Assembly: GCF_002549775.1 (NCBI RefSeq)
Contig: NZ_NMTR01000021.1
Span: 434,001 to 498,000 of the forward strand
DNA length: 64,000 nt
Source of the DNA: Faecalibacterium langellae
Lineage (GTDB): Bacteria > Bacillota > Clostridia > Oscillospirales > Ruminococcaceae
Direction of reading: 5' to 3'
Numbering within the stretch: the first letter of the stretch is position 1; each line of letters opens with the position of its first letter. A model generated the notes under the pieces. That model was not told the origin of the DNA. It saw only the letters and a program-made list of their open reading frames with translations, and ran no database searches. Both the position numbers and the translations under genes were made by a program. Of the stretch, positions 1-64,000 are shown piece by piece.

Positions 1-1314
1 AAAACAATTTTAATCGCGGATGAAAATCACATTGACGAAGAAGCTTATAAAGAATTTAAAGAAAAAGTAATTTCACATACCATAAAAATAGCAGCAAATT
101 ATTCGGAGATTATTCAATGTATTGTTCGAGATTATAAAGAGACTGTCGTTGGATATTGTGCCTTTCTTGAAAAGCATCAGGATACTATTAAAGAAATATT
201 TGGCGAGAGTAAGTCGGATAATCTAAGAACACTTAAAATTTGGCTTACAGATTTCGAACGAGTTTACAAATTATGGATAGAGTTAGATCTTCCGTTAAAG
301 GATATTGATCAGGTCTTTTATAATTTCGGAGCAGTAATGTTTGAATATAAATTGGCAAAGTGTGAACTTGACCGGTATGGACTGGTTGAATTCAAATCGA
401 ATGAACGTGCGTATAAGGGTGTTGATATTCAACCTGAACGCACATCGGATAAATATAAACGACTTTCAAGATATAGAAGTTTTGCAATACTAGAAAAATG
501 GATAGTATCGGGCGAATGGGATGAGGAGACTGTAAAAATCAATCTTTGCGCACCGTACAGAAAAATTCCGATTAAAGATGAATACTATTTTGTTCAGTCA
601 GACTTTTGGTCGATGACGCAGGACAAAATAAATAAATTTCTCCCACTGACACTTGAATTGGCGTATAAAGGAGATCTATCAGGAGATGAATTGATAAACC
701 TCATTCAAAGAATAAAGGATTTGAAAAAGATGGGTGTAACTATTTCATCTCACATTGACTACGACAGAATATATGATGGACTCTCCATGCGTGGAGAAAA
801 AATAGAATCTGGTGAAATTGTTGAGCCAGAACGTTGGAAATTTATAGAAAATCCGGAGGAACTTTCTCCGGAGGCCAAAAGAGTATATGATGAATTGGAG
901 ATGTTACAATATAAGGTAAGCGATTCGCGTTCTCGAAAAGAATACATTGCTTATCTTGAAAGTCCACGAATCCAATTTGAAAATCACTATGTGCATCGTT
1001 TGGCAGTATTTGATGATGAATTATATAGTTTGTTTGTGGAAAAGTTCAAAGGTAATGACAATTACAAAAGATTGTACCTTGTTGATAGTTTAAAGGTCTA
1101 TTTAACAGAGCTGCTCCGGAAGCCTGGCACGGCAGATATTTCCAAAACTATGTGCAACTTAAAAAAACTTAGCGCATGGATTCGGGATCGTAATTTGAAT
1201 GAAAGAGATGGAGTACGTAAGTATACATATAAGGTTTCGGAAAAAAAGCTTACTGAATTGATCGAAGTAATGATGACAACCTACGAAATAAATATCACTG
1301 AAAAAGGAGTTTGA
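1..1314 (+). CDS. C-terminal part of a P-loop NTPase-like protein (5' end outside window)
   Basis: The reading frame is open from the first base, so the gene starts upstream; 437 residues are visible. The opening stretch KTILIADENHID...EFKEKVIS followed by a helical region with NLRTLK resembles the part after Walker B in KAP-like P-loop NTPases, but the Walker A motif would lie outside the window. No membrane segment is apparent. The rest is charged and helical, without a domain I recognise. Base composition is clearly AT-rich compared with the following mobilization genes, suggesting separate acquisition. It ends 4 bp before the DUF3847 gene. KAP-type NTPases often occur as accessory or defence genes on mobile elements; a defence role here is only inference. 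Confidence 0.5.
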   Translation, partial: KTILIADENHIDEEAYKEFKEKVISHTIKIAANYSEIIQCIVRDYKETVVGYCAFLEKHQDTIKEIFGESKSDNLRTLKIWLTDFERVYKLWIELDLPLKDIDQVFYNFGAVMFEYKLAKCELDRYGLVEFKSNERAYKGVDIQPERTSDKYKRLSRYRSFAILEKWIVSGEWDEETVKINLCAPYRKIPIKDEYYFVQSDFWSMTQDKINKFLPLTLELAYKGDLSGDELINLIQRIKDLKKMGVTISSHIDYDRIYDGLSMRGEKIESGEIVEPERWKFIENPEELSPEAKRVYDELEMLQYKVSDSRSRKEYIAYLESPRIQFENHYVHRLAVFDDELYSLFVEKFKGNDNYKRLYLVDSLKVYLTELLRKPGTADISKTMCNLKKLSAWIRDRNLNERDGVRKYTYKVSEKKLTELIEVMMTTYEINITEKGV

Positions 1315-1318
1315 TGCC

Positions 1319-1636
1319 GTGACCCAACCGAAAACCGACCTTGCCTACCTCCGTAGCGAAAAATCCAAAGCAGAGCAGAAGCTGCGCTCTTTCCAGCACC
1401 GGGAAAAGTTCCTTGAACGTCAGATGTCAGAGCTGAACCGGAGAGAGCGTGTGCATCGTCTTTGTACCCGTGCCGGAATGCTGGAAAGTTTTCTGGTCTG
1501 TCCGGGAGAACTGACCGATGATCAAGTGATGGAACTGCTGAAAATCTCGTTCCGCCAACCTGAAGTCGTGCTGGCACTTGCAAAGATGGTGCATGATGTT
1601 CACGAATGCAGCAACGTCCAAAACCCTTTAGAATAA
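1319..1636 (+). CDS. DUF3847 family small protein
   Basis: This 105-residue, highly charged protein has a coiled-coil N-terminal half (SEKSKAEQKLRSF...REKFLERQMSELNRRER) and a C-terminal part rich in VMELLKISF-type helices. It matches my recollection of DUF3847 proteins, which sit next to MobA/MobL relaxase genes in Firmicutes integrative elements. Function is unknown; a relaxosome or regulatory role is possible. The start is GTG with AAGGAG nine bases upstream. Confidence 0.65.
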   Translation: MTQPKTDLAYLRSEKSKAEQKLRSFQHREKFLERQMSELNRRERVHRLCTRAGMLESFLVCPGELTDDQVMELLKISFRQPEVVLALAKMVHDVHECSNVQNPLE

Positions 1637-1806
1637 AGGGCGCAATTATACACCGTTCCGGTGAAATTGCGGTCTTGCAGATGGCTCGATGAAATCGAAG
1701 CTGGCGTTTGTGCGCCAGCCCGATTCCATCCCAAGGAAAACTGCATTTTCCTTGCGCTGCTTTTGCAGCTATCCTTTTGCCCGCTACCATAAAACACGCA
1801 TAGAAA

Positions 1807-1850
1807 AAGCCGATTGGAAACAGAAACATTTCCAATCGGCTTATCTTTTT
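1807..1850. terminator. Bidirectional terminator
   Basis: A perfect 14-bp stem (AAGCCGATTGGAAA with its complement) with an 8-nt loop is followed by ATCTTTTT. It lies between the convergent DUF3847 and Rpn genes. The preceding 170 bases hold no gene I can support. Confidence 0.8.
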
Positions 1851-1851
1851 G

Positions 1852-2664
1852 TTAGGCAGATTTCTTTTCAGCTAATGCCCGGACTTCCTCAATTGAAAGG
1901 TCGGTGTACTTTGCCACCTTTTCACAAGGCACACCATCTGCCAACATTGCCAATGCGTGTTTGACCGATGTTTCATGCTCGGTTTCATCCCGCATCTTTT
2001 CCATAGCTCTGCACATAGCTGCCACTCCCTTCGTGTCTTCTTTGAAATAACGAACCCTCTGTGCCAAAATGGAATAATTCATATCCTTCGAGTTGGTACA
2101 GAAAAAGTCGTGCATCAGTTTTCCTAATGCGGTTTCGTCCTTGATTTGTGAGTTCACATAAACGATGTGAGCCTGATCGTTGAAAAACGTTCCCGTTTCC
2201 CGAACTGTACGGTCAACATGATAAATTGGAAGGCCGGCCTTTAATACGTCATTTTCAGTGATAAAGATAACGTATGTTTCGTTCAGCGCATCGTAATCAT
2301 CGCCCGCATCAGTCAAGTTTGCATCCAGCAGACTGCTATTGTACCGTGCGCGCTTTTCACTAGCACCACGGTCACTGCGCTGCACCTCAATATTATATGC
2401 ACGGTTTTCCCGATCCACTGCCAAAATATCCAATCGGACTGAACGCCCTTGCAGATTTTTGATGCTGTACTGGCCGTGAACCTCTTTGACGGTCAAATCA
2501 TTCCGTTTCAAGATGATCTGCAAAAGAAACTCAGCACAGGCACGTTCTTCAAACACCGCAGCCATGAAATCATCATCAATCAACCGCAATCCACGCAACC
2601 GCTGCAAATCTTCTTCATGTTTCCGTTCAAAATCCAGTTCCTGTTGTGATTTTCTTTCCGACAT
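1852..2664 (-). CDS. Rpn family PD-(D/E)XK recombination-promoting nuclease / putative transposase
   Basis: A 270-residue protein beginning MSERKSQQEL. Residues around RLDILAVD and YNIEVQ give the D...E-x-Q pattern of the PD-(D/E)XK nuclease core found in the Rpn/PDDEXK_2 family. The C-terminal third (ILAQRVRYFKEDTKGVAAMCRAMEKM, then a helical repeat ending in EEVRALAEKKSA) is also typical. Known Rpn proteins are DNA endonucleases that promote RecA-independent recombination; they are often called transposases by annotation only. It is transcribed against the mobilization genes. The frame stays open far upstream, but that part is antisense to the relaxase. An alternative start (MVLLFWISK...) lies 15 codons upstream. 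Confidence 0.8.
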   Translation of the reverse strand: MSERKSQQELDFERKHEEDLQRLRGLRLIDDDFMAAVFEERACAEFLLQIILKRNDLTVKEVHGQYSIKNLQGRSVRLDILAVDRENRAYNIEVQRSDRGASEKRARYNSSLLDANLTDAGDDYDALNETYVIFITENDVLKAGLPIYHVDRTVRETGTFFNDQAHIVYVNSQIKDETALGKLMHDFFCTNSKDMNYSILAQRVRYFKEDTKGVAAMCRAMEKMRDETEHETSVKHALAMLADGVPCEKVAKYTDLSIEEVRALAEKKSA

Positions 2665-2757
2665 TGGCTCACCAGCTTTCTGCTTACTTATCCAAAATAA
2701 TAGTACCATAATTCCGTGATTTTTACAAGAGAACGATTCAAATGTCATCAGGAGGTG

Positions 2758-4335
2758 ATGCCTATTCCGTGTCCGCATTTCAAAATCACCATCGTCAAGC
2801 GCAGCCAAGGGCAGTCCGCCGTTGCCGGGGCCGCTTACCAGAGCGGCGAACGGCTGTTCAGCGAGTATGACCAGAAAACCAAATTCTACAACAAGAAGAA
2901 AGAACTTGTCCACGCCGAGGTCATGCTGCCGTCCCATGCGCCGCCCGGATATGCAGACCGGGCAACGCTCTGGAACGCCGTGGAAGCCGTGGAGAACCAG
3001 TGGAACTCCCAGCTTGCCCGGCGCATCGTGCTGGCGTTCCCGGTGGAAGTCCCGAAAGAGCAGTACCTTTCCATGATAAAAGAATTTTGTCAGGAGCAGT
3101 TTGTTTCCAAAGGGATGATCGCTGACTTTGCCATCCACGACAAGGGCGATGGAAACCCACACGCCCACATTCTGCTGACGCTCCGGGCAATGGATGAACA
3201 CGGCAGGTGGCTCCCGAAAGCCCGAAAGGTGTACGACCTTGACGAGAACGGCGAGCGCATCCGGCTCCCTTCTGGGAACTGGAAGTGCCACAAGGAAAAC
3301 ACCGTGGACTGGAACGACCAGAAGTACGCTGAGGTCTGGCGGCATAGCTGGGAAACCATTACCAACCGCTATCTGGAAGCTGCTGGAAGACCGGAACGTG
3401 TTGACCTGCGCTCCTTTGAGCGGCAGGGCATCCAGCGGATACCGACCGTGCATCTCGGCCCTGCTGCGCACCAGATGGAAAAGCGTGGAGTGGAAACTTT
3501 TCTCGGCAATCTGAACCGGGATATTCGCGCTGCCAACAGCCTGATGCAGTCCATCCGCAGCGCAATTCGTGGGCTGCAACGCTGGATCGCAGACCTGACT
3601 GAAAAGAAGCAGATTCTTCTGGACGCACTGGAAAAGGCGAAGGAGCCCACGCTGTCCGACCTGCTGGTGGACTACTTCAATCTCCGCAACGAGCAGCGCA
3701 GCGATTGGTCTGGCAAGGCAAAACTGAAATGCACTGTCCGGGATTTTGGGGAAGTCAAAAAGGCGGTGGACTATCTGAAAGCCCATTCTCTGAACACCAT
3801 CGAGGATCTGGATACCGCAATTTCTAACCTGAACCAGACCGCCGCCCCTCTCCGCAAGCAGTTGAAGCAGAACGAAAACCGTATGCGGGCAATTGCTCAG
3901 ATCAAGGACGCCGCTGCCGTCCATGCCAAGCTGAAACCCGTCCATGACACCTTTATTAAGAAAAACTTTAAGCTGACCAAGGACGCTTACGCCGCCCAGC
4001 ACAAGGACGAACTGGACGCATTCAACAAAGCCGTCCGTACCCTGATGAAGCTGAACGGCAGCACAGCGGTGAATTTTTCGGCATTGGATGCCGAATTTTC
4101 TGCGCTGCAATCCGGCAGCGCAGAGTTGCGCACCCAACTGGAAACCTTGCAGCCGGACGTCTCTGCCCTGAAAAATATCCGCAAATATATTGACATGGTG
4201 CTGAATAAGCAGCAGCTTTCCGCACCGGGCGGTAAGGCCCCGGAGAAGAAATCGGTGCTGAAAACGCTGGAAGAAGCCAAGGCGGCGCAATCTCAGAAGA
4301 AGGCCGAGCAAAAAAATCACACACAGGAGCTTTAA
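2758..4335 (+). CDS. MobA/MobL family relaxase (MOBQ type)
   Basis: This is a conjugative relaxase that would nick and covalently bind oriT DNA to start mobilization. The N-terminal about 190 residues carry the family hallmarks: PHFKITIVKRSQGQSAVAGAAYQSGE with the putative catalytic Tyr, and HDKGDGNPHAHILLT, the metal-binding H...NPHxH HUH motif. The C-terminal half is helical and coiled-coil, as usual. The start is chosen at ATG 2758 (MPIPCPHFK), though GGAGG is only two bases away; an upstream in-frame ATG at 2716 is the alternative. It is 525 residues long. The primase gene follows after 12 bp with its ribosome site overlapping this stop, so the two are co-transcribed. Confidence 0.9.
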   Translation: MPIPCPHFKITIVKRSQGQSAVAGAAYQSGERLFSEYDQKTKFYNKKKELVHAEVMLPSHAPPGYADRATLWNAVEAVENQWNSQLARRIVLAFPVEVPKEQYLSMIKEFCQEQFVSKGMIADFAIHDKGDGNPHAHILLTLRAMDEHGRWLPKARKVYDLDENGERIRLPSGNWKCHKENTVDWNDQKYAEVWRHSWETITNRYLEAAGRPERVDLRSFERQGIQRIPTVHLGPAAHQMEKRGVETFLGNLNRDIRAANSLMQSIRSAIRGLQRWIADLTEKKQILLDALEKAKEPTLSDLLVDYFNLRNEQRSDWSGKAKLKCTVRDFGEVKKAVDYLKAHSLNTIEDLDTAISNLNQTAAPLRKQLKQNENRMRAIAQIKDAAAVHAKLKPVHDTFIKKNFKLTKDAYAAQHKDELDAFNKAVRTLMKLNGSTAVNFSALDAEFSALQSGSAELRTQLETLQPDVSALKNIRKYIDMVLNKQQLSAPGGKAPEKKSVLKTLEEAKAAQSQKKAEQKNHTQEL

Positions 4336-4347
4336 GGAGGAAGTAGC

Positions 4348-6213
4348 ATGACCTACACCCAAGCCCAGATCGACAAAGCCAATGCGGTGGATTTGGAAAA
4401 ATTTCTCCGGGCACAGGGCGAAACGCTGGTGCGCAGCGGAAAAGAATACCGCTGGAAAGCCCACGACAGCCTGACCGTTTGCGGAAACAAATGGTTCCGG
4501 CACAGCCAGAGCAAGGGCGGCTTGCCGGTGGATTTCGTGATGGAGTTTTACGGCAAGTCCTTCCCTGAAGCGGTGCAGATGCTGACCGGAGAGCCGGGCG
4601 AAGTTCAGCCGGAGGCTGACCCCGCCCCCTCTCCGGCGTTTCGTCTGCCGCTGCGGAACGTCACCAACGCCAACATCCTGAACTATCTGACACAGGAGCG
4701 GAAACTCAGCCCCTCGCTGGTGAACTTCTTCATCGTTGCCGGAGATATTTACGAAGACGCCGCCCATCACAACGTGGTCTTTGTGGGGCGGGATGCAGAT
4801 GGACACCCACGCTACGCAAGCAGCCGTGGCATCCATGAGAAGTTCCGGCAAGATGCAGCCGGTGCAGAAAAGGCATTTGGCTTTGCCCATCGTGGCACCG
4901 ACAAACAGTTGCTGGTCTTTGAAGCGCCCATCGACCTGCTGTCTTTCATCGAACTGTTTCCGAAAAACTGGCAGCAGCACAATTATCTGTCGCTGGGCGG
5001 GGTGTCGGGCAAGGCGCTGCGGCAGTTTCTCTCAGAACGCCCGGACGTGGAGCGGGTGTTCCTTTGTCTGGATGCAGACAAAGCCGGAGAGGATGCCTGC
5101 AAGCGTCTGGCTGCTCTGCTGCCGGACACCGTGAACGTGACCCGCATCCAGCCCTGCATGAAGGATTGGAACGAAGTTTTGGTGCACCGGGCAGAGATCC
5201 CGAACCGCAATTATTTCAAAAGCATCGTGCTGAAAGAGCCGTCAAAACCGGAAACGGTGAAGATCATCCGCATGAGCGACGTGGAACTGACCCCGGTGGA
5301 CTGGCTCTGGAAACCGTATCTGCCCTTTGGGAAACTAAGCGTGCTGCAGGGCAATCCGGGCGAGGGCAAGACCTACTTTGCTATGCACCTTGCCGCCGCC
5401 TGTACCAACGGAAAATTGCTGCCCAACATGGAGCGCATGGAACCCTTCAACGTGATCTACCAGACCGCAGAGGACGGTCTGGGCGATACGGTCAAGCCCC
5501 GCCTGATCGAAGCCGGGGCAGACCTTGACCGGGTGCTGGTCATTGATGACAGCGATGTGCAGCTGACACTCTCCGATGAACGAATTGAAAAAGCCATTGT
5601 CGAGAACAACGCCCGACTGGTCATCATCGACCCGATCCAGGCGTATCTCGGTGCCGATGTGGACATGAACCGGGCGAACGAAGTCCGGCCCATCTTCATG
5701 CGGCTGGGACAGGTAGCGCAGCGAACAGGCTGCGCTATTTTGCTGATTGGGCACCTGAACAAAGCCGCCGGAATGCAGAGCCTGCAGCGGGGTCTCGGCT
5801 CCATCGACATTGCTGCCGCCGTGCGCAGCGTCATGTTCATCGGCAAGCTGAAGCACGACCCCACCATGCGCATCTTGACCCATGAGAAAAGTTCTCTTGC
5901 CCCGCCGGGAGCGTCACTGGCGTTCTCTCTGGGGGACGAGGGTGGCTTCCGCTGGGTCGGCGAGTACGACATTACCGCAGATGAAATGCTGTCCGGCATC
6001 GAGCCGCAGCGGGAAACCAAGACCCAGCAAGCCAAAGACCTGATCTGCGCCCTGCTTGCCGGAGGAAGGCAGGTGTTCAGCGAGGACATCGACAAGGCGG
6101 CGCTGGAAAGGGGCATCCCCGGTCGAACCGTCCGGGATGCCAAACGTGAACTGGGCGATGCCCTGAAAAGCAAGATCGTGGAAGGCCGCAAAAAGGTCTT
6201 TTGGATGGAATAA
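4348..6213 (+). CDS. Primase-helicase fusion (zinc-finger/TOPRIM N-terminus plus RepA-like ATPase)
   Basis: A 621-residue replication protein. Residues 1-90 resemble the CHC2-type primase zinc-finger region, although a canonical cysteine set is not visible. Residues about 100-300 form a DUF3991/TOPRIM-like module (FEAPIDLLSFIELFP, LCLDADKAGEDACKRL supplying the acidic residues). Residues about 310-540 form a RepA/KaiC-like ATPase with Walker A GNPGEGKT, Walker B LVIIDPIQAYLG and the sensor LLIGHLNKAAG. The C-terminus looks like a winged helix. Such proteins support plasmid-like replication of excised integrative elements, probably with the adjacent relaxase. ATG is preceded by AAGGAGG. Confidence 0.85.
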   Translation: MTYTQAQIDKANAVDLEKFLRAQGETLVRSGKEYRWKAHDSLTVCGNKWFRHSQSKGGLPVDFVMEFYGKSFPEAVQMLTGEPGEVQPEADPAPSPAFRLPLRNVTNANILNYLTQERKLSPSLVNFFIVAGDIYEDAAHHNVVFVGRDADGHPRYASSRGIHEKFRQDAAGAEKAFGFAHRGTDKQLLVFEAPIDLLSFIELFPKNWQQHNYLSLGGVSGKALRQFLSERPDVERVFLCLDADKAGEDACKRLAALLPDTVNVTRIQPCMKDWNEVLVHRAEIPNRNYFKSIVLKEPSKPETVKIIRMSDVELTPVDWLWKPYLPFGKLSVLQGNPGEGKTYFAMHLAAACTNGKLLPNMERMEPFNVIYQTAEDGLGDTVKPRLIEAGADLDRVLVIDDSDVQLTLSDERIEKAIVENNARLVIIDPIQAYLGADVDMNRANEVRPIFMRLGQVAQRTGCAILLIGHLNKAAGMQSLQRGLGSIDIAAAVRSVMFIGKLKHDPTMRILTHEKSSLAPPGASLAFSLGDEGGFRWVGEYDITADEMLSGIEPQRETKTQQAKDLICALLAGGRQVFSEDIDKAALERGIPGRTVRDAKRELGDALKSKIVEGRKKVFWME

Positions 6214-6220
6214 GCCATTT

Positions 6221-6292
6221 GACTGGCAGAAAATTTTGGCTGGCAAGAAAATCATGGTACACCCACCGTTGCCAGTCTGCCAGCCAAATTTT
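6221..6292 (+). repeat. Crossing inverted repeats between primase and tnpW (possible switch or iteron region)
   Basis: Four segments lie in the order A-B-A'-B'. A is GACTGGCA (6221-6228), B is AAAATTTTGGCTGGCAA (6230-6246), A' is TTGCCAGTC (6269-6277) and B' is TGCCAGCCAAATTTT (6278-6292). A pairs with A' and B with B', so the two stems cross: either a pseudoknot or mutually exclusive hairpins. The ribosome site of tnpW follows about 12 bases later. Possible roles are attenuation, translational control of tnpW, or binding sites for the RepA-like protein. Confidence 0.5.
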
Positions 6293-6319
6293 GAAAATGA
6301 CGATTTAAGGAGGAATTGA

Positions 6320-6508
6320 ATGGAGAATCAGAATTCGAGTTATTCGGTACAGATTGGCAAGACCACCTTTATTGTGTGTGTGAAGCAGTCCGAAACCGCC
6401 AAAAAGCCGATTGAAAAGATGTTCAAGGATATGTGCAGACATGAGGTCACAAGGGACTTCCTTGCAGACAACCTGATGAATTTAGAAAAATTACCGAAAA
6501 CCTCTTGA
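6320..6508 (+). CDS. TnpW-like transposon-encoded small protein
   Basis: A 62-residue protein with the pattern YSVQIGKTTFIVCVKQSETAKKP...MFKDMCRHEV. I recognise this as the TnpW family, a short conserved protein placed after the primase gene in Clostridial integrative elements. Function is unknown. It starts 12 bp after AAGGAGG. Its last codons run into the truncated helicase remnant, so its C-terminus may also be altered by that junction. Confidence 0.7.
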   Translation: MENQNSSYSVQIGKTTFIVCVKQSETAKKPIEKMFKDMCRHEVTRDFLADNLMNLEKLPKTS

Positions 6509-6509
6509 C

Positions 6510-8201
6510 GAAGTCCAGCCCGAGGGTACAGGCTATCGGGCGAGAACGAGATTTGCAAAGTTCTTCAATTTGCCGGAACTGATGTCCATGTTCAAGGAGG
6601 TTGCGGACATTAAAACTAGCGACCAGCTTCATCTGCCGGTGCCGGTCGCAAAGTTTGAAACCGTGGTGGCAAAGCCGTCCGAAATTCAAAAGGAAATGGT
6701 GCAGGAACTGAGCAAACGTGCCGCAGATATCCACTCCGGCATCGTGGATGCGTCCGTGGACAATATGCTCTGCGTCACCAATGATGGTAGAAAGATCGGT
6801 CTGGATGTGCGCCTGATGAACCCCATGCTGCCGGACGACCCCAACAGCAAACTGAACGTATGCGTTCAGAATGTGCTGAAAATCTGGGAGGAGGGCAAAG
6901 ATCAGAAGCTGACACAGCTTTTGTTCTGCGACCTCTCCACCCCGAAAAATGACGGTAACTTCAACGTCTACGATGACATTCGCAAAAAGCTGATTGCTGC
7001 CGGAGTGCCGGAAAACGAGATCGAGTTCATCCACAACGCCGACACCGAAGCGAAAAAGGCGGCATTGTTCTCCAAAGTACGATCCGGCGATGTGCGAGTT
7101 TTGCTCGGAAGCACTGCAAAAATGGGAGCGGGCACCAACGTCCAGTCCCGGCTTGTGGCGGTGCATCATCTGGATGTTGGCTGGAAGCCCAGCGACATGA
7201 CCCAGCGCAATGGTCGCATCATCCGGCAGGGCAATATGAATAAGGAAGTCAAGGTGTTCAATTACGTTACGGAAGGGACATTTGACAGTTATTTGTTCCA
7301 AACTTTGGAAAACAAACAGCGATTTATCAGCCAAATCATGACTTCTAAATCCCCGGTGCGCTCCTGTGAAGACGTGGACGAGCAGGCGCTTTCTTATGCG
7401 GAGATCAAGGCACTGTGCGCCGGAAATCCGCTCATCAAGGAGAAGATGGATTTGGATGTGCAGGTTGCAAAGCTGAAAGTGCTGAAAGCCGACCATCAGA
7501 GCCAGAAGTTCCGTTTGGAAGATAAGCTGTTGACGAAGTTCCCGGCTGACATTCGGGAAACGAACGCCTATATTGCTGGGGTGAAAGCGGACGCACAGCT
7601 TGCCGCCGCCCATCCGCAGGTGCAAGAGGGTTTCTGCGGCATGACCATCAAGGGCGTGACCTACGATGAGAAAAAGACCGCCGGTGAGTGTCTGGTGCTT
7701 GCCTGCTCCGAACTGCCCAACGCCGAAGAAAAAGTGATCGGCAGCTACCGGGGCTTTGAACTTTCCCTGCGGTTCGATACCTTCCGCAGTGAGTATCAGG
7801 CACTTTTGAAGGGGCAGCGAAAGTACACGGTGCCTTTGGGCACCGACCCTCTGGGCAACATCATCCGTCTGGATAATTCCCTGAACAACTTCCCGGAGCG
7901 CATCACCGCCGCAGAAAACGAACTGGATACTCTGCATCAGCAGCAGGCGGCGGCGCAGATCGAGGTGGAAAAGCCCTTCCCACAGGAAGAAGAACTGGCA
8001 GAGAAGTCAGCCCGCCTTGCCGAATTAAACGCCCAGTTGGATGTGGACGAAAAGAGCCACGACCCGGAACAGGATGAGGAAGAACAGGAGGACGCACCTC
8101 GCCGCCCCTCGGTGCTGGCGGCACTGGAGGAAAAGTCGGACAAGCCGGAGCCGGTGAAGCCCTTCCGCAGTTATTACGACAAGGACGGTGATGCCCGGTG
8201 A
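6510..8201 (+). pseudogene. C-terminal remnant of a large SNF2-type helicase / DNA methylase-like element protein
   Basis: The frame encodes EVQPEGTGYRARTRFAKFFN directly after the tnpW stop, and then a helicase C-terminal domain: LTQLLFCDLSTPK, VRVLLGSTAKMGAGTNVQ (motif V), HHLDVGWKPSDMTQRNGRIIRQG (motif VI, with the arginines), VFNYVTEGTFDSYLFQTLENK. In full-length relatives this follows a DNA-methylase-like N-terminus and a DEAD/SNF2 ATPase domain in a protein of roughly 2000 residues or more. Here both are absent; no start codon with a ribosome site precedes the fragment apart from weak TTG 6570. The remaining 560 residues are otherwise uninterrupted, so the loss was probably one deletion. 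The stop overlaps the mobC start. Confidence 0.75.
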
Positions 8202-8530
8202 GGGAAAAGCGGGATGAAATCATTATCCTGAGAACAACAAAAGCTGAGAAAAGCCACATTTATGAAAAGATGTTGGGCATGGGCATCCGCAGCCTGAGCG
8301 CCTATATCCGCAAGATGGCACTGGACGGCTACTGCCTGAACCTTGACCTGCCGCAACTGCGGCGCATGGCGTATCTTTTGCAGATGTGCAGCAACAACCT
8401 GAACCAGTATGCCAAAGCTGCCAATGAAAATGGTCGGGTCTATGCTGCGGACATGGAGGACCTGCGGCAGAGGCTGGATGAGCTGATTGACATTGGCAGA
8501 AAAATTCTCGCACGGCTGGCAGAACTCTAA
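8198..8530 (+). CDS. mobC: MobC family plasmid mobilization relaxosome protein
   Basis: This 110-residue protein has an N-terminal ribbon-helix-helix-like part (IILRTTKAEKSHIYEKMLGMGIRSLSAYIRKMAL) and a C-terminal helical part (LLQMCSNNLNQYAKAANENG) typical of MobC. MobC proteins bind oriT beside the relaxase and help strand opening. The GTG start overlaps the preceding stop by four bases (GTGA), implying translational coupling to the helicase remnant. It probably partners the relaxase at 9218. Confidence 0.85.
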   Translation: MREKRDEIIILRTTKAEKSHIYEKMLGMGIRSLSAYIRKMALDGYCLNLDLPQLRRMAYLLQMCSNNLNQYAKAANENGRVYAADMEDLRQRLDELIDIGRKILARLAEL

Positions 8531-8536
8531 AATTTC

Positions 8537-8580
8537 CCCCCGCAGTTGGAGGGTTGCGGGGGTACATAAGGGACAATACC
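8537..8580 (+). other. Candidate oriT / nic region
   Basis: A stem CCCCCGCA (8537-8544) and TGCGGGGG (8555-8562) is followed directly by TACATAAGGGACAATACC. It sits just after mobC and upstream of the second relaxase gene, where origins of transfer are common. The hairpin-plus-conserved-tail shape is oriT-like, but no nic site can be proved from sequence alone. It could instead be a weak terminator; no T-run follows. Confidence 0.35.
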
Positions 8581-8633
8581 ATTGACAGGCTCATGCACTA
8601 TCCATATACTGAAAGCAGAAAGGCGGTGTCAAT

Positions 8634-8909
8634 ATGAAATTCGTAGCAAAGGTTCTCCTGTTTCCTGTGGTTCTCCTGAGTGCGTTTCTGGTGCTGATGC
8701 TGAAATGGACACTGAACCTGTCAGCGTTTGTGCTAGCACTGCCTATGCTGTATATTTTCGGCTGCGGTCTTTATACGCTGTACTGCCGGGAGTGGCTGCA
8801 GTTTTTGATTTTGCTGGTGGCAGAGTTTGGCTGCTTTTCGCTGATTTTTATGGGTGCTTTGATCGTAGAGGCAGCGGAGCGTTTTAATGGCTGGATTGCC
8901 GGATTGTGA
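8634..8909 (+). CDS. CD1845 family small membrane protein
   Basis: A 91-residue, strongly hydrophobic protein with about three predicted membrane segments (VLLFPVVLLSAFLVLML, FVLALPMLYIFGCGLYTLY, FLILLVAEFGCFSLIFMGAL). Small proteins of this kind (CD1845 family, named for a Clostridioides difficile conjugative transposon protein) lie between mobC and the relaxase in many elements. Function is unknown. ATG is preceded by AAAGGCGG. Confidence 0.7.
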   Translation: MKFVAKVLLFPVVLLSAFLVLMLKWTLNLSAFVLALPMLYIFGCGLYTLYCREWLQFLILLVAEFGCFSLIFMGALIVEAAERFNGWIAGL

Positions 8910-8917
8910 GGGATTCG

Positions 8918-9175
8918 ATGGACACGGATGCTATGACCGACTATTATTGGGAAAATCTGAAAGATATTCTTCAACGACAATTTGCAGACGATGATGAATA
9001 CCATGCACTGATCCAGAAAAAGATCACCGCAGAGAATGCGCTGAAAGCTCTTATCAGCGAAGAAGCATGGAGCCTCTATCTGGAATTGGATGCAATCAGT
9101 AACGAATTAGAGAGTGTTCGGCTGGAAGCCATGTATTTGACAGGTGCTGCCGATCACGAAAAATTATCCAAATAG
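8918..9175 (+). CDS. Small acidic helical protein of the mobilization module, unknown function
   Basis: An 85-residue, acidic, entirely helical protein (MDTDAMTDYYWENLKDIL...). I chose ATG 8918 because GAGGG lies five bases upstream; an in-frame GTG at 8906 overlapping the preceding stop is the alternative. No domain is recognised. Its position between the membrane protein and the relaxase suggests a relaxosome accessory role, which is inference only. Confidence 0.6.
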   Translation: MDTDAMTDYYWENLKDILQRQFADDDEYHALIQKKITAENALKALISEEAWSLYLELDAISNELESVRLEAMYLTGAADHEKLSK

Positions 9176-9180
9176 TCCTA

Positions 9181-9209
9181 ATGCCGCCGATGTGCGGCAT
9201 TTTCTTTTT
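9181..9209 (+). terminator. Intrinsic terminator or attenuator before the relaxase
   Basis: The stem ATGCCGC/GCGGCAT with a 6-nt loop is followed by TTTCTTTTT. It lies immediately upstream of the relaxase ribosome site, so it may limit relaxase transcription. Confidence 0.65.
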
Positions 9210-9217
9210 GAAAGGGG

Positions 9218-10609
9218 GTGGTGGCACTGGCAGCAACACGGTTGATTCCCATGCGGAAAAATAAAGGAAAGTCCATCGGGGTTTGTCTGCATAACCATAC
9301 CAGCTATATCCAGAACCCGGACAAGACCGAGCAGGGCGAACTGGTCAGCAGCTACCAGTGCAGCCCGCTGACCATAGACGAGGAATTTCTGCTGACGAAA
9401 CGGCTGTACGAGCAGACCACCGGGCGCAGCCAGAAAAGTGATGTCATCGCCGATCAGGTGCGGCAATCCTTCAAGCCGGGGGAGGTCACGCCGGAGGAAG
9501 CCAACCGCATCGGCTACGAGTTTGCCGAGCGTTTTTTGAAGGGCAAGCACGCTTTTATCGTTGCTACCCACACTGACCGGGCGCACATCCACAACCACAT
9601 TATTTATAATTCCACTGCCTTGGATGGGACCCGGAAGTTCAAAAATTTCTGGCTTTCCACCTTTGCAGTACAGCGGTTGAGCAATCTGATCTGCTTGGAA
9701 CACCAGTTGTCCGTCATTGAGAAAAAGCCCTATCGGGAACGGCAGAAGCGCATCGTCTACCCACCGAAAGAAAGTAACCGTGACCGCCTGTGCGGAATCA
9801 TCGACACCATCCTTGCACAGCAGCCGAAGGACTTTGAAGTTTTTCTGCAAAAGCTGGAGCAGCAGGGCTATGAGGTGAAGCGTGGTAAGCACACAGCGGT
9901 GAAGGGCGCACGGCAGAAGCGCTTTATCCGTTTCCGCACACTGGGCACTGGGTACAGTGAGGACGAGATCAAGGCAGTGCTGGCGGGAAAGGCTGAGCAC
10001 CAGCCGCACCAGAAGCAGCCGCTCAAAGAACAATCGTTCCAGTTGCTGGTGGATATTCCACAGAAAATGGCGGCAGGTAAAAGTGCCGGCTACAAAAAGT
10101 GGGCAACGAAGTTCAACCTGAAAGAAATGTCCAAGACGCTGCTGTTTTTACAGGAGCAGAAAATCGGCAGTGCCGAGGAACTGCGAGAACGTGCAGCGGC
10201 GGCAACGGAACGCTATCATGCCATGGGCGATTCCATCAAGGCGGCAGAAGCAAGGCTGACGGAGATTGCCGTGCTGAAAACCCACATCATCAACTATGCC
10301 AAGACTCGCTCGGTCTATGATGCCTACCGCAAGTCAGGGTACAGCAAAAAGTATCTGGAAGCCCACCGGGAGGAGATCACCCTGCACAAGGCGGCGAAAA
10401 CGGCGTTTGATGAATCCAATTTGAAAACGCTCCCAAAGGTCAAGGAGTTGGATGCGGAGTTTGCAGAACTACTGACCCAAAAGAAAGCAGCCTACCCGGA
10501 CTACCGCAAGGCACGGAACGAGATGCAAGAACTGGTTCGGGCACAGAAAAACGTGGAACGATTTTTTGCGGAAGAAAAGCCAGCACAGGAGAACGAGCAG
10601 GCTCGATAA
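9218..10609 (+). CDS. Relaxase / mobilization nuclease (VirD2-like, MOBP type)
   Basis: A 463-residue protein with the relaxase core: an N-terminal LIPMRKNKGKSIG region, ANRIGYEFAERFLKGKHAFIVATHTD, and HIHNHIIYNS, the three-histidine metal motif of the HUH endonuclease. The C-terminal half is a long helical, coiled-coil region ending in acidic and basic repeats. The enzyme would nick oriT and pilot the strand through the type IV secretion system of a helper. The start is GTG 9218, or GTG 9221 directly next to it, after AAAGGGGG. It is distinct from the MobA/MobL relaxase at 2.8 kb, so the element encodes two relaxases. Confidence 0.85.
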   Translation: MVALAATRLIPMRKNKGKSIGVCLHNHTSYIQNPDKTEQGELVSSYQCSPLTIDEEFLLTKRLYEQTTGRSQKSDVIADQVRQSFKPGEVTPEEANRIGYEFAERFLKGKHAFIVATHTDRAHIHNHIIYNSTALDGTRKFKNFWLSTFAVQRLSNLICLEHQLSVIEKKPYRERQKRIVYPPKESNRDRLCGIIDTILAQQPKDFEVFLQKLEQQGYEVKRGKHTAVKGARQKRFIRFRTLGTGYSEDEIKAVLAGKAEHQPHQKQPLKEQSFQLLVDIPQKMAAGKSAGYKKWATKFNLKEMSKTLLFLQEQKIGSAEELRERAAAATERYHAMGDSIKAAEARLTEIAVLKTHIINYAKTRSVYDAYRKSGYSKKYLEAHREEITLHKAAKTAFDESNLKTLPKVKELDAEFAELLTQKKAAYPDYRKARNEMQELVRAQKNVERFFAEEKPAQENEQAR

Positions 10610-10615
10610 GAACAA

Positions 10616-10664
10616 ATTGCCGGGAGTTGACCGTAAGAGGTCTGCTTCCGGCAATCTTTTTTTC
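10616..10664 (+). terminator. Intrinsic terminator after the relaxase
   Basis: ATTGCCGGGA pairs imperfectly with TTCCGGCAAT, and the stem is followed by CTTTTTTT. It closes the mobilization operon. Confidence 0.75.
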
Positions 10665-10772
10665 GTTAGTTCAATCTTTAACGGAATTGTTCATCTCTTT
10701 CGATTGTGTATATCGGTGTGGCTAACAGGTATTCTATGGAGTGTAAAGAACACGATAGGATGAGGTTGCACT

Positions 10773-11111
10773 ATGAAAGAGCTTTTTGGACAGCGACTAC
10801 GGGAGCAGCGGATACAGCATGGGTTGACGCTGGAACAGCTTGCGGAAAAATCCGAACTTTCTTCCAACTATATCGGCATGGTAGAGCGCGGCTTAAAGGA
10901 ACCCGGTCTTGCCACCATTGTTAAACTTCTGAATGCTCTGAATATTTCCGCAGACACACTGCTGCGCGATCTGGTTCCCAGCGCATCCCATGTGACCGAC
11001 GATGAAATCTGCAAGCGGCTGGAAGGTTTGACTCCCATCCAGAAAAAAGCGGCACTCGATCTGCTGGACACCTATATCGGCAATCTTCCTTATCTCACAA
11101 ACGAGGAATAA
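10773..11111 (+). CDS. XRE family transcriptional regulator
   Basis: A 112-residue protein. Residues 1-65 form a helix-turn-helix of the Cro/C1 type (FGQRLREQRIQHGLTLEQLAEKSELSS, then NYIGMVERGLKEPGLATIVKLLNAL). The C-terminal part (DEICKRLEGLTPIQKKAALDLLDTYI) is like that of many element-borne regulators. It may control the mobilization or excision functions. It is monocistronic, with terminators on both sides. Confidence 0.85.
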   Translation: MKELFGQRLREQRIQHGLTLEQLAEKSELSSNYIGMVERGLKEPGLATIVKLLNALNISADTLLRDLVPSASHVTDDEICKRLEGLTPIQKKAALDLLDTYIGNLPYLTNEE

Positions 11112-11126
11112 AATCACAAACTTTGC

Positions 11127-11168
11127 AAGCGCATCGGCTGAAATTTAGCCGGTGCGCTTTTCTTTTGC
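11127..11168 (+). terminator. Intrinsic terminator after XRE regulator
   Basis: AAGCGCATCGGCT pairs with AGCCGGTGCGCTT around a 7-nt loop and is followed by TTCTTTT. Confidence 0.8.
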
Positions 11169-11239
11169 ATTCCTTTCGGCTATAATAGTTCTTATAGAAT
11201 GCATTGTTTTCTAAAGAGTTGATTGTTTTGGGGGTCAAG

Positions 11240-11758
11240 ATGAGAGAACTACGGTACAGCATTTTAGCCGATATTCAGGATGCGATCGAGCAGGCAAAAC
11301 AAGGCAAGCTGGCGTTATTCTGGCAGCGTACCATCCAGCGGGAATATTCCGGCAAGAAAGTCACGCCCGATGAGCAGCAGGCGTATGAGCAGTTGCAGAG
11401 TATTCTCTCCGAAGTGCTGCAATGGAGCGGTGAAGAAGATCTCCGCCATAACATGGAGAACATCGGCGGCAGGGTCTGGTTCTGCCATTTCTGGATTGAC
11501 CACGATTCCATGGTGCAATTGACGGAAGATCGCAACGGCAGATTTCATGTTGCCTACGTTCTGGACAGAAACACTTCCCCGGAGATACGCCGAGAAGCTG
11601 CGCTGCTGGCACAGAAAGAACTTGCGGAGTGTATGCAGGAATGGGGCGTTTTGCTTCTGGATGCGCCTGCCCCGGAACAAATGAAGTATGCTTCTCTGGC
11701 AGAAGCTACATCGCACCTTATGCAAGTTCTCAATGACCCTGAACGTATCATCGGATAA
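11240..11758 (+). CDS. Hypothetical protein, element-associated
   Basis: A 172-residue protein with no domain I recognise. The N-terminus is helical and charged (MRELRYSILADIQDAIEQAKQG). The middle has an aromatic stretch, GGRVWFCHFWIDHDSMVQL, that looks like a beta-rich core, and the C-terminus is helical. There is no signal peptide or membrane segment. ATG 11240 is preferred because GGGGG precedes it by about six bases; an in-frame TTG at 11204 would add twelve residues. It is the last gene before the sugar cargo. Confidence 0.6.
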   Translation: MRELRYSILADIQDAIEQAKQGKLALFWQRTIQREYSGKKVTPDEQQAYEQLQSILSEVLQWSGEEDLRHNMENIGGRVWFCHFWIDHDSMVQLTEDRNGRFHVAYVLDRNTSPEIRREAALLAQKELAECMQEWGVLLLDAPAPEQMKYASLAEATSHLMQVLNDPERIIG

Positions 11759-11910
11759 AAAGTGTCCCGCCGGGACGCGCAGCCTGCATTGAAAAATGCA
11801 GAACAAAGGGGTTTGGGGCACTTCCCCAACAAGCATTTTGCAACGCAAAAAGTGTTTTTGTATAGACGAAAACATTGCTTGCTGGCACTGCGTACCGTAA
11901 TACTCCCGCT
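11759..11910. other. Gene-free junction between mobilization module and sugar cargo
   Basis: This 150-base stretch contains small hairpins: TTGGGG/CCCCAA near 11813-11830 and TTTTGC-AAC-GCAAAA near 11836-11850. The block resembles intergenic sequence at the edges of Clostridial elements. It may mark where cargo was inserted; no site is proven. Confidence 0.35.
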
Positions 11911-12813
11911 TTAATTTTCACAGGTAATTTCTCCAACATCAGATTCCATCGGTGCCGCACTTTGGTTTTCTGCTCTTTTCCTATACTGCGCTGGACTGAT
12001 GCCATACTCCTTTTTGAACACCCGGCTAAAGTAGAGCTGGTTATCGTACCCCACGATCTCAGCAATCTCACCGACACTGTAATCGGTATTTTCCAACAAG
12101 CTCTGTGCGTTGACCATCCGCAAGGAGAGAAGGTACTGCGCCGGACTTATCTTCATGTGCTGTTTGAAATTACGAATGAACCAGTTCGTACTGATATGCA
12201 GCGATTCGGCATACTGCGCCACGCTGATCTTCGTATTGTAGTTTTCGTTAAAATAAGAAACCGCCATCTCAATTTCTTCGGGGATCGTCACGGTATAGTT
12301 TTCGCCGTTCTGCTGCTGGCGGCTGACAAGCAACAGAATGTTGTTGAACAACGAAGCGATGTAATCTTCATACCCGTATTCGCATTGCTGAAGTTCCCGA
12401 ATAATTTTTCGGAACGACATCTTATACTCCGGTAGGGTTCCACTGTAAAAGACGTGCTGATCCAAAGAGATGCCATGGTACTCCAGAATGTTCTTAACGT
12501 CATAGCCGGTAAAATGAACCCAGAACACCTCCGGGTGCTCTTCAACATAGTAAACGTACTTTTGAACCTCTTTGGGCTTGTAAAGCACCATGTGTCCAGA
12601 AGTCACCACTTCCTCAACACCATCGAACCAGAAATGCGCCTTGCCCGATGCCACATATAAGATCTGATAGTCTCTGCGGCCCTTCTTCCAGTATGTCGGC
12701 AGCATGGGACGCTTTTTCAGACGGTAGGTGCCGCAGCTTCCTACCACCAACGGTTTTGTGTAATCCTTGAAATCAAGACGAGAGTTGTTTAAGTAGCCAG
12801 AGTTGAAATACAT
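11911..12813 (-). CDS. AraC family transcriptional regulator
   Basis: A 300-residue regulator. Residues about 20-170 form a cupin-like sugar-sensing domain (YQILYVASGKAHFWFDGVEEVVTSGHMVLYKP). The last about 100 residues hold two helix-turn-helix motifs (ISVAQYAESLHISTNWFIRNF and YSVGEIAEIVGYDNQLYFSRVFKK). It is divergent from the GPH symporter and probably controls it. I place the start at 12813 (MYFNSGYL): the longer frame to 12918 would run across the conserved operator-like motif at 12885-12906. The ribosome site at 12813 is weak, so the start is not certain. Confidence 0.85.
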   Translation of the reverse strand: MYFNSGYLNNSRLDFKDYTKPLVVGSCGTYRLKKRPMLPTYWKKGRRDYQILYVASGKAHFWFDGVEEVVTSGHMVLYKPKEVQKYVYYVEEHPEVFWVHFTGYDVKNILEYHGISLDQHVFYSGTLPEYKMSFRKIIRELQQCEYGYEDYIASLFNNILLLVSRQQQNGENYTVTIPEEIEMAVSYFNENYNTKISVAQYAESLHISTNWFIRNFKQHMKISPAQYLLSLRMVNAQSLLENTDYSVGEIAEIVGYDNQLYFSRVFKKEYGISPAQYRKRAENQSAAPMESDVGEITCEN

Positions 12814-12884
12814 CTCAATACCATCTTCTTTCTTAAAGACTTCGCCGGAATCGGAATGCGTTCTGTTTGATTTCCACAAACTGT

Positions 12885-12947
12885 GTGATTTTGTGCATAC
12901 TTTGTTCCATTTTTTCAATATGATTTTGTCAATATAAATTTTATAAT
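12885..12947 (+). promoter_or_regulatory. Shared operator-like motif and -10 of the GPH symporter promoter
   Basis: The 22-bp motif at 12885-12906 (core GATTTTGTGCATA, then YTTTGTT) recurs with one mismatch at 18684-18705. Here it is followed 35 bases later by TATAAT (12942-12947) with no good -35 box. This fits an activator-dependent promoter controlled by an AraC protein. Confidence 0.6.
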
Positions 12948-13034
12948 ACTTTCAGACAAAACGCAAGAGAATTTGGCATCTTGCTGAAAAAGCGTAAGCC
13001 TTGTAAAATCGAAGTAAATGAGGAGAAACGGAAA

Positions 13035-14411
13035 ATGACGGAAAAGCGCTATTTGAAATGGTACAACAAAGTTGGCTATGGTTCAGGCGATATTGCAGGC
13101 AACGTGGTGTATGCATTCCTGTCATCCTTTGTAATGATCTATCTGACCAACACGGTTGGCTTGAACCCCGGCATCGTCGGCACCCTGATCGCAGTCTCCA
13201 AGCTGCTGGATGGTGTAACGGATATCTTCTTTGGCTCTTTGATCGACAAAACGCACTCTAAGATGGGCAAGGCTCGTCCGTGGATGCTGTACGGCTATAT
13301 CGGCTGTGCCATCACGCTGGTGGCTATTTTTGCAATTCCCACGAATCTCGGTCAGTTTGCACAGTACGCATGGTTCCTGATTGCGTACACGCTGCTGAAC
13401 GCCGTGTTCTACACCGCCAACAACATCGCTTATTCCGCCCTGACCGCTCTTGTGACCAAGAACAGCGCAGAGCAGGTCGAGATGGGTTCTTGGCGTTTCA
13501 TGTTCGCATTTGCAACCAGTTTGCTCATCCAGTCCATTACGCTGGGTGCTGTCACGGCACTGGGCGGTGGTGCTGCTAGTTGGCGCACTGTTGCAATCAT
13601 TTACGCCATCATCGGTCTGCTTGTCAACACCCTCTCCGTTTTCTCCGTGAAGGAACTGCCGGAAGGCGAACTGGTTGACACCAACGACAAAAAGGAAATC
13701 GAGCAGGACGAAAAGTACAATCTAGTTCAGGCTGCAAAGCTGCTGGTTGGTAACAAATACTATATGATGATTTGCATCACCTACATTTTGCAGCAGATCT
13801 ACGGTGCCATGATCAGCATGGGCACCTACTATGCAACCTATATTCTCGGCAACCAGAATCTGTTTGGCGTGTTCTCTTGGGCAGTCAATATTCCTCTGAT
13901 CATCGCTCTGGTATTCACCCCGACGCTGGTTGCCAAATGGAGCGGAATGTACAAGCTGAACGTCATGAGCTATACTCTGGCAACCGTTGCCCGTGCTCTG
14001 GTCGCTGTGGCAGGTTATATGGGCAGCGGTAATGTTCCCCTGATGCTGCTCTTTACCGCAATCGCTGCTCTGGGTCAGGGTCCTTGGCAGGGCGACATGA
14101 ACGCCGTGATCGCAGCCTGCTCCGAGTACACTTGGCTGACGAAGCATAAGCGCGTGGATGGCACGATGTACTCCTGCACTTCTCTGGGCGTAAAACTTGG
14201 CGGCGGCCTTGGCACCGCCATCACCGGCTGGCTGCTGGCTGCAAGCCATTTCGATAGTGCGCTGGCTGTCCAGCCCGAATCCTGCATCTCAATGCTGAAG
14301 ATCATGTATCTTGTGATTCCCTTCGCTCTGGATGCAATCATCACCTTCATTCTGTCTCGTCTGAAAGTTGAAGAAGCAAACAAACAGTTTCGTGCAGCAA
14401 TGAAAAATTGA
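13035..14411 (+). CDS. GPH family sugar:cation symporter (MFS)
   Basis: A 458-residue, 12-helix transporter of the glycoside-pentoside-hexuronide family (MelB/LacS relatives without the IIA domain). Signature segments include KVGYGSGDIAGNVVYAFLSSF at the N-terminus, LDGVTDIFFGSLIDKTHSKMGKARPW (the conserved loop with the cation-site Asp-rich helix), and NNIAYSALTALVTKN. It would import a galactoside or other glycoside with Na+ or H+. Given the nearby GH2 beta-galactosidase, a beta-galactoside such as lactose is plausible but not shown. ATG 13035 has GAGGAG upstream. Confidence 0.85.
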   Translation: MTEKRYLKWYNKVGYGSGDIAGNVVYAFLSSFVMIYLTNTVGLNPGIVGTLIAVSKLLDGVTDIFFGSLIDKTHSKMGKARPWMLYGYIGCAITLVAIFAIPTNLGQFAQYAWFLIAYTLLNAVFYTANNIAYSALTALVTKNSAEQVEMGSWRFMFAFATSLLIQSITLGAVTALGGGAASWRTVAIIYAIIGLLVNTLSVFSVKELPEGELVDTNDKKEIEQDEKYNLVQAAKLLVGNKYYMMICITYILQQIYGAMISMGTYYATYILGNQNLFGVFSWAVNIPLIIALVFTPTLVAKWSGMYKLNVMSYTLATVARALVAVAGYMGSGNVPLMLLFTAIAALGQGPWQGDMNAVIAACSEYTWLTKHKRVDGTMYSCTSLGVKLGGGLGTAITGWLLAASHFDSALAVQPESCISMLKIMYLVIPFALDAIITFILSRLKVEEANKQFRAAMKN

Positions 14412-14440
14412 GAACAGTTCCTGCTCTCTCGACCCATAAG

Positions 14441-14481
14441 ACACCAAGACCCACACGACACAATCGTGTGGGTCTTGGTGT
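14441..14481 (+). terminator. Long perfect hairpin after the symporter
   Basis: A perfect 18-bp stem (beginning ACACCAAGACCC) with a 5-nt loop. No T-run follows, so it may be a processing or stabilising structure rather than a classic terminator. Confidence 0.6.
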
Positions 14482-14541
14482 TGCCTTGGAAGAAGCCCCG
14501 CCGAAGAACATCTGCCCGGCATTATACAAGCGAAAGAATGT

Positions 14542-14973
14542 ATGAAAAAGAAGAAAACCATCTCTGAGGAGCAGCATTATCTATGTGAAATCGGTCTGGA
14601 AAAGATGCCCTATCGGTCTTCCTGGCTTTTCAAATCCTATACGGAGGAAAGCCTCACACACATCACGATTACGGCCTATTATAATGTGGATGAGGCTTTT
14701 CTTCAAGCTTCCACTGCAGCATGGGGGAATCTATGGGATTGCCGTGCCGCGCTTCGCAAGTTGGTATCCTCTGTCTGTCTGGAAAGCGATTTGAACCTTC
14801 CGTTCGGAAAAAACGGAAAATTCTTATTCCAACTTGGGTATACTCCTGTTGTGTCCGACATGAAGAAAATCGTTCAGAAAACTGCCGCATTGTCTTTTCC
14901 TAAATGGGCGTTAGCCGTATGGGATATGGATACTGCAACATTGTATATGGTCAAATACGACAGACGTCATTGA
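14542..14973 (+). CDS. Hypothetical protein
   Basis: A 143-residue protein of unknown function. It begins MKKKKTISEEQHYL and contains a mixed alpha/beta pattern (HITITAYYNVDEAFL, AALRKLVSSV, WALAVWDMDTATLYMV). There is no signal peptide or membrane segment. The ribosome site (AAAGAA) is weak. Codon use is plausible for a real gene, and it is placed between the symporter and a lipoprotein gene. It may be an effector or immunity-like accessory gene, but nothing visible decides this. Confidence 0.5.
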   Translation: MKKKKTISEEQHYLCEIGLEKMPYRSSWLFKSYTEESLTHITITAYYNVDEAFLQASTAAWGNLWDCRAALRKLVSSVCLESDLNLPFGKNGKFLFQLGYTPVVSDMKKIVQKTAALSFPKWALAVWDMDTATLYMVKYDRRH

Positions 14974-15093
14974 TTTTCTTTGTTTATCTGTGATACCATT
15001 CGTTACGAGACCTCCAACATTGCTCTCTTCGCCTATGGTGGAGACTCCGGCACTCAAAGAAATTTTCCGAAAAACACAACGAGGTGACCATTT

Positions 15094-16002
15094 TTGAAAC
15101 GTCGAACTTTTCTTGTCTGCACCGCTGCACTTTTTTGCGGTGCGCTTCTGGCAGGAGGCTGCACTCAAAAAACTTCTCAGCCCGTCCTTCAGCAAATTGA
15201 ATACTCCAATTTGGCAGATTCGGATACACAAGATCTTCTTTCCAAGCTTTTGCAGGATGCCGGCGTATCCGACCTACGGATACAGACCTTCTTTGATCAT
15301 GTGCAAAAGTTCAACAATACTGTGGACCCGGCATGGCTCACCACAGGGTTTGAAAATGCCAAGCCTTTGGATCTGAAATACGATCCTTACTCCATGCAGG
15401 ACGCATGGACGGAAAAATATGACGCCTTCCCCGGCTGGAACTGTCGGATCACTGCCTGTGGGCTGTTCGGTGATTTTATCACTGTCACGGGCAAGGCAGA
15501 CCTTGACTCAGCCGAGGACACCCTGTTTATGGACTATGAAACGCTGGATTCTGACCCGGAATCCCTTTGCGGCGACGAACGGCAAAAGTTTGATGCACTG
15601 TTCGCTCCGGTTAAAACCACCAATACAACCGATATTCCTACCCATTTGAAAACGATTCAACGGGAATGGAAGAAACGCGGTCTCTCCTTCGTTGACGATG
15701 ATAAGATCCGTCTCGTCTCCGTAGTCCTGCACGATCAGTTCTCTGAAACGGACAATTCTCTTATGATCGGTCATGTCGGCGTTATGTTTCCCACATCAGA
15801 TGCAGTATATTTCGTCGAAAAGGTCGCTTTTCAGGAGCCGTATCGCTTGTTGAAGTTCAAAAATCGAACCGAGTTGAGCGATTATCTGATGCTGAAATAC
15901 GACAACTCGTGGGGACAGGATACCGCCCACACCTTTATTATGGAAAATTCAGACCTGATGGACGGCTGGCGCATTCTTGACGAACAGAAAGACGCAAGCT
16001 AA
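15094..16002 (+). CDS. DUF4300 family lipoprotein
   Basis: A 302-residue surface lipoprotein. It has a lysine/arginine-rich start, a hydrophobic stretch and the lipobox LLAGGC at about residues 18-23. The body matches my recollection of DUF4300: YSNLADSDTQDLLSKLLQDAGV, FFDHVQKFNNTV, NCRITACGLFGDF. Function is unknown; relatives occur in gut and oral Firmicutes. It starts at TTG, supported by GAGGTG seven bases upstream. A strong terminator follows. Confidence 0.75.
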   Translation: MKRRTFLVCTAALFCGALLAGGCTQKTSQPVLQQIEYSNLADSDTQDLLSKLLQDAGVSDLRIQTFFDHVQKFNNTVDPAWLTTGFENAKPLDLKYDPYSMQDAWTEKYDAFPGWNCRITACGLFGDFITVTGKADLDSAEDTLFMDYETLDSDPESLCGDERQKFDALFAPVKTTNTTDIPTHLKTIQREWKKRGLSFVDDDKIRLVSVVLHDQFSETDNSLMIGHVGVMFPTSDAVYFVEKVAFQEPYRLLKFKNRTELSDYLMLKYDNSWGQDTAHTFIMENSDLMDGWRILDEQKDAS

Positions 16003-16064
16003 AAGCATCGCATTCGTTGGGAGCCGTTTAGTCTGACTGATCATTCGCCCTCTGATACCAAAAA

Positions 16065-16106
16065 GACGCTGCAACCTCTTACCCAGAGGCGGCAGCGTCC
16101 TTTTTA
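16065..16106 (+). terminator. Intrinsic terminator after the lipoprotein
   Basis: GACGCTGC pairs with GCAGCGTC, with an inner CCTCT/AGAGG stem, followed by CTTTTTAT. Confidence 0.85.
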
Positions 16107-16143
16107 TATCGGAATGTTTGGTTCGCAGGGGGGGACTCCGGGC

Positions 16144-16392
16144 TTATGACAGGGTATGTATAATGTGCAGAGCCATATCAACATTTTCTTTGTCCACAAA
16201 CACCTCTGTGACATACCTCGGTTTTATGCCGAGAGTTCCAATTCTCGCTTGGTCAAATGTGTTATGCCGATTGACATCTTTGGATTTGCAATAGAATTTA
16301 ATTCCAGCTGCCGCCAACGCATCCGTGATGCGATTGCATTGGTAAGGGTCAGAAACTGTTGCAACTAACGATTTAAAAAAATGCTCTAACAT
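16144..16392 (-). CDS. DUF2007-like small protein
   Basis: An 82-residue protein with a ferredoxin-like beta-alpha-beta pattern: SLVATVSDPYQCNRITDALAAAGIKFYCKS ... YVTEVFVDKENVDMALHIIHTL. This resembles DUF2007 (putative signal-transducing) domains. It has a very strong ribosome site, AAGGAGG. Role unknown; the fold suggests ligand or protein binding. Confidence 0.6.
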   Translation of the reverse strand: MLEHFFKSLVATVSDPYQCNRITDALAAAGIKFYCKSKDVNRHNTFDQARIGTLGIKPRYVTEVFVDKENVDMALHIIHTLS

Positions 16393-16612
16393 AAAGAGAC
16401 CTCCTTGTAAGCTGTATGATAGACCAGCCGCTTGTAGGTATTATAAGCGGCTATAAATTGTTCTTCTTCGCTTTTATCTTCAAGGACAGTTAAGTACACA
16501 GAAAACAACACAGCTGCCTCCAATTGATTCGTATGAATCGGATATGGTATGCCACAGCCAGAAAATGCTGCGGAGCAGGAACTTTCCGCTTTTCTGGTGA
16601 TAGCACAAATGA

Positions 16613-16664
16613 TGGCACAAAAAAGCAGCGTTCTGATTTTGCAAAAGCGAAAATGAGAACGCTG
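16613..16664 (-). terminator. Terminator downstream of the flavodoxin gene; otherwise empty gap
   Basis: Read on the minus strand, GCAGCGTTCTCATTTTCGC and its near-complement form a long hairpin followed by TTTTTTG. The rest of the 16393-16777 gap shows no gene; only a small hairpin near 16427-16452 (AGCCGCTT/AAGCGGCT) is visible. Confidence 0.75.
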
Positions 16665-16777
16665 CCGTCTATCGTGCCGTATTCGATTTTCGATGTGCCG
16701 TTATTTTAGAGATGTCTCTTATAGGGATACGGAGTGTGTCAAAGTTCAAACCGATGAACACATCCATAAAACCCATC

Positions 16778-17269
16778 TTATTTCACAGCCTGTTTCAGCC
16801 GCTCCAGATCATCTGCATCCGGGTGAGAAAGAGCCTTGTCGAAATTCTCGATCATTGCGTTCAGATTGGGCAGATGAAGCGGCTGTTTTTTCATGTTCTC
16901 ATACCGCTGGCGTACCGACATCGGCATCTTTCCCTGACACATGAAGCTGCCGATCACCGTGTTGCTGCTGTGCAGATCTTTCTGCACAGCTTTCAGGATC
17001 TTGTTAAAATATTCTTCGCTGCCGCCAAAACCAGCGGTACCAAACAAAAACACCTGTTTTCCCCGCAACTGCTTCAAAAAGTCCGAAGTGCTTTCATCTG
17101 CTTTTCCCTTGTCCGTCCAGAAGCCCACATAAAGAGTGTCCGCTTCCATGGCGGCAGGGTTCGGGTTGCCAAAATAACAGCACTCTGCCTGCGGCAGGCA
17201 GCTGTGCAGTGTGTCTGCCAGTAATTCCGTGTTTCCTGTTTTGCTGCTGAATACGATTGCGTAACTCAT
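16778..17269 (-). CDS. Flavodoxin family protein
   Basis: A 163-residue protein with the FMN phosphate loop SSKTGNTELLADTL at the N-terminus, followed by YVGFWTDKGKAD and VFLFGTAGFGG, the usual flavodoxin strands and loops. It would carry electrons between a reductase and a partner enzyme. On the same strand lie an acetyltransferase gene and the C-terminal fragment of an old-yellow-enzyme oxidoreductase, which could have been its partner. The BilR/BilS bilirubin-reducing pair of gut Firmicutes has this kind of composition, but identity with BilS cannot be claimed from sequence alone. Confidence 0.8.
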   Translation of the reverse strand: MSYAIVFSSKTGNTELLADTLHSCLPQAECCYFGNPNPAAMEADTLYVGFWTDKGKADESTSDFLKQLRGKQVFLFGTAGFGGSEEYFNKILKAVQKDLHSSNTVIGSFMCQGKMPMSVRQRYENMKKQPLHLPNLNAMIENFDKALSHPDADDLERLKQAVK

Positions 17270-17302
17270 AACTTTTCCTTTGGAGCTGTTGGCTCTCTTT
17301 GT

Positions 17303-17914
17303 TTACAACATTTCCCAGTTGATTTTCCGATCCCGATAGAAGTACTCCTTGTCACGTTCGCTGATGGGGCGCAGCACACGACACGGGTTGCCCACTGCCA
17401 CCACATCGGCAGGAATGTCCTTTGTCACAACGCTTCCCGCACCGATCACCGTGTTATCCCCAATAGTAACACCCGGCACCACGATCACGCCAGCACCCAA
17501 CCAGCAGTTGCGTCCGATGCGGATGGGCAGATTGTACTGGTATGCTTTCTCACGCAGTTCCGGCAGGATCGGGTGGTTTGCGGTTGCAAGGACACAGTTC
17601 GGGCCGATCATGGTGTGCTCCCCAATGTAGATGTGGGTATCATCCACGCAGGTCAGCCCGAAGTTGGCATAGACATAATCGTCCATGTGAACGTGCTTTC
17701 CGCCCCAATTGGCGTGAAATGGCGGCTCGATCCAGCAGCCTGTGCCGCACTCTGCAAGCATTTCTTTCAAAAGCTGCGCCCGTTTTGCGTGTTCGGAAGG
17801 GCGGGTATGATTGTAATCATACAGCCGCTCCATGCAAAGCTCCTGCTCTGCCATGATGGAATCATCCGTGGGGTCATAGACTTGTTGGCTGTGGATCGCA
17901 TTTTCAATCAGCAT
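17303..17914 (-). CDS. Sugar O-acetyltransferase (maltose/galactoside acetyltransferase family)
   Basis: A 203-residue left-handed beta-helix enzyme of the LacA/Maa group. It opens VYDPTDDSIMAEQELCMERLYDYNHTRPSE, the typical N-terminal domain, then shows hexapeptide repeats (IYIGEHTMIGPNCVLATANHP with the catalytic His, IRIGRNCWLGAGVIVVPGVTIGDNTVIGAGSVV). It transfers acetyl from acetyl-CoA to a sugar, probably detoxifying non-metabolised galactosides, which suits this locus. The start at 17914 (MLIENAIH) has AAAGGG upstream. Confidence 0.85.
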   Translation of the reverse strand: MLIENAIHSQQVYDPTDDSIMAEQELCMERLYDYNHTRPSEHAKRAQLLKEMLAECGTGCWIEPPFHANWGGKHVHMDDYVYANFGLTCVDDTHIYIGEHTMIGPNCVLATANHPILPELREKAYQYNLPIRIGRNCWLGAGVIVVPGVTIGDNTVIGAGSVVTKDIPADVVAVGNPCRVLRPISERDKEYFYRDRKINWEML

Positions 17915-17970
17915 CTTGTAGCCCTTTCTTTTTTGCAAATCGTTCTCACTTACAACGGGTGCAACTATGC

Positions 17971-18423
17971 TTATGCCTTTTGGGTTTCTTTTTCTCGCAA
18001 AGCATCATAAACGCAGCGGGTTCCCTGATGTGCCATCAGCCCGCCCAGACATTTTTTGTTGCAGCGGACGCAGCGGTATATCGGTTTTGCCTGCCCATTT
18101 TTCAGCTTGTTCACCCAATCTGGGTCTGCCAGAAGCTGGCGGCTCATGGCGGCGCACTGGATACGTCCATCGAAAAGCTGCTGCTCCACAAAATCCGGGT
18201 CGTTCAAGCCGCCCACCCCGCAAATGGGGAGATCGGTATACTGACGCACTTCGTTGCAGAACTTGAGGAAACAACCGGGATGACCAAAGTACGGGTGGTT
18301 TGCAGGAGGAATCGTATTTTCCAACGCCGAATGGTTCGCCAAGGTCACATGGAAGCTGGTTACGCCTGCCCGTTCCAGCAATGGCACGAAAACAGGCAGT
18401 TCTTCTTCTACAAGGTCACCAAG
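17971..18423 (-). pseudogene. C-terminal fragment of an old-yellow-enzyme NADH:flavin oxidoreductase
   Basis: The frame encodes the end of the TIM barrel (VPLLERAGVTSFHVTLANHS, then ICGVGGLNDPDFVEQQLFDG and AMSRQLLADPDWVNKL) and a 4Fe-4S cluster motif C-x2-C-x3-C-x11-C (CVRCNKKC...C). An in-frame TAA at 18424-18426 precedes it. Full-length relatives have about 230 further N-terminal residues with the FMN site, which are missing; the C-terminal FAD/NAD domain of longer members is absent too. It is probably a deletion remnant, possibly of a BaiCD/BilR-like reductase. Confidence 0.75.
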
Positions 18424-18683
18424 TTAAAACTGTTCTTATGACCGGCTCCCACCTTTTTGAGGTAGAATGCACAGCAGTATAGCGCACTCATTTGACAAGG
18501 TCAAGTGGTATCTCCCGTTATTTACGAAAAATTTACAGTGGTATCCTGTGTATTTTTAGGCATCTCTTTTCGAGGAAGAACTGTTTTCTCTCCGCAGACG
18601 CATAAAACACAGCCAGAGGTAGAAATCTGCACGTTTATTATAATAAGCCGACCTTTCTCCGTAAACACTTTTGACAAATTCCA

Positions 18684-18745
18684 GTGATTTTGTGCATATT
18701 TTGTTGTATTGTCTCCATATACTTTCCGGCAGAAGCCTCTATAAT
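18684..18745 (+). promoter_or_regulatory. Second copy of the operator-like motif and promoter of the AraC gene
   Basis: The motif at 18684-18705 matches 12885-12906 in 21 of 22 positions. It is followed 34 bases later by TATAAT (18740-18745) without a clear -35, the same geometry as at the symporter. TTGACA lies at 18671-18676, just upstream of the motif. Apart from this and the end of the reductase fragment, 18427-18794 is gene-free. Confidence 0.6.
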
Positions 18746-18794
18746 AGGTACTGTATCCTGCGTAACGCCTTATATTGTGTGGAGAAAGAAGTAT

Positions 18795-19754
18795 ATGAAA
18801 CCTAACAAGGAAGCAAATAAGCCAAGGATCACCTACCGCTACTATGAGCTGCCGGAAGGCGAACTGGTGCAGGCCATTACAGGAGAGGACTGGGTCTGCA
18901 CCTATGGCACCTATGCCGAGGATGTCCATTTCCACAATGTTATGGAGATTGGTATCTGCCGCTGGGGGCAGGGTCTCATGGTTCTGGAAGATCAGCGCAT
19001 CGACTATACCGATGGTGCAGTTACAGTGGTTCCCGCAAACTGTCTGCACACAACTTTGAGCCGTGATAAAAGCCTGAACTCATGGGAATATCTCTTCTTT
19101 GATCCTGCCGGAATCCTGAACAGTGCCTTTCCAAACGACCCTCTGTTTGTAGAATCTGTTCTGCATCGGCTCTCCAGTGAGGCTCTATGCCTTCCGCAAG
19201 AGGATGCAGTAGAACTGGAACGGCTTATTACCATGGTGCTGAACGAATGCCAGACAAAGCATGAGTACCATAAAGCCGTGGAACAGAATCTTATGACATC
19301 GCTGCTGCTCCTAATCACCCGCAGCTATACGGAGAAGAAAACCCATATCCGCCCCATGACGGTTGGACTGCAGCAGATCATACCCGCTATTGAATACATC
19401 GGGATGCACTATATGAATCCAATCTCCGGGGAAGATCTTGCGTCCATCTGTTCCTTGAGCGAGGCACAGCTGCGCCGTAAGTTCAAAGAATATCTCAATA
19501 TGTCGCCAGTTGAATATCTGACGATGGTACGCATCCAGAAAGCCTATGAACTGCTCAATTCCACCAATTATCCCATGACGGAGGTTGCTCTGCGGGTCGG
19601 ATATCAGGATGTTTCCTCCTTCAACCGCAATTTTCAGAAGATCATGGGCGTTTCGCCATACCAGTATAAGAAAAACAACAGCGACTACCGTGGTCGAGTA
19701 TTGGACAAGAAGATCTCTGCCAAGAAAGGATGGAAGCATCCATCCGATCCATAA
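18795..19754 (+). CDS. AraC family transcriptional regulator
   Basis: A 319-residue regulator. The N-terminal cupin-like domain spans about residues 15-150 (YGTYAEDVHFHNVMEIGICRWGQG, VVPANCLHTTLSR). The C-terminal DNA-binding domain has SGEDLASICSLSEAQLRRKFKEYL and PMTEVALRVGYQDVSSFNRNFQKIMGVSP. It lies directly upstream of the ABC importer and lacZ genes and is the likely activator. ATG 18795 has GGAGAAAG upstream; the 22-bp motif in its promoter suggests autoregulation or cross-control with the AraC gene at 11.9 kb. Confidence 0.88.
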   Translation: MKPNKEANKPRITYRYYELPEGELVQAITGEDWVCTYGTYAEDVHFHNVMEIGICRWGQGLMVLEDQRIDYTDGAVTVVPANCLHTTLSRDKSLNSWEYLFFDPAGILNSAFPNDPLFVESVLHRLSSEALCLPQEDAVELERLITMVLNECQTKHEYHKAVEQNLMTSLLLLITRSYTEKKTHIRPMTVGLQQIIPAIEYIGMHYMNPISGEDLASICSLSEAQLRRKFKEYLNMSPVEYLTMVRIQKAYELLNSTNYPMTEVALRVGYQDVSSFNRNFQKIMGVSPYQYKKNNSDYRGRVLDKKISAKKGWKHPSDP

Positions 19755-19833
19755 GAGAAAGACTTTTTGGCATTGTGTCGAAGAAAACTTTTCTTCTTTG
19801 GTCAAGATGACGAAGCCATCGTTTTACGCGCAG

Positions 19834-19872
19834 AAACACGGCCGGATTCTGATTGAATCTGCGTGTTTTTTG
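19834..19872 (+). terminator. Intrinsic terminator after AraC gene
   Basis: AAACACG pairs with CGTGTTT, with an inner GGATTC/GAATC stem, followed by a T-run. Confidence 0.7.
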
Positions 19873-20036
19873 ATTGGATGCACCCGCATTTCAACCGCAA
19901 AACCTGTTACAATGACTACAACAAACGAGAGCTTGGAGAAAAGAATTGTTCAACTTGTGAATGTGTTCGATTCTTTCTTCAAATTTCTCGGATTCGTCAA
20001 CTTTTTTAAGGTTTCATGAATGAAGGAGAAGGCATT

Positions 20037-21371
20037 ATGAAAAAGATCTCGCGTCGCGCATTTCTGTCCGTTATGGCTGCTGCAGGTGCAGCTGCAGCCC
20101 TGACCGCTTGCGGTGGCAGCTCTGGTTCTTCCACTGCTGCTTCCGGCAGTGCAAGTGTTGGCGGTTCTCAGCCCGGTGGTCACAAGCTGACTGCCTACGC
20201 ATGGGATAAGAATTTCAATATCCCTGCTCTGAACGCTGCTGCCGCAGACTACAAGGAAAATGTTGACCCGGAGTTTGAACTGGAAGTGATCGAGCAGTCC
20301 GGTGCAGGTGATGTCGAAAATGCCATCACGCTGGCAGGTTCTGCACACGATTATTCCAATCTGCCCGACATCGTGCAGTTCCAGGATCACTACATTCAGC
20401 GTTATGTTTCCGATTATCCGGACGCCTTCGTTCCTATGGAAGGTGCCGATGTTGACTGGGATGGTTTCGGAAAGGAAAAGCTGTCCTACTCCATCGTGGA
20501 CGGTGTTCACTACGGTGTGCCTGTGGATAACAGCACCGTTATCTTTGCATATCGCACCGATCTGCTGGAGCAGGTCGGCAAGACTATCGATGACATGACC
20601 GGTGCAACTTGGGCCGATGTAACCAAAGTCGGTGAAGATGTTTATGCCAAAACTGGCAAGTATCTGTTCTCCTGCAGCGGCGATAACGGCGACCTGATCT
20701 ACATTATGATGCAGTCTGAGGGCGTTGCCGAGTTCAAGGATGGTGAGCCTTACATCACTGAAAATGAAACGATGCACCGTGTCTGCGAAACAATCGTTGA
20801 CATGGCAAAGAAAAACGTCTGCTATCTGGCGAACAGCTGGAGCGACTACATCGACCAGAGCATTCAGGGTGACATGGTTGCCGGTGTTGTGCAGGGCAAC
20901 TGGATCATCCCCACCATGGAGGCTGTCACCGGGAACTCCGGCAAGTGGGAGATCACCACCATTCCTAAGCTGGACGGCGGCGAGGGCTATGCTTCCAACG
21001 GCGGTAGCAGTTTGTATATCACTGCCAACTGCGGCAATGTCGATCTGGCAAAGTCCTTCCTCGCTTACACCTTTGGCGGCAGCACCCAGACCTATGATAA
21101 CGCCCTGCGTGACGGCGGCGTTGTCACCACGGTTCTGAAGTGTGCAGACTCCGATGTTTACAACGAGGGCATTGAGTTCTTCAACAATGAGCCGATTTAT
21201 AAGCAGATCGTTGAGATGAGTGAGAATGTTCCCATCATCGAGCAGAGCGATTATCACGTCCGTGCTGGTGTGTATCTGACCACTGCTGTGATCAACACCA
21301 TCAACGGCTCCAATCTGGACGATGAACTGGCAAATGCTGAACAGCAGCTCCGCTTCGAGATGGGTCTTTAA
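20037..21371 (+). CDS. Sugar ABC transporter substrate-binding lipoprotein (CUT1 type)
   Basis: A 444-residue extracellular binding protein. The signal is MKKISRRAFLSVMAAAG...ALTACGG: a lipobox LTAC at about residues 22-25 and a twin-arginine-like SRRAFL. The mature part starts with a Gly/Ser/Ala-rich linker and then a family-1 solute-binding fold (KLTAYAWDKNFNIPALNAAAADY, YGVPVDNSTVIFAYRTDLL, VVQGNWIIPTMEAV). It is followed by two permease genes and a beta-galactosidase, so the ligand is probably a galactose-containing oligosaccharide. No ATPase gene is nearby. Confidence 0.9.
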   Translation: MKKISRRAFLSVMAAAGAAAALTACGGSSGSSTAASGSASVGGSQPGGHKLTAYAWDKNFNIPALNAAAADYKENVDPEFELEVIEQSGAGDVENAITLAGSAHDYSNLPDIVQFQDHYIQRYVSDYPDAFVPMEGADVDWDGFGKEKLSYSIVDGVHYGVPVDNSTVIFAYRTDLLEQVGKTIDDMTGATWADVTKVGEDVYAKTGKYLFSCSGDNGDLIYIMMQSEGVAEFKDGEPYITENETMHRVCETIVDMAKKNVCYLANSWSDYIDQSIQGDMVAGVVQGNWIIPTMEAVTGNSGKWEITTIPKLDGGEGYASNGGSSLYITANCGNVDLAKSFLAYTFGGSTQTYDNALRDGGVVTTVLKCADSDVYNEGIEFFNNEPIYKQIVEMSENVPIIEQSDYHVRAGVYLTTAVINTINGSNLDDELANAEQQLRFEMGL

Positions 21372-21404
21372 GACCTTCTGATTCATCCGAAGGAGGGTTT
21401 GACA

Positions 21405-22304
21405 TTGAAGAACGAAAAAAGCGGTTCTCTGATGGCAAAACAGCGTCGTGCGGGCTGGTATTACCTGATGCCCGGCACGGTCCTTATTACCATCATGAGT
21501 TTTATCCCCATCATCAACGGCTTTCTGACCTCTCTGAAAACGGGTTCCAGTGCAAGCATGAAGTGGGCCAGCCCGCTGACCTACAACTATACCCGAATGT
21601 TCAAGGATGCACTGTTCCTGCGCTCGATGGGAAACACCTTCCTGTATCTGGTCGTGGAAGTTCCGATCATGCTGATTCTGGCAATCCTGCTGGCACAGCT
21701 GCTGAACAATCACGATTTGAAGTTCAAGGGATTCTTCCGCACCTGCGTATTTCTGCCTTGTGCAACTTCTCTTGTTTCGTACTCCCTGATCTTCAAGTCC
21801 CTGTTTGCAACGGATGGTCTGGTAAACACGGTTTTGTGCAAGCTGGGCATCCTGCAAACGCACTACAACTTCCTCGGCAATCCCACCAGCGCAAAGATCA
21901 TCATTATTCTGGCTCTGATCTGGCGTTGGACGGGTTACAATATGGTGTTCTTCTTGGCCGGTTTGCAGAACATCGACTATTCGGTGTACGAAGCAGCCAA
22001 AATTGACGGTGCCAACGGCTGGCAGACGTTCTGGAAGATCACTGTTCCGCTGCTGATGCCCACCATCGTGATGACCGCCATCATGTCCATCAACGGTACC
22101 TTGCAGCTGTTCGATGAGTCGGTCAACCTGACCAACGGCGGTCCGGCGAATGCAACGATCACCATGTCGCACTACATCTACAACAACTCCATGGGTCAGG
22201 GCGTTGCAAACTTCGGCTATGCTTCGGCATTGTCCTTCGTCATCTTCGTGATGGTTGCCATCCTGTCCTTTATCAGCATGAAAGCAGGTGACAAGCGTGA
22301 CTAA
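21405..22304 (+). CDS. ABC sugar permease, MalF-like
   Basis: A 299-residue inner-membrane permease with six predicted helices. The EAA loop that contacts the ATPase is present (YEAAKIDGANGWQTFWKITVPLL). I choose TTG 21405, because the AAGGAGGG site at 21390-21397 is too close to TTG 21399. It forms a heterodimeric channel with the next permease, and its 3' end overlaps that gene. Confidence 0.88.
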   Translation: MKNEKSGSLMAKQRRAGWYYLMPGTVLITIMSFIPIINGFLTSLKTGSSASMKWASPLTYNYTRMFKDALFLRSMGNTFLYLVVEVPIMLILAILLAQLLNNHDLKFKGFFRTCVFLPCATSLVSYSLIFKSLFATDGLVNTVLCKLGILQTHYNFLGNPTSAKIIIILALIWRWTGYNMVFFLAGLQNIDYSVYEAAKIDGANGWQTFWKITVPLLMPTIVMTAIMSINGTLQLFDESVNLTNGGPANATITMSHYIYNNSMGQGVANFGYASALSFVIFVMVAILSFISMKAGDKRD

Positions 22305-23160
22305 TACAGCAGAAACCCACGCACTTGTGCAGCGTGAAAAAGGCAAGAAGCACATGATCCAGCGCAGACTGATTCCTGCTTACATCTTCCTGATCATCAT
22401 CTCGTTCATTTCGGTTTTCCCGCTGTCGTGGATGATCTCTGCGGCGACCAATACCTCACTGGATGTTGCCCGCGGCAAGATCATGTTCGGCACCTATGCG
22501 ATGCAGAACTTCAAAAATCTGATCGCATCGCAGAATCTGGCAGGTGCCATGGGCAACTCCTTCCTGTATGCGATCGTGCAGACTGTGATCTCCATGTTCG
22601 TCTGCTCTCTTGCAGGATTTGGTTTTGAGTTGTATCATGATAAGAACAAGGACCGCTTGTTCAGCATCCTGCTGCTCGCCATGATGGTGCCGCAGGTTGC
22701 CACAATGGTTCCTTTGTTCAAGATGATGTCCAGAGCCGGTTTGCTGAATAGTGTCTGGGCGTTCATCCTGCCCAGCATTTCCACTCCGTTCCTGATCATG
22801 ATGTTCCGACAGAACTCCCGCAACTTCCCCAACGACCTGATGCAGGCAGCGCGCATTGATGGCCTGAGTGAAACGGGCATCTTCTTCCGGATGTATGTTC
22901 CCATCATGAAATCCACCTATGCGGCGGCTGCGGTCATCACGTTCATGAACGCATGGAACGCTTACATGTGGCCGAAGGTCGTTATGACCGATAACCGTGC
23001 ACAGACCATGCCGATGTTGATCGCCAATATTGCGTCCGGCTACTCCATCGACTACGGTATGTTGATGATGGGCGTTCTGTTCTGCTCCATCCCCACCATG
23101 ATCGTGTTCTTCGTTCTGCAGAAGCAGTTCGCAGAGGGCATTACCGGTGCGGTGAAGTAA
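22297..23160 (+). CDS. ABC sugar permease, MalG-like
   Basis: A 287-residue permease with the EAA loop MQAARIDGLSETGIFFRMYVPIM and the typical terminal LQKQFAEGITGAVK. The start is GTG 22297, overlapping the preceding stop by eight bases; GTG 22288 is an alternative. It is part of the binding protein-permease-permease-lacZ cluster. A strong terminator follows. Confidence 0.88.
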   Translation: MTNTAETHALVQREKGKKHMIQRRLIPAYIFLIIISFISVFPLSWMISAATNTSLDVARGKIMFGTYAMQNFKNLIASQNLAGAMGNSFLYAIVQTVISMFVCSLAGFGFELYHDKNKDRLFSILLLAMMVPQVATMVPLFKMMSRAGLLNSVWAFILPSISTPFLIMMFRQNSRNFPNDLMQAARIDGLSETGIFFRMYVPIMKSTYAAAAVITFMNAWNAYMWPKVVMTDNRAQTMPMLIANIASGYSIDYGMLMMGVLFCSIPTMIVFFVLQKQFAEGITGAVK

Positions 23161-23190
23161 TTCTCTATCTTTTCGCTACCCACTTTTTCT

Positions 23191-23255
23191 CCTTCATCTG
23201 CTGTTCCCCCAGAGGAATCCCCATCTCCTCTGGGGGACGATGAAGGAATTTTTTT
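23191..23255 (+). terminator. Intrinsic terminator between ABC permease and lacZ
   Basis: CCTTCATC and CCCCCAGAGGA pair with their complements in a two-part stem of about 20 bp, followed by TTTTTTT. It separates importer and enzyme transcripts or attenuates the latter. Confidence 0.85.
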
Positions 23256-23286
23256 CAATCACATAATAAGGTAAATGAGGAACAAT

Positions 23287-26200
23287 ATGGCTGCATTTGA
23301 TTTTGCAAAAGTAAAAGACCCCACCTTTTTCAAGGAAAACGTGCTGAATGCTCATGCAAGTTTCCGTACTTACGCTTCCCGTGAAGAATATCGGACAGGC
23401 TCCTCTTCTTTGGCGCTGAAGCTGGACGGTATCTGGAAATTCGCCTACGCAAAGAACTACACCAGTGCCATCCCCGGCTTTGAAAAGACGGATTACGATT
23501 GCAGCGGCTGGGATGACATTCATGTTCCGGCACACATCCAGATGGAGGGCTACGACATTCCCCAGTACGCGAATGTTCAGTATCCGTGGGATGGCCGTGA
23601 AGAAGTACAGCCGGGCGAGATCCCGCAGCGGTTCAATCCGGTGGCAAGCTATGTAAAATACTTCGAGCTGCCGGAATCCATGCAGGGCAAGCCCGTCCAC
23701 ATCGAGTTCGAGGGTGTGGAAAGCGGCATGGCTCTTTGGCTGAACGGGTCTTATGTGGGCTATACCGAGGACAGCTTCTCCGCACACGCATTCGATCTGA
23801 CTCCCTATCTCCAGCCGGGCGTGAACAAACTTGCCGTGCAGGTGTTCAAGTGGACTTCCTCCAGCTGGTGCGAAGATCAGGACTTCTTCCGCTTCTCCGG
23901 CATCTTCCGCAGCGTGTGGCTGTACGCCATCCCCACTGTGCATCTGGAAGATATATCCGTCAAAACGCTGTTTGCCGGGGATGATTTTACTCATTCCACG
24001 CTGGAAGTTGCACTGCAGGTGGAGGGTAAGGGCGCAGCCCGTCTGACCCTGCGCCGCAGTGAACTGGAAGTGTTCTCCGAAAAAATCGCACTGAACGGCG
24101 GCTCTGCTCTGTTCAGCCATGCGGTGGAGAACCCCCACCTGTGGAGTGCAGAGGACCCGGCTCTGTATGAACTGAAAATCGAGCTACTGGACGATGTAGG
24201 CCATCTGGTAGAGGTGACTGGGCAGAAAGTCGGTTTCCGCAAGTTCGCGTTGAAGAACAATCGGATGCTGCTCAACGGCAAGCGCATCGTGTTCAAGGGT
24301 GCCAATCGTCATGAGTTCAGCTCCATTACGGGTCGTGCTGTGGGCGTACACACCCATGAGGAACTGCTTCGGGATATCATCACCATGAAGCAGAACAACA
24401 TCAATGCCATCCGTACCAGCCATTACCAGAATCAGGATGCGCTGTACGACCTGTGCGACGAGTATGGTCTGTATATGATCGCAGAGAACAATCTGGAATC
24501 CCATGGCACATGGGACATCCATGAGGCTGGCATTCGCGGCATCGAGGGCGTTTTGCCCAATGATAAGCCGGAGTGGAAAGCTGTCTTGTTTGACCGCATG
24601 AATTCCACTTACCAGCGTGACAAAAACCATCCTGCTGTTCTGATCTGGTCTCTGGGCAACGAATCGTTTGGCGGTGAGACCCTGCTCCAGATGGCAGAGA
24701 TGGTCCGCCGCTTTGATGACACCCGTCTGGTGCATTACGAAGGTGTGGTCAATGATCCCCGCTTCCTCGAAACCACCGATATCGAGAGCCATATGTACAG
24801 CACGGTCAAGGACATTAAAGAGTATCTGGCACAGGGCGATAAGCGGCCTTATATCGAGTGCGAATATTCTCATGCTATGGGCAACTCCAACGGTGCTTTA
24901 TACAAGTACACGGAACTTGCCGACCAGAAGGACTGCGGCTATCAGGGCGGCTTCATCTGGGATTACATCGACCAGTCCATCTGGAAAAAAGACCGCTACG
25001 GCAAGTGGTTCCAAGCCTACGGCGGCGACTTCGGTGAGCGTCCTACCGACTATAATTTCAGCGGAAACGGCATTGCCTACGGTGGTGACCGTGCTCCTTC
25101 TCCCAAGATGCAGGAGGTCAAGTTCTGCTATCAGAATATCGCAGTTTCCATCGACAACTCTGGCTTTGAAGTCTGGAATAAGAACCTGTTCACCTCTACG
25201 GGTGCTTTCGACTGCGTTGCTCTGCTGCATCGCGATGGAAAGCTGTATCAGCAGCAGGAACTGACCAATATTGATGTTGCTCCCGAAGAGCGTTCCAGCT
25301 TCCCGCTGCCGTTTATGGTTCCTGCGCTCCCCGGTGAATATGCAGTGACCATCAGCTTCCGTTTGAAGGAGGACACCAGCTGGGCAAAGAAAGGTCATGA
25401 AGTCGCCTTTGGACAGGGTGTGATCGCTGTGGTTCATTCCATTCCCAGCAAGAAGGTCACGCCGTTTACCGTTATGCACGGTACACACAACATCGGCGTC
25501 CGGGGTGAGAATTTCGATGTTTTGTTCTCCGATCTGAACGGCGGTCTGACTTCCTACCGCTATGCCGGCAAGGAGATGATTCAGGAGATTCCCCGTCCCA
25601 ACTTCTGGCGCGCTCCCACCGACAACGACTGCGGCAACAACATGGGCGGCGTTCGCGGTCAGTGGAAGCTGGCAAGCCTGTACGCTACCGCCAAGGGCAT
25701 CGGCAAGGAGATTCCGTCTGTTCACGGCGGCACCATCCTCCAGAACCCCACCTGCGAGGTGGAAGCCGACAGCGTTGTCGTGACCTATCTCTATAACCTC
25801 CAGACCAGCCCCGCAGCAGAGTGCAGCCTGCAGTACCGTGTGTTCGGTGATGGCCGCATCCAGACCACCCTGCACTATGACCCGGTGGAAGGACTTGCAG
25901 CAATGCCGGAGTTCGGCGTACTGTTCAAGATCGACGCTGACTACGACACGGTGGAGTGGTACGGAAACGGCCCTGCGGAGACCTACTGGGATCGTCAGCA
26001 TGGTGCAAAGCTGGGCATTTACCAGAACAAGGTCGCAGACAACATGGCACAGTACCTTGTGCCGCAGGAGTGCGGTGCAAAGACCGCTGTGCGCTGGGCA
26101 AAGGTAGTGGACCGCAAGGGTCGCGGGCTGCTGTTTACCGCAGATGCCGCAAAGCCCATGTTCTTCTCTGCGCTGCCCTACACTCCCCATGAAATGGAGA

Positions 26201-26370
26201 GTGCCAAGCATCCCTACGAGCTGCCCCCGGTCCATTACACGGTGATTCGTGCCATCGGCGAGCAGATGGGCGTTGGCGGTGATGACAGCTGGGGTGCCAA
26301 TGTCCACCCGGAGTATATTCCTGATGTGACCAAACCTGTGGAGTTCACCTTTACGTTCCGTGGCATCTGA
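23287..26370 (+). CDS. lacZ: Beta-galactosidase, GH2 (LacZ type)
   Basis: A 1027-residue cytoplasmic enzyme that hydrolyses terminal beta-galactosides such as lactose. Domains in order: sugar-binding jelly roll (about 60-220), immunoglobulin-like domain (about 225-325), TIM barrel (about 330-620), a second immunoglobulin-like domain, and the beta-galactosidase small-chain domain (about 740-1020). The acid/base Glu is E459 in LGNESFGG and the nucleophile is E526 in ECEYSHAMGNS. ATG 23287 has GAGG upstream; ATG 23275 is in frame but less well placed. No signal peptide is seen, so substrate must be imported by the ABC system or symporter. Length agrees with E. coli LacZ. Confidence 0.95.
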   Translation: MAAFDFAKVKDPTFFKENVLNAHASFRTYASREEYRTGSSSLALKLDGIWKFAYAKNYTSAIPGFEKTDYDCSGWDDIHVPAHIQMEGYDIPQYANVQYPWDGREEVQPGEIPQRFNPVASYVKYFELPESMQGKPVHIEFEGVESGMALWLNGSYVGYTEDSFSAHAFDLTPYLQPGVNKLAVQVFKWTSSSWCEDQDFFRFSGIFRSVWLYAIPTVHLEDISVKTLFAGDDFTHSTLEVALQVEGKGAARLTLRRSELEVFSEKIALNGGSALFSHAVENPHLWSAEDPALYELKIELLDDVGHLVEVTGQKVGFRKFALKNNRMLLNGKRIVFKGANRHEFSSITGRAVGVHTHEELLRDIITMKQNNINAIRTSHYQNQDALYDLCDEYGLYMIAENNLESHGTWDIHEAGIRGIEGVLPNDKPEWKAVLFDRMNSTYQRDKNHPAVLIWSLGNESFGGETLLQMAEMVRRFDDTRLVHYEGVVNDPRFLETTDIESHMYSTVKDIKEYLAQGDKRPYIECEYSHAMGNSNGALYKYTELADQKDCGYQGGFIWDYIDQSIWKKDRYGKWFQAYGGDFGERPTDYNFSGNGIAYGGDRAPSPKMQEVKFCYQNIAVSIDNSGFEVWNKNLFTSTGAFDCVALLHRDGKLYQQQELTNIDVAPEERSSFPLPFMVPALPGEYAVTISFRLKEDTSWAKKGHEVAFGQGVIAVVHSIPSKKVTPFTVMHGTHNIGVRGENFDVLFSDLNGGLTSYRYAGKEMIQEIPRPNFWRAPTDNDCGNNMGGVRGQWKLASLYATAKGIGKEIPSVHGGTILQNPTCEVEADSVVVTYLYNLQTSPAAECSLQYRVFGDGRIQTTLHYDPVEGLAAMPEFGVLFKIDADYDTVEWYGNGPAETYWDRQHGAKLGIYQNKVADNMAQYLVPQECGAKTAVRWAKVVDRKGRGLLFTADAAKPMFFSALPYTPHEMESAKHPYELPPVHYTVIRAIGEQMGVGGDDSWGANVHPEYIPDVTKPVEFTFTFRGI

Positions 26371-26382
26371 CCCTCGTTATTA

Positions 26383-26452
26383 AGACACCTTCGCGTTGAG
26401 ATATGGACATCCCTGCATGAGATTCCTATCAAAAGCGAGGGTGTCTTTTTTG
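26383..26452 (+). terminator. Terminator after lacZ
   Basis: AGACACC-TTCGC pairs with GCGA-GGGTGTCT across a loop of about 40 nt, followed by TTTTTT. Confidence 0.7.
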
Positions 26453-26472
26453 GTATCAAAAAATCAACGGCT

Positions 26473-26730
26473 GCAGCGGCATGATTCATCTGAAATGCCA
26501 CCGCTGCAATACGCTCCTCCGCATTGATTTATCATTCCGAAGAAAGAAGTGACCCCCTAAAACAATAAATCGGGTGCAAAGCACTCTGAATATGGACTGT
26601 TAGCACCGAGCAACGGGCCGTCACCTCCGGGTGATGTATGAAACGTAGCACCAAATAGCCGGGCAACAGCCTGATTGAGTGATTTTCGCTTGAGAATCTC
26701 TCAGTCGGCTGTTGTCCGGCTATTTTTTTA
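26473..26730 (+). ncRNA. Candidate structured non-coding RNA region with terminator
   Basis: This gene-free stretch has successive hairpins: GCAGCGGCAT/ATGCC-CCGCTGC (26475-26510), GGGTGC/GCACC (about 26574-26609), GTCACC/GGGTGAT (about 26620-26635), and a long terminator (AAATAGCCGGGCAACAGCC with its complement, 26653-26722) followed by seven T. A fourth hairpin with GCCTGCTCC/GGAGCAGGC lies at 26743-26766. I do not match it to a named RNA family. It could be a regulatory RNA, a leader of the decayed gene downstream, or intergenic debris. Confidence 0.35.
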
Positions 26731-26771
26731 TAGCTTCAGGAAGCCTGCTCCCGAAAAGGAGCAGGCTTTAT

Positions 26772-27176
26772 GTTTGTCCGTTTTTCGTGGATGCCCCAAG
26801 CGGCGAAATATATGACAGCCAGCAGCTGACCGATTACCGCATCGGCTGCGTTGGTACGGCTTTCCGGCTCTACAAGCAGATGGGCGAACCGCTCTACTGT
26901 GAAACGATGCGGCTGATCGTGGCAGCATGGGAGGGCAAACCGGATTCGTTCCGGGCATCTGTTCTGAAAGGCATGATGCACTTTGTGGAGCTGTACCACG
27001 GCGAGTTCAGTGAAGAACGGCTGCTCCGTGCGCTGGGCAGCGTCCATCCTATGGAGATCTACCGTGTCGGCAGGGATAATCCCGCCAAGCTGCCCGGATG
27101 GAAGAAATACGTTTTCCCCATCTACATGGCCTACAACGGCAAAGGTCGCAAGGACGCTCTGCCGATGAAGTTCTAA
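26772..27176 (+). pseudogene. C-terminal remnant of an element protein (possibly DUF6551 / ParB-like)
   Basis: About 134 residues are coding-like (SGEIYDSQQLTDYRIGCVGTAFRLYKQMGEP, WEGKPDSFRASVLKGMMHFVELYHGEFSEERL, LPGWKKYVFP). They resemble the C-terminal half of ParB/Srx-fold DUF6551 proteins found in Clostridial elements. Upstream there is no ribosome site, and a terminator plus hairpin occupy the place of the N-terminal half, so the gene appears truncated. Family assignment is tentative. Confidence 0.45.
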
Positions 27177-27265
27177 AACATATTCTCTCTGCCAAGGGGC
27201 ATCTGCAAGCTGCGGATGTCCCTTGTTACATATTGAAAATTACAATATATAGGAGTGATAATACA

Positions 27266-27451
27266 ATGGTCGATAAGTTTTCGCAGGTCGCTGGCAACGT
27301 TCCGGTGACCAATAACGACCCAAATCGCCGATATACCGTTATTAACGGCTATCCTGTCGTCCTCAATTTTGCAAAAGAACCCAATCCGGGTGTCTTTGAG
27401 CGTGTCCGTGACATTCTGCTCGCCACCAGCTATACCAAAAAGACCAGCTGA
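27266..27451 (+). CDS. Small conserved protein upstream of the serine recombinase
   Basis: A 61-residue protein, MVDKFSQVAGNVPVTNN..., then DPNRRYTVINGYPVVLNFAK and PNPGVFERVRDILL. It has AGGAG nine to ten bases upstream and sits 140 bp before the recombinase gene, a placement shared with similar elements. It may assist recombination or control direction, but no domain is recognised. Confidence 0.6.
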   Translation: MVDKFSQVAGNVPVTNNDPNRRYTVINGYPVVLNFAKEPNPGVFERVRDILLATSYTKKTS

Positions 27452-27591
27452 CATCGTGGACGAGGACAAAAGAACGCGCTATACTGAGGATGGCAGTGGT
27501 ATTCGGAGCAATCCATGAACCACTACCAACTGTTCTTTGATAACCGAATATCGTTCATCCTCGCTTTTATAGCGAAAGTGAGGAACCCCCT

Positions 27592-29206
27592 ATGACTGAA
27601 AATAAAAACCGTGTCTGCTGCCTGTACCGTGTTTCCACCGACAAACAGGTGGATTTCAACTCGAATCATGAAGCAGACCTTCCTATGCAGCGCAAGGCGT
27701 GTCACAAATTTGCCGAAGCGAAGGGCTGGGTCATCGTCCATGAGGAACAGGAAGAGGGCGTGTCTGGCCACAAAGTCCGTGCAGAAGCCCGTGACAAGCT
27801 GCAAATCATCCAAGGATTATGCCCGAAAAGGCAAGTTTGACATTCTGCTGGTGTTCATGTTCGATCGAATCGGACGCATCGCAGATGAAACGCCATTTGT
27901 CGTAGAATGGTTTGTACGAAACGGCATCCGGGTATGGAGTACCCAAGAGGGTGAGCAGCGATTCGACAACCACACTGACAAATTGCTGAACTACATCCGC
28001 TTCTGGCAGGCGGACGGCGAAAGCGAAAAAACTTCTGTCCGTACCCGTACCAGCCTGCGGCAGCTTGTGGAAGAAGGGCACTTCAAGGGTGGCAGTGCGC
28101 CGTATGGTTATGACCTTGTGAAAAGTGGCCGCATCAACAAGCGCAAGCACGAACTGTATGAACTGCACATCAACGAGCGTGAAGCTGCCGTAGTTCGGAT
28201 TATTTTCGACAAGTATGTGCATGAAGGCTATGGACCGCAGCATATCGCAACTTATCTGAATGGTAACGGCTACCGTGCAAGGTCTGGGAAATGCTGGCAT
28301 CCGGCAAGTATCCGTGGAATGGTTCGGAACCTGACCTATACAGGCGTTCTCCGCTGTGGGGATGCCCATTCGGAACTGCTGCAAGAGTTGCAGATCATCC
28401 CAGCGCAGCAGTTTGAAGCCGCCCAGCGTATCCGTGAAAATCGTTCTAACCGTGCAGCACAAGAATCCGAATATCGCGTTCCGCTGAACATTCACGGACA
28501 ATCTCTGCTTTCGGGCAATGCTTATTGTGGACATTGCGGTGCAAAGCTGACCTTGACTTCCAGCCGGAAGTGGCGCAAGCTCTCCGATGGAACACTGGAC
28601 GATACGCTCCGTGTCCGTTATACCTGTTACGGAAAGCTCCGTAAGCAGACCGGCTGCACCGGGCAGACGGGTTATACGGTACATATTTTGGATGAGATCA
28701 TTGATAAGTCAGTCCGTCAGATCTTTTCCAAAATGAGAGGCATCCCGAAAGAGCAGATCATTACAAGGCGTTACGAGCGGGAAGTTGTCGAACGCAAGAA
28801 TCATCTGCAAACTATTCAGGTAGAGCGGGATAAAGCCCAAAAAGACTTGATTTCCCTGAAAGCCGAGATTCTTGCCTGTATCAAAGGTGAGAGCGTCTTT
28901 CCCAAAGAAACCCTTGCCGAGATGATTACAGCGCAGGAGGAAAAACTTCGGGAATTGGATGCTCTTTATGAATCTTCCTATGCAGAAACAGAAAAAACTG
29001 CCGAACTGATGGACAACGTATCAAAACTGTACGAAGAACTGATTTCTTTTTCTGATCTCTACGACAGTGCCAGTTTTGAAGCAAAGAAAATGATCGTCAA
29101 TCAGCTTATCCGCAGGGTAGATGTTTATCGTGGGTATCAGCTCAACATTACCTTCAACTTCGACCTTACGCCGTACATTGAAGGGGATGATACAGCAGCC
29201 TGCTGA
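27592..29206 (+). pseudogene. Large serine recombinase, interrupted by a one-base frameshift
   Basis: Two frames together encode one recombinase. Residues 1-75 from ATG 27592 contain the resolvase start with the catalytic Ser in CLYRVSTDKQ (S15). At 27810-27811 an extra C (ATCATC-C-AAGGATTAT) shifts the frame; the second frame continues as DYARKGKFDILLVFMFDRIGRIADET and runs to 29206. It then has the recombinase domain (APYGYDL, YLNGNGYRARSGKCWHPASIRGMVRN), a zinc-ribbon part (GNAYCGHCGAKL) and a C-terminal coiled coil. Joined length would be about 537 residues, in the family range. No slippery heptamer is visible, so it is either a real inactivating mutation or a sequencing error. If intact it would integrate and excise the element. 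Confidence 0.85.
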
Positions 29207-29255
29207 AAAAACGGGCGGAAAACATTCCTTTTTGAAAATGGTGTGAAGTCAAAAG

Positions 29256-29323
29256 TTGGGGGTTGTATAGGAACCGCCTGCAAAAGCCTGAAAACGGTGC
29301 AGGCGAAGCAATGCAACCCCCAA
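29256..29323. repeat. Two-layer inverted repeat between recombinase and tRNA-Ala
   Basis: Outer arms TTGGGGGTTG (29256-29265) and CAACCCCCAA (29314-29323) enclose inner arms CGCCTGCA (29275-29282) and TGCAGGCG (29298-29305). It follows the recombinase gene by 50 bases. It could be a terminator-like structure or lie at the right end of the element. Confidence 0.5.
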
Positions 29324-29344
29324 AAATCGGCTTCAGCAAAAAGA

Positions 29345-29378
29345 AAAGCACCATACTTCCTACGAAGTACAGTGCTTT
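29345..29378 (-). terminator. Terminator of the left tRNA-Ala
   Basis: On the minus strand AAAGCACTGTACTTC pairs with GAAGTATGGTGCTTT, followed by TCTTTTT. Confidence 0.8.
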
Positions 29379-29454
<76 letters not shown>

Positions 29455-29488
29455 AGATGTCTTGGCGTCGTGCCTGACGACAGGAGTA

Positions 29489-29517
29489 ATTATACCAGCG
29501 GGATGGCGCTTTGTCAA
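29489..29517 (-). promoter_or_regulatory. Promoter of left tRNA-Ala
   Basis: The -35 is TTGACA (complement at 29512-29517) and the -10 TATAAT (29489-29494), with a 17-bp spacer. Confidence 0.9.
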
Positions 29518-29593
29518 CCACTTTTTTCAAATTCTGCAAATAAAAATTCCCCCGCCGGGCAGCGCACGGCGAGGGAACTTTGCAGCCAAAACG

Positions 29594-30166
29594 TCAGGCT
29601 CTTGCCGTCTGGCGGTCAAAGAGCTGCGGAGCCACACGGCACAGCAGCACAGCAGCCACCATGGTGAGCAGGGTCTCGGGCAGCATATAACTGCCGTTGT
29701 AGGTCAGACTGTAAGTCCATGCGGCCAGACCATCGCTCAGGTTGCCCCAGACCAGAACGCCGGACAAAAAGCTGCACATAAAGCGCAGAAAGCCGGCGGC
29801 AAAGGTGCCCACGGCTACGCCCACAGTGCGGTTCTTGAAGGGGCGGGCGAACAGCTCGGCCAGACCCAGTGCCATAAAGGCCAGCACATAGTCCAGCAGC
29901 ACCTCACCGAGGAAGTAGAGGAAGGTGGAGGCGGGAGGAGGGTAGAAGCCCATGATCATCTGCAGGCAGGAGTTCACGAAGCCGGTGAACAGGCCCCACT
30001 TGGTGCCATGGCGGAAGGACACCAGCACGAACGGCAGCATACTCAGCAGGGTGACGCTGCCGCCGTTGGGCAGGGTGAAGAACTTGATGCTGGAGAGCAC
30101 GGTGCCCACCGCGATCATCAGCGCGCATTCCACCAGAATGCGGGTCTTGGAATAGGACTTGGACAT
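29594..30166 (-). CDS. thiT: Energy-coupled thiamine transporter S component ThiT
   Basis: A 190-residue membrane protein with about six helices (LVECALMIAVGTVLSSIKFF, LLSMLPFVLVSFRHGTKWGLFTGFVNSCLQMIMG, YFLGEVLLDYVLAFMALGLAELF). These match ThiT, the thiamine-binding S subunit of ECF transporters, which uses a shared EcfAA'T module encoded elsewhere. The identification is strengthened by the TPP riboswitch in its leader. The start at 30166 has AGAGAGAAGGAATC upstream. Confidence 0.9.
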   Translation of the reverse strand: MSKSYSKTRILVECALMIAVGTVLSSIKFFTLPNGGSVTLLSMLPFVLVSFRHGTKWGLFTGFVNSCLQMIMGFYPPPASTFLYFLGEVLLDYVLAFMALGLAELFARPFKNRTVGVAVGTFAAGFLRFMCSFLSGVLVWGNLSDGLAAWTYSLTYNGSYMLPETLLTMVAAVLLCRVAPQLFDRQTARA

Positions 30167-30202
30167 GTAGAGATTCCTTCTCTCTTTCAATAGTACACAA
30201 AA

Positions 30203-30240
30203 ACAAAATGCGCCCGCTTTTTTTCGAAAGCAGGCGCACG
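30203..30240 (-). terminator. Riboswitch-controlled attenuator of thiT
   Basis: On the minus strand TGCGCCTGCTTT pairs with AAAAGCGGGCGCA, followed by TTTTGTTTTT. It lies between the TPP aptamer and the thiT start, so control is probably by transcription termination. Confidence 0.85.
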
Positions 30241-30261
30241 GGGTTTGTGAAAGAACGGACA

Positions 30262-30350
30262 GTTCTGCAAACTCCCACGCCGGCATTGTCCGGTCAGGTA
30301 AAAAGGGTACTCCGCAGATGCGGATCTCAGCCTTTCGGCACCCCTGTTTT
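30262..30350 (-). promoter_or_regulatory. TPP riboswitch (THI element)
   Basis: The minus strand contains the conserved segments CAGGGGTGCC, GGCTGAGATC, AGTACCCTTTTTACCTGA and GGACAATGCCGGCGTGGGAG in the correct order for the TPP aptamer. Thiamine pyrophosphate binding would favour the downstream terminator and lower thiT expression. Confidence 0.93.
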
Positions 30351-30463
30351 TATGTCCAGCTATTAGTATAGCGCCGCCCGCCCAAAAGTCAAGGCAAACC
30401 GCAGAATATTTTGTCTGGCCGCCGCATAGGATGCAGCATAGCTTATGCGGGGGGAATTTGGCC

Positions 30464-30712
30464 ATGAAAGGGGATCCTGAACAGCGGGCAGTCCAACTGG
30501 GCGAATACATCACGGCACACGGCGCAACGGTGCGGGCCGCAGCCGCAGCGTTCGGCTGCAGCAAATCCACCGTGCACAAGGATGTGTCCGCGCGCCTGCG
30601 CACGCTGCAGCCGGAGCTGTTCCGGCAGGTGCGCGCAGTTCTGGCACGCAACAAGGCGGAACGCCATCTGCGCGGCGGCGCTGCTACGCGGAAAAAGTAT
30701 CGCCGGGGGTAA
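30464..30712 (+). CDS. spoIIID: SpoIIID-like sporulation transcriptional regulator
   Basis: An 82-residue protein with QRAVQLGEYITAHGATVRAAAAAFGCSKSTVHKDVSARL, the helix-turn-helix of SpoIIID, and a basic C-terminus (ARNKAERHLRGGAATRKKYRRG) that binds DNA in the family. In sporulating relatives SpoIIID acts in the mother cell. ATG 30464 has GGGGGA upstream. If the host is Faecalibacterium, which does not form spores, it is either a relic or reused. Confidence 0.85.
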   Translation: MKGDPEQRAVQLGEYITAHGATVRAAAAAFGCSKSTVHKDVSARLRTLQPELFRQVRAVLARNKAERHLRGGAATRKKYRRG

Positions 30713-30760
30713 ACGTTCGGCAGAAGCTGAAAAGAACTTTCATTATTTTCAAAAAAGTGG

Positions 30761-30789
30761 TTGACAAAGCGCCATCCCGCTGGTATAAT
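30761..30789 (+). promoter_or_regulatory. Promoter of right tRNA-Ala
   Basis: TTGACA (30761-30766), 17-bp spacer, TATAAT (30784-30789). Confidence 0.93.
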
Positions 30790-30823
30790 TACTCCTGTCG
30801 TCAGGCACGACGCCAAGACATCT

Positions 30824-30899
<76 letters not shown>

Positions 30900-30904
30900 G
30901 ACCT

Positions 30905-30940
30905 AAGACACTGCACAGAAATGTGCGGTGTCTTTTTTGT
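30905..30940. terminator. Terminator of right tRNA-Ala
   Basis: AGACACTGCAC pairs with GTGCGGTGTCT and is followed by TTTTT; it probably also serves the convergent AraC gene. Confidence 0.85.
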
Positions 30941-30972
30941 TTTGCGGCGTTGTGTTGGCCCGGTCCGGCAGA

Positions 30973-31830
30973 TCATTTCCGGCGGTATTCCCGCGGGGTC
31001 ATCTGGAAGTGCGCCTTGAAGGCGCGGTTGAAGTAGGAGAGGTTCTCGAAGCCGCAGCGCGAAGCGATGGAAAGCACCGTGTCGTCGGTGGTGTGGAGCG
31101 CCTCGGCTGCCATGTTCAGGCGGTAGTCGTTCAGGTAGGCGACGAAGCTCTGCCCGGTCATCTGCCGGAACCAGCGCATGAAGTGGCTGGAGCTGAACGA
31201 GCAGACCTGCGCGGCGTCGGCGATGTGAAGGTCTTCTGCAGAGTGGGCCGAGAGCCATTGCAGCAGGGCTTTCAGCCGCTGGGTGTCGGTGGTCTCGGCG
31301 GAAAGGTGCTGCCTGCCCTGCGCGATGAGCAGGGCGAGAAAATGCAGCAGCTCCCCCTTGACGATCAGCTCATAGCCGGGCAGCTTGGAGCGGTTGGCGT
31401 CTTCCACCTCCCGCAGGCAGGCGGCGGCTTTGGGGTAACACAGGTCGTTGGTGCTCAGCCGCCCGGTGAGGGTCAGGCGGCCGCTCTGGAGCGGGAGCAG
31501 ATACTTTTCGGCGCAGAGGTCTTCCGCGCCGCCCAGAAGCTCCAGATCAAAGATGATGTTTTCATATTCCATGGAGCTGCCGGGCACCTGCCGCAGCGCG
31601 TGGAGCGTGCCGGGCGAAAAGACAAAGATGTCGCCGGTGCGGGTGGGGTAGGTGGCGGTGCCCATCTGGATGAGCCCTGCGCCCCGCTTGACGAAGACCA
31701 GCTCCATGCTGTCGTGCCAGTGGAGCGCCACCTGGGGGAAATCCCCGGGGATGGTGCAGGGGTAAATGTTGAAGGGAAACCGCACGGCACCATGCTGCTT
31801 GGTTTCCTGCAAAGAAGCCTGATTTTGCAT
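30973..31830 (-). CDS. AraC family transcriptional regulator
   Basis: A 285-residue regulator with an N-terminal cupin ([35 protein letters not shown]) and a C-terminal double helix-turn-helix ([58 protein letters not shown]). It is divergent from glycogen phosphorylase. AGGAGG lies eight bases before ATG 31830. It may respond to a sugar, but the ligand is unknown. Confidence 0.88.
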
Positions 31831-31970
31831 CGCTGCTACCTCCTGATGATAGGATTGTACCATACCGTGCGCTTATTTGGCAAGATTTTGCCGCTTTTAT
31901 GTGGTATATCTTGAAGTACAAAGCGTACAGACGTGAAACCTGTTTTCCGCATGATAAGGAGGATTCGTTT

Positions 31971-34232
31971 ATGAACTTCACCGAAATGTTACAGAACCTC
32001 ACTGGTAAACCGCTGGCAGACTGCACGGATCAGGAGCTGTATCTGGCTCTGCTGGAGATCGTCCGGCAGAAAAGCGCAGACCGCGTCCAGCCCGTCACCG
32101 GCCGCAAACTGTATTATATCAGCGCAGAGTTTCTCATCGGAAAGCTGCTGTCCAACAACCTGATCAACCTTGGTCTGTACGACGAAGCCCGCGAGGCCCT
32201 GGCCGCCGCAGGCAAGAACCTGTCCGACATTGAAGAAGTGGAGCCCGAACCGTCCCTGGGCAACGGCGGCCTGGGCCGTCTGGCTGCCTGCTTCCTGGAT
32301 TCGCTGGCAACGCTGAACCTGCCCGGCGACGGCGTGGGCCTGCGCTATCACTTCGGCCTGTTCCACCAGTCCTTTGAGGACGGCATCCAGAACGAGAAGC
32401 CGGATCCGTGGCTCACCGCCCACAGCTGGGCCGAGAAGACCGACGTGACCTACCCGGTGGAGCTGGCAGGCAGGGAGTACACCGCCCGCCTGTACAAGCT
32501 GGCCGTCACCGGCTACGAGGGCCGCACCAACACCCTGAACCTGTTCGATCTGGACACCATTGATGAGAGCATCGTCCACGACGGCATTGCCTTCGACAAG
32601 ACCGCCATCGACAAGAACCTGACCCTGTTCCTCTACCCGGATGACTCCGACGAGGCAGGCCGCCGCCTGCGCGTGTACCAGCAGTACCTGATGGTCTCTG
32701 CCGGTGCCCAGCTGATCCTGGCCGAGAGCGCTGCCCGCGGCTGCAACTACCACGACCTGGCCGATTACGCCGCCATCCAGATCAACGACACCCACCCCAG
32801 CATGGTCATCCCGGAGCTGATCCGTCTGCTGGGCGAGAAGGGCATTGCCTTTGAGGAAGCCGTGGAGATCGTCACCAAGACCTGCGCCTACACCAACCAC
32901 ACCATCCTGGCCGAAGCACTGGAAAAGTGGCCCCGCGCCTATCTGGATGCCGTTGTGCCCCAGCTGATGCCCATCATTGAGAAGCTGGACGAGCTGGCCC
33001 GCACCCGCACCAAGGACGAGAGCCTTGCCATCATCGACAAGGACGACCGGGTGCACATGGCCCACATGGACATCCACTTCACCCATTCCACCAACGGCGT
33101 GGCAGCCCTGCACACCGAGATCCTGAAGAACTCTGAGCTGCACGGCTTCTACGAGCTGTACCCCGAAAAGTTCAACAACAAGACCAACGGCATCACCTTC
33201 CGCCGCTGGCTGCTGGAGTGCGATCCGCGCCTGACTGCCGAGCTGGAGCAGCGCATCGGCTCCGGCTTCCGCAAGGACGCTTCCGAGCTGGAAAAGCTGC
33301 TGGCCTTTGCAGACGACGAGACCGTGCTGGGCGAGCTGACCGCCGTGAAGAAGGCCAACAAGGAAGCTCTGGCCGACTGGCTGCTGCGCACCCAGAACGT
33401 GAAGGTGAACACCGAGGCCGTCTTCGACATCCAGTCCAAGCGCCTGCACGAGTACAAGCGCCAGCAGCTGAACCTGCTGTACCTCATCCACAAGTATTAC
33501 GAGATCAAGGCCGGTCATCTGCCCGCTGCCCCGCTGGTGAGCATCTTCGGCGCAAAGGCCGCACCTGCCTATATCATCGCAAAGGATATCATCCACGCCC
33601 TGCTGACCCTCTCGAAGGTCATTGCCGCCGACCCGGAGGTGTCCAAGTGGCTGCAGGTGGTGTTTGTGGAGAACTACAACGTCACCGCCGCCGAAAAGCT
33701 GATCCCCGCCTGCGATCTGTCTGAGCAGATCAGCCTGGCTTCCAAAGAGGCTTCCGGCACCGGCAACATGAAGTTCATGCTGAACGGCGCGCTGACCCTG
33801 GGCACCATGGACGGTGCCAACGTGGAGATCAGCCAGCAGGTGGGCGAGGAGAACATCTATATCTTCGGCCAGACCTCCGATCAGGTCATCCACCGCTACG
33901 ACGCAGGCGATTACATCGCTGCGCAGTGGTATGAGGGCGATGCCAACATCCGCCGTGCCATCGACTTCCTGACCGGGGAGGAGATGCTGGCAGCAGGCCA
34001 CGCCGAGAACCTGACCCGCCTGCACGACGAGCTGATCCACAAGGACTGGTTCCAGACCCTGCCGGACTTCAACGCCTATGTGGTGCGCAAGGATCAGGCC
34101 CTGAGCGACTACGCCTGCGACCCGATGGGCTGGCGCCGCAAGTGCCTGGTGAACATCGCCAAGGCCGGCATGTTCTCCTCTGACCGCACCATTGCCGAGT
34201 ACGACCGCGACATCTGGCACCTGGGCAAGTGA
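31971..34232 (+). CDS. glgP: Glycogen/maltodextrin phosphorylase (GT35)
   Basis: A 753-residue PLP enzyme that releases glucose-1-phosphate from alpha-1,4-glucans. Visible family marks are [17 protein letters not shown] near the N-terminus, [34 protein letters not shown], and the PLP-lysine region [16 protein letters not shown] with Lys601. Length is slightly shorter than E. coli GlgP, as usual in Firmicutes. Strong AAGGAGG precedes the start. Together with the GH133 and GH13 enzymes downstream it forms an alpha-glucan breakdown set. Confidence 0.95.
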
Positions 34233-34615
34233 TGCGCTGTACGATGACCTATACCGACCTGATCTTTGACCTGTACGGCACGCTGGTGGACATCCACACG
34301 GAGGAAAGTGCGGAGGTCTGGGAAAAGACGGCCCTCTACTTTGGCTTTTACGGTGCCCGTTGCACGGGCGCAGAGCTGAAGCGGGCCTTTGAACGGGAAA
34401 TGGCCGCCCGCCAGGCGAAGGCCGGGCAGAGCTACGAGTGCTTCCCGGATATCCCGTTCGAGCAGGTGATGGATGCGCTGTTCCGGAAAAAGGGCATCTG
34501 CACCGAGGGACTGGGGCAGAATGCGGCGCAGCTGTTCCGCATTGCGTCCATGGAACATCTGCGGCTCTACCCTCATGTTTTGGAAGCGCTGGCTGCGCTG
34601 CTGTGCAGGCTGTGA
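34232..34615 (+). pseudogene. Truncated HAD family hydrolase
   Basis: The frame starts at the glgP stop (TGATG overlap) and encodes the first half of a HAD phosphatase: LIFDLYGTLVD (motif I with nucleophile Asp) and the helical cap, ending after LRLYPHVLEALAALL. Motifs II-IV, normally in a protein of about 220 residues, are absent: a stop and then a terminator follow. It is probably a truncated gene; activity is unlikely. Confidence 0.7.
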
Positions 34616-34630
34616 CCCCATAAAACAACA

Positions 34631-34671
34631 AAACCCGACTGCTGGCAGAACGCCGACAGCCGGGTTTCTTT
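34631..34671. terminator. Terminator after glgP/HAD
   Basis: AAACCCG pairs with CGGGTTT, with further pairing of the enclosed CTG(C)/CAG segments, followed by CTTTG. Confidence 0.7.
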
Positions 34672-34692
34672 GATTTGAAGGGCCGCGTTTAT

Positions 34693-35271
34693 TTATAAGA
34701 GGCCGAAGATCACGGCGCTGCAGGACGGAAGCGAAAATTCACCGGTGCAGACGGTGCTTTCGCCCTGCTACAGGGTGGAGGAAGTGCCGTCGCTCAGAAG
34801 CTTCCAGCGGCCTTCCGGCAGCGAAACGACACGGGTCTCGGCCAGGGGATTGTAAAATACGCACAGAGCCTTCCAGGCGGCGCGCTCCGGCCCGGCGGGC
34901 AGCACCCAGCCCACCAGCGGTGCTTCCACCGGGAGAAACCGGACGGCACGGGGGGTGTCGGGGTCCGGTGCGCACCAGCAGAAGCTTGTCCCACAGGGTG
35001 TAGTTGTCGTGGGCGGAAACATAGCTCACGATCTGGCCGGGTGCGTGTTCAGGCAAAGCATCGCTGCAGCACCACGCGGTGACCGCTGCCCGGATCTCCG
35101 GGAACATGTCCGGCCTGCCGTTCACATAGCCCGCTTCCCTGGCGTAGAAGCAGTGGCCCTTGATGGCGTCGCGGGTGTTATCGCAGAACACACCGATGCG
35201 GTCATCCAGCGGGCAAAGGCCTCGCTTTCATAGCGCTGCATCCATTCTACAGGGATCTTATGCTTCATCAT
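34693..35271 (-). pseudogene. Decayed pullulanase-type GH13 gene
   Basis: The gene starts MMKHKIPVEW, overlapping the LacI stop. After about 20 codons it jumps, out of frame, into a type I pullulanase C-terminal part: DDRIGVFCDNTRDAIKG, IVSYVSAHDNYTLWDKLLLV. A second frameshift near 34965 leads to VRFLPVEAPLVGWVLPAG and FYNPLAETRVVSLPEGRWKLLSDGTSSTL, then an in-frame TAG (34765-34767) before the last 24 codons (QGESTVCTGEF...). The catalytic centre is missing. At least three lesions make function very unlikely. Confidence 0.8.
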
Positions 35272-36319
35272 TTCGTTCCTTTTTGGTGACGGGCTCTGCC
35301 CGGGGAATGCGTTTTTTGGCCTGCGGCCGCCGCGGGGCCTTGCCGCAGGAGGAGCGCACGATCAGCTCTGTGTGCAGCTGGATCAGGCTGATGGAAACAT
35401 CGTGCAGCTGGCTGGACAGCGCAAAATAGGCGCTCTTGCCCAGCTCTGCACGGTTCTGGCGGATGGTGGTCAGGGGCGGCGGCGTGAACCGGCACAGCGG
35501 CAGGTCGTCGAAGCCCAGGATGCTCAGGTCTTCCGGCACGCGGATGCCCCGCTCCTGGCAGTCGATGAGGACGCTGTTGGCAAGGCGGTCATGGCTGCAG
35601 ACGATGGCCGTGCAGCCCTGCTCCAGCAGTGCGGGCAGGTGCTCCGACAGGCAGACCGAGGTGAAGAAATCGCATTTGCCCAGGCTTTCGCTGCAGGGCA
35701 GGCCGTTTGCCTGCGCGGCCCGGAAAAACGCCTGGTAGCGCTGCTGGTAAACGTAGGACTCCAGCGCGTAGCTCAGGTAGCCGATCTTCTTGTGGCCCAG
35801 GCTTTTCAGGTAGCGGACGGCCTGATTCATGGCCTCGGCATTGTCCACGCTGATGCTGGTGACCCGGGGGTTCCCCGGCACACAGTTGTCGTAAAGCACG
35901 GCAGGGGTCTTGCAGGTCTTGAAGCCCTCCAGCCAGGGGTCGTTGAACGAAAGGCCCAGAAACAGGCCGCCGAGGTAGTTGTGCTGCATCATGTAGGCAT
36001 CGTAGGGGACGCTGTTTTCCAATGCACAGCTCAGCGGCACGACCACCACCTGGTAGCCGTCCGGCTCGGCCAGCTTCCGGAACCCCGCCAGGATGTCGTA
36101 GCCGAAGTCCTCCGGCTTTGCGTAATCCATGTTGGTGATGAAAACTGCGATGCGGCGCGATGTGTCCTTCCGGCAGATGCGGGAATAGCCCAGCTCCACG
36201 GCGGTCTCGACCACCGATTGGCGCATGGCATCGCTGACGCCGCCTGCACCGCTCAGCGCCTTGGAAACAGTACCTTTTGAAACGCCCAGCGTGCGGGCGA
36301 TATCTTCCAAAGTTGCCAT
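35258..36319 (-). CDS. LacI family repressor of the alpha-glucan operon
   Basis: A 353-residue repressor. The helix-turn-helix is TLEDIARTLGVSKGTVSKALSGAGGVS, followed by the hinge and a periplasmic-binding-protein-like effector domain (IAVFITNMDYAKPEDFGYDILAGF, GHKKIGYLSYALESYVYQQRYQAF, LSILGFDDLPLCRFTPPPLTTIRQ). ATG 36319 has AAAGGAAGG upstream. A site ACGAAACTTGCGAAAC lies in its own promoter and a nearly identical one at the debranching-enzyme promoter, so it probably represses both. Confidence 0.9.
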   Translation of the reverse strand: MATLEDIARTLGVSKGTVSKALSGAGGVSDAMRQSVVETAVELGYSRICRKDTSRRIAVFITNMDYAKPEDFGYDILAGFRKLAEPDGYQVVVVPLSCALENSVPYDAYMMQHNYLGGLFLGLSFNDPWLEGFKTCKTPAVLYDNCVPGNPRVTSISVDNAEAMNQAVRYLKSLGHKKIGYLSYALESYVYQQRYQAFFRAAQANGLPCSESLGKCDFFTSVCLSEHLPALLEQGCTAIVCSHDRLANSVLIDCQERGIRVPEDLSILGFDDLPLCRFTPPPLTTIRQNRAELGKSAYFALSSQLHDVSISLIQLHTELIVRSSCGKAPRRPQAKKRIPRAEPVTKKERNDEA

Positions 36320-36340
36320 CGGATCCCTTCCTTTGCGTTT

Positions 36341-36390
36341 GTTTCGCAAGTTTCGTGGAATATTTTACCACAGCAGCCGGGTCAAAACAA
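36341..36390 (-). promoter_or_regulatory. lacI promoter and operator
   Basis: On the minus strand TTGTTT (36385-36390), 17 bp, TAAAAT (36362-36367), then operator ACGAAACTTGCGAAAC (36341-36356) where transcription would begin. Confidence 0.7.
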
Positions 36391-36548
36391 CCCGAAAGGG
36401 CATGGTTTTACACGGGAAAAGTTTCGTAATGTTTCTGTTAAGATAATTGGAACATAGATCACAGGAAAAAGCAAGAGAAACCTTGCATAAAAATCTTCAA
36501 AATAATTTGGCGGATAGGGAGAACTTTAGTGAACCTTGCAAAAAAGAA

Positions 36549-36602
36549 TTGACGGAACACCCAAACGGTACTATACTTTGCAGTGACGAAACTTTGCGAA
36601 AC
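36549..36602 (+). promoter_or_regulatory. Promoter and operator of the GH133-GH13-importer operon
   Basis: TTGACG (36549-36554), 17 bp, TATACT (36572-36577), then ACGAAACTTTGCGAAAC (36586-36602), nearly identical to the lacI operator and at the same distance from the -10. The remainder of the 316-bp gap holds only an additional half-site-like GTTTCGTAATGTTTC near 36420. Confidence 0.8.
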
Positions 36603-36635
36603 ATTTGAAAACGGTCACCACACGAGGGAACGAGA

Positions 36636-38609
36636 ATGCGGTTCGTTTACGGAAAACAGGAGCTGTGCACAAGGCAGCGTGCAGAAGACGTCAGTGTCCT
36701 GCTGACGAACGGTCTGGGCGGCTATCTGTCCACGACGGCAGCGTTCTCGGCACCGCGGTGCGATCAGGGACTTCTGGCGGCAGCCGTGCAGGCCCCCAAC
36801 CGCCGCGTGATGCTGGTGCACCGGCTGAAAGAAGTGCTGCGCATCGGGCAGAAGGAGACCTTCCTCTCGACCCAGAGTTTTGCCGAAGAAGCGGCAGAGG
36901 ACGGCTGGAAAAACCTCAGCAGCTTTACCTATCAATATACGCCCTGCTGGCGGTATCACGTCGGCGGCGTGATGGTGGAGCGGAAGCTCGCCCTGGGCTG
37001 GGAGGAAAACACCGCCGCCGCTCTCTACACCGTGGAGAACCGTTCGGGCCGGCCCTGTACACTCGAGATCGTACCGCAGCTGAAGTTCGCCCCCAAAGAG
37101 GACGCGCTGAAAAAGCCGGACAAGACCTTCCGCTTCGAAAACGGCAAGGTCACTTCCGGCGGCGAAACGATGCACGTCTTCACGGACGCCGCGCTGGCCG
37201 CGCGCCCGGTGCAGTGGGAAAAGCTGCACTACACGGCAGACGAAAAGGACGGCCGCCCTGCATTTGGCTATGCGGCATCCTGTTTTTCCATCACCCGCAC
37301 CGTGGAGGCGGGCGAGACCGCTCAGTTCGAGGTGGTGTTCTTCACCGGCGAAACGGCGGCTTCGGGCACAGAGCTCCTGCGCCAGCAGGAAATGCGCCTG
37401 GCCGCGCTGGAGAAGAAGGCGGGCTTCGCAGACCCGGCCGCTTCGCAGCTGGCTGCGGCGGCCGATGCCTTTATCGCACGGCGGGCCTCCACCAACGGCA
37501 AGACCATTCTGGCGGGCTACCCGCTGTTCAGCGACTGGGGCCGCGACACGATGATCGCCTTGCCCGGCTGCTGCCTGGAGACCGGCCGCTATGAGGATGC
37601 AAAGAGCATCCTGCGCACCTTCCTGGCCTACGAGAAAGACGGCCTTGTGCCGAACCTTTTCCCGGAGGGCGCACAGAAGCCGATGTACAACACCGTGGAC
37701 GCGGCACTCCTTCTCATGGAAGGAGTGTGGCTGTACATTCAGCGCAGCGGCGACCGCGCATTCCTGCACGAAGCCTACCCGGTGATGGAACGCATCATCG
37801 CGGCTTACCGGAAGGGGACCCACCACGGCATCCGGATGGATGCGGATGGGCTCATCACCGCCGGTGAGGGACTGGACCAGGTGACCTGGATGGATGTGTG
37901 TGTGAACGGCATCCTGCCGACGCCCCGCCACGGCAAACCGGTGGAGGTCAACGCTTACTGGTACAACGCCCTTGCGATCATGGCGGCGTTTGCCAAGCAG
38001 CTGGGAAAAGAAGCCGACTACGAGCAGCTGGCCGAAAAGGTGAAGCGCTCTTTCGCAGAAAAATTCTACATGCCGGAGAAGGGATACCTGAAGGACGTGC
38101 TCTCGGGCACGGACGCCGACGAGCAGATCCGCTGCAACCAGATCTGGGCGGTGTCGATGTCCTTCTCCGCGCTGTCTCCCGAACAGGAAAAGAACGTGGT
38201 GGAGACGGTCTACCGGCAGCTCTACACGCCCTGCGGGCTGCGGACGCTCTCGCCGGAAGACCCGCAGTACCACGGCAGCTACGGCGGCGAACAGCTTGCG
38301 CGGGACCTGGCGTATCACCAGGGAACGGTGTGGGTGTTCCCGCTGGGTGCCTATTATCGGGCTTATTTAAAGGTACACAACAACACCCCGGAAGCGGCTG
38401 CACAGGTCCGCCGGGAGCTGGACGCGGTGCTTCCCATGCTGCGGGAAGGCTGCATCGGCCAGCTGCCCGAGATCTACAGCGGCGACTTCCCGGCGGAAAG
38501 CAAAGGCTGCTTTGCGCAGGCATGGAGCGTCGGCGAGATGCTGCGGGTCTATGCGGCGCTGGAAAGGATCGAAGGTGCAGGAGGAAAACATGGAACGAGC
38601 GGTACTTGA
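36636..38609 (+). CDS. Glycogen debranching enzyme, amylo-alpha-1,6-glucosidase (GH133)
   Basis: A 657-residue enzyme. The N-terminal GDE_N domain begins LLTNGLGGYLSTTAAFSAPRCDQGLL and carries VERKLALGWEENTAALYTVEN-type beta structure. The C-terminal (alpha/alpha)6 barrel has GYPLFSDWGRDTMIALPGCCLETGRY, ITAGEGLDQVTWMDVCVNG and GSYGGEQLARDLAYHQGTVWVFPLG, the conserved GH133 blocks. It removes alpha-1,6 branch glucose and complements GlgP. It starts the LacI-controlled operon, overlapping the GH13 gene by 20 bp. Confidence 0.9.
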   Translation: MRFVYGKQELCTRQRAEDVSVLLTNGLGGYLSTTAAFSAPRCDQGLLAAAVQAPNRRVMLVHRLKEVLRIGQKETFLSTQSFAEEAAEDGWKNLSSFTYQYTPCWRYHVGGVMVERKLALGWEENTAAALYTVENRSGRPCTLEIVPQLKFAPKEDALKKPDKTFRFENGKVTSGGETMHVFTDAALAARPVQWEKLHYTADEKDGRPAFGYAASCFSITRTVEAGETAQFEVVFFTGETAASGTELLRQQEMRLAALEKKAGFADPAASQLAAAADAFIARRASTNGKTILAGYPLFSDWGRDTMIALPGCCLETGRYEDAKSILRTFLAYEKDGLVPNLFPEGAQKPMYNTVDAALLLMEGVWLYIQRSGDRAFLHEAYPVMERIIAAYRKGTHHGIRMDADGLITAGEGLDQVTWMDVCVNGILPTPRHGKPVEVNAYWYNALAIMAAFAKQLGKEADYEQLAEKVKRSFAEKFYMPEKGYLKDVLSGTDADEQIRCNQIWAVSMSFSALSPEQEKNVVETVYRQLYTPCGLRTLSPEDPQYHGSYGGEQLARDLAYHQGTVWVFPLGAYYRAYLKVHNNTPEAAAQVRRELDAVLPMLREGCIGQLPEIYSGDFPAESKGCFAQAWSVGEMLRVYAALERIEGAGGKHGTSGT

Positions 38610-40413
38610 TAAGAGCCGCTGCGGCTGGTGGAAATCGGCCGTGTTCTATGAACTGTATCCCAAGAGCTTTCAGGATACGACCGGCAGCGGCACCGGCGAT
38701 CTGCGGGGCATCCTCTCGCATCTGGATTACCTCGAAACGCTGGGTGTGGACGCCATCTGGCTGTGCCCCATCTGCGCATCGCCGCAGGTGGACAATGGCT
38801 ACGATATCTCGGACTTCTGCGCCATCGAGCCGAGCTTCGGCACCATGGCGGACATGGACGAGCTCATTGCCGAGAGCAAAAAGCGGGGCATCGGCATCCT
38901 CATCGACCTGACCCTGAACCACTGTTCGGACCAGCACCGCTGGTTCCGGGCGGCAAAAAGCTCCCGCGACAACCCCTATCACGATTACTTCCTCTGGCGG
39001 GACGGCACGCCGGACTGCCCGCCCAGCGGGATGCGCAGCGTCTTCGGCGGTTCGGCATGGACCTATGTGCCGGAGATCGGCCAGTGGTACTTCCACCAGT
39101 TCGCGCCGGAACAGCCGGATATGAACTGGGAAAACCCGAAACTGCGGCAAGAACTTTACGATGTGATGAAGTTCTGGGTCAAGAAAGGCGTGGCAGGCTT
39201 CCGCCTGGACGTCATTGACCAGATCGCGAAAGAGCCGGACAAGGATATCACCATCAACGGCCCGCGGCTGCATGAATATCTGCGCGGCATTTCCGAGAAC
39301 GTTCTCACCGACGAAGGTCTGGTGACGGTGGGCGAAGCGTGGGGTGCAGACACCGAACGCGCCAAGCGCTACAGCGCGCCGGACGGCAGCGAGCTGAGCA
39401 TGGTGTTCCAGTTCGAGCACATCGGTCTCGACCAGGAGCCGGGCAAGGACAAGTGGGATATGATCCCGCTGGAGCTGCCCCGCCTGAAGGAATGCCTGCG
39501 CCGCTGGCAGCAGGAGCTGTACGGCTGCGGCTGGAACAGCCTGTTCTTCAACAACCACGATCTGCCCCGCATCGTTTCCCGCTGGGGCAACGACAAAGAG
39601 TACCGCGTGGAGTCGGCCAAAATGCTGGCCACCATGCTTTACGGCCTGCAGGGCACGCCCTACATCTACCAGGGCGAGGAGCTCGGCATGACGAACATCC
39701 GCCTGCCGCTGGAACAGTATCAGGATCTGGAGATCCACAACATGTACAAAGAGCGGACAGAGCGCGGCGACTCGCCCGAGAGCGTCATGCAGTCCATCTG
39801 GGCCCGCGGCCGCGACAACGCCCGCACCCCCATGCAGTGGACGGCAGGGGAGAACGCAGGTTTCACCACCGGCACGCCCTGGCTGCCCGTGAACGAGAAC
39901 CACACCGTCATCAATGCCGCGGCTGCTCTGGCCGACCCGGATTCCATCTTCTACTATTACAAAAAGCTCATTGCCCTGCGCAAGGAGCTGCCGGTCTTCC
40001 GGGATGGGCGGTTCACGCTGCTGTGCCCCGAGGACGAGCAGCTGTTCGCCTACACCCGCGACACCGAAACGGAGCACCTGCTGGTGGTCTGCAACTTCTC
40101 CGGGCGCGAAGCTTCCTTCGACTTCCCGGCGGAATACCGCGGCGCGGAGTGCCTTGTCTCCAACTACAAAGAACCGTCTGTCCAGACCATTCGCCCCTAT
40201 GAGGCATGGATGCTGATCAAAAAGGAGTGCATCATCCCCATTCAGGACTACCTGGGCCTGGGCAACGAGGCCCGCATGAACCAGCCGGGCACCGTGGGCT
40301 TCAACTGGCGCTGGCGCCTTGCGCCCGGTCAGGTGACCGACGCCCTTGCCGACGAGCTGATGGCGCTGACGAAGCACACCGGCCGCGTCAACTGGGATAT
40401 CCTGAACGGATAA
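38590..40413 (+). CDS. GH13 alpha-glucosidase with a GH77-like C-terminal tail
   Basis: A 607-residue enzyme of the oligo-1,6-glucosidase/alpha-glucosidase type. Barrel motifs are VDAIWLCPICASPQVDNGYDI, the nucleophile Asp in VAGFRLDVIDQIA, the acid/base Glu in LVTVGEAWG, and FNNHDLPRIVSRWG. After the usual terminal beta-domain end (RPYEAWMLIKKE) about 60 more residues follow: IIPIQDYLGLGNEARMNQPG...NWRWRLAPGQ, then LADELMALTKHTGR. This tail is characteristic of the C-terminus of 4-alpha-glucanotransferases (compare the MalQ in this window). GAGGAAAA precedes the start. It hydrolyses imported malto- or isomalto-oligosaccharides. Confidence 0.88.
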   Translation: MERAVLDKSRCGWWKSAVFYELYPKSFQDTTGSGTGDLRGILSHLDYLETLGVDAIWLCPICASPQVDNGYDISDFCAIEPSFGTMADMDELIAESKKRGIGILIDLTLNHCSDQHRWFRAAKSSRDNPYHDYFLWRDGTPDCPPSGMRSVFGGSAWTYVPEIGQWYFHQFAPEQPDMNWENPKLRQELYDVMKFWVKKGVAGFRLDVIDQIAKEPDKDITINGPRLHEYLRGISENVLTDEGLVTVGEAWGADTERAKRYSAPDGSELSMVFQFEHIGLDQEPGKDKWDMIPLELPRLKECLRRWQQELYGCGWNSLFFNNHDLPRIVSRWGNDKEYRVESAKMLATMLYGLQGTPYIYQGEELGMTNIRLPLEQYQDLEIHNMYKERTERGDSPESVMQSIWARGRDNARTPMQWTAGENAGFTTGTPWLPVNENHTVINAAAALADPDSIFYYYKKLIALRKELPVFRDGRFTLLCPEDEQLFAYTRDTETEHLLVVCNFSGREASFDFPAEYRGAECLVSNYKEPSVQTIRPYEAWMLIKKECIIPIQDYLGLGNEARMNQPGTVGFNWRWRLAPGQVTDALADELMALTKHTGRVNWDILNG

Positions 40414-40474
40414 ACTTTGTTTCGAACAGCAACCGCTGTATTGAATAACATTTATTTTATGGAGGAGAAAAATT

Positions 40475-41758
40475 ATGAAAAAGATCTCGCGTCGTTCGTT
40501 CCTGGCCGTTTGCGGCACTCTGGCCGCAGCAACTGCTCTGACCGCCTGCGGCGGCAGCAGCTCCAGCACTGCTTCTTCTGCAGCAGCCGGCAGCTCCGAG
40601 GCTGCTTCCGTTGAGGTGCAGGACGTTGCCCTGAAGGTCTGGGGCCCCCAGGAAGATCAGGTGGATTCCAGCAGCTGGCTGCCCACCATGTGCGAGCAGT
40701 TCAACGATGCACACCCCGAGTGGAACATCACCTTCACCTATGAGGTCTGCCCCGAGGGCGACGCAAGCAAGAACGTCACCCAGGACGTCTCCACAGCTGC
40801 CGACGTCTACATGTTCGCAAACGACCAGCTGGGCACCCTGGTGCAGGCAAACGCCATTGCACAGCTGGGCGGCAGCTACCTGGATGAGGTCCTGAACGAC
40901 AACCCCGATACCATGATCGAGTCTGTCACCAGCACCGACGGCGGCGTGTACGGCGTGCCTTTCACCGGCAACACCTGGTTCATGTACTATGACACCTCCG
41001 TCTTCAGCGAGGACGACGTGAAGTCTCTGGACACCATGCTGGAGAAGGGCAAGGTCGCATTCCCCCTGACCGACTCCTGGTACATCGCAGCTTTCTACTA
41101 CGCAAACGGCTGCACCATCTTCGGTGAGAGCGGCATGGATGCCGACGCCGGCTTCGACTTCGGCGGCGACAAGGCCGTTGCAGTTACCAAGTATCTGGTG
41201 AACCTGTACAACAACGCAAACTTCTCTGTGGACGCCGACGGTTCCGGCCTGTCCGGCCTGCGAGAGGGCACCGTCAACGCCATCTTCTCCGGCACCTGGA
41301 ATGCCGAGGCTGTCAAGGAAGCTCTGGGCGACAACTTCGGTGCGACCCAGCTGCCCACCATCACCATCGACGGCGAAGCAAAGCAGATGCGTTCCTTCGC
41401 AGGCTCCAAGGCCATCGGTGTCAACCCCAACTGCCAGAACATGCAGGCTGCTGTTGCTCTGGCCGTCTACCTGGGTTCTGCTGAGGCTCAGAAGGCTCAC
41501 TATGAGATGCGCGGCATCGTGCCCACCTCCAACGCTCTGAGCAACGACGCAACCGTTTCTGCCGATATCGTTGCAATGGCACAGGCCAACACCATCGCCA
41601 ACACCTCCGTGCTGCAGGCTACTCTGCCGGAGATGGGCAGCTACTGGACTCCTTCCGAGAACATGGGCAAGGCCATCGTCAGCGGCGAGGTCACTCTGGA
41701 CAACGCAGCTGAGAAGACCGAGGCTTACAACAATGCTCTGAACAACGCCAGCATGTAA
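40475..41758 (+). CDS. Maltodextrin-type ABC substrate-binding lipoprotein
   Basis: A 427-residue binding protein. Signal MKKISRRSFLAVCGTL...ALTACGG with lipobox LTAC and a twin-arginine-like SRRSFL, then a Ser/Ala-rich linker. The mature fold resembles MalE: LKVWGPQEDQ, DVYMFANDQLGTLVQ, YGVPFTGNTWFMYYDTS, IFSGTWNAEAVKEALG. It is followed by malF- and malG-type permeases and preceded by alpha-glucosidases, so maltodextrins are the likely ligands. A strong GGAGGAG site lies upstream. A sequence similar to half of the LacI site (CTTTGTTTCGAA) lies in the 61-bp gap before it. Confidence 0.9.
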   Translation: MKKISRRSFLAVCGTLAAATALTACGGSSSSTASSAAAGSSEAASVEVQDVALKVWGPQEDQVDSSSWLPTMCEQFNDAHPEWNITFTYEVCPEGDASKNVTQDVSTAADVYMFANDQLGTLVQANAIAQLGGSYLDEVLNDNPDTMIESVTSTDGGVYGVPFTGNTWFMYYDTSVFSEDDVKSLDTMLEKGKVAFPLTDSWYIAAFYYANGCTIFGESGMDADAGFDFGGDKAVAVTKYLVNLYNNANFSVDADGSGLSGLREGTVNAIFSGTWNAEAVKEALGDNFGATQLPTITIDGEAKQMRSFAGSKAIGVNPNCQNMQAAVALAVYLGSAEAQKAHYEMRGIVPTSNALSNDATVSADIVAMAQANTIANTSVLQATLPEMGSYWTPSENMGKAIVSGEVTLDNAAEKTEAYNNALNNASM

Positions 41759-41788
41759 CCCATGAATTTGGCTGAAGGAGATGATCAT

Positions 41789-43177
41789 GTGCCAAAAACA
41801 TTGACGAACACCGAACCCCAGCGCAAACCGAAGATCCCGGATTCTTTGTCCATTGCGCTGAAAAACGGTGGGCCGGTGGTGTGGGCTTCCTGCCTCATCA
41901 TGGGCCTGGCCAATATCCTGAACGGCCAGCTGATCATGGGTCTGATCTATCTGGCGGTTGAGATTGGCGTGATCGTTTTTCTGGCAGTCCCCAATGGTGG
42001 CCTGTATTGGATCTCGATGCTGCCCAGCCTTGGCTGGCGCGAGCAGCAGAAGGTGTTCAACGAAAAGACCTTCGTCTACGAGTACGTTGCAGGCGACCAG
42101 TCCCAGCTGATCCTGCTGTACGGCATCGCTTCGCTGTGCGTCGTGGTGCTGCTGGTCCTGGTCTGGCAGTCCTCTGTCCGCAGCGGCTACCGCGCCGCCG
42201 CTCTGAAGAAGATGGGCGAACATGTGCCCAACTTCAAAGAGCAGCTGCGCAGTCTGCTGGACGAAAACGTCCACATGCTGCTGATGACCCCGCCGATGGC
42301 CTGCCTTGTGATCTTCACCATCCTGCCGCTGCTCTACATGATGAGCATGGCGTTCACCAACTACTCCAAAGAGGGCGATCACCTGGTCCTGTTCGACTGG
42401 GTGGGCCTGAAGAACTTCATGACCATCTTTGACTCCTCGTCGGTCATCGGCAAGCAGTTCGGCAGCGTGCTGCTCTGGACGCTGATCTGGGCGTTCTTTG
42501 CAACCTTCCTGAACTTCTTCCTTGGCACGATCGTGGCGCTCATCATCAACCGCCCGGCCATCAAGTTCAAGAGCTTCTGGCGCGGCTGCCTGTCCATGAC
42601 GATCGCTGTGCCGCAGTTCGTTTCCCTGATGGTCGTCCGCTCGATGGTGCAGCCCGAAGGCATCGTGAACAAGATGCTGCTCAATGCGGGCTGGATCAGC
42701 CAGCGCCTGCCCTTCCTGGAGAATGTGACCTGGGCCCGCGTGCTGGTCATCGTCGTCAACCTGTGGGTCGGCATCCCGTATACCATCATGCAGGTCACGG
42801 GCATTCTGCAGAACATCCCCGCCGACCAGTATGAGTCTGCCCGCATCGACGGTGCAAACACCTTCCAGCAGTTCACCAACATCACGCTGCCCTACATGCT
42901 GTTCGTCATGACACCCTACCTCATCACCCAGTTCACGGGCAACATCAACAACTTCAACGTCATCTACCTGCTGACCCGCGGCGAGCCGATGTATGTCGGC
43001 AACTCTGCAGGCGGGACCGATCTGCTTGTCACCTGGCTGTACAAGCTGTCGGTCGATCAGCAGAAGTACAATCTGGCAGCCGTCATTGGCATCTTCACCT
43101 TTGTGGTGCTGTCCATTGTGTCTCTGGTCACCTATCGTTCCAGCGGCTCGTACAAGGATGAGGAGGGATTCAAGTAA
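41789..43177 (+). CDS. malF: ABC maltodextrin permease, MalF type
   Basis: A 462-residue permease with eight or more predicted helices; the long N-terminal extension (WASCLIMGLANILNGQLIMGLIYLAVEIGVIVFL) is typical of Firmicute MalF. The EAA loop is YESARIDGANTFQQFTNITLPYM. GTG 41789 is chosen because AAGGAG lies eight bases upstream; ATG 41762, only three bases after the preceding stop, has no ribosome site. It forms the channel with MalG. Confidence 0.88.
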   Translation: MPKTLTNTEPQRKPKIPDSLSIALKNGGPVVWASCLIMGLANILNGQLIMGLIYLAVEIGVIVFLAVPNGGLYWISMLPSLGWREQQKVFNEKTFVYEYVAGDQSQLILLYGIASLCVVVLLVLVWQSSVRSGYRAAALKKMGEHVPNFKEQLRSLLDENVHMLLMTPPMACLVIFTILPLLYMMSMAFTNYSKEGDHLVLFDWVGLKNFMTIFDSSSVIGKQFGSVLLWTLIWAFFATFLNFFLGTIVALIINRPAIKFKSFWRGCLSMTIAVPQFVSLMVVRSMVQPEGIVNKMLLNAGWISQRLPFLENVTWARVLVIVVNLWVGIPYTIMQVTGILQNIPADQYESARIDGANTFQQFTNITLPYMLFVMTPYLITQFTGNINNFNVIYLLTRGEPMYVGNSAGGTDLLVTWLYKLSVDQQKYNLAAVIGIFTFVVLSIVSLVTYRSSGSYKDEEGFK

Positions 43178-44052
43178 TGTCGAACAAAATCAAAGACGGC
43201 GGAATGCACGCCAAGCGCGTGATGGGCGATATTATTACGTATATCTTCCTGATCGTGCTGAGCGTCATCTGGCTGATCCCGTTCTTCTGGCTGGTGATGC
43301 AGTCCTTCCGTGACGGCAAGGGCCAGTTCATCTCGACCTTCCTGCCCAAGGCCTACACCGTGAACAACTACAAGGCGCTGTTCACGCAGTTTGACGTCAT
43401 GAACTTCCCCCGGATGTTCATGAACACCTTCTTCATCGCCTGCTGCACCTGCGTCATCTCCACCTTCTTCGTGCTGAGTGTGGCGTACTGCACCAGCCGC
43501 CTGAAGTGGAAGATGCGCAAGCCTTACATGAACATGGCGATGATCCTGAACCTGTTCCCGGGCTTCATGACCATGATCGCCGTCTACTTCATCCTGAAGG
43601 CGCTGGGCATGACCGAGGGCAACCGCATCCCGCTGGCACTGATCATCTGCTTCTCGTCGGGTTCCGGTACCGGCTTCTTCGTGATGAAGGGCTTTATGGA
43701 TACCATCCCGAAGGCGCTGGATGAGGCCGCCACCCTGGACGGCTGCACCCGCTGGCAGATCTTCACCAAGATCACGCTGCCGCTGAGCAAGCCCATGATC
43801 GTGTATCAGATCATCACCTCGTTCATGGCACCCTGGGTGGACTTCGTGTTCGCAAAGGTCATCTGCCGTACCAATTCGCAGTACTTCACGGTCTCCATCG
43901 GCCTGTGGAGCATGCTGGAAAAGGAATACGTCGATGCCTGGTTCGTCCGCTTCTGCGCAGGCGCGGTGCTGGTGTCCATCCCCATCGCGATCCTGTTCAT
44001 GATCACCCAGAAATTCTATCAGGAGGCAATGAGCGGCGCAGTCAAGGGCTGA
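43177..44052 (+). CDS. malG: ABC maltodextrin permease, MalG type
   Basis: A 291-residue permease with six helices and the EAA loop LDEAATLDGCTRWQIFTKITLPL, ending FYQEAMSGAVKG as in MalG. The ATG overlaps the malF stop by one base (TAATG), so translation is coupled. Confidence 0.9.
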   Translation: MSNKIKDGGMHAKRVMGDIITYIFLIVLSVIWLIPFFWLVMQSFRDGKGQFISTFLPKAYTVNNYKALFTQFDVMNFPRMFMNTFFIACCTCVISTFFVLSVAYCTSRLKWKMRKPYMNMAMILNLFPGFMTMIAVYFILKALGMTEGNRIPLALIICFSSGSGTGFFVMKGFMDTIPKALDEAATLDGCTRWQIFTKITLPLSKPMIVYQIITSFMAPWVDFVFAKVICRTNSQYFTVSIGLWSMLEKEYVDAWFVRFCAGAVLVSIPIAILFMITQKFYQEAMSGAVKG

Positions 44053-44098
44053 TGCCCGGGCTGCCCCGTCCGATGCACCCGGAAAGGAGAACACCCCT

Positions 44099-44872
44099 AT
44101 GGAAACTGTCAGGAAACGATCTTCCGGCATCAGCAGCAATGGGCTGCGGACATGGGGGATGTTCTTTCTTCTGGCCGGGATGCTGGGCAAAAGCATCCTG
44201 CAGAACGGTCTGCTGAACCTGGGCGCTGTCAGTTTCGGGCAGCTGCTGGAGCAGATGCAGACCTCCCGCGCAGCGATGCTGTATGCAACGCTGGCGCTGC
44301 TCCTGCAGGCCATGGAGACCTGTGCTGTGCCCATCTTCGCCTTTTTGCTGGTGGAAGGGGTAGAGCACACGTCCAGCCTGCGGAATTATGCGCTGCGTGT
44401 TGCAGGCCTGGCGGTTCTGAGCGAACTGCCGTATAACCTGGCGACCAGTGGGAAACTGCTGGACACGACCTCCCGCAACCCGGTGTTCGGGCTGGTGGTC
44501 TGTCTGGTGATGGTCTACCTGTACCAGAAATTCCCGGAGAAGAATGCACCGCATCTGCTGCTCCGGGTCCTGGTAACGGCTGCAGCAGTCATCTGGTGTT
44601 CCATGCTGTCCATCCGGTATGGAAACAGCACGGTGGTCCTTTTCGCCGCGCTGTGGGCGTTCCGGGGCAAAGGCTCCTTCCAGAGCCTTGTGGGCTCGGC
44701 AGTGTCCATCCTGTGCTGCATCTTCTCGCTGTTCTTCATGGCTGCGCCGATGGGCTTTCTGGCCATTCACTTTTACAACGGTGAAAAAGGCCCGGAAAAC
44801 CGCATCGTCGATTCTCTGGCGTATCCGGCATTGCTGCTGGTCGTCGGCGCAGCAGGGCGGCTTTTGTTCTGA
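44099..44872 (+). CDS. TraX-like polytopic membrane protein
   Basis: A 257-residue membrane protein with seven or more predicted helices (GMFFLLAGMLGKSILQNGLL, MLYATLALLLQAMETCAVPIFAFLLVEGVEHT, NYALRVAGLAVLSELPYNLA). The order NG-L-x-W near the start, the HTSSLRNYALRVAGLAVLSELPYN block and NPVFGLVVCL match TraX family proteins. TraX acetylates pilin in F plasmids; in Firmicutes the function is unknown, and the enzyme may acetylate envelope polymers. It is the last gene of the LacI-controlled operon and has GGAAAGGA upstream. Confidence 0.65.
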   Translation: METVRKRSSGISSNGLRTWGMFFLLAGMLGKSILQNGLLNLGAVSFGQLLEQMQTSRAAMLYATLALLLQAMETCAVPIFAFLLVEGVEHTSSLRNYALRVAGLAVLSELPYNLATSGKLLDTTSRNPVFGLVVCLVMVYLYQKFPEKNAPHLLLRVLVTAAAVIWCSMLSIRYGNSTVVLFAALWAFRGKGSFQSLVGSAVSILCCIFSLFFMAAPMGFLAIHFYNGEKGPENRIVDSLAYPALLLVVGAAGRLLF

Positions 44873-44986
44873 ACCAGTCCCGCGTTTCCAGAGCTGACCT
44901 CATACCCATATTTATTTTCTCCTTCATCACGCCCATCGCTTCATCCCGATGGGGCCTGAGCCAGTTCGATTCACTGGTAAAGGAAA

Positions 44987-45022
44987 AGGGCGGCGCACCA
45001 AACGGTGCGCCGCCCTTTTTGT
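44987..45022. terminator. Terminator closing the alpha-glucan operon
   Basis: A 14-bp GC-rich stem (AAGGGCGGCGCACC with its complement) with a 4-nt loop, followed by TTTTTG. Between 44873 and 45176 nothing else but this and the controller promoter is seen. Confidence 0.9.
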
Positions 45023-45124
45023 ATATCAAAAGTTATTTGCTGCTTCTCTTTTTTGGGAGCTGGGACAGGTGGGAACAGATAGAAAATGTTGCTCATAATC
45101 CGTTGCCTTATTTGCATCGGCCGC

Positions 45125-45156
45125 TATATACTCATTACAATAATGATCGTATGATC
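45125..45156 (+). promoter_or_regulatory. Possible controller-protein promoter and operator
   Basis: A TATATA at 45125-45130 is followed by ATGATC repeated at 45143 and 45151 (GATC-GTAT-GATC symmetry), just before the ribosome site. Controller proteins of restriction systems often bind such sites to limit their own operon. This is inference. Confidence 0.35.
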
Positions 45157-45176
45157 TTCATGGAGAGGAGATACTT

Positions 45177-45449
45177 TTGGACGTTCAAAAAGCATTCGGG
45201 AAGAAGGTCCGGCAGTTACGGACCGAAAAGGGCTTAAGTCAAGAGAAGTTTGCATTGTTGATTGGCATGGATAGAACCTATCTTGCATCGGTAGAAGCTG
45301 GCAAAAGAAATATCTCGATCAGAAATATTCAAAAAATTGCAGAGGGACTAGAGGCGCCTCTGAGCAAACTGTTTGACGATTTGGAAGGAGAGTATGCAGA
45401 TGGCTCAAAAGGACTTTCGAACCTATCATCGTCGGGAGACAACACGTAA
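45177..45449 (+). CDS. XRE-type controller protein of a restriction-modification system
   Basis: A 90-residue protein whose first 70 residues form a helix-turn-helix (FGKKVRQLRTEKGLSQEKFALLIGMDRTYLASVEAGKRNISIRNIQKIAEGL). This is the pattern of restriction controller (C) proteins. The start is TTG with GGAGAGGAG upstream. Its end overlaps the endonuclease gene by 50 bp in another frame, so both are made from one transcript. It likely delays endonuclease expression until the methyltransferase has protected the DNA. Confidence 0.8.
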   Translation: MDVQKAFGKKVRQLRTEKGLSQEKFALLIGMDRTYLASVEAGKRNISIRNIQKIAEGLEAPLSKLFDDLEGEYADGSKGLSNLSSSGDNT

Positions 45450-46887
45450 AAGCGGGTATCATGCCTGCAATGAAACAACCGGTGGAGAATGCCGCATCCT
45501 CCACGCAGAACGCTATGTTGCCAAAGGCGATACCACAACATTTATATTTTCTCGCCCAGCGCTTGATGTTGTTGAACTTTTTGAAAAAGAAATTTCAATG
45601 ATTGCTTTTGGAGGATATGTTTGTTCTTCTGAAAAAGCAGTGATTTCGCTGGAAATAAGCTATAACTATGAGGGGGTCCGGTATACTTTTAGTGGTAAGG
45701 AGAAGTGGATACTGGAACCTGATAGTTGGGCCAGCATTGGCATTCATGCAGAGCAACTGATCAACAAGGCTTCGCAGTTTCAGGGCATTGCTGTCAGAAT
45801 GACAATATCAAGTAAACAAGGCAGCATTTTTGATTTTACCGCTTTTGATTTAGACGTGGTATCGAAAGAGGAATTCCAGGATACATCTTGTGCAGTGAGT
45901 TTTTACCAGAAAACAAATATGCATGTGCCCTATCTATATTATCTGCGTTCTGATCTGCCAATTGGCCGTTATCTTATCTCTAGGCAAGAATTTATCGAGG
46001 GAAGACGCGTTGTTGAAAAAAGCTGCAACCGTTGTGGGCGATACTTGCCGATCAATATGGATAATGAACTGAAGACGTTGAGCTTTTCGCTGCATTGCAA
46101 AAAACGTGCCCCCTGTGTGCACTCGACTTTTAGAGCGTATACAATACAAAACTATGCGGATTTAAAGGCGGCGGATCTCGAAGGCCTGAAAATTGAAGAT
46201 GGAAAAGTTGTGTCTTATTATGGGCATCAGCTTGAATGCAAAGCTTGCAAAAAATTCTTTGTGAATACGCCTTTGAACCCACAGCGCAACGCGCAGCAAT
46301 TTAAAGAAGATGGATTGAGACGAAGGGCAATTGAAGTATTGATCAACACACTTCTGGAGAAAAATCTCATTCACTTTGAATTTGAACGTCGTACCAAAAA
46401 GGAGTTTTCACGCTATATTTGGGAAAAATTTGACAGGCGCTGCTTCAAGTGCGGCCCGGATTCAAATCCGATCGCATTAGAGGAGATGGCATTGGACCAT
46501 ACTATGCCGCTGGCGTACCTTTATCGTTTGGATGAAACGGCGACCTGCTTGTGCAGCAGCCATAATTCCCAAAAGAGCGACCACTTCCCGGTAGACTATT
46601 ATAGTGAAGAAGAACTTGTCAGACTGAGCGAAATTACTGGATTGTCCTTAGAGCAGCTTCAGAAAAAAGAGGTCAATCCGAAAGTTCTTGGTTTGCTCGT
46701 TGAAAATGTTGTGTGGTTCTATGATGAATTTTTAATGCAGCCGGAGTACCAAAAAGTAAGAGATGGCGTAAGGACCGCTGACAAAATCAATGATTCGTTA
46801 AAACGCATCATTTCTGGGAAAGTTGACCTTGCAGAAAAATATCGTGAAAAAACAGGGCACTATCCTACATCTGTAACGATCCGATAA
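45400..46887 (+). CDS. HNH restriction endonuclease (predicted)
   Basis: A 495-residue protein. Three Cys-pair sites are visible (CNRCGRYLP, CKACKKFF, CFKCG), suggesting zinc binding. Near residues 350-400 the HNH-like core reads DRRCFKCG...EEMALDHTMPLAYL, then CLCSSHNSQKSDHFP, with the DH and the final N/H in proper order. The N-terminal half (ISLEISYNYEGVRYTF and others) is beta-rich and probably recognises DNA. It is in a controller-endonuclease operon convergent with the methyltransferase gene. ATG 45400 has AAGGAG nine bases upstream; 45373 and 45394 are other possible starts. Cleavage specificity cannot be inferred. Confidence 0.75.
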   Translation: MAQKDFRTYHRRETTRKSGYHACNETTGGECRILHAERYVAKGDTTTFIFSRPALDVVELFEKEISMIAFGGYVCSSEKAVISLEISYNYEGVRYTFSGKEKWILEPDSWASIGIHAEQLINKASQFQGIAVRMTISSKQGSIFDFTAFDLDVVSKEEFQDTSCAVSFYQKTNMHVPYLYYLRSDLPIGRYLISRQEFIEGRRVVEKSCNRCGRYLPINMDNELKTLSFSLHCKKRAPCVHSTFRAYTIQNYADLKAADLEGLKIEDGKVVSYYGHQLECKACKKFFVNTPLNPQRNAQQFKEDGLRRRAIEVLINTLLEKNLIHFEFERRTKKEFSRYIWEKFDRRCFKCGPDSNPIALEEMALDHTMPLAYLYRLDETATCLCSSHNSQKSDHFPVDYYSEEELVRLSEITGLSLEQLQKKEVNPKVLGLLVENVVWFYDEFLMQPEYQKVRDGVRTADKINDSLKRIISGKVDLAEKYREKTGHYPTSVTIR

Positions 46888-46891
46888 TTAT

Positions 46892-46925
46892 AAAACGGGA
46901 CTGGAAATATTCCAGTCCCGTTTTT
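46892..46925. terminator. Bidirectional terminator between endonuclease and methyltransferase
   Basis: AAAACGGGACTGGA pairs with TCCAGTCCCGTTTT around a 5-nt loop, with T-runs on both strands. Confidence 0.9.
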
Positions 46926-46929
46926 GTGG

Positions 46930-49290
46930 TCACTTTTTCATCAAAAACAAGTATTGATGCTCAATTGTTTTTCCCTTGTCTTTGATCCCGTACTTTTCGA
47001 TTTTTTGAACATTTTCAGTACCGCGATATACTTCAACAAAATATGGCGATGCTCGTTTTGAGAGTTCTTCTGCCATATCGATCGTTTCTGTTTTCCCGAG
47101 GTGGAGAATGACTTTTCCATTAGGGTTCAGAATGCTGGCACACATCTTGAAAAAAGGAACGTATACATCAAAATTTCTGCGCTGTTTTTGGTCAAGGAAG
47201 ATGTTGTCTGCTTCCCTGTAATCTGCTTCTTCCCATCCGCACAGCCAAAGGCGCATCCAATTTTGCATATAAAAGCGCATGGAATCCGCAAATGGGGGAG
47301 AACAGATGATGGCGTCGGCAGAGATGTTGTGAGTTCCCAGCTCTTTGTAATCACCACATAGCGCTTTTCCGGGTTTATAATGATCAAAGTTCCCCTTTTG
47401 AAATGAAGCGTTCAACTTTTCTTTTATGTGCTCGACGACATTCTTATACACAAACTCACCAGTAGGAGCATACGGAGTAAGCGGATGCGAATTTCGAGAG
47501 AGGGCATAGGGTCTGTTGCCATGAAGTATATGCAGCAAGCAGGAAAAAACCATTGCCTCTGCAGAAGACAGCGTTTTGATCCGGGGCGCAAAATAGTTTC
47601 GTGCACAAAGGATCTCTCGGAAAGTGTCTTGGTGAAAATAGTCCGGCAGCTTTCCATTAAAGCCAAAGCTTTTGTATTTTTCAAGCTGTGCCTCAATGGT
47701 GGAGCTTTGTTTTTCCCGTGTGATATAAGAATGTAATGCATTCAAAACCTGAAGGCAGTTCGTTTCATCGGGCTTTTCAAGTTTTGCTTTTGACACACAA
47801 AAAGCAAGCTCACTTAAATCATTTCCAATTCCAATCCTGTTTTGAAGGCACGCTTCCAAAGGAATTGTACCAACACCGCATAATGGATCCACAACCGTAT
47901 CTCCGGGCTCAGTGAACTGCTCCACCAGAAAATGAGCGATTGCAGGTTTCATCTTTCCATGATAGGAACACAGGGAATGCCAGGGATGCCCCCAATTTCG
48001 TCCCGAATATGGCTCGGATTTGTACGGTAGAGTACGCATGAAATTCTGCGCTTCACTGCGAAAAACTTCGTATGGAGAGGTCTTTTTATGAAGGCGGAAT
48101 TTTAATAACCGCTGCGAAAGGACCATCCCATTTTTTGACCGACGTTCCCTTAAAATGACGTCGTCATATAATTGAAATCCATATGATTCGCAAATTTTGA
48201 CGAGTATTTCGTGCGTGGGAATATGGACACCAGCAAACTGGGAATCTCCGATATCCATAATGAAATATCCACTGTCTTTCATTGCATGGGACAGGCGTTC
48301 AATTACGGCTTTCATATCATGAAAATAACCTGCAACCATGATTGGAATACGCTTATCGTAGGCAACTGGGATCAGTTTTTCGATGTATGGACGTATGATT
48401 TCTGGAACTTCAAAAGGAGCCATGCGGGAGGATACATTATTGATTCCTGCAATGATCCCCTTTGAGTGAAACATCGGCAAATCTTTTTCCGTGACAATGT
48501 GATCTGTGAGCTTCAACTCCAGTTTTGTGTTTCTGATATAGTTTGTTCCATTCAAATAGGGCGGAGATGTAATGACGCAATCAATTTTGTTCTCCATTAC
48601 AATATCTCTGGCATCTTCTGCCAACCGAATGGTTTCGACGCGGGGATGACAAGCGTCATTTTCAATGTCTTCAATAGCTGTTTTGATTTTTGTGATAAAA
48701 TTTGCAAAAATATTTTTATCATCCGGCTTTTTTTCGTTCGCTTTGGCAAAACGCAGATCACCTTGCCGAATCATTTTGGAAGCTCTGACGGTAACAGAAG
48801 CCAAAAGAATCAAGGCAATGCTTCTTGTATCAGGATCGGTGATTTTTTCGACTTTCATTTTTAAAGTCTGCAACTGTACAAGAACTTCTAGGTCAAAATA
48901 TTTTTCGAAACCATCCCATGTGGCGGTGTCAATGCAAAGCTGATCGGGGATGCTTTCCAGTTCTTTTAAAAATTCCTTTAGATATCGGCTGCCGGTCCGA
49001 CTGTCACGCAGGCGTTTCACCGAATTGATTTTTGCTTCGATGACCTGCTGCATAAAAGGATTGGTTTCGCAGTAGAGTGATTTGATTCCATGCGAGGAGG
49101 CAACCAACGGAGTAGTTCCTGAACCGCCAAAAGGATCAAGAATCGTATGAATATTTTCTGGCCCGATTTCCATTACGATATCTTCGACTAAACGGGAAGA
49201 ATAGCCCTCCAGATAAGGATACCATCTATGGATGGGCTCTGCTTTATTTAAAACGAAGGTCGCGGCAGCCCTGGAATGATTGTTTCCCAT
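46930..49290 (-). CDS. Two-domain DNA methyltransferase (SPPY type)
   Basis: A 786-residue protein with two complete methyltransferase modules. Module 1: AdoMet motif DPFGGSGTT (residues 52-60) and catalytic TSPPY (241-245). Module 2: DPLCGVGTI (468-476) and CSPPF (664-667 for SPPF). The SPPY-type motif points to amino-methylation (N4-cytosine or N6-adenine), and the motif I to IV order is that of the beta-like class. Two modules suggest that both strands of an asymmetric site are modified, as in type IIS systems. It faces the endonuclease gene. Base composition is AT-rich like the rest of the island. Confidence 0.85.
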   Translation of the reverse strand: MGNNHSRAAATFVLNKAEPIHRWYPYLEGYSSRLVEDIVMEIGPENIHTILDPFGGSGTTPLVASSHGIKSLYCETNPFMQQVIEAKINSVKRLRDSRTGSRYLKEFLKELESIPDQLCIDTATWDGFEKYFDLEVLVQLQTLKMKVEKITDPDTRSIALILLASVTVRASKMIRQGDLRFAKANEKKPDDKNIFANFITKIKTAIEDIENDACHPRVETIRLAEDARDIVMENKIDCVITSPPYLNGTNYIRNTKLELKLTDHIVTEKDLPMFHSKGIIAGINNVSSRMAPFEVPEIIRPYIEKLIPVAYDKRIPIMVAGYFHDMKAVIERLSHAMKDSGYFIMDIGDSQFAGVHIPTHEILVKICESYGFQLYDDVILRERRSKNGMVLSQRLLKFRLHKKTSPYEVFRSEAQNFMRTLPYKSEPYSGRNWGHPWHSLCSYHGKMKPAIAHFLVEQFTEPGDTVVDPLCGVGTIPLEACLQNRIGIGNDLSELAFCVSKAKLEKPDETNCLQVLNALHSYITREKQSSTIEAQLEKYKSFGFNGKLPDYFHQDTFREILCARNYFAPRIKTLSSAEAMVFSCLLHILHGNRPYALSRNSHPLTPYAPTGEFVYKNVVEHIKEKLNASFQKGNFDHYKPGKALCGDYKELGTHNISADAIICSPPFADSMRFYMQNWMRLWLCGWEEADYREADNIFLDQKQRRNFDVYVPFFKMCASILNPNGKVILHLGKTETIDMAEELSKRASPYFVEVYRGTENVQKIEKYGIKDKGKTIEHQYLFLMKK

Positions 49291-49430
49291 TTAGTTCCTC
49301 TCTCGGTTGATGACGTTTCGCAACACCGTTAATGTTGCAATAAAAATAATTACAGATTTTGTCAATAATTCTGATCTTTGATCTTCTTCACTCCGTACCA
49401 ACTATCACCGAAACAATACGATTTTTTCTA

Positions 49431-50801
49431 TCACACTTTGGTATAGCAGCTCACACATTCGCAATGTTTTGTGCGGGGAAACAGATCCACCGGCTGCACC
49501 TTCTCGGCATGATACCCGTTCTGCTCCAGCCAGGCGGCGTCCCGGGCGGCGGTGGCGGGGTTGCAGCTCACGTAGACCACCCGGCGGGGGGACATGCGCA
49601 CCACAGCCGAAAGGGTGGCTTCGTCGCAGCCCTTGCGGGGCGGGTCCAGCATCACCACGTCCGGGTGCAGGCCTTCGGCGGCAAGGCGCGTGGCGGCCTG
49701 GCCGGCGTCGGCACAGAAGAAGCGGCTCTTGGCGGCCACAGCATCGCCCATGCGGGCGGCGTTGGCCTTGGCGCTTTCAATGGCTTCGGGCACGATCTCC
49801 ACGCCCACCAGCTCCCGGCAGCGGTCCACCATCGAAAGGCCGATGGTGCCCATGCCGCAGTAGAGGTCCAGCAGTGCATCGTCCGGCGTCAGCTGGGCGT
49901 ACTCGGCGGCGATGCCGTAGAGCCGCTCGGCGGCGAGGGTGTTCACCTGATAGAAGGACAGCGGGCCCAGCTGCACCGGCACGCCGCAGAGAGTGTCCTC
50001 GATATAACCCGGGCCGTACAGGGTGTGGGTCTCGGTGCCCAGGATGACGTTGGTGTTCTTCGCGTTGACGTTGAGCAGGATGGTGCGGATGTCCGCAAAC
50101 TGCTCCCGCAGGCGGGCGCAGAGCTCCTCGGCGTGGGGCAGCTTTGCTTTGGTGCAGACCAGGCACACCATGATCTGCCCGCTGTGGGCCCCGCGCCGCA
50201 GGAAAATGTGGCGCACAAGGCCCTTGCCGGTCTCCTCGCTGTAGGGCCGGATGCCCTTTTCGGCAAAAAAAGCACACAGCACATTGCCGATCTCGTTCAG
50301 CACGCCGGGCTGCAGTTTGCAGTCCGGGCAGGGGACGATGCGGTGGGTGCGGCCTGCGTAGAAGCCGATGCAGGGCCTGCCATTTTTGTCCAGCCCCACG
50401 GGGAACTGCACCTTGTTGCGGTAGCGGTCTTCCTCCGGCGAGCCCAGGATGGGCAGCACCGGCACCTCCAGCCCGCCGATGCGCGCAAAGGCGTCGGCCA
50501 CGCTCTCCTGCTTGGCGCGCAGCTCGGCTTCGTAGCGCAGGTGGCGCAGGCTGCAGCCGCCGCAGGGGCCTGCCACGGTGCAATCCACCGGGATGCGGTC
50601 CGGCGAGGGGGTGAGCACTTCGTCCAGGATGCCGAAGGCATAGCGCTTGCAGTCCTTCACGATGCGCACGCGGGCCTCGTCGCCGGGGGCTGCGCCGGGG
50701 ATGAACACGGCTTCGCCCTCCGGGCTGTGGGCCACGCCGCTGCCGTCGCTGGACAGGCGCTCCACCTGCAGGGTGAGGATCTGATTCTTCTGTAAGGGCA
50801 T
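49431..50801 (-). CDS. rlmD: 23S rRNA (uracil-5-)-methyltransferase RlmD/RumA family
   Basis: A 456-residue RNA methyltransferase. The N-terminal TRAM domain reads LTLQVERLSSDGSGVAHSPEGEAVFIPGAAPGDEARVRI. The 4Fe-4S cysteines are in CTVAGPCGGCSLRHL and CPDC. The AdoMet motif is LLDLYCGMGTIGLSM, and the nucleophilic Cys lies in YVSCNPATAARD, with DPPRKGCDEA before it. It forms 5-methyluridine in 23S rRNA; related enzymes act at 747 or 1939, so the exact position is uncertain. It is 12 bp after the AraC gene and returns to backbone GC content after the AT-rich island. Confidence 0.9.
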   Translation of the reverse strand: MPLQKNQILTLQVERLSSDGSGVAHSPEGEAVFIPGAAPGDEARVRIVKDCKRYAFGILDEVLTPSPDRIPVDCTVAGPCGGCSLRHLRYEAELRAKQESVADAFARIGGLEVPVLPILGSPEEDRYRNKVQFPVGLDKNGRPCIGFYAGRTHRIVPCPDCKLQPGVLNEIGNVLCAFFAEKGIRPYSEETGKGLVRHIFLRRGAHSGQIMVCLVCTKAKLPHAEELCARLREQFADIRTILLNVNAKNTNVILGTETHTLYGPGYIEDTLCGVPVQLGPLSFYQVNTLAAERLYGIAAEYAQLTPDDALLDLYCGMGTIGLSMVDRCRELVGVEIVPEAIESAKANAARMGDAVAAKSRFFCADAGQAATRLAAEGLHPDVVMLDPPRKGCDEATLSAVVRMSPRRVVYVSCNPATAARDAAWLEQNGYHAEKVQPVDLFPRTKHCECVSCYTKV

Positions 50802-50813
50802 GGGGGTTCTCCT

Positions 50814-51680
50814 TTACTGGTGGTCACTGGGCGCCGGGTCGGCTGCGGCATCTGCCTGGGAGGCGAAATACTTGCTTGGCGGCATGCCCTTGGCGCGCTT
50901 GAAGACCCGCGAGAAATAGAACTGGTCAAAGAAGCCCACCGAGACAGCCACCTCGGCGATGGAGAGGTGGCCCGCGCGCAGCAGCTTGCAGGCTTCGTTG
51001 ATGCGGTATTCCGTGAGGTAGTCGATGGGGCTCTTGCCGACGTTCAGCATGAACACACGGTAGAGGTGGCTGCGGGAGACGCCCACGCTCTTGGCCACGT
51101 CGTCGATGGAGATATCGTGGGAGTAGTTGAACTGGATGTACTTGATGGCGTTCAGGACGTACTGGCTGGAGGAGGACAAGGTGTGGGGCCGGCCTGCAAT
51201 GGTCTCCTTCATCAGGGAGGCGATGAACAGGTAGAGATAGCCCACCATGGCGGCCTCGTCCTGCGGCTGCATCCCGCGGGCAGAGTAGATGTTGGCCAGC
51301 GCGACGCGCATGGCGTCCGGGTCCTGGGCACGGTGCACCGGGGCATCGTCCGCAAAGGGCAGCTGCGCCGCCAGCTTGTGGGCGCAGGCACCGTTGAAGC
51401 CTACCCAGCTGTACTCCCAGGGCTGCTGCTCGTCGGCCGTATAGCGGATGAGCTGGCTGGGCCGCGCGAAGAACAGATCGCCCGCGCTGACCTCCCAGGT
51501 GCGGCCGCTCACCTCAAACACACCTTTGCCCGAGAGCACCAGGTGGATGAGGTAATGGTCGCGGATGCCGGGGCCCCAGGTCTGGCCCGGGGCGCAGCGC
51601 TCGATGCCGCAATTGAAGATGGAAAGCTCGATGTTGTTCGTGTAATTTTGTTTGAAGGACTGCTTGTAAACGTCTGCCAT
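50814..51680 (-). CDS. AraC family transcriptional regulator, MsmR-like
   Basis: A 288-residue regulator: cupin (GPGIRDHYLIHLVLSGKGVFEV, DLFFARPSQLIRYTADEQQPWEYSWVGFNG) and a double helix-turn-helix (ISIDDVAKSVGVSRSHLYRVFMLNVG, LSIAEVAVSVGFFDQFYFSRVFKRAKGMPPSKYF). It resembles regulators of raffinose/galactoside genes and is divergent from galK, so galactose metabolism is a likely target. GGAGG lies near the start. Confidence 0.88.
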   Translation of the reverse strand: MADVYKQSFKQNYTNNIELSIFNCGIERCAPGQTWGPGIRDHYLIHLVLSGKGVFEVSGRTWEVSAGDLFFARPSQLIRYTADEQQPWEYSWVGFNGACAHKLAAQLPFADDAPVHRAQDPDAMRVALANIYSARGMQPQDEAAMVGYLYLFIASLMKETIAGRPHTLSSSSQYVLNAIKYIQFNYSHDISIDDVAKSVGVSRSHLYRVFMLNVGKSPIDYLTEYRINEACKLLRAGHLSIAEVAVSVGFFDQFYFSRVFKRAKGMPPSKYFASQADAAADPAPSDHQ

Positions 51681-51906
51681 GGCTGTTCTTTCCTCCGTCC
51701 TGTCACATTCTCACACCAGTATACCACAAATCCCCCTGCAAATTCAACAAAAGTACATCTTATTCTTTGAGCTGGACGCCAAAAATCGAGCGATTTCTGC
51801 AATAGAAATTGAAAACGGCAGGCGGATGCATTACAATAGGCATAACAAACCGACAAACGGCTTTCCAAGGGGCTGAACGGCCCGGGACGCAGGAGGAGGG
51901 ATCGCA

Positions 51907-53193
51907 ATGGCAACCAGTGCACAGCTCCGTCGCGAGATCGCGGCAGGCAGATGGGATGAAGCTCTCGGGGCGCTGTACGGGGCACAGCAGCTGCAGCGGC
52001 AGCGGGCACGGTACTGCGCGGCGCTGGAGCAGTTTGAGCTGTACTTTGGCCCGGGGCGGCAGGTGCAGGTGTACTCGGCACCGGGCCGCGCCGAGCTGGG
52101 CGGCAACCACACCGACCACCAGCACGGCTACGGCCTGGCGGCGGCGGTGACGCTGGACCTTGTGGCGGTGGCGGCCCGCAACGAGGACGGCTATGTGCGG
52201 GTCAAGAGCCGCGGCTTCAACAAGCTGGACGTCATCGACCTGACCGTTTCGGGCCCGCAGGCAGGGGAGAGCACCCACTCGGCCAGCCTCATCCGGGGCA
52301 TCGCCGAAGGCTTCCGGGCGGCGGGCAAAACGGTGGGCGGCTTCGACGCCTACACGGCCAGCGATGTGCTGCGGGGCAGCGGCCTTTCCAGCTCGGCGGC
52401 GTTCGAGATGGGCATGGCGGCGGTGTGGAACGGCGAATACGGCTGCGGCCTTGCCCCGGCTCAGCTGGCAAAGATCTGCCAGTATGCCGAGAATACGTAC
52501 TTCGGCAAGCCCAGCGGCCTGCTGGACCAGCTGACCAGCGCAGTGGGCGGCGTGATCTTTGCCGATTTTGCCGATCCGCAGGCCCCGGTCATCGAGAAGA
52601 TCCACGCCGACGGTCTGCTGCCGCCGGGCATGTTCCTGTGCGTCACCGACACGCGGGGCAGCCACAGCGAGCTCACGGGGGAGTTTGCGGCCATCCGGCA
52701 GGAGATGGAGCAGGTGGCGGCGGCCCTGGGCAGGCAGGTGCTGGGCCAGGTGAAGGAGGCCGACTTCTGGGCGGCACTGCCCCGGCTGCGGCAGCGCTGC
52801 GGCGACCGGGCCGTGCTGCGGGCCATCCATTACTTTGAAGAAAACGCCCGGGCCCTTGCCCAGCGGGACGCCCTGCGGGCAAAGCGGTTTGCGGCGTTTG
52901 CGCAGCTGGTGCTGGAAAGCGGGCGCGCCTCCTTTGCGCTGTGCCAGAACGTCTACTGCAGCACGGACGTGCGGCACCAGGGGCTTTCGGTGGCGCTGGC
53001 GCTGAGCCAGAGCATCCTGCAGGGCAGCGGCGGCGCGTGGCGGATGCAGGGCGGCGGCTTTGCAGGCACCATCCAGGCCTATGTCCCGCAGGAAAGGCTG
53101 GCGCGCTACCGCAGCGAGATCGAGCGGGTGTTCGGCCCGGGCAGCTGCTATGTGCTCTGCCTGCGGGAGCACGGCGCGGTGCGGGTGATCTGA
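51907..53193 (+). CDS. galK: Galactokinase
   Basis: A 428-residue GHMP kinase that phosphorylates galactose at C1. Motif 1 is SAPGRAELGGNHTDHQHG (canonical GRVNLIGEHTDY with substitutions), motif 2 is VLRGSGLSSSAAFE with the phosphate loop, and motif 3 is MQGGGFAGTIQAYVP. The N-terminus is longer than in E. coli GalK. AGGAGG lies upstream. It would take galactose released by the beta-galactosidase; no galT or galE is in the window, although galU is. Confidence 0.92.
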   Translation: MATSAQLRREIAAGRWDEALGALYGAQQLQRQRARYCAALEQFELYFGPGRQVQVYSAPGRAELGGNHTDHQHGYGLAAAVTLDLVAVAARNEDGYVRVKSRGFNKLDVIDLTVSGPQAGESTHSASLIRGIAEGFRAAGKTVGGFDAYTASDVLRGSGLSSSAAFEMGMAAVWNGEYGCGLAPAQLAKICQYAENTYFGKPSGLLDQLTSAVGGVIFADFADPQAPVIEKIHADGLLPPGMFLCVTDTRGSHSELTGEFAAIRQEMEQVAAALGRQVLGQVKEADFWAALPRLRQRCGDRAVLRAIHYFEENARALAQRDALRAKRFAAFAQLVLESGRASFALCQNVYCSTDVRHQGLSVALALSQSILQGSGGAWRMQGGGFAGTIQAYVPQERLARYRSEIERVFGPGSCYVLCLREHGAVRVI

Positions 53194-53208
53194 ACGATCC
53201 GGACACAA

Positions 53209-53246
53209 CAAAACGCCTCTGCGGAGTGATTCCACAGAGGCGTTTT
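53209..53246. terminator. Bidirectional terminator between galK and the MAM-like operon
   Basis: AAAACGCCTCTG pairs with CAGAGGCGTTTT, T-run follows. Confidence 0.9.
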
Positions 53247-53266
53247 TCATTGTAGGGGGAAGGGGG

Positions 53267-53599
53267 TCAGACGGTCGGGGTCTGGTCCTGCTCCTCTTTG
53301 TACCGTGCCGAGAGGAACTGCATCAGATCGGTGCCTTCCTGCGAGAAGCTGAACCGGTTCGAGAAGCGGTCGTAGATGTCCATGGCAAATCCGAAGCCGG
53401 TCTTGACCACGTTGAACAGGAGCATGGGCACAAAGGTGAACGAGAAGGAAATGAGCCCGCCCTCCCAGAACAGATCGTCCAGATGGAGACTGCCAAAGAA
53501 CGCATCCAGTGCGTCGCGCAGCGGGCCGCCGCCGGAAACCTGCATCTGCTCATCCTCAGAAAGCGATGCATAGGAATGCGGCATTTGAAGATTTTTCAT
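53267..53599 (-). CDS. MAM-like double-glycine-leader protein (second gene)
   Basis: A 110-residue protein. Its first 24 residues (YASLSEDEQMQVSGG at residues 10-24) form a double-glycine leader like those removed by C39-peptidase ABC exporters. The mature part is about 86 residues with a hydrophobic segment (LISFSFTFVPMLLFNVVKTGFGFAM) and a charged tail. AAAGGAG lies upstream of ATG 53599, 44 bp after the stop of the first gene. It is probably an exported peptide, bacteriocin-like or MAM-like; no exporter gene is nearby. Confidence 0.7.
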   Translation of the reverse strand: MKNLQMPHSYASLSEDEQMQVSGGGPLRDALDAFFGSLHLDDLFWEGGLISFSFTFVPMLLFNVVKTGFGFAMDIYDRFSNRFSFSQEGTDLMQFLSARYKEEQDQTPTV

Positions 53600-53643
53600 A
53601 GAGGTTCGACTCCTTTCCGGGTTATTCAAAGAGATCCAAAGGC

Positions 53644-54099
53644 TCAGGCCGCAGCAGCGGTCTCAGCGCCGCTGAAGTCCGGCATGGGGTTGAAGATATC
53701 GTCGTAGATGTTCTTCAGGCTGTTGTAGATGCTGTAAGCCTTGAGACCGGCCGAGATGCCGGCCAGGCCCACGACGCCGATGGCTGCGGCCTTGCTTGCG
53801 GGGGTGGCCAGCTTGCCCCAGGTGTGGTAGATCGTGCCGGCGAGAGAAAGGCCGTTCGTCTTGCCGGACTGGTACAGGTTGCTGATGTAGTTGAAGGAAG
53901 CATTGGTCAGCAGATAGCCGAAGTTGACGACCACGTTCATGCAGAACTGGGCGGCCTGCTCGGTGTCCAGGGTGAGATAGGTATTGCCGATCCGCGCAAG
54001 AATGATCTCCTCGCCGCCGCCAAGGTAGGTCATTTCATCTTCGGGAATAACGGCATAGTTCGCCGGCAGAAGCATCGTGTTCTCGTAGGGATGATCCAT
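53644..54099 (-). CDS. MAM-like double-glycine-leader protein (first gene)
   Basis: A 151-residue protein. The leader LLPANYAVIPEDEMTYLGG (residues 10-28) closely resembles the start I recall for the F. prausnitzii microbial anti-inflammatory molecule (MPANYSVIAENEMTYVNGG). The mature part of about 123 residues is hydrophobic, with an alanine/glycine-rich stretch (ASKAAAIGVVGLAGISAG) and an acidic C-terminus. It is probably processed after Gly28 by a C39-type ABC exporter. AAAGGAG precedes ATG 54099. The assignment rests on leader and size; the mature part differs from MAM as I remember it. Confidence 0.75.
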   Translation of the reverse strand: MDHPYENTMLLPANYAVIPEDEMTYLGGGEEIILARIGNTYLTLDTEQAAQFCMNVVVNFGYLLTNASFNYISNLYQSGKTNGLSLAGTIYHTWGKLATPASKAAAIGVVGLAGISAGLKAYSIYNSLKNIYDDIFNPMPDFSGAETAAAA

Positions 54100-54157
54100 G
54101 ATGGAAAAACTCCTTTCGCTCGCAGAGCCCGCATAAAGCGGACAATATACTATCTGA

Positions 54158-54186
54158 ATTGTAGCATAATTGTACAAAAATAACAA
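54158..54186 (-). promoter_or_regulatory. Promoter of the MAM-like operon
   Basis: Minus-strand TTGTTA (54181-54186), 17-bp spacer and TACAAT (54158-54163). Confidence 0.7.
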
Positions 54187-54324
54187 GAGAGCGTGAGTTC
54201 AAAAAGATGATACATTTGTGAAGAAACTGTGAAGAAAAACGCCCAAAACCACACAGGAAAGCACAAAATATCTCAAAAATGCGCCGCAGCACCGCTGAAA
54301 AAATGTTCCGCCGCAGCTGCAAAA

Positions 54325-54358
54325 AAGCGCCCGCAGATCGGCTCTGCAGGCGCTCACG
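54325..54358 (-). terminator. Terminator after malQ
   Basis: Minus strand AGCGCCTGCAGA pairs with TCTGCGGGCGCT, followed by TTTTTG. Confidence 0.85.
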
Positions 54359-54382
54359 GAAAAGGGGAGAATGCGGTTTGGG

Positions 54383-55852
54383 TCAGTGCCGGGGTGCCCG
54401 CTCATACAAAGCGGTCAGCTCTGCGATGTGGGAAGCGAGGGAGGCCGGCAGCGGCTCACCCAGCCGCCACTGCCAGTTGGCACCCTGTGTGCTGGGGGTG
54501 TTGATGCGGGCCTCCGCGCCCAGGTGCAGCCAGTCGGCCAGCGGGATGACCGCCGTGTCCGACACGCTGGCAAGGCAGGCGCAGATCATGGCCTCGGTCA
54601 GGTCCTCCGGCTGGCAGCGCAGGTAGCGGCAGGCGTAGGCCACATCCTCGGCGCTGGCATTGGTGCGCCAGCCCTCGGTGGTCACGTTGTCGTGGGTGCC
54701 GGTGTACACCACGCTGCTGCGGGGGTAGGTGTGGGGCAGGTAGTTGCCGGACTCCCGGCTGTCGAAGGCGAACTGCATGATCTTCATGCCCGGGTAACCG
54801 CTGGCGGCCAGCATGGCCTTGACCTCCGGGGTCAGGTAGCCCAGGTCCTCGGCAATGATGCTGCCTTCGCCCAGCGCTTCGTGCATGGCGTGGATAAAGT
54901 CGCGGTCGGGGCCTTTTTCCCAGTGGCCGCCTGCCGCCGTCCGGTTCCCGGCGGGGATGGAGTAGTAGCTCTCAAAGCCGCGGAAGTGGTCGATGCGCAC
55001 CACATCGTAGATGGAGGTGGCGTGCTTCATGCGCTGCTTCCACCAGGCAAAGCCGGTGGCCTTGTGGGTGGGCCAGTCGTACAGGGGGTTGCCCCAGAGC
55101 TGGCCGTCCGCCGCGAAAGCATCCGGCGGGCATCCGGCCACCTGGGTCAGGTGCATCCGGCCGTCGGTCTGGAACAGTTCCGGGTGGGTCCACAGGTCAC
55201 TGGAGTCCGGGCTGACGTAGATGGGGATGTCGCCCACCAGCTGGATGCCCTTGCCGTTGGCGTAGGCCTTCAGGGCGTTCCACTGGGTGTAGAAGAAGAA
55301 CTGCACCGCCTTGTAGTAGTTGACGCTTTCGGCCAGGGCGGCCTCGGCGGCGGCCAGTGCTTCCGGCTCGCGGCAGCGCAGTTCGTCCGGCCAGTCGGCA
55401 AGGCCCGCCTGACCCTGGGCGGCCTTGACCGCCATGAACAGGGCGTAATCCTCCAACCAGAAGTCCTGCGCGTCGCAGAAATCTTCATAGGCGGGGGTGG
55501 GGGCAGCCAGCAGCCGGTCGGCCGCCTTCTTCAGCAGCACCGGCCGCTCGTTGTAGAGCGCACCGTAGTCGATGGGCCCCACGGGCTGTGCGGCGGGCAC
55601 CTCGTCGGCGGTGAGCAGGCCGTCTGCGGCCAGCAGACGGTAATCAATGAAATAGGGGTTCCCGGCAAAGGCGGAGAAGCTCTGGTAAGGGCTGTCGCCG
55701 TAGCCGGTGGGGCCGATGGGCAGGATCTGCCAGTAAGTCTGTTTGGCCTCGGCGAGAAAATCAACGAACGCAAAGGCCTCTTTTCCCAGTGTGCCGATCC
55801 CGAAGGGCCCCGGCAGGCTGAAAACGGGCATCAGAATGCCGCTTGCACGCAT
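54383..55852 (-). CDS. malQ: 4-alpha-glucanotransferase (GH77)
   Basis: A 489-residue amylomaltase that shuffles alpha-1,4-glucan chains. Marks: LPGPFGIGTLGKEAFAFVDFLAEA near the N-terminus, SPYQSFSAFAGNPYFID, the nucleophile Asp in VVRIDHFRGFESYY, acid/base Glu in SIIAEDLG, and the third acid in GTHDNVTTEGW. It ends with the GH77 tail LGAEARINTPSTQGANWQWRL. AAGGAGG lies 6-7 bases before ATG. It is the last gene of the importer operon. Confidence 0.95.
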   Translation of the reverse strand: MRASGILMPVFSLPGPFGIGTLGKEAFAFVDFLAEAKQTYWQILPIGPTGYGDSPYQSFSAFAGNPYFIDYRLLAADGLLTADEVPAAQPVGPIDYGALYNERPVLLKKAADRLLAAPTPAYEDFCDAQDFWLEDYALFMAVKAAQGQAGLADWPDELRCREPEALAAAEAALAESVNYYKAVQFFFYTQWNALKAYANGKGIQLVGDIPIYVSPDSSDLWTHPELFQTDGRMHLTQVAGCPPDAFAADGQLWGNPLYDWPTHKATGFAWWKQRMKHATSIYDVVRIDHFRGFESYYSIPAGNRTAAGGHWEKGPDRDFIHAMHEALGEGSIIAEDLGYLTPEVKAMLAASGYPGMKIMQFAFDSRESGNYLPHTYPRSSVVYTGTHDNVTTEGWRTNASAEDVAYACRYLRCQPEDLTEAMICACLASVSDTAVIPLADWLHLGAEARINTPSTQGANWQWRLGEPLPASLASHIAELTALYERAPRH

Positions 55853-55867
55853 AGTGTGCGCACCTCC

Positions 55868-56710
55868 TTAGCCCTTCACAGCGCCTGCGACCACACCTTC
55901 AATGATGTATTTCTGGCAGGTCGCGTACAGGATGATGATGGGAATGATCGCGATGATGATGCAGGCCATCATGGGGGCCAGCTCCACGCGGCCGTAACCG
56001 CCGCGGAAATACTGGATGGCCATGGGGATGGTGCGGTACTTCTTGATGTCCAGCACCAGGGTGGGCAGCAGGTAGTCGTTCCACACCCACATCGTTTCAA
56101 GGATGGCGGTGGAGATCATGGTGGGCTTCAGGATGGGGAAGACGATCTTGAAGAAGATCTGGATGGGGTTGCAGCCGTCGATCATGGCTGCTTCCTCGAT
56201 CTCCATGGGAACGCTTTTCATAAAGCCGGTGAACATGAACACGGCCAGACCGGCGCCGAAGCCCAGATAGATGATGCAGATGTTCCACGGGGTGTTCAGC
56301 TTGAGCTGGTCAGCGGTCTTGGACAGGGTGAACATGACCATCTGGAAGGGGACCACCATGGAGAAGACGATGAGCAGGTTCATGAACTTGCTCAGCTTGT
56401 TGTTCACGCGGGTGAGGTACCAGCCGGTCATGGAGCAGCACAGCAGGATCAGCACGACGCTGGAAATGGTGATGACAAGGCTGTAGCCCAGGCTGGACAG
56501 AAAGCCCATCTTGGTCACGCCGTAAACGTAGTTGGAAAGGCCCGCAAAGGTCTCGGCGGTGGGCAGCTTGAACACCGTGGAGGTGGTGAAGGTGCCCTCT
56601 TTCTTCAGGCTGTTCAGCAGGATCAGCACGATGGGGTAGATCCACAGCAGGCACAGCAGGCTCATGATGACCGTGAGAACGTTATCCCACATTTTCTTTT
56701 GTTTCGGCAT
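55868..56710 (-). CDS. ABC sugar permease, MalG-like
   Basis: A 280-residue permease with six helices and the EAA loop IEEAAMIDGCNPIQIFFKIVFPIL, ending YIIEGVVAGAVKG. The start at 56710 overlaps the preceding stop by one base (TAATG) and has AAGGAGG upstream. It pairs with the next gene upstream. Confidence 0.9.
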   Translation of the reverse strand: MPKQKKMWDNVLTVIMSLLCLLWIYPIVLILLNSLKKEGTFTTSTVFKLPTAETFAGLSNYVYGVTKMGFLSSLGYSLVITISSVVLILLCCSMTGWYLTRVNNKLSKFMNLLIVFSMVVPFQMVMFTLSKTADQLKLNTPWNICIIYLGFGAGLAVFMFTGFMKSVPMEIEEAAMIDGCNPIQIFFKIVFPILKPTMISTAILETMWVWNDYLLPTLVLDIKKYRTIPMAIQYFRGGYGRVELAPMMACIIIAIIPIIILYATCQKYIIEGVVAGAVKG

Positions 56711-57561
56711 TACTGCTGCACCTCCTTGGAGCGGGTAAAGTGGAGCTGGATGAGGGAGATGACCACCACGATCAGGAAGAACACCACGGCCTTTGCCTGG
56801 CCGATGCCCTTCCACTGAGCGCCGGAGCGGCCATAGAAGGTGTTGTAGATGTTCAGGGCCAGCATTTCACTGGCGTTGGCGGGCTCACCGGCGGTCAGGG
56901 CCACGTTCTGGTCAAACAGCTTGAAGCTGTTGGTCAGGGTGAGGAAGGTGCAGATGGTCACGCTGGGCATGACCATGGGGATCTTGATCTTGAACAGGAC
57001 CTCCCGGTCATTGGCGCCGTCGATCTTGGCGGCCTCGATCAGGTCGCCGGGCACGCTCTGCAGGCCGGCCACGTAGATGATCATCATGTAGCCGATCTGC
57101 TGCCAGCACATCAGGATGACCAGACCGATGAAACCAGCCTTGGCGTCCAGCGCCAGCAGGGGCTTCTGCAGGTTTGCCAGCACGCCGTTGAGCAGGATCT
57201 GCCAGATATAGCCCAGCAGGATGCCGCCGATCAGGTTGGGCATGAAGTAGACGGTACGGAAAAGGTTAGTGCCCTTGATGCCGCGGGTCAGCACCAGCGC
57301 GATGGCGAAGGCACACACGTTGATGAGCACGGTGCTCACCACGGTGAACACCGCAGTAAAGCCGAACGCATGCAGGAAGGTGGAATCCTGGAACACCGAG
57401 ATGTAGTTCTGGATGCCCACAAAGGTAGTCTTGGACACGGTAGTGAACCGCTGGAAGGACAGATAGGTGCCCCAGATAAAGGGCCAGATGAAGCCGATGA
57501 TGAACGCGATGAGGGTAGGCAGCACGAACACCGGCCAGTATTTGCTGATGGCTTTTTGCAT
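56710..57561 (-). CDS. ABC sugar permease, MalF-like
   Basis: A 283-residue permease with six helices and EAA loop IEAAKIDGANDREVLFKIKIPMV. Its N-terminus is short, unlike the maltodextrin MalF at 41.8 kb, so the substrate may differ. It is preceded by a hairpin that separates it from the binding protein gene. Confidence 0.9.
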   Translation of the reverse strand: MQKAISKYWPVFVLPTLIAFIIGFIWPFIWGTYLSFQRFTTVSKTTFVGIQNYISVFQDSTFLHAFGFTAVFTVVSTVLINVCAFAIALVLTRGIKGTNLFRTVYFMPNLIGGILLGYIWQILLNGVLANLQKPLLALDAKAGFIGLVILMCWQQIGYMMIIYVAGLQSVPGDLIEAAKIDGANDREVLFKIKIPMVMPSVTICTFLTLTNSFKLFDQNVALTAGEPANASEMLALNIYNTFYGRSGAQWKGIGQAKAVVFFLIVVVISLIQLHFTRSKEVQQ

Positions 57562-57582
57562 GTGATGTACCTCCTGAACAAA

Positions 57583-57625
57583 AAAGGGAGGCGGGGCGAA
57601 CTTCTTCGCCCGCCTCCCGATTCAA
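57583..57625 (-). terminator. Intra-operonic terminator between binding protein and permease
   Basis: Minus strand GGGAGGCGGGCGAA pairs with TTCGCCCCGCCTCCC, followed by TTTTTT, just before the permease ribosome site. Confidence 0.85.
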
Positions 57626-57653
57626 TTCATTGAAATGATGGGAGTCTTGCGGC

Positions 57654-58997
57654 TTAGCCGTTGGCCAGCTTGTACTCGGAAGCCCAGCCGTCCACGAAGG
57701 CGGTGACCACGGCATCCCAGTCGCCGGTGCCTGCTGCGTAAGCGGTCAGAGCAGAACCAACACCGTTCTTCCACTCCTCGGAAGGCATGGTGGAGAAGCA
57801 CCAGTCAACACTGGTCTTGCCGGCTGCAACGTAGTCGTTTGCAATGGCGATCAGGGGGTTGGTGGAGTCCTTTGCCTTCTTGAAGGGGATGACGAAGCCC
57901 ATCTTGTCAGCCATCGCGCTGGTGCCGGCCTCAGAGGTGACACACCAGTACAGGAAGTCCAGAGTAGCCTGGATATCAGCCTCGCTGGACTGATTGTTCA
58001 CACACCAGTAGTTCTCGGAACCGGTGCACAGGCCCTGATTCTCCTCGCCATCCACACCGATGTAGATGGGCAGCATGCCCAGATTGTCGTCGCCCAGATC
58101 CTTCACATCGCTGTAAGCCCAGGTGCCGTTCTGGTAGAACACAGCCTTCTTGCCCACGAACTCAGCCACAGCGTCGTTGCCGGTCTTGGAAGCCAGCAGG
58201 GTGGGGTCGCAGGTGGAATCGGTGATGTACAGGTCCCAGATCTGCTTGTAGTTGTCCAGATAGGTGCCCTTGATGGCATCGGTAGAGCTGATGCCGTCTG
58301 CCTTGTACTCGTAGTAGATGGGCAGGTTTGCCAGATGGGTCTTGAAGCGCCAGTCAGAAGAACCGTCCATGCCGGCAGAGGTGAAAGCACCGTCCACGCC
58401 CAGCTCAGCCTTGCGGGCCTGGATGTCGTCGGCGACCTTCTTCAGATCGGCAAAGCCCTTGATGTCGTCCTGGGTGTAACCGGCGGCAGTCAGCAGCTCC
58501 TTGTTGTAGATGATGCCGTAGGTCTCGATGACGTATGCGATGCTGGTAACGGCGTCGCCGTCCTTCAGGGCGAAGGAATCGCTGGTCAGCTCACCGTACA
58601 GCTGGCTGCCGGACAGGTCGTAGCAGTAATCCTTCCAGTTGGCCAGACCCACAGGGCCGTTCACCTGGAACAGGGTGGGAGCCTCGCTCTTTTCCATCTC
58701 GCTCATCAGGGTGGTCTCGTACTGGCCGGAAGCGGCGGTGACAACGGTCACAGGCACGCCGGTCTCCTTGGTGTACTCAGCGGCCAGATCCTGCCAATCC
58801 TGATCCTGCTCGGGCTTGAAGTTCAGGTAGTAGACCTTGCCGTCTGCACCGGAAGCAGCCGTGCTGGAAGCAGCGGCAGAACCGGAAGCAGCAGTGGAAG
58901 TGCTGCTGGAGGAGCCGCCGCAGGCAGCCAGGCCCAGAGCAGCGGCAGAAACGCCGGCAGCCTTCAGGAAGTTACGACGAGTGATCATCTTTTTCAT
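57654..58997 (-). CDS. Sugar ABC transporter substrate-binding lipoprotein
   Basis: A 447-residue binding protein. Signal MKKMITRRNFLKAAGVSAAA..LAACGG with lipobox LAAC and a twin-arginine-like TRRNFLK. The linker is Ser/Ala-rich, and the mature fold is family 1 (VYYLNFKPEQDQDWQDLAAEY, YGIIYNKELLTAAGYTQDDIKGF, FVGKKAVFYQNGTWAYSD). Its operon with malQ suggests an alpha-glucoside ligand. RBS is AAGGAGAA. Confidence 0.9.
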   Translation of the reverse strand: MKKMITRRNFLKAAGVSAAALGLAACGGSSSSTSTAASGSAAASSTAASGADGKVYYLNFKPEQDQDWQDLAAEYTKETGVPVTVVTAASGQYETTLMSEMEKSEAPTLFQVNGPVGLANWKDYCYDLSGSQLYGELTSDSFALKDGDAVTSIAYVIETYGIIYNKELLTAAGYTQDDIKGFADLKKVADDIQARKAELGVDGAFTSAGMDGSSDWRFKTHLANLPIYYEYKADGISSTDAIKGTYLDNYKQIWDLYITDSTCDPTLLASKTGNDAVAEFVGKKAVFYQNGTWAYSDVKDLGDDNLGMLPIYIGVDGEENQGLCTGSENYWCVNNQSSEADIQATLDFLYWCVTSEAGTSAMADKMGFVIPFKKAKDSTNPLIAIANDYVAAGKTSVDWCFSTMPSEEWKNGVGSALTAYAAGTGDWDAVVTAFVDGWASEYKLANG

Positions 58998-59073
58998 AAT
59001 AAGTTCTCCTTCTTATTAAATTGTAAATGATGAACTATTTGATCTCCGTCCCGTGACGGAGGGGATACAAGAT

Positions 59074-60081
59074 TCAGATGGCTCTAACGCTCTCGCCCCG
59101 CTGCAGCTCGGGCTGCAGGGTGATGGTCTGGGCCGGGGCACCGTGCTCGATCTGCCGCACCAGAAGCTCGATGCTCTGCAGGGCGATCTGCTCACTGGGC
59201 TGCACGATGGTGGTCATCACCGGCACGCAGTAGCGGGACATCGTGATGCCGTCGAAGCCGATCACCGAAACATCTTCCGGTACCCGGAACCCGGCGCTCA
59301 CCAGCGCCCGGATGGCACCGAAGGCGATCACATCGCTCATGGCGAACAGGGCAGTGAACTCAGCCCGGCGGGCCAGCAGACTGTTCATGGCGTGGTAGGC
59401 GGATTCGAAATCGTAGTTGGACAGGCCGTAGAGGTTGTCGTTGAACTGGATGCCCGCATCCCGCATGGCCTGCTGTGCGCCTTCCCGGCGCATCATGCTG
59501 GGGTAGCTCGTGACCGGCCCGCCCAGCACGGCGATCTTGCTGTGGCCCTGCTGGATGAGGTAGGACACCGCCTGATAAGAGGCTGCCCGGTCGTCCACGC
59601 CCACCATGGACAGGTTGGGGAAGTTCAGCTTGTCGGATACCAGCGTGGCCAGCACCGAAGGGACGCTGATGCTTGCAAACCCTTTCTGGAAGTTCGACAC
59701 GCTGCCGCCCAGGAAGATCATGCCTTTGGGCTTGATCTCGCGCAGGATCTTTTCGGCGGCGTCGATCTCGTTGGCGTTCTCGTCCAGGTAGGAGACGATG
59801 CCGTTGTACCCGTAAAGGGTGGCGGCCCGCTGCAGCTGCACCAGAAAATCCGAGAAGAAAATGTTCCGGGTGCCTTTGACCACGAACGCCAGGCTGCGCG
59901 ACTGCTGGATCTTCAGCTGACGGGCGTTGGTGTTGGGCACGAACCCGGCGTCCCGCATCACCTTCAGGACATGCTCTTTTGTCTCCGGGCGGACGTCCGG
60001 GCGGTCGTTGATGACACGGGAAATGGTGCTCACCGAACAGCCGCTGATCCGCGCAATGTCCTTGATGGTCATGTTCGGCAT
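59074..60081 (-). CDS. LacI family repressor of the malQ operon
   Basis: A 335-residue repressor with the helix-turn-helix MTIKDIARISGCSVSTISRVINDRPDVRP and the hinge region NARQLKIQQSRSLAFVVKG, followed by the effector domain (MIFLGGSVSNFQKGF, GHSKIAVLGGPVTSYPSMMRREGAQQA, VSVIGFDGITMSRYCVP). It lies upstream of and in line with the binding protein-permease-malQ genes. ATG 60081 has GAGG nine bases upstream. Tandem GGGAACGTT sites in its promoter suggest autoregulation. Confidence 0.9.
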   Translation of the reverse strand: MPNMTIKDIARISGCSVSTISRVINDRPDVRPETKEHVLKVMRDAGFVPNTNARQLKIQQSRSLAFVVKGTRNIFFSDFLVQLQRAATLYGYNGIVSYLDENANEIDAAEKILREIKPKGMIFLGGSVSNFQKGFASISVPSVLATLVSDKLNFPNLSMVGVDDRAASYQAVSYLIQQGHSKIAVLGGPVTSYPSMMRREGAQQAMRDAGIQFNDNLYGLSNYDFESAYHAMNSLLARRAEFTALFAMSDVIAFGAIRALVSAGFRVPEDVSVIGFDGITMSRYCVPVMTTIVQPSEQIALQSIELLVRQIEHGAPAQTITLQPELQRGESVRAI

Positions 60082-60110
60082 GTCGGTGTTCCTCACTTTC
60101 GGTCGGATAT

Positions 60111-60160
60111 TCGGGAACGTTGTCGGGAACGTTTCCAGTGGCTATAGTATGGCATAATTT
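60111..60160 (-). promoter_or_regulatory. Operator region of the LacI gene; downstream gap empty
   Basis: The sequence TCGGGAACGTT occurs twice in tandem (60111-60121 and 60124-60134), the second extended to GGGAACGTTTCC, a LacI-type palindrome. A CATACT -10 and TTGATT -35 on the minus strand are plausible. From about 60170 to 60470 I see no gene or clear signal. Confidence 0.55.
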
Positions 60161-60472
60161 GTATAAAAAATCAATAGCGAAAAAACACTTTCGTGCAACC
60201 TGTACATCCAGACCAACCACTTTTGTGCAGGTTGATTTGCCCACAAAGCAAAACGCGCCGGTTGAACCGAAAATTACCGGGATAAAGCAGAATGCGCCGG
60301 GAGGACCGTACCGTTTTGTAACTTTTTGCACGGATGGTGCAGGAATATGGAATCTTGTACACAAGAAAAGATTCCGGAAACGGTACCGCTTGGGAAGGGT
60401 CAAAGACTCCAAACTTTCACAGTTGGCAAAAGTTCCGTAGGGAAGGGAGCTTCCGGCCCATGAAAACGCAAA

Positions 60473-60510
60473 AAAGCGCTTTCACCTTGTCATCGGTGAA
60501 AGCGCTTTGC
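60473..60510 (-). terminator. Terminator of the rpsF-ssb-rpsR operon
   Basis: A perfect 14-bp stem AAAGCGCTTTCACC/GGTGAAAGCGCTTT; on the minus strand it is followed by TTTTGCG. Confidence 0.9.
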
Positions 60511-60549
60511 TGATTGCTGATTATTCTGATTGGGTTGATTCTTTAAAGA

Positions 60550-60807
60550 TTAGTCGCTGACGTAGGGCATCAGAGCAACGTGACGAGCACGCTTGATGGC
60601 GATGGTCAGTGCGCGCTGATGATAAGCGCAAGTGCCGGTCACACGGCGGGGAATGATCTTTGCACGCTCAGAGACGTACTTACGCAGACGGGGCACGTCC
60701 TTGTAATCGATGGTGTCGATGCGATCGACACAGAAGCTGCAAACCTTCTTGCGGCCGCGGCGCATGGGGCGGGCGGGGCGAGAGCCTTCGGTTCTTTCAA
60801 AAGCCAT
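60550..60807 (-). CDS. rpsR: 30S ribosomal protein S18
   Basis: An 85-residue protein with [48 protein letters not shown], the S18 core. The four-Cys/His arrangement (C-x2-C, C-x2-H) is the zinc-binding form partly preserved. It is the last gene of the conserved operon. Confidence 0.97.
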
Positions 60808-60853
60808 TGCTTATTACCTCCTATTGGATTTTTCACGGGTTGACCGTTTCGTG

Positions 60854-61333
60854 TCAGAACGGCAGGTCGTCGCTGTCGTCGATGACGGCGAAATCGTCTG
60901 CGTTGCCGGCGGAATAGCTGGGAGCTGCCTCCACAGCGGCCGGGCGGGCAGGCGCTGCGTTCTGGTAGGACGGAGCAGAATTCTGATAGCCTGCTCCATC
61001 GCCTGCATTGCTGTTCTTGGGGCCTGCAAAGTTGATGTTATTGGCAACCACTTCCACGGCCGTGCGGTTTGCACCGGTCTTGTCCTGATAGGTGCGGGAC
61101 TGCAGTCGGCCGTCCACAACGATCAGAGAACCCTTCTGGAAATAGCGGCAGACGAATTCAGCCTGCCGGTCCCAGGCAACAACGTCGATCCAGTCTGCAA
61201 CGCTCTGGCCGTTGGCGTCGCGGCGCCCGCGGTCACATGCAATGCGGAAAGAAGCAACATTTTTGCCGGTCGTAGTCTGGCGCATCTCGGGATCCCGCGC
61301 AAGGCGGCCCATGATAGCAACAACATTCAACAT
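60854..61333 (-). CDS. ssb: Single-stranded DNA-binding protein
   Basis: A 159-residue protein: OB fold (NVVAIMGRLARDPEMRQTTTGKNVASFRIACDR, WIDVVAWDRQAEFVCRYFQKGSLIVVDGRLQSRTY), then a Gly/Ala/Pro/Gln-rich linker and the acidic tip DDSDDLPF that recruits replication and repair proteins. Confidence 0.97.
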   Translation of the reverse strand: MLNVVAIMGRLARDPEMRQTTTGKNVASFRIACDRGRRDANGQSVADWIDVVAWDRQAEFVCRYFQKGSLIVVDGRLQSRTYQDKTGANRTAVEVVANNINFAGPKNSNAGDGAGYQNSAPSYQNAAPARPAAVEAAPSYSAGNADDFAVIDDSDDLPF

Positions 61334-61363
61334 TTTACGGTCTCCCTTTCTGTCACAGAGAAA

Positions 61364-61648
61364 TTACTCCTCGTGAGCAACGATCAGGCTGCGCATGACA
61401 CCCTCGGTGATCTTGTACACACGGTCCAGCTCAGCGGGGAAGCTGGGCTCGCTGGTGAAGTTGATCACGGTGTAAACGCCTTCCTCCTCGTCGTTGATGG
61501 GGTAGGCCAGACGGCGCTTGCCCCACTCGTCGATGGAATCGATCGTACCGTTAGCCTCGATCAGGGTCTTGAACTTACCCACCAGAGCGGCGGTAGCCTC
61601 CTCGTCGAGAGCGGCGCTGGTAATCAGCATGGTTTCGTACTTTGCCAT
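61364..61648 (-). CDS. rpsF: 30S ribosomal protein S6
   Basis: A 94-residue protein, MAKYETMLITSAALDEE, then WGKRRLAYPINDEEEGVYTVINFTSEP, the S6 fold that pairs with S18. AAAAGGAGG lies upstream; the longer frame to 61705 lacks a better start. First gene of rpsF-ssb-rpsR. Confidence 0.97.
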   Translation of the reverse strand: MAKYETMLITSAALDEEATAALVGKFKTLIEANGTIDSIDEWGKRRLAYPINDEEEGVYTVINFTSEPSFPAELDRVYKITEGVMRSLIVAHEE

Positions 61649-61758
61649 TTTGTAGCACCTCCTTTTGGACTTAAGGGTCCTGCAATCACAGGACCAAGGG
61701 TACACAGCGGATGCGGCGTCGCTTCTGCTGTGCGGCGTGTCTGTTCAGACAGCAATTT

Positions 61759-61787
61759 ATTATAGCAAGTGGGATGGATTCTGTCAA
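61759..61787 (-). promoter_or_regulatory. Promoter of rpsF-ssb-rpsR
   Basis: Minus-strand TTGACA (61782-61787), 17-bp spacer, TATAAT (61759-61764), about 110 bp before the rpsF start. The leader is long enough for S6:S18 autoregulation. Confidence 0.9.
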
Positions 61788-61821
61788 GAGATTTTCGAAA
61801 AAAGATGCAACAAAAAATATT

Positions 61822-61850
61822 TTGATTTTTTTGTGAAAGAAGACTATAAT
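61822..61850 (+). promoter_or_regulatory. Promoter of the cation/proton antiporter
   Basis: TTGATT (61822-61827), 17-bp spacer, TATAAT (61845-61850). It is back-to-back with the rpsF promoter, 34 bp away. Confidence 0.8.
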
Positions 61851-61979
61851 AGAATCGCTTTGGGGAGAGGGCGAACCGCCAAAACCTGAGAAAGGGGATT
61901 CTTCTGCGATGGATATCCTCTCTCCCGAAAGCAGCAAAGGGATAAAAAATATATTGTTAAAGTAAAGGAAGGATGCATC

Positions 61980-63173
61980 GTGACTTCGGTTTTCCGTGAT
62001 CTGGCGATCATTATTCTGAGCGCAAAATTCTGCGGCCTGGTGGCCCGCAAGTGCAAGGCCCCCCAGGTGGTGGGCGAGATCCTGGCCGGTCTGCTCATCG
62101 GCCCGTGCGTGCTCAACCTGGTGCAGACCAATGACTCCATCTCCACCTTTGCCGAGATCGGCGTGGTGCTGCTGATGTTCTCCACCGGCCTTGGCACCAA
62201 CCTCAAGGAGCTCATCAAGGCGGGCCCCATCGCCACCCTGATCGCCTGCGTGGGCGTGTTCGTCCCGCTGGTGGGCGGCACCTTATTATACAGCGCCTTC
62301 TACGGCTTCTCGGCCGTGGGCAGCCCTGAGTTCTACCGCGCGCTGTTCATCGGCACCATCATGACGGCCACCAGCGTGTCCATCACGGTGGCCACCCTGC
62401 AGGAGATGGGCCACCTGAAAAGCTTCCTGGGCACCACCATCGTCAGCGCCGCTGTCATTGATGACGTCATCGGCATCGTGGTGCTCACCTGCGTGCTGGG
62501 CGCAAGCTCCGGCACCGGTACGGGTCTGGGCAAGGTGCTGGTCAACACGCTGCTGTTCTTTGCCACCGCTGTGGGCGTGGGCCTTGCGGTGCACTACGGC
62601 ATGAAGTGGCTGGACAAGCGCAACCCCCACACCCAGCGCATCACCATCGTCAGCATGGCCTTCTGCTTTGCCATGGCCTACATCGCTGAGGAATACTTCG
62701 GCATTGCCGATATTACCGGCGCCTACATTGCCGGCATCGTGCTGTGCACCATGGACGATGCATCCTATGTGGAGCGCCGCGTGGATATCAGCAACTATGT
62801 GCTGTTCGCGCCAGTGTTCTTTGCGTCCATCGGCCTCAAGACCGACATCAGCGGCCTGACGCCGGAGATCCTGCTGTTCTGCATCTGCTTCGTCATCGTG
62901 GCGCTGATCACCAAGATCATCGGCTGCGGCCTGGCCGCGAAGCTCTGCCGCTTCAACTGGGGCGATTCCCTCAAAGTGGGCGTCGGCATGATGACCCGCG
63001 GCGAGGTGGCGCTGATCGTGGCCCAGAAGGGCCTTGCCATCGGCGTGGTGGATGCGGTGTACTTCACGGCCGTCATCCTGCTGATCGTGGTGTCCAGTGT
63101 GGCGACCCCGCTGGTGCTGAAGGCGCTGTTCACCAAGCACCCGCCCGTGCCGCATCCCAGCCAGGTAAAATAA
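61980..63173 (+). CDS. Cation:proton antiporter (CPA2 / KefB-NhaP type)
   Basis: A 397-residue, about 12-helix antiporter. It opens FRDLAIIILSAKFCGLVARKCKAPQVVGEILAGLLIGP, typical of CPA2, and carries the ion site ASAAVIDDVIGIVVL-type sequence with the paired Asp residues and GMMTRGEVALIVAQKGL near the C-terminus. No nucleotide-binding RCK domain follows. It would exchange Na+ or K+ for H+. The start is GTG with AAAGGAAGG upstream. Confidence 0.9.
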   Translation: MTSVFRDLAIIILSAKFCGLVARKCKAPQVVGEILAGLLIGPCVLNLVQTNDSISTFAEIGVVLLMFSTGLGTNLKELIKAGPIATLIACVGVFVPLVGGTLLYSAFYGFSAVGSPEFYRALFIGTIMTATSVSITVATLQEMGHLKSFLGTTIVSAAVIDDVIGIVVLTCVLGASSGTGTGLGKVLVNTLLFFATAVGVGLAVHYGMKWLDKRNPHTQRITIVSMAFCFAMAYIAEEYFGIADITGAYIAGIVLCTMDDASYVERRVDISNYVLFAPVFFASIGLKTDISGLTPEILLFCICFVIVALITKIIGCGLAAKLCRFNWGDSLKVGVGMMTRGEVALIVAQKGLAIGVVDAVYFTAVILLIVVSSVATPLVLKALFTKHPPVPHPSQVK

Positions 63174-63394
63174 ATGATGTTGCTGCGCAAATGATGTGGC
63201 TTACGCCATGATGTCTGCTGCGCAGATGATGTGCACCGCACAGCGGTGCAATGAAAACACCCCGGAAGCTTTCGCGTTCCGGGGTGTTTTTCTGCTGTCG
63301 TATCGTCCTTCATGCGCCGCAGCGCACATCATTTTTGCGAAGCAAAACATCATTGCGCCAGCACATCATGCCGAAGGCACATCATTGCGAAGCA
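63174..63394. repeat. Symmetric ATGATGT heptamer / mini-hairpin array
   Basis: Four ATGATGT copies (63174, 63191, 63208, 63226) on the left and four ACATCAT copies (63326, 63347, 63363, 63379) on the right flank a central terminator. The spacers are 9-14 nt and almost all are small palindromes: GGCTTACGCC, CTGCTGCGCAG, TTTTGCGAAGCAAA, GCCGAAGGC, TGCGAAGCA. Each convergent transcript thus reads ATGATGT-hairpin units toward the shared terminator. Function unknown. Confidence 0.85.
63256..63292. terminator. Bidirectional terminator at the centre of the array
   Basis: AAACACCCCGGAA pairs with TTCCGGGGTGTTT, followed by TT; it serves the antiporter and galU. Confidence 0.9.
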
Positions 63395-63395
63395 C

Positions 63396-64000
63396 TCACA
63401 GTGTCTTGCAGAACTCTTTCAGGTAGGCGCGGAAGGCCTCGCCGATCTCCGGGTGCTGCAGTGCCAGCTCCACCTGGGCTTCCACCACCTTGAGCTTGTT
63501 GCCCATGTCGTAGTGCTTGCCGGTGAACTCCACCGCCGTCATGCCGCCGCGGGTGCGGGAGTACTCGGCCATGGCGTCGGTCAGCTGGATCTCGCCGCCT
63601 GCGCCGGGCTTGGTGTGGGCGAGGATGTCATAAATTTCCGGGGTCAGCAGCACGCGGCCCAGAATGGAATAGTTGCTGAACTCCTGACCCTTCTTGGGCT
63701 TCTCGATCATGTCATCCACAAAGAAATAGTTGTCGTGGAGGGGGGTGGTCTTCAGGCTGCAGTAGCGGCTCACGTCGGCCCAGGGCACCGCCGAGACACC
63801 GGCCACCGGGCGGCCGAACTCCTCATAAGCGCGGATCAGCTGGGCGCAGACCGGGTCCTCGCCCCAGATCACGTCGTCGCCGTAGATCACCACAAAGGGG
63901 TCGTCACCGGTAAAGGCTTTTGCCATGCTCACCGCGTGGCCCAGGCCCAGGGTCTGGTGCTGGCGCACGAACATGATGTTGGCCAGGTTCGAGATGCCCA
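63396..64000 (-). CDS. galU: UTP-glucose-1-phosphate uridylyltransferase, C-terminal part
   Basis: 201 codons and the stop are visible; the 5' end lies outside the window. Family marks are RQHQTLGLGHAVSMAKAFTGDDPFVVIYGDDVI, FVDDMIEKPKKGQEFSNYSILGRVLLTPEIYDIL and PGAGGEIQLTDAM. It makes UDP-glucose, which links galactokinase and glycogen or envelope metabolism. Confidence 0.93.
   Translation of the reverse strand, partial: GISNLANIMFVRQHQTLGLGHAVSMAKAFTGDDPFVVIYGDDVIWGEDPVCAQLIRAYEEFGRPVAGVSAVPWADVSRYCSLKTTPLHDNYFFVDDMIEKPKKGQEFSNYSILGRVLLTPEIYDILAHTKPGAGGEIQLTDAMAEYSRTRGGMTAVEFTGKHYDMGNKLKVVEAQVELALQHPEIGEAFRAYLKEFCKTL

Follow-up and report, generated by a model that had tools for sequence, protein, structure and literature searches.

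The window, i.e., the whole 64,000-nucleotide stretch of DNA that was analysed, carried two minus-strand open reading frames (ORFs), W1 (151 aa) and W2 (110 aa), with a spacing of 44 nt. The features of this gene pair were as follows:

54158..54186, minus strand: promoter-like site, TTGTTA-17 nt-TACAAT with a TG extended -10; counterpart upstream in 26/26 loci (the window's own counted)
54110..54116, minus strand: ribosome-binding site AAAGGAG of W1, read from the sequence and found in 16 listed orthologous upstream regions
53644..54099, minus strand: W1 gene, 151 aa, a probable distant MAM relative by family profile
54013..54099, minus strand: W1 leader, 29 aa, ending TYLGGG, with E at -8, M at -7, L at -4 and I at -12; cleavage site predicted
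53647..54012, minus strand: W1 predicted mature protein, 122 aa, 12.9 kDa, with three main helices in a low-confidence model
53610..53616, minus strand: ribosome-binding site AAAGGAG of W2, read from the sequence
53267..53599, minus strand: W2 gene, 110 aa, apparently unrelated to MAM beyond the leader
53528..53599, minus strand: W2 leader, 24 aa, ending VSGG, with E at -8, Q at -7, V at -4 and L at -12; cleavage site predicted
53270..53527, minus strand: W2 predicted mature protein, 86 aa, 9.9 kDa; an S-x-S-F-T-F-V-P-x-L-L-F-like core is conserved
53210..53246, unstranded: terminator-like hairpin separating W2 from the convergent galactokinase-like gene

The ORF list contained longer versions of W1 (180 aa) and W2 (120 aa) that began at TTG; the ATG codons at 54099 (W1) and 53599 (W2), each preceded by AAAGGAG, were the likelier starts. 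The earlier note had claimed co-transcription from a recognisable promoter. A promoter-like site was indeed identifiable, and the layout makes a single W1-W2 transcription unit likely. The hairpin downstream of W2 was strong (-31.2 kcal/mol for 53200-53266; z -8.5), and 0/200 shuffles folded as well. Neighboring the pair were a 4-alpha-glucanotransferase gene (malQ) and the galactokinase-like gene, 283 and 73 nt away, respectively; galactokinase models matched the latter only under their curated cut-offs. Both proteins contained hydrophobic segments, with best 19-residue hydropathy windows of 1.51 and 1.76.

Elsewhere in the window, positions 45177-49290 contained an HTH gene resembling those of control proteins (PADLOC E 1e-23), a 504-aa ORF without a domain match and, on the opposite strand from these two, a 786-aa type II methyltransferase. 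This stretch is likely a type II restriction-modification unit.

The shared leader pattern reported in the earlier note, Y-A-x-(I/L)-x-E-D-E-...-G-G, was present in both ORFs, reading Y-A-V-I-P-E-D-E...G-G in W1 and Y-A-S-L-S-E-D-E...G-G in W2. A leader HMM was built from 99 leaders of other cargo families, with the W1 and W2 families excluded. Among the 1333 stop-to-stop frames of the window this HMM ranked W1 first (E 7e-10) and W2 second (E 0.047), with the next frame at 7.5. Because the two ORFs took the top two ranks in a search trained without their own families, the likeness of their leaders exceeds chance. An HMM of the 34 MAM leaders alone also placed W1 first (E 1.5e-9), bearing out the statement that W1 starts like MAM, while W2, again second, was not significant (E 2.7) among the window frames. 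Searches of 23 leaders against domain libraries gave weak scattered matches (best E 0.019).

Peptidase-containing ABC transporters (PCATs) place requirements on particular leader positions. The peptidase domain of PCAT1 is described as binding the leader through -12, -7 and -4 and cutting at the GG, and the hydrophobic residue at -7 as mattering in PCAT1 (PMC6959990). The W1 leader agreed with the PCAT substrate consensus throughout (hydrophobic residues at -12, -7 and -4, E at -8 and GG at -2/-1), and the W2 leader agreed with it except at -7, where the Gln is a possible weakness.

In the window genome the leader profile recovered six genes at E < 1e-13 (MAM, W1, W2, two tandem genes at another locus and one gene of 83 aa), with the next match above 1. 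The cargo sample comprised 149 non-identical leader proteins from 60 chosen regions and the 26 loci of the pair. Pro was found at -18 in 149/149 and Glu at -8 in 148/149 of the sampled leaders, counts that are partly circular because the sample was chosen by the leader profile; for the pair, the HMM trained without both families avoids this circularity. The GG in 149/149 leaders was by construction, as 3/152 hits of the leader profile, whose aligned part had no GG, were removed beforehand. Two of these were W2 orthologues (L067 and L071) in which the GG lay slightly further on and which were retained in the W2 alignment, so that the sample holds 24 of the 26 W2 sequences; the third was L124 of genome G021. 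This MAM-type frame, with GG absent from its aligned leader, lay near another leader match (G021:C16:12060) and is possibly a frameshifted or decaying copy.

BLAST linkage of the mature parts revealed five families, namely: tandem type (53 members), MAM (34), W1 (26), W2 (24) and small type (12), these numbers being sample sizes. Mature lengths of the sampled cargos ranged from 49 to 135 aa. The pair's proteins fell into separate families, as expected from the different mature parts described earlier. For seven of the eight leader proteins from outside the genus, the comparison having omitted one of two similar L191 proteins, the mature parts had no link to the five families (best E 0.041). 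The published MAM motif MMMPANx(8,11)VxGG was found in 25/149 sampled proteins, all of them in the MAM family of 34, and in neither W1 nor W2. In G003, a genome of the same genus whose orthologues of the pair lie at L059:1030-1473 and 1501-1827, MAM (L111) starts with the 42 residues of a published F. duncaniae peptide, which points to the gut genus Faecalibacterium as the probable source of the window.

Two further units with such leaders were observed. Many genomes of the genus contained a unit of two or three tandem leader genes with mature parts of ~82-107 aa (L014:1489-1836, L147; L148-L169). A third unit consisted of a single small leader gene with a mature part of ~49-54 aa (L013:1348-1596, L135-L146), well conserved in 12 sampled genomes. 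A one-pattern scan of the window genome (9/12 matches, -10 TANRMT), which is blind to promoters with other -10 forms, did not reveal a promoter shared by the leader genes: W1 was preceded by the pattern and the tandem unit by a version lacking the TG, and the pattern was missing upstream of MAM, the small gene and the PCAT. Within the text available from the MAM leader and PCAT literature (PMC8836110, PMC12184118), no description of the W1/W2 pair or of the further cargo families was found.

One C39 peptidase-ABC transporter (PCAT) was found in the window genome, at 336798-339122 of the same contig. The pair was located at contig positions 487270-488099, 148 kb from this gene, and MAM at 409439; the earlier note was right that no exporter is adjacent. 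The PCAT carried Gln8, Cys14 and His92, which are named as C39 active-site residues in the MAM paper (PMC12184118). Next to it were genes for an HlyD-type protein, a Big_2 Ig-like protein and a product of 149 aa, which agrees with the set of PCAT, HlyD and Ig-domain genes known from other strains (PMC8836110).

Within the genus, 26 of 31 genomes had a PCAT (Peptidase_C39), and each of these contained 4-9 leader matches at E <= 0.5 among the matches listed. The five genomes without a PCAT had no leader match (G019, G020 and G026), one (G018; E 0.42) or four (G025); G020 contained a different, weaker C39 match and was scored as PCAT-less. Pair and PCAT were both present in 25 genomes, both absent in four and discordant in one genome each way (Fisher p 8e-4), and in the 22 genomes of at least 90% completeness these numbers were 20, two and zero each way (p 0.004), although the 31 genomes are related and the counts are not independent. 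The discordant genomes were G025 (77% complete), where the pair was present and a PCAT was not found, and G024 (79%), where a PCAT was present and the pair was not found.

Across 297 genomes of the family, PCAT comparison used matches at E <= 1e-100 and scored three candidates per genome. The leader was found (E <= 0.001) in 8/297 genomes, and a PCAT of at least 61% identity was found in exactly those eight, which are likewise related and do not count as independent cases. In 17 further genomes the exporter matches (E <= 1e-100) were 31-43% identical, and no leader match was found. The eight genomes represented four genera, four genomes being from the genus of the window. In the four from outside the genus, leader genes were no more than 4.3 kb away from the PCAT; an HlyD gene and a gene of the 149-aa type were also near it; the Ig-like gene was seen in three, the fourth stretch having ended earlier.

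Other observations concerned the surroundings of the PCAT. In 5/5 genomes examined (L003:8131-8580, L190-L193), a companion gene of 149-161 aa close to the PCAT immediately preceded the HlyD gene. The other copies were 39-47% identical to that of the window genome and the DUF5085 match was weak; the product may act in cargo export as a chaperone or a regulator. In G028 (L086) the PCAT open frame was only 203 aa long, though leader genes were present, reflecting either a sequencing error or a real loss. In G086 (L193:621-4295) ORFs that by eye resembled a response regulator, a sensor and AgrB were located near the PCAT and a leader gene.

The pair itself was widespread in the genus. W2 was matched in 26/31 genomes, and the W1 gene was directly upstream in all 26 loci; with W1 as query, matches were found in 27/31 genomes, some of them to other leader proteins. 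Within flanks of up to 1.5 kb, malQ stood beside the pair in 20/26 loci and a galactokinase-like gene in 22/26, at an identity of at least 77% in 12 and of 42-46% in 10. In 28 comparisons between close relatives the dN/dS of the pair was 0.11-0.35, so W1 and W2 behave as real genes. Divergence was fast, with W1 being 21-49% identical to its orthologues. Neither protein had a match in Pfam or NCBIfam at E <= 1, and members of the family alignments gave only weak scattered matches (W1 against NCBIfam, W2 against Pfam). A contig scan that starts from short exact matches, and that may omit genomes near the window's and is hence of little weight here, found no relatives of W1.

Weak similarity to MAM beyond the leader was found for one of the two families. 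HHalign aligned the mature parts of the MAM and W1 families over 65 columns with an E of 1.1e-4 (3e-5 in the reverse order). The score of 30.8 was reached by 0/300 block-shuffled controls, which scored at most 18.4. Without the clade of the window the match persisted (E 2.6e-4), and with the four sequences of that clade alone it was lost (E 0.057). The W1 of the window and the MAM of the same genome aligned at E 0.035, with 28% identity over 61 residues that were partly leader. Among the ten profile pairs of cargo families MAM/W1 alone stood out. The match between W1 and the small family (E 0.0032, 21 columns) was not accepted as homology, and the remaining pairs were at E >= 0.018; between the mature parts of MAM and W2 no similarity was found by profile (E 0.44). 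With moderate confidence, the profiles identify the W1 family as a distant relative of MAM; W2, judged in the same way, is a separate family unrelated to MAM beyond its leader. Against the refuting condition named in the earlier note, a likeness to MAM-like families confined to the leader, the two proteins divide: the W1 family has weak further similarity and the W2 family none.

Structure models were of low confidence (mean pLDDT 65 for W1 and 67 for W2). The W1 model had helices at 46-81, 86-96 and 100-136 (36, 11 and 37 residues), and a published MAM model has helices at 37-70, 74-86 and 100-119 (PMC12184118). A fold search of the PDB with both models gave no match at E <= 0.001.

The best-supported reading, with a probability of roughly 0.65, is that W1 and W2 are cargos of the cell's one PCAT and probably envelope proteins, and not a bacteriocin. 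Expressed from one likely transcription unit, they would be exported by the single PCAT, whose gene lies elsewhere beside those for an HlyD adaptor and two other proteins. Recognition of the shared leader by the C39 domain and cleavage after the GG would then release a 122-residue helical W1 product and an 86-residue W2 product with a conserved hydrophobic core. The transmembrane part of PCAT1 is described as having no cargo-specific site (PMC6959990), which would let a single exporter handle cargos of several families.

Once outside, mature W1 and W2 would most likely be surface or envelope proteins acting together, possibly as partners of a MAM layer. Such a role is favored because the pair is near-universal in the genus and is kept together under purifying selection, because no immunity or modification genes stand beside it, and because MAM, whose leader is of this type, has been reported as the principal protein of the envelope (PMC12184118). 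The probable envelope location of the pair is thus argued by analogy from the published location of MAM, which together with its lattice rests partly on modelling (PMC12184118), and from the conservation of the pair. Co-transcription and joint action of W1 and W2, like their cleavage, export and location, are what we infer from these patterns. A bolder and rather doubtful version of this reading makes one bacteriocin-type exporter (PCAT, HlyD, Ig-like protein and 149-aa companion) a general route for small surface proteins of at least five cargo families including MAM, with the pair as an obligate two-subunit part of the surface layer.

A host-directed immune modulator that damps NF-kB in the manner of MAM, on the surface or secreted, is compatible with the envelope reading and is by itself unlikely. 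The leaders are of the MAM type and the W1 family is distantly related to MAM in its mature part, but the W2 family has no such similarity. A 2025 paper reportedly concerns purified recombinant MAM. The NF-kB assay expressed MAM cDNA inside HEK cells, and a secreted route is not covered by it (PMC8836110).

In a two-peptide bacteriocin, as the earlier note had suggested among other roles, mature W1 and W2 would jointly permeabilise competitors. Tandem genes, GG leaders, a C39 exporter and hydrophobic segments in both proteins agree with this, and export of bacteriocins is the commonest PCAT function (PMC8836110). The occurrence of the pair in 26/31 genomes argues against it, as do the lengths of the mature parts and the gaps of 283 and 73 nt to the neighbors, into which an immunity or transporter gene does not fit. 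Two-peptide bacteriocins typically have mature parts shorter than 122 and 86 aa, and in class IIb an immunity gene and a dedicated transporter lie beside the structural genes. Neither was adjacent to the pair in the window. The bacteriocin suggestion is therefore disfavored, and we regard it as quite improbable.

Known GG pheromones are, to our knowledge, far shorter than mature W1 and W2, and both window neighbors of the pair are metabolic genes, which makes it very improbable that PCAT frees the two as secreted signalling peptides. Some PCATs do release pheromones (PMC8836110), and the leader gene of G086 lies near the ORFs that by eye resemble a two-component system. Equally hard to credit are vestigial leaders on proteins that remain in the cell: the exporter gene is far from the pair and the W2 leader has Gln at -7, but Pro at -18 and Glu at -8 are nearly invariant in the sample (a partly circular count) and leaders co-occur with PCAT.

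Exported envelope proteins thus remain the preferred reading of W1 and W2, and the leader set points to MAM as one among a number of small-protein families leaving by a single exporter. If so, several co-exported proteins may account for effects credited to MAM or to the bacterial surface, and knockout of the PCAT would remove all cargos together. If the set is real, the published MAM motif finds only the part of it counted above (25/149 sampled). The W1/W2 pair offers a clear second case beside MAM that is testable.

The pair can be compared with three known systems. Like class IIb two-peptide bacteriocins it consists of two tandem GG-leader genes; it differs from them in having no adjacent room for an immunity gene, long mature parts and a distribution across nearly the whole genus. 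With MAM it shares the GG leader type with E at -8, the genome and presumably the same single PCAT, and the W1 family adds the distant similarity of the mature part and a three-helix layout. It differs from MAM in its locus, in the absence of the published motif from both proteins and in the extent of the similarity, which is 28% over 61 residues for W1 and limited to the leader for W2. The substrates of PCAT1, such as CtA, are described as having a hydrophobic residue at -12, E at -8 and GG at -2/-1, and an N-terminal leader followed by a cargo (PMC6959990), all of which the pair resembles. Here, in contrast, several cargo families per genome, encoded by dispersed genes and with mature parts of 49-135 aa, accompany one C39 exporter.
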